In this document: in pieces, positions 1 to 20,796 of the stretch | Layout of the letters: each line of letters starts with the position of its first letter | How positions within the stretch are numbered: position 1 is the first letter of the stretch | From: a virus | Strand: one strand, 5' to 3' | DNA length: 20,796 nt | Virus record (IMG/VR): IMGVR_UViG_3300021509_000014 | Location: 1-20,796 of that record | Translations under genes and position numbers: made by a program | The notes under the pieces: generated by a model | What the model saw: the letters and a program-made list of their open reading frames with translations, nothing else | Told to the model about the DNA's origin: nothing | Databases searched by the model: none

Positions 1-42
1 TGCCCAGCCGGTTCCCGGGGCCCACCTAGCTTGACCCTCTGA
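1..42. other. GC-rich window edge downstream of the last fibre gene
   Basis: The first 30 bases are 23 G or C, clearly richer than the rest of the window. They lie just past the stop codon of the fibre gene. On the minus strand the segment contains GGGCCCCGGGAACCGGC and can form short GC stems, which could be the start of a terminator, but the window ends before any T-run would appear. An assembly edge or a GC-rich neighbouring segment is equally possible. Confidence 0.3.
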
Positions 43-1455
43 TCATTCTCTCCAAGCAATTTCAACGACTAACATAGGATCTTCACAAGCAGTTGAAGCC
101 TGAAACTTACATTGCAAATAGTCACCTTCATTCAGATCCACATTCAAAGAGGTATCATGATTACCAAGCGCCGAACTTACACTAAGAGTTGCAATGTTAG
201 AAGCGCTGTCATTTTTTCTCAACTGGAACGTTCCTGTTCCCGTAGAATCGAACTGTCCTGACAAGGACAAAATAACCGCGTTGCGGGGTAGTCTGAAGCC
301 GCTATTATTTGAAGGTAAACTACCGCCGCCGAAATGAAGCCATTGTCTTCTTGTCCTGCCTCTACGCCCAAAAGTGAGAAGCATGCGGTTTATACTTATC
401 CACTTTGATCGAGTAGCGTCATAGACATAGACAATGCCATCCTTAACCGCAATTTGACCATCTGCTAGTCCTGTTGTGGGTAAGCTGGACTGGGGGACGA
501 TTTCCAGAGGTGCGTTTGTTGCACTGCTCGCGTCAATTTTAACCGCGCCAGCATCTGCTGTAATGGTTCGACCTGCTCCAGCGCCACCCTCGTCGTACGC
601 TTCATCTAATGTGTTTCCTTGACCAGAAAGGTTGCCCAACTGAGTGTCAATGGATGCAATCGTACTTTCTAAGTCGGTAGGTGTACCTGGGATGTTAGAA
701 TATGTTCCCTCAACGTCGATCTCTGACGCATCGTGTTTATGCGGGCCTCCGTCAAAGTGACCAGCATAATCAACATCACCGATCTTGTGCCATTTGTTAT
801 CGGAAGTATCGTAGATGTACTGTGCTGACTTATCATCACCATCATCGTCAACGACTACCATATCGTCGTCATTAGCTTGCCCTTCATCTGACCAGCTTGA
901 ACCGTCGAACGAGTAAATATTCTCTGTAGAACTCGCAAGGTTTATAACACGGTCGCCACTTGCTGCTGCTCCTTCGTCCTGCCATGTAGAACCGTCCCAT
1001 TTGTAGTAATGGTTATCACCTGTATTAACGTAAACATCGCCTACATCAGGAGAACCAGGAGCTGTGCTCGTTATATCTAGGACACGATACTTAACAGGGT
1101 CAATCCAGTGACCAGAACCGATAGCAGGAGCATTCGTAATGTTATCCCAGTGAACTTGCGCCTGTCCTGAAGTTTGTAACTGTGTTTTAGTGTAGAAGTC
1201 GTCGTGTAACTTTTTCAAATTCTCTAGCGAGAGATACTCAACACCTTCGGTAGCAGAGAGATCATTTGTCCCATCATTTACAACAAGATCCCCGTTACTA
1301 ACGAGGTCTCTAAGATCGTCAGAACCAGCAATCTCATCGTACGTGTACTCATCAGACAGAGTAACGGTATCTCCATCAGCAATGACAAGACCCAGATCTT
1401 CAATTGTTTGGTCGCTACCACTGTTGTTCTTAATAATAACAGTCCACATTGCCAT
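43..1455 (-). CDS. Phage tail fibre/appendage protein with C-terminal tip domain
   Basis: Probable virion fibre of 470 residues. The N-terminal part (1-110) looks like an attachment segment. Residues 130-230 hold three short aromatic/acidic repeats of the kind YYKWDGSTWQDEG, FDGSSWSDEG and YDTSDNKWHKIG. Residues 260-320 are a Gly/Ala/Asp-rich stalk with GGAGAGRTITADAGAV, wording I associate with phage fibres. Residues 335-470 form a tip domain beginning KDGIVYVYDATRSKWIS and ending VVEIAWRE. That domain is shared with the 146-residue neighbour at 1480-1920, which points to an exchangeable receptor-facing module. The start ATG is preceded by AAAGGAGGG about eight bases upstream. No signal peptide is seen. 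A fibre role is well supported by composition and context; the receptor is unknown. Confidence 0.85.
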   Translation of the reverse strand: MAMWTVIIKNNSGSDQTIEDLGLVIADGDTVTLSDEYTYDEIAGSDDLRDLVSNGDLVVNDGTNDLSATEGVEYLSLENLKKLHDDFYTKTQLQTSGQAQVHWDNITNAPAIGSGHWIDPVKYRVLDITSTAPGSPDVGDVYVNTGDNHYYKWDGSTWQDEGAAASGDRVINLASSTENIYSFDGSSWSDEGQANDDDMVVVDDDGDDKSAQYIYDTSDNKWHKIGDVDYAGHFDGGPHKHDASEIDVEGTYSNIPGTPTDLESTIASIDTQLGNLSGQGNTLDEAYDEGGAGAGRTITADAGAVKIDASSATNAPLEIVPQSSLPTTGLADGQIAVKDGIVYVYDATRSKWISINRMLLTFGRRGRTRRQWLHFGGGSLPSNNSGFRLPRNAVILSLSGQFDSTGTGTFQLRKNDSASNIATLSVSSALGNHDTSLNVDLNEGDYLQCKFQASTACEDPMLVVEIAWRE

Positions 1456-1479
1456 AGGCCTTACCCTCCTTTAAGAAAA

Positions 1480-1920
1480 TTAGACTCTCCAACAAACTTC
1501 TACCATCACGATCGGGTAGCTAACCGACGGCGATGGTATAACTCTACATTGGAGACAGTCACCACTATTAATTTCAATATCTAGACCGTCTTGAGTCAAG
1601 CCGTTTTGGGAGCTGAGAGTCAAAGTGTGAATAATACTAGAGGAGTTTTTCCTAATCTGAAAAGTTGCGGACCCATTTTGGGAAAGTTGAACTGTGACTG
1701 CCGTTATAACTCCATCACGAGGAATTCGGTAACCAGAATAAGGCGTTTTTACTTTTCCTATCAATCCCATCCAACGGGGTGACTTAACATTCTTATGATT
1801 GATGCCGAAACCTACAGCTTGACGGAGGGTACTTATCCACTTACTTCTAGAGGAATCGTAGAGATATAAAATACCATTTACTTGCTTTAGCGGTACAGGC
1901 TGAAGAGTATCTCTTAACAC
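1480..1920 (-). CDS. Stand-alone fibre-tip domain protein (paralogue of the 43-1455 C-terminus)
   Basis: This 146-residue protein is little more than the tip domain of the next gene. VNGILYLYDSSRSKWIS matches KDGIVYVYDATRSKWIS, then SGYRIPRD matches SGFRLPRN, ATFQIRKN matches GTFQLRKN, CLQCRV matches YLQCKF, and it ends MVEVCWRV against VVEIAWRE. It lacks the N-terminal attachment and stalk parts. It may therefore assemble on another fibre or be an alternative tip. The start is GTG at 1918-1920. An in-frame TGA two codons upstream rules out a longer form, and no good ribosome site precedes it. The poor start and missing N-terminus leave open that it is a decayed fibre kept only as a tip. Confidence 0.7.
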   Translation of the reverse strand: MLRDTLQPVPLKQVNGILYLYDSSRSKWISTLRQAVGFGINHKNVKSPRWMGLIGKVKTPYSGYRIPRDGVITAVTVQLSQNGSATFQIRKNSSSIIHTLTLSSQNGLTQDGLDIEINSGDCLQCRVIPSPSVSYPIVMVEVCWRV

Positions 1921-1923
1921 GGC

Positions 1924-1989
1924 TCACATCCATCTTACTTCGAAATAGTCAGAAATTCCGTAGCTAATGGTGACTTGTACTCTATTACT
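1924..1989 (-). pseudogene. Remnant of a third fibre-tip domain (C-terminal 21 codons)
   Basis: Directly after the DUF1353 stop, in the same frame, 21 sense codons read SNRVQVTISYGISDYFEVRWM and then TGA. The end resembles the C-terminus of the neighbouring tip proteins: TISY-G-I then FEV-R-W here, against SVSY-P-I then VEV-C-W at 1480-1920. The DNA also shares TTAGCTAC at the SY codons. There is no start codon in a sensible position and no ribosome site. I read it as the leftover 3' end of a third paralogue whose body was lost or replaced. The match is short, so chance similarity is not excluded. Confidence 0.5.
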
Positions 1990-2388
1990 TCATACCTTGG
2001 AATTATTTCGTGTCTCCATTTTACGGTAACGTTTCCATGCCCTACGACCGAAGAGTCTTACTGCCCAATACATCACGAGTCGTTTCCACTTGGGTACAGT
2101 CAAAACTTCCATTGCTTCTAGAAAGAGATCATCACACCTCTTTCTAGTACAAAAACCTTTATAGTAACAGAAATCGTGAAGAACAGCGGCCTTTCCGTAA
2201 CGATTATATGGTGGAAGGATACTCCAGAAGATTCGAGGAACACTAGCAAAATCGGTCACAAAGCCTTTTGGTACCCTTATTACCTCAGAACTCGGATAAC
2301 TTCCTATGTGATACTCAAACGGCTCTACCAATCTCCAGCGTCTAGCGTCTATAGGCTCTACTATCAGAGGTGTTGTGAACTGACTCAT
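1990..2388 (-). CDS. DUF1353 family phage protein
   Basis: 132 residues. The central block VPKGFVTDFASVPR (39-52), PPYNRYGKAAVLHDF (59-73) and a following Tyr pair match the DUF1353 signature: TDFASVPR, then a proline pair and AAVLHD. The family is common in phage late regions, often near lysis genes, but its biochemical activity is not established to my knowledge. The C-terminus is rich in Lys/Arg and Trp (about 98-124). It follows a holin-like gene by 58 bases, in line with a lysis or cell-envelope role, which remains inference. The ATG at 2386-2388 has no clear ribosome site. Its TGA is followed in frame by the tip-domain remnant. Confidence 0.85.
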   Translation of the reverse strand: MSQFTTPLIVEPIDARRWRLVEPFEYHIGSYPSSEVIRVPKGFVTDFASVPRIFWSILPPYNRYGKAAVLHDFCYYKGFCTRKRCDDLFLEAMEVLTVPKWKRLVMYWAVRLFGRRAWKRYRKMETRNNSKV

Positions 2389-2416
2389 GTTAACACCCGA
2401 GGATGAATTCCTTAGA

Positions 2417-2431
2417 TTAAGGCCCGTAACC
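2417..2431 (+). repeat. Left arm of a 15-bp inverted repeat around the holin-like gene
   Basis: TTAAGGCCCGTAACC is the exact reverse complement of 2696-2710. The two arms flank the small holin-like gene at 2447-2665, one in each intergenic spacer. Outside these 15 bases the match stops. Confidence 0.6.
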
Positions 2432-2446
2432 TACGTCAATTACTTG

Positions 2447-2665
2447 CTATTCAGGTTTGACGCCTTTCTTAGCGGAACCTCTAGCAATGGAATAACCAAA
2501 CGAAGCAGCAACCATACCAACTACCCCACCTAGTTGAACGACTGCTTGTGTTACTGTGGACGCTTGCTCCGGAGTAAAAACTCCAAGAGCTGCAAGAAGG
2601 GCAACCACTTTCGCAGCAACGGTCACCCAAAACTCTGTAGTTTTATAACCCGGTTTTGTCTCCAT
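2447..2665 (-). CDS. Holin-like small membrane protein (copy 1)
   Basis: A 72-residue protein starting METKPGYKTTEFW. It has two hydrophobic segments: about 12-31 (WVTVAAKVVALLAALGVF) and about 40-60 (AVVQLGGVVGMVAASFGYSI). A basic tail follows (ARGSAKKGVKPE). Size, two membrane spans, a charged C-terminus and a place in a phage late operon fit a class II-type holin that would let lysis enzymes reach the cell wall. Function is inferred from architecture only. A TTG two codons upstream is also open, but the ATG at 2663-2665 has better spacing from AGGAGGG and matches the start of the paralogue at 6711-6926. The two copies are similar along their whole length. Confidence 0.7.
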   Translation of the reverse strand: METKPGYKTTEFWVTVAAKVVALLAALGVFTPEQASTVTQAVVQLGGVVGMVAASFGYSIARGSAKKGVKPE

Positions 2666-2672
2666 AGGCAAT

Positions 2673-2679
2673 CCCTCCT
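2673..2679 (-). promoter_or_regulatory. Ribosome binding site deciding the holin copy 1 start
   Basis: AGGAGGG on the minus strand sits seven bases before the ATG at 2665 but only one base before the upstream in-frame TTG, so the ATG is preferred. Confidence 0.75.
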
Positions 2680-2695
2680 AAAATTAGTTCTTCCG

Positions 2696-2710
2696 GGTTA
2701 CGGGCCTTAA
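2696..2710 (+). repeat. Right arm of a 15-bp inverted repeat around the holin-like gene
   Basis: GGTTACGGGCCTTAA is the exact reverse complement of 2417-2431. It lies upstream of the holin-like gene in the transcript, between the Fn3 gene stop and the holin ribosome site, so the two arms could pair across the whole gene. Confidence 0.6.
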
Positions 2711-2732
2711 CTACATTGCACCAATCCCTCAC

Positions 2733-3173
2733 TTATCGTAACCTTATACCGTCAGCCGGAGAGGGAGGCACAAAATATTGTACGCCGAACTCCTCTCCGT
2801 TAGCAACCACGTTGGGATCATTGGACCAACTGATAGCGGACTCACTGATTTGTGTATCATTAGCATCGAAACGCAAGGCACGAACTCCAACGAAGTAGCG
2901 ACCTTCTTCAGATAGCGTAATTGTATACTGTGTCTCGGAAATAGGATCTGTAGTCACTTCTTGAGCTTGGGCATCAGGAGCATCTCGTTTGATATAAACA
3001 CGGTACTTAAGTGAATTGTCACTGGGAATAGGATTCCCATTTGACAGTGTCGTGGGTGCGTCCCATACTACTGTAACCTGATTAGTCACGTGCCAATTCA
3101 CTTGCTGAGCAAATGCAGCTACTGAGAAAAGAAAGGCGCCGATTAAAACGGAAAGAAAAATTGTTTTTTTCAT
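2733..3173 (-). CDS. Sec-exported fibronectin-III-like protein
   Basis: 146 residues. The first 23 form a textbook signal peptide: MKK, a hydrophobic core (TIFLSVLIGAFLFSVAAF) and a likely cleavage after AFA, before QQ. There is no lipobox cysteine. The mature part reads like one fibronectin type III domain: TVVWDAPTT (34-42), KYRVYIKRD, a TQYTITL strand with EEGRYFVGVRALRF, and SAISWSNDP. A short tail follows. A secreted Ig-like protein inside a phage fibre/lysis block would act in the periplasm or at the host surface, for example in exclusion of other phages or envelope modification. That role is inference. The start is firm: AAAGGAGG lies nine bases upstream of the ATG. Unlike its neighbours, it is not expected in the virion. 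Confidence 0.8.
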   Translation of the reverse strand: MKKTIFLSVLIGAFLFSVAAFAQQVNWHVTNQVTVVWDAPTTLSNGNPIPSDNSLKYRVYIKRDAPDAQAQEVTTDPISETQYTITLSEEGRYFVGVRALRFDANDTQISESAISWSNDPNVVANGEEFGVQYFVPPSPADGIRLR

Positions 3174-3227
3174 CGAAAAAAACCTCCTTTAAGCTTTAAG
3201 TAATTTTCCGAGCCCTTTCTTTGAATC

Positions 3228-3545
3228 CTAATCACGAATATAAAGCACAAACTCACCCCATACAATCCCATGTGGATGGAGGGGATCGTAAACGATCAAT
3301 CGAGCAACAAATTTCCCTGTAGGTAAGGTACCCGAATACTTATTTAAGTCAATCACCACTCGTCCTCTCTCCAACGAACCGGCCCACTGTATCAACTCGG
3401 GGTAATCCTCAGTCGAAAGAGTAGTAACTCCCCTAATCTCCAACGCCATTTTTGTGACTGGAGAAAGATCAACAGCTGCACCGTTAGACTTCAAAAGTAG
3501 GTCTATGCTGTTGTCATGACCTAAGTAGAAGACTTCGACTATCAT
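3228..3545 (-). CDS. Small beta-rich phage protein, possible fibre base or adaptor
   Basis: 105 residues, predicted mostly beta. It has the pattern FYLGHDNSIDLLLKSNGAAVDL, ITKMALEI-type strands, and a C-terminal ARLIVYDPLHPHGIVWGEF. I recall this last type of ending from small phage proteins next to fibre genes, some likened to the N-terminal fold of baseplate proteins such as BppU. I cannot name a family with certainty. It lies between a fibre gene and the Fn3 gene, so a structural adaptor is the simplest guess. A GAGG about twelve bases before the ATG is the only ribosome site. Confidence 0.6.
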   Translation of the reverse strand: MIVEVFYLGHDNSIDLLLKSNGAAVDLSPVTKMALEIRGVTTLSTEDYPELIQWAGSLERGRVVIDLNKYSGTLPTGKFVARLIVYDPLHPHGIVWGEFVLYIRD

Positions 3546-3606
3546 TTTTTCAAAAAGCCTCGCACTGCTAAAAATTAATTTTAGAAAAATGTAAAAGCTC
3601 GTACTA

Positions 3607-4413
3607 TTAGTCCATACTTATGTTGAAATCACCAACAGGAAATCGATAAGTATCTCCGTCACCAACCTCTTGATCTGCAACGTTATTGTCGTAGAACAAC
3701 ACATTACCCCCACTCGAAGCGTCCACTAGAGCAGTAGCTACTATAGTACCCCAAGAACCTCCTGAAGCAGGGCCCACGTCAATGTTATCCACGTTCTCAA
3801 TAGTACCATTCGAGACGGTACCCCACGCAGGAGAACTGCCTCCACTAGGATTCACCAACACTCTAGAGTAGCCGTTTCCCAACGGTTCAGAAATAGTTGA
3901 CCCCGTATCACTATCACTAACAGTGGACGTAGTAAGGGCTACGTAAGTAGAAGGTGACGTGTAGGTTTGGTTACGAAATACAAAATCAAGCAACGCATTG
4001 GCAAGGTAGTCGGAAATGTACCCTGCACTGAATTCTATATACACTTCGCCCGAAGCTATTGTGGGAACATTACCCTCGTAAACTGTCTTAGCCGATGCTA
4101 AATCACCATAAGCTAACATATTACCACCTGTACTAGCATCAAAAAGAGCCCAGTGAGTAACGGTGCCCCAATCAGCGGTAGCTTGGGGAAACTCCACATC
4201 AGCATCTTGAGTCACTCTCCTATTAGAAGCGGCTCCAAATGTAATAGGTTGTCTAGCATAACCACCTCCAGATGGTTCACTCACCCCAGAACCATCATCT
4301 TGAGGATCTGCAGTAGACAAAGCTATGTAAATAGTAGTAGGTGGCGTGTATGTATTTTGATTTAGAACATGATCTAGTAAAGCATTCTCTAAGTAATCTG
4401 ATAGTGATCCCAT
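3607..4413 (-). CDS. Tail fibre-type protein made of two tandem copies of one domain
   Basis: 268 residues in two homologous halves. Half one (1-130): SDYLENALLDHVLNQNTYT, IYIALSTADP, SEPSGGGYAR, DWGTVTHWALFDASTGGNML. Half two (131-268): SDYLANALLDFVFRNQTYT, TYVALTTS, SEPLGNGYSR, SWGTIVATALVDASSGGNVL. The conserved pieces EPSGxGYAR and WGxVxxxALFDAxxGGN mark a small phage protein family that, as I recall it, is usually a single domain of about 130 residues. Here it is doubled and fused. Its ribosome site AGGAGGT lies inside the last codons (Glu-Glu-Val) of the upstream beta-helix gene and the stop is four bases from the ATG, so translation is coupled. It ends in tandem stops TAA-TAG. The role as fibre or tail accessory is by family and context. 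Confidence 0.75.
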   Translation of the reverse strand: MGSLSDYLENALLDHVLNQNTYTPPTTIYIALSTADPQDDGSGVSEPSGGGYARQPITFGAASNRRVTQDADVEFPQATADWGTVTHWALFDASTGGNMLAYGDLASAKTVYEGNVPTIASGEVYIEFSAGYISDYLANALLDFVFRNQTYTSPSTYVALTTSTVSDSDTGSTISEPLGNGYSRVLVNPSGGSSPAWGTVSNGTIENVDNIDVGPASGGSWGTIVATALVDASSGGNVLFYDNNVADQEVGDGDTYRFPVGDFNISMD

Positions 4414-4416
4414 TTT

Positions 4417-6030
4417 TTAAACCTCCTCTATGACTCGCTTTGGCGTAAGCGACTCTATGGACGTGTCTACAATCAAACCCATGGTAGTGATCAACTCAAC
4501 TACTCCAGTTAAGGTCGTACTATCTATTCCTGCGGAAACCGATCTCAGTACTGTAAGTAACATATCTGCGGCAACAACGTCAGAGGTAATATCTACAGCA
4601 AGTGTCTTTAGAATCGCGAGAGCTGCCTGAGCAACCTGAGCAGTAGTTACAATCTCTACTTGCCCAATTTTAACGATTACTAACTCGGCACTGTCCGACG
4701 TCGAAACAGTAACCTGAATAGCAGAAGTAATAGAGCGAATTAGCTCAAGTACTACAACATGTGAAGCGGTGCGGACTTGAACCTCAGTTGAAATCGGTCT
4801 TAATACCAAAAGCTTCGCATTACTGGTAAGGACTTGTGAAGCAATGTTAGCGACCGCCTCAACGAGTGCAACAATAGAAAGTTCAGCAGAATCAGAAGAG
4901 GAAGTCTTAACCTCGATCAGTGTTGACAATTCGCGTAGTACATTCGAACTAACCTTACTAGAAGTAGTACTTAGAGAGCTAAAAGAAGCCGATGAGTACC
5001 TAAACACACTAAACAGTGTAGTCGAAGTGAGAGACGTCGACAGTATATCAGCTACAGCAGTAAGTACTTCACCTCCGCTCACATACTCGTCTGCTCCAAT
5101 GTCCCAAGGAGCAGAGCGAGTTTCACCGTCTATATCGTCAGTAAAACCTTCTGATGAAAGGTCTACGCCCGCATCCCTTAAGTCAGTGTCGGTAGACTTT
5201 AAGTGAAAATCCCCATTAGGGTAGTCGACGAAAACTAATGACCAATCGCTAGGAACTACCGCATTTGTTCCGTCTCCGTCGTCTGAAGCACAGTGATCAA
5301 TCGTAGATACATTACTGAAGTCGTCTGAATTTCCAAAAACTGCACAATTCTGGACAATGACATCGGGACTTCCGCTTTGATTAAAAATCCCTATACCAAA
5401 GTTGTAAACCGTGCAGTTGAAAATTTCGACAGTATCATTTGAAGCCGCTCCTATACGAATCCCAGCTTCTCCCGTAGAGCTACCATCTTGATAGATTACA
5501 CAATTCCGAATTTTAAATGCTGTTGTAGTGTCGTTGGGATCGTAAATGTTTATTCCATAACCTTTCGTTGATTTAGCCGTTAACCGGATGATTGATTTAT
5601 CTATGACTACGTCACCGGACGTACACCACTCTAGAAGCAAGGGGTAGCGAGCATAAACATGGCCACTTTGCACCTTGTGTGTCGCGTGTATTTGCAGCCC
5701 TATAATGTAAACCCAGCCCTGCCGTACATAGAGACCGTTATTTGTGCCTGGATCAAGTCGGTAACTACTATCGTTCCACTTCCCATCGTGCCTGTAGCCT
5801 TCATCCGGGTCAGTCCATACTTTAATGTAGCAATCACTGTTAGTAGTCCAACCTTCAATAGTTACGGTTGTCGCGTCAGCAGAACCGTTTGTACATCGAC
5901 ATTTAGCAACTGCTATCTCGTCAGCGGCAACGAGATCTCTCTGTTCGCCCGCTTCCCAAGCAGCTAAACTGGTGTAGTCTGTACCAGGACCGTTATCAGG
6001 ATCTACTATTTTTACGACTTCAGTAGCCAT
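4417..6030 (-). CDS. Parallel beta-helix fibre protein with C-terminal ~22-residue repeat array
   Basis: 537 residues. The N-terminus (about 1-60) includes DYTSLAAWEAGEQRDLV, a segment I know from other phage and bacterial beta-helix proteins. About 85-300 has right-handed parallel beta-helix rungs such as FKIRNCVIYQDGSS, VEIFNCTVYNFGIGIFN and VIVQNCAVFGNSDDF, closing with the typical DIDGETRSAPWDIGADEY at about 300-316. From about 320 to the end is a separate array of roughly 22-residue repeats of the form VLRxIS-xxI-xVxT-xSDxAEL, about nine copies of varying quality, rich in Ser, Thr, Val and Ala. The first part fits a tailspike- or fibre-like role; the array may be a stalk or oligomerisation region. 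Stop and start of the upstream gene are joined as TAAGATG with no good ribosome site, so it probably depends on coupling. Confidence 0.8.
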   Translation of the reverse strand: MATEVVKIVDPDNGPGTDYTSLAAWEAGEQRDLVAADEIAVAKCRCTNGSADATTVTIEGWTTNSDCYIKVWTDPDEGYRHDGKWNDSSYRLDPGTNNGLYVRQGWVYIIGLQIHATHKVQSGHVYARYPLLLEWCTSGDVVIDKSIIRLTAKSTKGYGINIYDPNDTTTAFKIRNCVIYQDGSSTGEAGIRIGAASNDTVEIFNCTVYNFGIGIFNQSGSPDVIVQNCAVFGNSDDFSNVSTIDHCASDDGDGTNAVVPSDWSLVFVDYPNGDFHLKSTDTDLRDAGVDLSSEGFTDDIDGETRSAPWDIGADEYVSGGEVLTAVADILSTSLTSTTLFSVFRYSSASFSSLSTTSSKVSSNVLRELSTLIEVKTSSSDSAELSIVALVEAVANIASQVLTSNAKLLVLRPISTEVQVRTASHVVVLELIRSITSAIQVTVSTSDSAELVIVKIGQVEIVTTAQVAQAALAILKTLAVDITSDVVAADMLLTVLRSVSAGIDSTTLTGVVELITTMGLIVDTSIESLTPKRVIEEV

Positions 6031-6031
6031 C

Positions 6032-6574
6032 TTACTTAGCTAACTCTGCTAAAGTTGTTGTTATATTCTGTGGTTTGTCTGTTATGCTAATCTTGTCACT
6101 CGTTAGTTCAGCAACTACTTCTTTCTGCAAGGTGTCCTCAATGTTTTCAACATTGATTCTGTGTCTGCGCCGGGCTACGACGTGTCTGATAGGCTCCGTC
6201 CTTGTTACGATCTGGTAACTGGGAGATAGTCCATAGTCCTGTAGCCTCTTCAAAACAGCATTGGCTAGAGCCTGGCAGGCTTTGGATGCGGTCTCTGCAT
6301 CGGGGCCTTCTGCCATCACTCCTAGTTCAGGAGACTCGGCGATGTAACGATTGCCTAACTCAATTTCGTCTTCTTTCGTCAAGAACTCTAGCTCGTCAGT
6401 TCCTTTGTCAGGCACACGTAAAATGTAAAACTTCTTTTTGTTCAACTCCTCTTTACCCCACTTCCAGCCATCAGGCTTACGAACAACAACGTCGCCTTTC
6501 TTGTAGCATCCTCGCAAGTCTTTAATTGGATCAGGGTTTGTTGTGTCGCTGGCTTTGATAAGCAGTTCTGCCAT
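6032..6574 (-). CDS. Conserved phage protein of unknown function
   Basis: 180 residues beginning MAELLIKASDTTNPDPIKDL. The N-terminal half carries RGCYKKGDVVVRKPDGWKWG and KKFYILRVPD, a pattern I recall from phage proteins near tail and lysis genes without a known function. The middle has an alanine-rich helix (about 93-112), and the C-terminus is mixed with a basic RHVVARRRHRI segment. The reading frame stays open for another 62 codons upstream, but that would overlap the holin-like gene. The ATG at 6572-6574 has AGGAGG twelve bases upstream and is chosen. The next gene starts one base after its stop, so the two are probably co-translated. No enzyme motif or membrane span is seen. Confidence 0.7.
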   Translation of the reverse strand: MAELLIKASDTTNPDPIKDLRGCYKKGDVVVRKPDGWKWGKEELNKKKFYILRVPDKGTDELEFLTKEDEIELGNRYIAESPELGVMAEGPDAETASKACQALANAVLKRLQDYGLSPSYQIVTRTEPIRHVVARRRHRINVENIEDTLQKEVVAELTSDKISITDKPQNITTTLAELAK

Positions 6575-6586
6575 TTTTCTAAAAAA

Positions 6587-6592
6587 CCTCCT
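6587..6592 (-). promoter_or_regulatory. Ribosome binding site deciding the start of the 6032-6574 gene
   Basis: AGGAGG on the minus strand, twelve bases before the ATG at 6574, favours the 180-residue form over a longer frame reaching into the holin-like gene. Confidence 0.65.
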
Positions 6593-6710
6593 GATTGAAG
6601 GTAATGAATTGCAATTGTAGCTTTTTACAAGTCGGCCAACGCAGAGAAGCACGAAACTAAAGTGATCACCGTTCTTACAACACTCTGCTATTCCTAACGC
6701 GAGTAAGCGC

Positions 6711-6926
6711 TTATTGTTGGTTCCCCTTCTTGACGGAACCTCTTGCAACTGAATAACCAAATGCTGCTACCACAACACCAACTACTCCTACCAATTGAGT
6801 GATGGCTCGTGTAACAGCTGAAACTTGTTCAGGAGTGAATACGCCTAAAGCTGCAAGAAGTGCGATCACCTTCGCCACTATAGTTACCCAAAATTCAGTA
6901 GTTTTGTATCCTGGTTTAATCTCCAC
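6711..6926 (-). CDS. Holin-like small membrane protein (copy 2)
   Basis: 71 residues, starting MEIKPGYKTTEFW with a GTG codon. Two hydrophobic segments (about 12-31 and 40-60) and a basic tail (ARGSVKKGNQQ) give the same layout as the 72-residue protein at 2447-2665. The two share long identical blocks such as PGYKTTEFWVT and LLAALGVFTPEQ. AGGAGG lies eight bases upstream of the start. Holin activity is inferred from size, two spans and neighbours: the gene upstream is a DUF5675 protein that may act on cell wall. Two intact copies in one late region could be a holin/antiholin pair or a simple duplication. The 136 bases downstream hold no gene I can support. Confidence 0.7.
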   Translation of the reverse strand: MEIKPGYKTTEFWVTIVAKVIALLAALGVFTPEQVSAVTRAITQLVGVVGVVVAAFGYSVARGSVKKGNQQ

Positions 6927-6927
6927 C

Positions 6928-7005
6928 TTAATTACCTCCTGTTTTAGAATTAGTACGTCCTACGAACTTTATAGAGAAAGCCACGATGTTTAGCATCTGG
7001 GTCAT
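6928..7005 (-). CDS. Possible 25-residue leader peptide before holin copy 2 (weak)
   Basis: A short frame MTQMLNIVAFSIKFVGRTNSKTGGN ends one base before the GTG start of the holin-like gene, the same junction form (stop, one G, start) as between the 6032-6574 gene and the beta-helix gene. The nearest strong ribosome site is 16 bases upstream of the ATG, which is too far for efficient use. No similarity recognised. It may be a coupling leader or chance. Confidence 0.25.
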   Translation of the reverse strand: MTQMLNIVAFSIKFVGRTNSKTGGN

Positions 7006-7020
7006 GTGACTACTGATTTA

Positions 7021-7030
7021 ACCTCCTCCC
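7021..7030 (-). promoter_or_regulatory. Strong ribosome-binding sequence without an obvious gene
   Basis: GGGAGGAGGT on the minus strand lies just after the DUF5675 stop codon. No ATG, GTG or TTG at normal spacing opens a frame longer than a few codons. It might serve the weak 25-codon frame at 6928-7005 or mark a lost gene. Confidence 0.4.
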
Positions 7031-7033
7031 ATT

Positions 7034-7447
7034 TTAATAACATTCCAGTATCGTTAAATGAAACTTATCAAAATCTTTCATAACCTCCATAAACCTTTTA
7101 AACGTCTTACCTGAATTTAAGATGGCTCTATCACCGTGCAACTTTCCATAATGCTCCGCTAAAAGAATACACCCAGCAGTATCCTCAACTTCATTGCCTG
7201 GGTGGAATAGAATACCAGTACGACCTGGGACGTTCGTAACCATAAAAGTCTCGCCAAAGCGATTAGAAACGTGCCTTCTACATACGTACTGTTGAGCTGG
7301 TATGCACGAGACTCCCGGCATGTTGAATCGATCCGCGGGTTCGAGAGTTACACAAAAGACTTGCTTCTGAATACGGAGCACCCCAAAAGTGCCATAAGAT
7401 TCATTCTCCTCTAACCTTACGATTTCAACAACAGGATACTCTATCAT
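7034..7447 (-). CDS. DUF5675 family protein, possible cell-wall enzyme
   Basis: 137 residues with the DUF5675 order: YGTFGVL (18-24), FCVTLE (31-36), SCIPAQQY (47-54), SNRFGETF and NVPGRTGILFHPGN (72-85), then D-T-x-GCI (89-94). The His82/Gly92-Cys93-Ile pattern resembles the histidine and glycine-cysteine motif of YkuD-type L,D-transpeptidases, although the spacing differs. A peptidoglycan-related activity is therefore only a suggestion. The gene sits upstream of a holin-like gene, which fits lysis or wall remodelling. AAAGGAGG lies seven bases before the ATG, and the region between the two genes is 107 bases. Length is ordinary for the family. Confidence 0.85.
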   Translation of the reverse strand: MIEYPVVEIVRLEENESYGTFGVLRIQKQVFCVTLEPADRFNMPGVSCIPAQQYVCRRHVSNRFGETFMVTNVPGRTGILFHPGNEVEDTAGCILLAEHYGKLHGDRAILNSGKTFKRFMEVMKDFDKFHLTILECY

Positions 7448-7461
7448 AAGCTTACCTCCTT

Positions 7462-8310
7462 TTAATCACTCAGAACTCCGCAACCACCAGTCTTACGGAG
7501 TTCTCCTAGCAATTCGTTAATTTTTGCTTTCAAAGCGTCGCAGTAGTCAATAGTCCCAATCAAAACAGAGTGGATAGAAGTGACATCAGCTCTTAGAGCA
7601 TTATAGTCACTTTTTATCTCGTTTACCAAGGGCACGAGGTCGTTATACTTGGATTTCAGATCGTTAATCAAATCTCTCTCATTCGCGTCATACGTTAAGT
7701 CCGCGTCTCCTAAAGTAACGGCCGCGGCATCGGCGTAGGTAACCGCAGTAGACGTAATAGCAGATGGATCACTCTGAGAAACATCAACATCAATCACCTG
7801 AGCGGTCCCAAAACTATCGCTCGCTCCTACTATATGTAAGCCCCCTACTTCTGCAGTCCTAGTACTAGCAAAGTCACATCCTAGAGACACAAGTAGGAGT
7901 GTAGTTGAAGAAACAGCAATCCCAACACACTGAACTATATTCGACCCAGTAGGCCGTGTTGAAGTAATCCCTCCATTTGTACCTACGAAATACTTGGATC
8001 CAACTGTAAGCCCTGAGAACAGCGCAGCGCGTCCATCAAACTGAATCCACACATCGTTACCTGCAGAGGCATCCTTATAAACAAACCCTACACAGGGCAT
8101 GGTACTATCAGAAGTATTACTTGCTCTATAGGCTCTTTGGTCACTTGCAATGTAAACAGCTTGTCCTTTAGAAAGGTTTTCCCCGGCCGTGACAGAATAA
8201 CAAGGAGCGCCTATTGCATCTCTTACCTTTTGAGTGTTTCCTGTACAGATAGCATCCCACCCAATTACATTCCCCATCTCCTCAAACTCATAAGGCTCTA
8301 AGAATCCCAT
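7462..8310 (-). CDS. Phage structural protein: beta domain fused to a coiled coil
   Basis: 282 residues. Residues about 38-145 form a beta-rich unit (CYSVTAGENLSKGQAVYI, CVGFVYKDASAGNDVWIQF, LTVGSKYFVG, CVGIAVSSTTLLL) of a type I recall in phage decoration and fibre proteins. About 153-205 is a short linker with alternating strands. About 208-272 is a heptad-like helical stretch (ANERDLINDLKSKYNDLVPLVNEIK and onward), likely a coiled coil for trimerisation. The end has GGCGVLSD. It directly follows the tail hub gene, and the hub stop codon TAA overlaps its ribosome site AAGGAGG, seven bases from the ATG. I infer a tail-tip fibre or spike. No enzyme motif is seen. Confidence 0.7.
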   Translation of the reverse strand: MGFLEPYEFEEMGNVIGWDAICTGNTQKVRDAIGAPCYSVTAGENLSKGQAVYIASDQRAYRASNTSDSTMPCVGFVYKDASAGNDVWIQFDGRAALFSGLTVGSKYFVGTNGGITSTRPTGSNIVQCVGIAVSSTTLLLVSLGCDFASTRTAEVGGLHIVGASDSFGTAQVIDVDVSQSDPSAITSTAVTYADAAAVTLGDADLTYDANERDLINDLKSKYNDLVPLVNEIKSDYNALRADVTSIHSVLIGTIDYCDALKAKINELLGELRKTGGCGVLSD

Positions 8311-8322
8311 CTACTAACCTCC

Positions 8323-10662
8323 TTAGCGTAGTACTGTTAATTCAACAGTATCTGCTTCGCATACACTGTTTCTTGGCGTAATTTTAATCGTGAAGTTCTT
8401 ACTAAGCACGCCGTCTGAAGATTGCAGCGTGGATGTGTAGTCATACGACGTAGTTGTACCATCTAATACTTCTTCCCTCACTTGGGTAGCGCCGTCATAG
8501 ATCTCCAACCGAATCTGGTCATAATCGGGAGTAGGATCATGCGGTTTTTGCTGACTTGGAAAATGAAATCCTGCGCCATCTCTGGACTGATTTCTCCAAC
8601 TAATGCTGACATCATCGCCTGAAGAAACGTGATGATTATTACCTTGTCCATTAACCTGGAGATTACAAATTGGTAGTGGCCTAAAAGGGTTGCCCTTATA
8701 CGTGAAGGAGTCTGTTTCCGCGTGCTCTGTATCATCGATTTCCGCCCCAAGGAAGTGATGTCGAGGGACCATATCGACATCAAGAACCTGGTTGGCAAAA
8801 GGGGCGAACGTACTCCTATCTGTAGTGACAGGGGCATTGTAATTTAAGTAAAACACGTCCGTCCCAGCGGAATGTGAAGCAATAGCTGTCTTGAAGAATC
8901 CTCTAATTACTCCTACAAAATGGTACCCACTATCGTCTACACTCACATCCCTAACCGAAATTATCTCGTTATTGATCAACAATAACAAAGAACCGGCGAA
9001 CCAACCAGCATCGCTAGATCCAAGCAACGAAAAAGCGACGTCACTTGTAACGTCGATTTGATAAGTTCGAGAAGACTTATGAGTAATAGAGACATCGTGA
9101 GTTAGCGTTCCTAGATAGTTAACCAAAATCTCCGTCGTAACGAGATTTAAAGAATCGTAACTCAAAGTAACTGAACAACCTTTTAAGTAAGGGTTACTTA
9201 GATCAGGTTTACACCAGAAGTAAACGCCTCCGATCGGATTTTCAAGATAACCCCAAGAAATCCAACTACTCTCGAAGTCTTGAGTAACCACCCCCGGACC
9301 GACAGAAGGAATGTCTGACATGTCAACGGGTTCTGCCTCAACAAGCTCTATAGCCTCAATCTCATAAATACCTACTCCCTTTCGAACAATCGACGTAACT
9401 CGGAATGTGCCTGTTACTCCAAACTGGTCGGAGTCAATCTCTATGATCTGGTAAGGCTCAATAGATGCAGTAGTTGTAAAGGTAGCTTTAATACGAGGAA
9501 ACGTGACTTCGGTCATCTTACGATCAAGAACTTTCTTCGCAATAGTATCAGAAGCAATGACTCTATAACTAAACTCGTTCAGTTTAAAATTACCTGCGAC
9601 TGCTTCGGTGCCGTGGTCGATCTGATAAATCCAATTCGTCTCATAATCATTGTGAGGATCAATCCACTCTAACGAAGCTGCACAATGAACTGCGGTCCAA
9701 AGATTCCCTTCGAGTGACAGATTGTCAATGTCATCGTCGGTCAGAGTTAGTGTAGCAGACCCCGTATTTCTAATTACCTTAACGTGAATTTTGTTTTGAT
9801 ACCAATAAAGTTTAGCACCACACCAATCTAAGATCTCTCTTATTACCTGCCCAAGATCGGCCGAAGTTGAAACTACATATGACCCTCCAATTCCCTCCGA
9901 CGCAAGGGTATTTCCTGCCGCTATAAACGAATCTTTGTCAACTAAGCTCTCTGGAATGTTCAAATACCAACGATCTGTTAGAATGTAGTAAAGGACTTGC
10001 ATCAGATTAGCGTCATCTCCAACTTTCTTTCCAAGCGAAGTCAAGGGTTGAACGAACCTTTTCAACTCACACTGTGGGTGAATAGGGGATGGAGATTGTC
10101 CTAAACAAATGTTTAGTGTAGCATACGCCACGTTACGATAGTTTAACAAGTTGGAGCTGTCATGAAGGGCGGTGTCGTGAGAATGCCGAGTCTGTGTAGA
10201 CGTGCCATAGTACCAGTGACCTCCGAGGTACTTACCTCGTTCGCCCCGATCACACCCCGAAGAAGGGTGATCTATATCCACTCGAGTGGTTTCAAGAATC
10301 AACTTTGTAAACTCATCAACTGGACCTATAGAAAAGGCCCAGCGGGCAACCATCATGTAGGTGTAATAAGTAATTTCTGTCTTAGCCTTACCAGAACCAA
10401 CCTCTTTCTTATGTTCAATCTCTTGAAATGACCGCTTGAAACGGCCGTATGCCTCTACCTTAGGGACCATATCAATCATAACACCAGCGACCTGGCCCCT
10501 TCCAAAAACAGAGGGAATCGCAAGCCCAACCCTGTTGCGAGGAATCTTTACCTCATTAGCACTTTGGTCACCCGGGCTGTCCTCAGTCTTAGGTGGTCCC
10601 GCCAAAAAGTAGCTCGCGAGAAACAGTACCGCGTAAATTGCTAGAGTTGCAAAGACTGCCAT
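8323..10662 (-). CDS. Phage tail-tip hub protein (gpJ / GTA gp15-like)
   Basis: 779 residues, the central tail-tip protein that anchors fibres and contacts the cell. A hydrophobic N-terminus (1-22) is followed by IPSVFGRGQVAGVMI (49-63), a typical hub opening. Around 149-196 come WYYGTSTQT, YRNVAYATLNICLG and ELKRF, again typical of this family. About 214-400 has the Phage-tail_3-like block: GDDANLMQVLYYILTDRW, then SADLGQVIREILDWCGAKLYWYQNKI. The rest is beta-rich, with Ig/Fn3-like strands near the C-terminus. Position after the DUF2163 and NlpC/P60-like genes matches GTA and related tails. The first 22 bases overlap the preceding gene; a GGGGAGG lies 17 bases before the ATG, so coupling likely matters more than its own site. 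Confidence 0.9.
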   Translation of the reverse strand: MAVFATLAIYAVLFLASYFLAGPPKTEDSPGDQSANEVKIPRNRVGLAIPSVFGRGQVAGVMIDMVPKVEAYGRFKRSFQEIEHKKEVGSGKAKTEITYYTYMMVARWAFSIGPVDEFTKLILETTRVDIDHPSSGCDRGERGKYLGGHWYYGTSTQTRHSHDTALHDSSNLLNYRNVAYATLNICLGQSPSPIHPQCELKRFVQPLTSLGKKVGDDANLMQVLYYILTDRWYLNIPESLVDKDSFIAAGNTLASEGIGGSYVVSTSADLGQVIREILDWCGAKLYWYQNKIHVKVIRNTGSATLTLTDDDIDNLSLEGNLWTAVHCAASLEWIDPHNDYETNWIYQIDHGTEAVAGNFKLNEFSYRVIASDTIAKKVLDRKMTEVTFPRIKATFTTTASIEPYQIIEIDSDQFGVTGTFRVTSIVRKGVGIYEIEAIELVEAEPVDMSDIPSVGPGVVTQDFESSWISWGYLENPIGGVYFWCKPDLSNPYLKGCSVTLSYDSLNLVTTEILVNYLGTLTHDVSITHKSSRTYQIDVTSDVAFSLLGSSDAGWFAGSLLLLINNEIISVRDVSVDDSGYHFVGVIRGFFKTAIASHSAGTDVFYLNYNAPVTTDRSTFAPFANQVLDVDMVPRHHFLGAEIDDTEHAETDSFTYKGNPFRPLPICNLQVNGQGNNHHVSSGDDVSISWRNQSRDGAGFHFPSQQKPHDPTPDYDQIRLEIYDGATQVREEVLDGTTTSYDYTSTLQSSDGVLSKNFTIKITPRNSVCEADTVELTVLR

Positions 10663-11105
10663 TCCCTAAACGAAAATCCTCCCCACGTAATTGCAAAGTC
10701 AAATTTAAACACAGGTGTGATAGTAACACACTCCTTCGGGAAAGATGTAATAAACTGACCTCCTACAAACAAAGCACTTTCAACATCAAAATTTCTTCCT
10801 ATAATTCTTAATACCCAATCTCCACACTTCAAATCCGCCGGATCAGTCGTCTCAACAAGGCGTCCACCACTTTCTTCCTGAATAAACGCTTTGAATTTGT
10901 GTACGCCCTCTTTCCTAAGAATCCTAAGCGCCGATGTAGTATGGATCACTCTAAACTGATCTTCCGAAATCAAACCACTCTCTTGTACTATGCGTAATGA
11001 GACTCCAAAGCAATCAATTCCCTTAAGAGAAGTACCTCCGAGCTTAAAAGGAGTATTAACCCACTTCTGTGCTAATTGATAATAATAACAATTCTCACAC
11101 TTCAC
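10641..11105 (-). CDS. NlpC/P60-like tail protein, copy 2 (catalytic His not found)
   Basis: 154 residues from the GTG at 11103-11105 (VKCENCYYYQLAQKW). An ATG 15 codons further upstream is open, but it overlaps the previous gene by 56 bases and the paralogue starts near its own CxxC, so the GTG is preferred; AGGTG lies five bases before it. The fold pattern WVNTPFKLGG, LKGIDCFG and KCGDWVL matches NlpC/P60 peptidases, Cys32 being the expected nucleophile. The segment that normally carries the histidine (HxxIYVG) reads DVESALFVGGQFITS, with no His. An N-terminal Cys-x-x-Cys is shared with copy 1. In GTA-like tails this place is taken by a wall peptidase that opens peptidoglycan during entry; here the activity is doubtful. 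Confidence 0.75.
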   Translation of the reverse strand: MKCENCYYYQLAQKWVNTPFKLGGTSLKGIDCFGVSLRIVQESGLISEDQFRVIHTTSALRILRKEGVHKFKAFIQEESGGRLVETTDPADLKCGDWVLRIIGRNFDVESALFVGGQFITSFPKECVTITPVFKFDFAITWGGFSFREWQSLQL

Positions 11106-11556
11106 AAGGACACCTAAAATTGACTTTAGAAATTTTGTAGTCAAATTCAAAATCAGCAGCCCACTGAACTCCAGTTACAGGCCTGGCAACAAGAAACTTA
11201 TCGGACACGTAAACCGCGGCGAACATTTCTCTATAGCGTCCGATGTCTCGTACCACAATATCCCCACACTTTACACTTTTATCTCCAATTACCACCACGT
11301 AATCGTCACCAAAAGCATGTGCCAGCTGCCGTAAGAACTCTTGATGGTCTTGGCGAAATAATTTAAGCATTCGTGCGTTGTAAATATCCAGAAACGTTTC
11401 CCTAGAAAGAAGACCTACATCTACCAAGATTGAAAAAGGCGCACTCACACAATCGGCACCCCTACCCTTAACACAATCCCTAAGCTTGAACGGAGTACCA
11501 ATCCATTCGCTAGCTTTCTTAAAAAATACACAGTTACTACACTTACTTCTTTCCAC
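11095..11556 (-). CDS. NlpC/P60-like tail protein, copy 1 (catalytic His not found)
   Basis: 153 residues with a GTG start, overlapping the DUF2163 gene by 14 bases and the next copy by 11. It begins MERSKCSNCVFFKKASEWIGTPFKL, followed by GRGADC (31-36) and KCGDIVVRDIG (96-106), the NlpC/P60 layout with Cys36 as expected nucleophile. Where a histidine should precede the AAVYV strand the sequence reads REMFAAVYVSDKFLV, so the usual Cys-His pair is incomplete. The protein ends CPCEV. It is clearly paralogous to the following gene; the order DUF2163, NlpC/P60, hub is that of GTA tails. It may be a structural tail-tip plug that no longer cuts, or the histidine may be supplied elsewhere. Start choice rests on alignment of the CxxC with copy 2, since the ribosome site is poor. 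Confidence 0.75.
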   Translation of the reverse strand: MERSKCSNCVFFKKASEWIGTPFKLRDCVKGRGADCVSAPFSILVDVGLLSRETFLDIYNARMLKLFRQDHQEFLRQLAHAFGDDYVVVIGDKSVKCGDIVVRDIGRYREMFAAVYVSDKFLVARPVTGVQWAADFEFDYKISKVNFRCPCEV

Positions 11557-12343
11557 CTGTCGCAGTCTTTCCCTGTCTTCCCCTTAAAGTTGAACTTTCT
11601 GTGGGAGTATGAGGAAAACCTAAGTAGTTATCCAAATTGTTAAACTTGTCTCTACAAGTTGCAATCGACTTATCACAGCCAGCGTAAACAGTAACGACAT
11701 CTCCTACAGACAAATCACGAGTAGCAAACCTCACTACTACAGAACCCGCATCATTAGAAACTATGCTCCTAACTTCCGTCGGCGCAACTAACTTCCCGTA
11801 CTTCAGAAAATTATTTGGAACGGGATCTGGGAAGTTTGAACCTCGAGTAGTATAGTCAATTGAAATAGTCCGCCCACTGATTCCAGCTACTATCCCAGAA
11901 GCAGAATAAGAATCCCAAGCAACCCCACACTCATCCAATGTTCGAATGCACCCTAAAGAAAGGCGCATGCGATTCGCCGACCTAAGTCCCAATGACACCA
12001 TGCTCTCAACTTCGAGTTCGACGAAGTGAAGGTCGATTTTAAACTTAGTAACATTACCTTGATAAAACTCTGACCACGTTGCTGTGTCCGTATCAATTTC
12101 AACGGCGTGTACTGTTACAGGCCCAACTCGATTTACAAGGTAACTTGAGAGATTGGGTACCTTATCCCGTAAAATCTTAATAGTAAACGCTTCTTTCCGA
12201 TCTACACCAGAAAGTTCGTATGAAATATCAGACGTGATAAGAGGTTCCCAAGTAATAGAGTCATTAGTCGTAAACGGGAAGTTGGTCGCAATCAAATAGT
12301 CTGTGTGCGTGCCATAAACGAGAATTACGCCGTCAAACTTCAA
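11543..12343 (-). CDS. DUF2163 / BR0599-type phage tail protein (GTA gp13-like)
   Basis: 266 residues. About 20-130 fits the DUF2163 part: DSITWEPLITSDISYELSGV early, SEFYQGNVTKFKID in the middle. Then CIRTLDECGVAWDSYS (about 132-147) leads to the BR0599-type C-terminal block with GCDKSIATCRDKFNN, NYLGFPHTPT near 228-250. This cysteine-bearing ending is highly diagnostic. In GTAs the homologue is a tail-tip hub component with bound metal or disulphide-type cysteine contacts, beneath the central hub protein. The start is a TTG with AAGGAGG six bases upstream, overlapping the glycosyltransferase-like gene by 11 bases. Its 3' end overlaps the first NlpC/P60-like gene by 14 bases. Family assignment is firm; details of its assembly role are by analogy. 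Confidence 0.9.
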   Translation of the reverse strand: MKFDGVILVYGTHTDYLIATNFPFTTNDSITWEPLITSDISYELSGVDRKEAFTIKILRDKVPNLSSYLVNRVGPVTVHAVEIDTDTATWSEFYQGNVTKFKIDLHFVELEVESMVSLGLRSANRMRLSLGCIRTLDECGVAWDSYSASGIVAGISGRTISIDYTTRGSNFPDPVPNNFLKYGKLVAPTEVRSIVSNDAGSVVVRFATRDLSVGDVVTVYAGCDKSIATCRDKFNNLDNYLGFPHTPTESSTLRGRQGKTATGGKK

Positions 12344-13202
12344 CGAGAACCTCCTTCAAATAGGACTCTATCTCCTCAAAAAATACCTCAGGATTGAAAT
12401 CTTGGCACTTCAAACCAAAAGGACACACAAAATTGTCAGGAACTCCCGGCCAAGGACGTCGACATGGATACAAATCACAACGGTTAGGTGACTGAACTGA
12501 AATGTGTAAAGGATAGGACAACTGTTTCGGGTCCGTAGACGTAAAGATAAAGAAACCTTTCTTTCCCAGTGCAGCTCCAGCGTGGCAAAGCCAACTATCT
12601 ACACCCACTAGAGCATCCGCTTCTGACACGAGAGAAATGGAAAACCTTAAGTTCAAGTCAGGATGCTCAAACCCAGGTAAAGAGGGTTGAGACAAGCCAC
12701 GTAATACGAGTACAGTACCAAAATTGCTCAAGAACCGGGCTACCTCTAATGCTTGTTCTCTACTCAAAGAACGTTGACCTGAAGAGAAAGGGTCGGATAC
12801 GTTAGTAGAGGCTCCAAAAGGTTGGAACAAGATAACAGGGCGCCCTTTCCGATCAAGATAAGCTCGTGCATCCTCCTTCTCTTTATCAGTTAAGTAAAGC
12901 TTCGGAGTAGCACCTTGTACAAGTTCAACATCGCAAGCCCTAAATATTGCTTCAATGAGGGTGATTTCTCCGCGACGGTAATCCGCAACGTAGTAAGGTT
13001 CAACTTTCCTTATGTCAAACTCACTTAGTACCCTAAAGTTGGAAGAAGGCCACGGTACACATTCCTTTACACAGGGGTTGTTCTCAAAGGCAACCGGAAA
13101 TGAACATAAAACGGTTGGTTTGGGGTCAAGATAAGGGAGAACCGCAGTGAAAGCAATATTTTTCCCTAACCCGCCAGTAAACTCGAACGCTATCTTAGTC
13201 AT
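12333..13202 (-). CDS. Glycosyltransferase family 9-like protein in the tail operon
   Basis: 289 residues with a GT-B, heptosyltransferase-like layout. It has an N-terminal glycine loop GGLGKNIAFTA (10-20); a start of the second domain PVILFQPFGAS (122-132) with RSLSREQALEVARFL; then SEADALVGVDSWLCHAGAALGKK (193-215), where Asp202 and His207 match the family's donor-site D-S-x-x-x-H-A motif, and TSTDP (221-225). Four C-terminal cysteines (242, 247, 260, 266) match the cysteine cluster seen in many GT9-like proteins. No signal peptide is seen. It overlaps the giant tail gene by 8 bases and DUF2163 by 11, so it is fully part of the tail operon. GGGAGG six bases upstream lies inside the giant gene's last codons. 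It may modify virion or host glycans, or act as a sugar-binding part; donor and acceptor are unknown. Confidence 0.8.
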   Translation of the reverse strand: MTKIAFEFTGGLGKNIAFTAVLPYLDPKPTVLCSFPVAFENNPCVKECVPWPSSNFRVLSEFDIRKVEPYYVADYRRGEITLIEAIFRACDVELVQGATPKLYLTDKEKEDARAYLDRKGRPVILFQPFGASTNVSDPFSSGQRSLSREQALEVARFLSNFGTVLVLRGLSQPSLPGFEHPDLNLRFSISLVSEADALVGVDSWLCHAGAALGKKGFFIFTSTDPKQLSYPLHISVQSPNRCDLYPCRRPWPGVPDNFVCPFGLKCQDFNPEVFFEEIESYLKEVLVEV

Positions 13203-16200
13203 TTGCTTCCTCCCAAGTAACGGTTACAAAACAGCCGTCACCTTTGAAGTCAAACTCAATAGTATCCTCTGTTAAGTAAGCGTCAATCTTAAAGTGGAGC
13301 GGGGTACCCTTCGGTGTATCTAACGACAAATTATCTTGAAGGGTAACCACACAATGATCTTCGGCAGTAACCACACCCGTAACGGTCGTGTGAACTATAG
13401 TAGACCCGTAATCAATCACCACTTTCTTGTAAGCACTCCAGATCTCAGAGTAAGTTCGAGGTATGATTTTTAACGAAGCAGAGCCTTGATAGGCATCTTC
13501 GTAAACTTGTAACTCACTAAGCCAGGTGATTATGTTGACCTTCTGATATCGCCCTTTCGCATACAAGAACAAGTCCTTAAAATCTCTCCAAGCAGTCCCA
13601 AAGAACTGGTAACTATGTGTTACAACAATCTTATCGCGTAAGCGAGAACTCAAGGGATTTTTAATGGAAGGGATACCAACTTCAAGACCTTTGACATCTC
13701 TGCTGTCAACTACGGATCCTTCAACAAGTACCGTCTTCGGTCGGGTGTACCATTGCGAGGTAGTACCTGTTAACGCGTTACAGTCTTTTGGAATTATCTC
13801 ATCTACATCAATCTCAAGATTGTAAACGTTGTGTTTCACTAGAGAACGCGTCCGTCGTACGTGACCGTATCCTGTAAAGCTAGGATACACCCAAGTATCG
13901 TCCACATTATAATCGTACTGAAGCTGCCCTGCAAACTTGAGCGTTTTCGAGGCCGCATCAATTTCGGTAATCTGACCCGCTTCTAGATGACGTGAACTGC
14001 ACAAAACTGCAGAATATCCTACCTCAAAGTCTGTAACATCTTCCACGACTATTTGGGTGTCGTGTTGATGAGCATTGCTCGCTAATCGTACCCTAAGAGG
14101 AAACTCGGGTACTACTACTAAATAACGAGCCGCATTGATTGCGTCATAATCGAGATCATACGCAACCTCATCAACAGCCCCTAAATGCAACGAAGACGAG
14201 CGAACAGGATAATAAAGCTTAGGAATGCGTACGGGCTTACTTGCCAAGTTGTGAACTAGTTCTGTTTCAAACTTGAACTTTATCTTCTGAAAAGTATGAG
14301 GTGTGTTCCATTGATCATACTTCCTTGGTTTCAAGAGTACTATAGCGAACGTAGCAGAAACATAACAGATAGCATCTCCTACCGTATCGAAGTGGAAGTA
14401 AATAGGCGCATCTACTACTCTCACAGCCCCAACTTGTGCTACATTCACAAGACCTTCCATTTCAGCGCCGGGCGCCATCGTACAAGGAAGAGGTTCAGGA
14501 AGAGTTACCGAAAATGTAGGATCTGAAGAAGAAACAGATTGCAAATCATGAGAGGTATCTTCGTATCGATGTAAGATGTGGATCAACCTAGACGAGCCTA
14601 CCTTAGTAAACCCAAAATCAATTTTCGTGGGAATTACGTAAACTCTGTTCCAGAAGAAATTCTTCGGTTTGTCCTCAATCGTTTTACCTGCATAAGATGA
14701 AGGAGTTTGTGAATACGGTGTACCTACTATTACGCCCCAGTAGTACCGTTGAGGGGAGAAAAATGTGTCGTAACGACGATCCTTCGAAATACGCGAATAG
14801 TTAATACCCTCCTGTCCTTTAGATACAGGTTCGCCGCACGCATAAGGCCACCACCACCAAGGACGTTCACGCGTAGAAGGAGGAACGAACCGATAATCAC
14901 CTTCAGGACCATCCCAATGTTGAATCATGTGGGGGGTTACGAGCTGATAAGATCGAATTTGGTTGGCTATTAAGGTCAGCGCATCGGCAAATACCTTGTT
15001 CTTAACTTTAGTAAGATCACCTCTCCAAATTCTAAGGAACACACGAAAAGTGGAAGTAAGGTAATGTTTAGAATTGTAAGCAATCTCGTAAAGGCGATTT
15101 CGGATGTAAGAAATAGCTTGATGCCAGACAAGGCCGACGAGCTGCTCTTCACTCCCTGCAGTAGAGAAAGACGGCTCAGGTGAGATGTATTTTCTAACTA
15201 GAACCTTCCCTGGGTAACTCGTCGTTGTGTAGCCGTAGTTGTTGTACAGGTCTGAAATTTCGTCCTGGTTTAGAGCCTTATTGTAAATACGGACTTCGTC
15301 GATGATGCCGTTGAAATACTCATCACCACCGGGGTGATTGAGTCCTATCGAGAACCACCGATCATCACTGAGAGGAAGAGTTGAAATTGACCAAGTGGCA
15401 GAGTTATCAAGCACCCCATCAACATAAATCTCGGCGTCTCCATGATCAAACACACCGATAACGTGATACCAAATTCCTGTATTTAAGGTAGATTGCGTAA
15501 ATAGCTGTTGCCAGTCATCAGGCCAGTTGCTCGTGAAAGCAAATCTATTAGGTGAGTTGCGAGTAGAAAGAGCATAAGTCTCCTTAGATTCACCATAAGT
15601 AACTATACCACCAACTTGTACAAAATCATTGACTTTCACTCGCGCTTCGATAGTAAGTGTGTCAGTAATATCCAAACTTTCATCATTCCCACAATTCACG
15701 TAATCGTTGCTCCCGTCAAAACTCAAAGCCTTACCAAACTTTCCATCGACCCAAGTAGGACCATTAACTAAAGTTCCGTCATTACCATTTCCAGAGGTAT
15801 CATGAGCAGTAGTCCCAGAACCTTCATCGAGATGCCAACTTCCTGCAACTCCATCTATTACCCTAATAAAAGTATCCACAGCATCACTTACGTTAACTGC
15901 TTCAGAATTTCCGTAGTAACAGTAAATATTTACAGCTGAATCTAAATTATCATTTATCTTAACCCAACAATAAGCCACTCTAGTAGGTGCTGTTCCTACT
16001 ACTTTCTCGACCCAGAAATCTAAAAAGGTAGTACCATCATCGTCCACGAAACGAAGGTCCCCTGAATCATTGGTTCCTGAAGGAAACCTGGCAGAGTGTC
16101 CTTCAACATGGAAATTGTAGTCACTGGCTCCAGCGCTTTCTCCTACTTTTAAAAGGACCTGATAACCTGTCCCTGCGCCAGGGGAACCGGAGATGGTAAT

Positions 16201-19200
16201 TTTCTTCCTGTAACTCCACGACGCTAAATTCTCACAAACAGTTACCAAGTCATTGAACAAAGAATAATAAGTTGCCTTGATCCAAGCGTCGGAACGAGCT
16301 ACGTTAGAAATTCTGACTTCGTCTATCAAACCGTCTGCAAAAGAGGTAGGTGTGGCTTGAGGAGAACATGCAATTACAACAGTAGAAAGAGACTGCGGCG
16401 ACCACGTACCTCCTGTAGCCGCTGTTACGTTAGCGTCATTTATAAAAACAGCAGCATTGGACGTCGTAATAGAATCTCCAGAGGAACCTGAAAACTTACC
16501 GGCTACATACTGACAAACGTCCCAAGTAAAATCACCGGAATCCGAATCGCAGTAATTACCTTGCGTGTCCGCAAGGCGTACCCTACCGCTCGAGTTTACC
16601 CACAATGTATATTGCAGACGCCCTTCAAGAAAAGCTTGACTCCCGCCTGTAGAAGATACCTTCACGACTGACTCTATCGTAAGAGGGCCAGTAATATTCA
16701 AACTGCTATCATTCCCACAATCCACATAGTCGTCACTTCCATCGAAATCCAAAGCTTTCCCAGCTTGGCCATCAACTAAATCATCTGAAGTCATACCTCC
16801 TTGAGGAGTACCATTGTTATTGTTGCTGGTACTATCCTTGATACAACCTGATCCACCGGTTGGATCCTGTGACAAATGCCAGACACCTGCGAAACTACTA
16901 TCCCAAACATGCGCAGCAACAGAATCTCCAGGGTCTCCGACATAATCAGTATTGTCAGGCGCGCCGCTATCATAACGTAAGTAGATTATAGTATCGGAAG
17001 ATGAAGAAATGACCCATCCTGACTTAGAAACATGAAGGACAGCTTTCTTGTTAAGAGCGTCCCATTGCTCCACTTCCACATACAAGGGAGTAACACCGTC
17101 GTCTTCTGTCACGGCAATTTTCTTATAGTTGGGCCCGATTTCCGTAAAAACATCATTTGCATTCTCAGAGGTTAAAAAGAGTGTAACAGGAAAGTGTGTA
17201 AGATCCTCATCAATTCTAGTATGATCAATAGCAAACTTTATGTACTTAAGATACCAATATTCAAGGTCCGACAGTGTTATAGCCGAATCTAAAAGACCAT
17301 ACCGCGAAGCCTGTATCCACGCTTGGGAACGCGCTGTCTTCGAAATTCGGACTAACGCAATCTCCCCTGTCCACTCATCACTACTTGAAGTATCATACTT
17401 ACGACCTATTACGTGCCCAACCGAAGATAAGTCTGCATCTCCGCAAGAAGAATTACTCGCAGTAGTATCCGCAGACCCGTCGATAAACAACCTTCCCGTC
17501 GTTCCTTCTAAAACCCCAACTAGATGATGATATGATCCATCACCAATTGTGGTAGTAGAAATTGGCTGTATATCATCACCCCCGTCATCTTGCTTCCATA
17601 ATCTAAGGTAATTAGAGCTGTCCTTCCGGAAATGAACCAAAGGGGTTGTACCCTCGTGTCTAGCCGCATATATCACATTCCAGTCTGAATCCGACGTTTT
17701 TGCCAGAGCCTCAATAGTAAAATCACCAGTTCCAAGCCTGTCTAGGTAGTTACCGTCGTTACTAACACTAATGTAGTCATCCGTGCCATCAAAACTCTGG
17801 CCGCCTGCAAAGGAAGTGACAACCTCTTGCGGCTCGTTTGAACCCCTCTTCGAGAGAATTTTTCGTTCCCTTGTAAGAATGACTTCGTCTCGTAAGTATG
17901 ACGTTTTCTCTTTGAAACTGTGAATGTCTACTAGATCCTCAACCCTGTATATTTTATGATCATGATAAGTACCAAAATAAAAGTAGTCTCCATCCCAAGC
18001 CAATCCTTCACTTTCATCTGTCACCCCAGTCCTGTACTCCACAGCATCTATACTCCCATCATCCCTGAGCACTAACTCAAAGATGGAAGCCTGGGAATCA
18101 TGATCTGCTAAGAACAAAAGTCTCCCATTAACATAATCCAGCCCTTGCGGAACTCCCAAACCGCTATGGGACCACACGTCCCCTAGTGTGTAAGTTCCAT
18201 CTGAATTAAGCGTAACCTCCCTAATCTTAAAAGGATAAGGAGAGGAAGTGTCAGACGTGAAAACGTAAACTACATCACCGCTCTTGTGAGCTACCAGACC
18301 TCCTTCACCATAATCAACCGACGATAAATCCCACTCCTGGAGTTTAACACCTTGCTTTGAGATCTCCCATATTTCATAAGGCTCAGAACCACCACTGCAA
18401 AAAAGGAGTGTACCATTCTTCTCGTGAATATCACCTCCTGCACAATGAGGGGGCCCGTCGAAGGACGCAACATCAGTACCATCATACTTGAATTTGTAAA
18501 TAGTTCCATTCACACCTGCGCCGTTATTTCGCCCCCAGTAAAAATGGGCACCGTCTGCAGCAAGTCCCTGGTTCCCATAATTAGAGGACTTAGTCAAGAA
18601 CTCGCGTAAGTCAAAACAGTCAACCATTCCCGTAGCGAGTAAGAAATCATTATCCCACACACCTGAAGCAGCATACTGCCCGGCGCGGCCTACATATCCT
18701 GTGGCCCTCTCCGCGGAGGTAATCACAAAGTTGTCAAAATAACCACTTACAGAAGGGCGAGAGCCTCCACAACTATGCTCCAAGCTCACAAGAACTGAGT
18801 CACTGTACATTTGTAGACTACCCAAACTTACCCAATCACCGGTTGTCTTGTAATAGAAATAAACAACATCTCCTTCACGAACTAAACGTAGTGTAAAATC
18901 AGTATCCGTTACATTATCCCAGTCCAGAGTGGTAGAGGAGCCTTTGTTGTATCTCGATCTAATAAACTGCTGCCCTATTACCGAATCATACCCTCTTCCA
19001 ACATAGCACCAGTGGTTTCCACGATCTAAGAAATGTAGAACCAAACACATTACCCACCAATTTGTGGATGGAGCACTATCAACATGACAAGTAACTTGGA
19101 TGTCAAAATTGCCCCAGAGCATTGACTTAAGAGCAACCCACTCCCACCGCGTCGAACTGTCAACTGAGACGGAAAGATGGTTGCTCTGAATAGTTGGAGA

Positions 19201-20682
19201 GCCCCTATCAACACGCCACTTCATTAAGTCTGGAGCGTCACCGTCCGTACCAGTAAAATCATCACTCAATTGAGTGGGGTCCGGATGCCAATCTTGATCA
19301 TCAATGTCAGGATCGTAGTAAAGATAAAGCACAGTGTCGGAGGTAGACGATATATTCGGAACGCCCACCACTAACCAAGCATCCTTATTCTCAGCATCCC
19401 ACTTCTCTACATTCACATACAGACGAGTTACGCCATCCTCCAATGTCACAGCGATCTTCTTTTTATGTTCGCCTAATTTATCAAAAATATCAGAAACGTC
19501 GAAATTACTAAGACCGCATGAAGATGACAAGTGCACAGGGAGAGGAAACCATTCCATGTCTGATGCAAACTTCGTATGATCAATTCTCAACTTAACTCTG
19601 TATTTAAACCCAGTTAACCAGCTCGACTCGGAAACTCTTTGCACCAAGTCATTGAACAAAGAATAATAAGTTGCCTTAATCCAAGCGTCGGAACGAACTG
19701 TATTCGAGATCCTAACTTCATCAATTAGACCTGGCCATTCATCAGTTCCAGGAACAAGTACACCTATAACCAGATCATTAGTAGACCCGGACATGGAATC
19801 ATAGTTATCTACACTAAGAGTCTCTTTTACACCGTCAACGAACAAATCTCCGCTAAGAGTAGAGGAGTCATACGTTCCAGCAACGTAGTAGTCAACTCCA
19901 GCAGACCACGAATCCTTCGTGCTTTGAATATTCCCACCATGACTTCCTAGCGACAGCTTCCCGTCGGTGTTTATTACCAAATTGTAGGTGTCTTGACCTG
20001 AAGTAGGAACATGCTGTCTACTGACAATCCCCTTCGTATAGGAAAGACTCGAATCTAGTGTAATTGAGGGTCTTATGACGGCCTCAATCGTAAGAGTATC
20101 AGTAATATCAAGAACACTGTTGTTACCGCAATTTACGTAGTCGTCACTTCCATCAAAATCTAGAGCTTTCCCTACTTTTCCTTCAACCAGATCACCGGAG
20201 GTCATAGAACCCTGTGGGGTTCCATGGTTGCTATTAGATGTACTATCCTTGATACAACCCGATCCACCAGTCGGATCCTGTGACAAATGCCAGACACCTG
20301 CGAAATTACTATCCCAAACATTTGCAGCAACAGAATCTCCGGGATCTCCGACATAAGTTGTATTGTCTGCAGCGGATGCGTCATAGTAGAGATAAAAATA
20401 AGTATCGGCCGAGGATGAAATAGTCCAAGACGATCTAGAGATGTGAAGAACTGCTCGTTTGTTCGCTGAGTCCCATGCTTCAACTTCTACATAAAGTTGA
20501 GTGGTGCCATCGTCAGAAGTAGCCGCGATCTTTTTATAGTTAGAACCTAATTCATTAAAGACTGCATCAGCATTATCTTCAGTCAAGAAGAGGGTAACCG
20601 GAAAGTGAGTAAGATCAGAGTCAATCTTCGTATGATCAATCTTGAACCTGATTCTGTGTGAATATCCCGAGAGCCAGCCCAT
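13195..20682 (-). CDS. Giant tail protein: LamG/DUF2341 array and beta-propeller fused to a distal-tail-type C-terminus
   Basis: 2495 residues, over a third of the window. Modules by approximate residue: DUF2341-like 8-115 and LamG 160-345; DUF2341-like 355-460; concanavalin-like 476-655 (DDFTGTDGDAPDLMKW); six-bladed-propeller-like 688-913 with recurring GLAADGAHFYWG, GLDYVNGRLLFLAD and GLAWDGDYFYFGTY; LamG 954-1130; DUF2341-like 1145-1260 and LamG 1300-1480; DUF2341 1486-1600 and LamG 1625-1835 (GKALSFDGSNDYVNCGN). About 1850-2495 is a different, phage-type tail protein with an Ig-like domain (IDFGFTKVGSSRLIHI) and an ending GRYQKVNIITWLSELQV, TEDTIEFDF. It stands where GTAs have their distal tail protein (gp12). 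LamG domains bind sugars or proteins, so the N-terminus probably contacts the host. The ATG follows the upstream stop directly (TAAATG), with GGAG nine bases before. No signal peptide. Confidence 0.85.
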   Translation of the reverse strand: MGWLSGYSHRIRFKIDHTKIDSDLTHFPVTLFLTEDNADAVFNELGSNYKKIAATSDDGTTQLYVEVEAWDSANKRAVLHISRSSWTISSSADTYFYLYYDASAADNTTYVGDPGDSVAANVWDSNFAGVWHLSQDPTGGSGCIKDSTSNSNHGTPQGSMTSGDLVEGKVGKALDFDGSDDYVNCGNNSVLDITDTLTIEAVIRPSITLDSSLSYTKGIVSRQHVPTSGQDTYNLVINTDGKLSLGSHGGNIQSTKDSWSAGVDYYVAGTYDSSTLSGDLFVDGVKETLSVDNYDSMSGSTNDLVIGVLVPGTDEWPGLIDEVRISNTVRSDAWIKATYYSLFNDLVQRVSESSWLTGFKYRVKLRIDHTKFASDMEWFPLPVHLSSSCGLSNFDVSDIFDKLGEHKKKIAVTLEDGVTRLYVNVEKWDAENKDAWLVVGVPNISSTSDTVLYLYYDPDIDDQDWHPDPTQLSDDFTGTDGDAPDLMKWRVDRGSPTIQSNHLSVSVDSSTRWEWVALKSMLWGNFDIQVTCHVDSAPSTNWWVMCLVLHFLDRGNHWCYVGRGYDSVIGQQFIRSRYNKGSSTTLDWDNVTDTDFTLRLVREGDVVYFYYKTTGDWVSLGSLQMYSDSVLVSLEHSCGGSRPSVSGYFDNFVITSAERATGYVGRAGQYAASGVWDNDFLLATGMVDCFDLREFLTKSSNYGNQGLAADGAHFYWGRNNGAGVNGTIYKFKYDGTDVASFDGPPHCAGGDIHEKNGTLLFCSGGSEPYEIWEISKQGVKLQEWDLSSVDYGEGGLVAHKSGDVVYVFTSDTSSPYPFKIREVTLNSDGTYTLGDVWSHSGLGVPQGLDYVNGRLLFLADHDSQASIFELVLRDDGSIDAVEYRTGVTDESEGLAWDGDYFYFGTYHDHKIYRVEDLVDIHSFKEKTSYLRDEVILTRERKILSKRGSNEPQEVVTSFAGGQSFDGTDDYISVSNDGNYLDRLGTGDFTIEALAKTSDSDWNVIYAARHEGTTPLVHFRKDSSNYLRLWKQDDGGDDIQPISTTTIGDGSYHHLVGVLEGTTGRLFIDGSADTTASNSSCGDADLSSVGHVIGRKYDTSSSDEWTGEIALVRISKTARSQAWIQASRYGLLDSAITLSDLEYWYLKYIKFAIDHTRIDEDLTHFPVTLFLTSENANDVFTEIGPNYKKIAVTEDDGVTPLYVEVEQWDALNKKAVLHVSKSGWVISSSSDTIIYLRYDSGAPDNTDYVGDPGDSVAAHVWDSSFAGVWHLSQDPTGGSGCIKDSTSNNNNGTPQGGMTSDDLVDGQAGKALDFDGSDDYVDCGNDSSLNITGPLTIESVVKVSSTGGSQAFLEGRLQYTLWVNSSGRVRLADTQGNYCDSDSGDFTWDVCQYVAGKFSGSSGDSITTSNAAVFINDANVTAATGGTWSPQSLSTVVIACSPQATPTSFADGLIDEVRISNVARSDAWIKATYYSLFNDLVTVCENLASWSYRKKITISGSPGAGTGYQVLLKVGESAGASDYNFHVEGHSARFPSGTNDSGDLRFVDDDGTTFLDFWVEKVVGTAPTRVAYCWVKINDNLDSAVNIYCYYGNSEAVNVSDAVDTFIRVIDGVAGSWHLDEGSGTTAHDTSGNGNDGTLVNGPTWVDGKFGKALSFDGSNDYVNCGNDESLDITDTLTIEARVKVNDFVQVGGIVTYGESKETYALSTRNSPNRFAFTSNWPDDWQQLFTQSTLNTGIWYHVIGVFDHGDAEIYVDGVLDNSATWSISTLPLSDDRWFSIGLNHPGGDEYFNGIIDEVRIYNKALNQDEISDLYNNYGYTTTSYPGKVLVRKYISPEPSFSTAGSEEQLVGLVWHQAISYIRNRLYEIAYNSKHYLTSTFRVFLRIWRGDLTKVKNKVFADALTLIANQIRSYQLVTPHMIQHWDGPEGDYRFVPPSTRERPWWWWPYACGEPVSKGQEGINYSRISKDRRYDTFFSPQRYYWGVIVGTPYSQTPSSYAGKTIEDKPKNFFWNRVYVIPTKIDFGFTKVGSSRLIHILHRYEDTSHDLQSVSSSDPTFSVTLPEPLPCTMAPGAEMEGLVNVAQVGAVRVVDAPIYFHFDTVGDAICYVSATFAIVLLKPRKYDQWNTPHTFQKIKFKFETELVHNLASKPVRIPKLYYPVRSSSLHLGAVDEVAYDLDYDAINAARYLVVVPEFPLRVRLASNAHQHDTQIVVEDVTDFEVGYSAVLCSSRHLEAGQITEIDAASKTLKFAGQLQYDYNVDDTWVYPSFTGYGHVRRTRSLVKHNVYNLEIDVDEIIPKDCNALTGTTSQWYTRPKTVLVEGSVVDSRDVKGLEVGIPSIKNPLSSRLRDKIVVTHSYQFFGTAWRDFKDLFLYAKGRYQKVNIITWLSELQVYEDAYQGSASLKIIPRTYSEIWSAYKKVVIDYGSTIVHTTVTGVVTAEDHCVVTLQDNLSLDTPKGTPLHFKIDAYLTEDTIEFDFKGDGCFVTVTWEEAND
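13209..13214 (-). promoter_or_regulatory. Ribosome binding site for the glycosyltransferase-like gene, inside the giant gene
   Basis: GGGAGG on the minus strand, six bases before the ATG at 13202, falls within the codons for Trp-Glu-Glu near the end of the giant tail gene, so the two genes are translationally linked. Confidence 0.75.
16244..16297 (-). repeat. Long repeat inside the giant gene, end of LamG module (copy 2)
   Basis: 54 bases that differ from 19643-19696 at one position. They encode the junction after a LamG domain (RSDAWIKATYYSLFNDLV), a copy marker of recent module duplication. Confidence 0.85.
16830..16945 (-). repeat. Long repeat inside the giant gene, DUF2341/LamG junction (copy 2)
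   Basis: 116 bases matching 20241-20356 with 8 mismatches by my count (about 93 percent). They encode VGDPGDSVAA, FAGVWHLSQDPTGGSG and CIKDST. Confidence 0.85.
19643..19696 (-). repeat. Long repeat inside the giant gene, end of LamG module (copy 1)
   Basis: 54 bases that differ from 16244-16297 at one position; same reading frame and same peptide. Confidence 0.85.
20241..20356 (-). repeat. Long repeat inside the giant gene, DUF2341/LamG junction (copy 1)
   Basis: 116 bases paired with 16830-16945 (8 mismatches). The offset is 3411 bases here and 3399 for the other repeat pair, so the modules as a whole are duplicated, with small in-frame length changes between the two pairs. Confidence 0.85.
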
Positions 20683-20796
20683 TTACTTTCTCTCCCTCAA
20701 GTACAGATTATTAACCAGGTATGGGGGTAACTGCGTAATTTTCCTCGTAATATTAAGCATATATAACAATAAAAGGGACTTCATTCGTGAAGCACG
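20683..20796 (-). CDS. 3' end of an upstream gene (partial, unidentified)
   Basis: One minus-strand frame is open from the window edge to a TAA that abuts the ATG of the giant gene (TAAATG); the other two frames hit stops early. The 37 codons read to ITQLPPYLVNNLYLRERK at the C-terminus. A tape-measure or tail-assembly gene would be expected here from tail gene order, but the fragment carries no motif. A 33-residue complete peptide from an internal ATG is possible but lacks a ribosome site. Confidence 0.5.
   Translation of the reverse strand, partial: RASRMKSLLLLYMLNITRKITQLPPYLVNNLYLRERK

Follow-up and report, generated by a model that had tools for sequence, protein, structure and literature searches.

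The window analysed here is the whole of a 20,796-base virus record fragment from IMG/VR, and the closest relatives of this uncultivated siphophage are sequences from hydrothermal vents. The ORF list gives a reading frame of 2,495 aa on its minus strand, uninterrupted by a stop codon, in which the start ATG is directly preceded by an in-frame TAA and served by a good ribosome-binding site with a strong Shine-Dalgarno match, GAGGGAGAG. The product joins an N-terminal array of adhesin-type modules to a C-terminal distal tail protein (Dit), the core of which is not interrupted by the array (Table 1).

Table 1. The fusion gene, the parts of its product and the neighbouring genes in the window. L002 is the sibling phage and L101 the virus with the array behind Dit (see text).
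Feature	Residues	Positions	Strand	Basis or remark
Adhesin array and distal tail protein fusion gene	1-2495	13195..20682	-	2,495 aa; ORF list, TAA ahead of ATG, strong Shine-Dalgarno
3' end of gene upstream of Dit		20753..20796	-	last residues match L002:6916-7869 (317 aa in L002)
DUF2341-type unit A	1-112	20347..20682	-	identity 69% with L101 unit, 92% with L002, 68% with unit C
LamG 1	125-348	19639..20310	-	Pfam Laminin_G_3; 50% identity with LamG 3
DUF2341-type unit B	350-458	19309..19635	-	43-47% identity with A and C
Possible ConA-like unit	465-664	18691..19290	-	position and composition
Possible beta-propeller	676-932	17887..18657	-	five ~45-residue repeats, weak
LamG 2	940-1132	17287..17865	-	Pfam Laminin_G_3; 30% identity with LamG 1
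DUF2341-type unit C	1136-1240	16963..17277	-	68% identity with A
LamG 3	1255-1482	16237..16920	-	Pfam; 89% identity with L002 LamG
DUF2341 unit D	1484-1600	15883..16233	-	Pfam DUF2341; identity 82% with L002, 75% with L101
LamG 4	1606-1822	15217..15867	-	Pfam Laminin_G_3, best stretch 1656-1810
Fusion junction motif region, VLVRKYISPEPSF	1826-1838	15169..15207	-	also at L002 junction and near array end of stand-alone 727 aa protein
Linker with predicted helices	1839-2008	14659..15168	-	AlphaFold2 pLDDT mostly <50
Dit domain II, Ig/PapD-like	2012-2114	14341..14649	-	AlphaFold2 pLDDT ~70-90, structure matches
Dit core, two beta-sandwich domains with insertions	2131-2495	13198..14292	-	phrog_1082; 8rk3, 8vjh
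Glycosyltransferase-9-like gene between Dit and next tail gene		12333..13202	-	Pfam Glyco_transf_9 E 1.7e-6; kept in L002
BR0599-type tail gene (upper baseplate protein position)		11543..12343	-	Pfam Phage_BR0599 E 9.7e-19, phrog_778
Baseplate hub / central tail protein		8323..10662	-	phrog_1101 E 5e-63, Phage-tail_3

The first-pass annotation had described the N-terminal ~1840 residues as adhesin-type domains, and both this assignment and the boundary to the tail protein, found near residue 1838, agree with our profile searches and internal comparisons. Four significant stretches matched Pfam Laminin_G_3 (E 2.3e-69; 232.8 bits against a cut-off of 27.6) and two matched DUF2341 (E 3.2e-19; 69.6 bits against a cut-off of 23.4), while the remaining DUF2341-type units were detected by internal similarity, A being 68% identical to C and 43% to B. 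The array thus holds four LamG and four DUF2341-type units, together with a possible ConA-like unit and a possible propeller, which come after DUF2341 unit B and ahead of LamG 2. The putative propeller (~676-932) consists of five weak repeats of ~45 residues, and its best score was equalled in 1 of 40 shuffles; neither a Pfam family nor a PDB sequence match was found for it, and the ConA-like unit gave no Pfam match and no confident PDB sequence match. LamG units are ConA-like lectin folds.

Such an arrangement could also be read as a decoration or an enzyme, for instance a hydrolase propeller set between lectin units and removing polysaccharide, which would leave the choice of host to fibres and hub. 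The possible propeller itself, the separate fibre genes of the sibling phage and a weak beta-helix match in a downstream protein (4417-6030) are compatible with this; however, no enzyme family of Pfam is matched anywhere in residues 1-1838, and the sibling lacks the propeller and keeps its lectin-like units. We consider a decorative or enzymatic role unlikely and, from the LamG fold and by analogy with evolved Dits, a function as adhesin probable.

For the C-terminal part, the earlier designation as a distal tail protein was borne out by profile, gene order and fold, whereas the GTA type proposed with it was not: DUF2460 is absent from the C-terminus in Pfam searches up to E 1, and the GTA-type assignment was rejected. 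A sub-threshold DUF2460 hit was seen in a distant relative, L181. The family phrog_1082 ('tail assembly protein') was missed in the PHROG scan of the full-length protein and was matched by the last 651 residues alone (E 1.7e-21, over residues 143-644); among named phages, a tblastn search with the C-terminus had no match. A profile of six homologues from named siphophages hit two solved proteins, 8rk3 of the JBD30 baseplate (E 2e-101) and 8vjh of phage Chi, annotated as distal tail protein (E 5.8e-49), and the same two were matched after the C-termini of the window and the sibling had been added. Direct alignment of these C-termini with the six homologues by hhalign gave E 1.3e-4 over 445 columns at a probability of only 54%, so that sequence alone is not the deciding evidence for Dit identity.

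A structural match to solved distal tail proteins, which had been named as the test for this part, was found with both JBD30 and Chi. The AlphaFold2 model of the C-terminus, built from 42 aligned sequences, is good for model residues 185-671 (pLDDT mostly 70-95 after 185). Foldseek matched it to 8rk3 (E 2e-27) and 8vjh (E 5e-21), and VIA-align 2 placed the same two structures at Z 27-28, as compared with 12.9 for the next match. JBD30 gp49 (8rk3; PMC11445458) shares with the window protein the Ig-like domain II and a pair of sandwich domains, and its gene, too, is preceded by two fibre genes and followed by that of the upper baseplate protein; it differs in having 567 aa without an adhesin array, and a domain I of ~73 residues in place of ~1,840 plus linker. 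The Chi Dit has the C-terminal fold in common over 374 residues (Z 28.2) but, at 562 aa, is much too short for such an array. Taking fold, profile and gene order together, we have hardly any doubt that the C-terminal ~650 aa are a Dit of the JBD30/Chi double-sandwich type.

With regard to gene order, all six named-siphophage homologues lie after the tape measure gene (TMP) and directly 5' of a BR0599 gene. Two genes of ~270-510 aa stand between tape measure and Dit in five of them; in Elanor a single, shorter Dit gene follows the tape measure gene immediately. The Dit of the window is likewise directly upstream of the BR0599-type gene except for one inserted glycosyltransferase gene. The same arrangement, running from TMP through two fibre genes, Dit and BR0599 to the hub gene, is seen in Chi-like phages if the glycosyltransferase and one additional gene are disregarded. 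What follows TMP in the sibling is a set of genes related to a family matching the JBD30 fibre proteins. The Glycosyltransferase-9-like gene, part of the tail operon, shares a few bases with each of its neighbours, Dit and BR0599, and is absent from that place in L020 and in Chi-like phages; either the adhesin or the receptor on the host might be modified by its product. The 317-aa gene before Dit in the sibling carries a short Dit-like stretch (phrog_1082 E 3.6e-7), as if copied.

The sibling phage, L002, provides the closest comparison. Its Dit is 95% identical to that of the window and carries the same kind of fusion, shorter at 1,330 aa. There, a LamG matching window LamG 3 (89%) comes after unit A (92%), the intervening units are missing, and another ConA-like stretch takes the place of LamG 4; there is no propeller, only lectin-like units. 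This difference between the two arrays is best explained by recombination between DUF2341 repeats. Since the window is a 20,796-base fragment from a virus collection, an assembly error joining two unrelated genes has to be weighed, as the first-pass annotation had already pointed out. The sibling fusion, however, is found on four IMG/VR contigs with two metagenome ids, a contig of MAG AUK014 (L176), the name of which probably refers to the Auka vent field, carries it as well and is 100% identical to the sibling over 16.8 kb, and the genes flanking it are conserved on both sides. Unless all of these contigs share one error, an artefact can be rejected as extremely improbable, and, as judged from the contigs compared, the joining of array and Dit is real. 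The sibling locus occurs twice, at mirror positions and in opposite orientation (L002 and L006), on a contig of 150,430 bases (IMGVR_UViG_3300016457_000282); this head-to-head-like doubling is probably an amplification or an assembly artefact.

The same modules were found in two further settings. In L101, a Thr-rich linker leads from the Dit (phrog_1082 E 2.5e-60) to a DUF2341-LamG pair and a D-type DUF2341 at which the contig ends, so that the array is C-terminal to Dit, at the opposite end from that in the window. The modules of L101 are 58-75% identical to those of the window and its Dit only 24%, which indicates that the modules have moved independently of Dit. In L210 and L227 the array is a free protein of 727 aa (L227:7989-10172), 54% identical to sibling residues 1-689 and, in unit A, 91% identical to the window; near its end stands the motif VRKYISSEPSFS, the counterpart of which at the fusion junction is VRKYISPEPSFS. 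Relatives with separate genes, as foreseen by the first-pass annotation, therefore exist in the form of this free array, and the assembly error that was linked to them was not borne out. L210 (IMGVR_UViG_3300014913_000809) has four close-set DUF2341/LamG genes, forming a row of adhesin genes, and a RecA-like gene. Several structural-looking proteins encoded by L101 (2-421, 437-706, 1982-2548 and 6558-9344) have long Thr/Ser runs, either C-terminal or forming the linker ahead of the adhesin units.

That each part occurs alone in other viruses, and that the junction, modelled with low confidence, may be flexible, raises the possibility that the two do not work joined, and that protein cleavage or an internal translation restart yields a Dit of the usual kind and a separate adhesin. 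Within the fusion gene, however, no start codon from which a separate Dit could be made has a good ribosome-binding site, on which ground an internal start was rejected; the joined frame is kept in the sibling despite its differing array, and a Dit with the array on its other end exists in L101. We regard separate products as quite improbable and take the protein to act as one chain.

Conservation in the Dit alignment is nowhere high enough for scanning a collection, and Dits were therefore located by way of the adjacent gene, BR0599. In this sample, biased by its collection route, 59 of 67 distinct complete Dits have 375-610 aa and 8 are longer; by LamG profile, LamG units occur among all Dits found, in the same biased sample, only in the window, the sibling and L101. 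Two Dits of ~1,240 aa, L178:4175-7888 (Aquamicrobium) and L181:3792-7538 (Roseibium), have an insertion of ~840 aa in mid-Dit, without a Pfam match. Three others (L040:6301-8814, L050:6642-9608 and L056:987-3965) show a B_lectin match below the Pfam cut-off N-terminal to the Dit core and a tail of 330-490 aa behind it.

The occurrence of the same modules at the N-terminus of Dit, at its C-terminus or in a gene of their own suggests that exchangeable host-binding arms dock on the tail tip. In a wider form of this idea, a single adhesin cassette would move among viruses, docking on Dit by either end or staying a free gene, and the JBD30-type Dit would be a general socket for exchangeable long arms whose length is tuned by repeat recombination over a fixed base; we see this generalization as evenly balanced.

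For the window protein itself, we hypothesize that it is a siphophage Dit with an N-terminal adhesin array, a variant of the 'evolved Dit' that displays three arms at the upper baseplate for reversible contact with host glycans, and we consider this reading likely. The C-terminal ~490 residues, with the modelled JBD30/Chi-type fold of an Ig-like domain II and two tail-tube-like sandwiches, would, by homology, cap the tail tube and join it to the baseplate. In JBD30 the Dit forms a trimer, in which the N-terminal domain I is wrapped around the tail fibres and domain II is directed away from the tail axis (PMC11445458). By analogy at ~15% identity, the window Dit may be trimeric too, and three arms are thus expected instead of a six-fold collar. 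The ~1,840 residues, presumably gained through fusion with a mobile module cassette, would leave Dit where domain I lies in JBD30, close to the fibres, in a region (1839-2008) that is poorly modelled; from this exit, three arms of that length would project from the upper baseplate. We somewhat favour this position; in which direction the arms point is conjectural. Keeping in mind that LamG units have lectin folds and that evolved Dits aid adsorption elsewhere, a first, reversible and multivalent contact with host glycans is the best guess for the arms, the content of which would be altered by repeat recombination over a nearly constant Dit base.

Evolved Dits of lactococcal, streptococcal and Bacillus phages carry carbohydrate-binding inserts that aid adsorption (PMC10688798, PMC9863714). 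As in these, carbohydrate-binding-type modules lie in the same chain as Dit in the window (four Laminin_G_3 stretches); in contrast to them, the modules are not inside the Dit core. The inserts described, ~1-3 CBMs, sit inside a classical Dit reviewed as hexameric (PMC10688798, PMC9863714), whereas in the window a JBD30-type Dit is extended at its N-terminus by four LamG and four DUF2341-type units, an array far larger than any in those papers. Our literature search found no description of a large N-terminal adhesin array on a JBD30/Chi-type Dit; among titles and abstracts on DUF2341 and viruses there was apparently nothing on tail proteins, and no paper came up on LamG in connection with tail fiber, phage and ConA-like lectin. 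What was known already are evolved Dits with internal inserts; what is new here is the N-terminal placement, the much larger array and the JBD30/Chi-type Dit. The concept, drawn mainly from phages of Gram-positive bacteria, is hereby extended to this type of Dit and to a vent-sediment lineage. Moreover, a near-identical Dit with differing arms, and the same modules in three settings, amount to a natural experiment on the change of host recognition by module swapping.

A comparable solution is found in Methanoculleus virus L4768, in which gp33 (NC_074642) likewise has N-terminal DUF2341 and LamG on a siphovirus tail-tip protein; there, the carrier is a Sipho_Gp37-like protein instead of Dit, with a single module pair. 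Elsewhere in the window, two pairs of adjacent minus-strand genes resemble each other. The ~150-170 aa paralogues at 10641-11150 and 11095-11556 have, by eye, an N-terminal CxxC and an NlpC-like 'W.GTPFKL...DC' motif, with no family above the Pfam cut-off. The products of 43-1455 and 1480-1920 have, also by eye, similar C-terminal ~120 residues, resembling a duplicated fibre tip.
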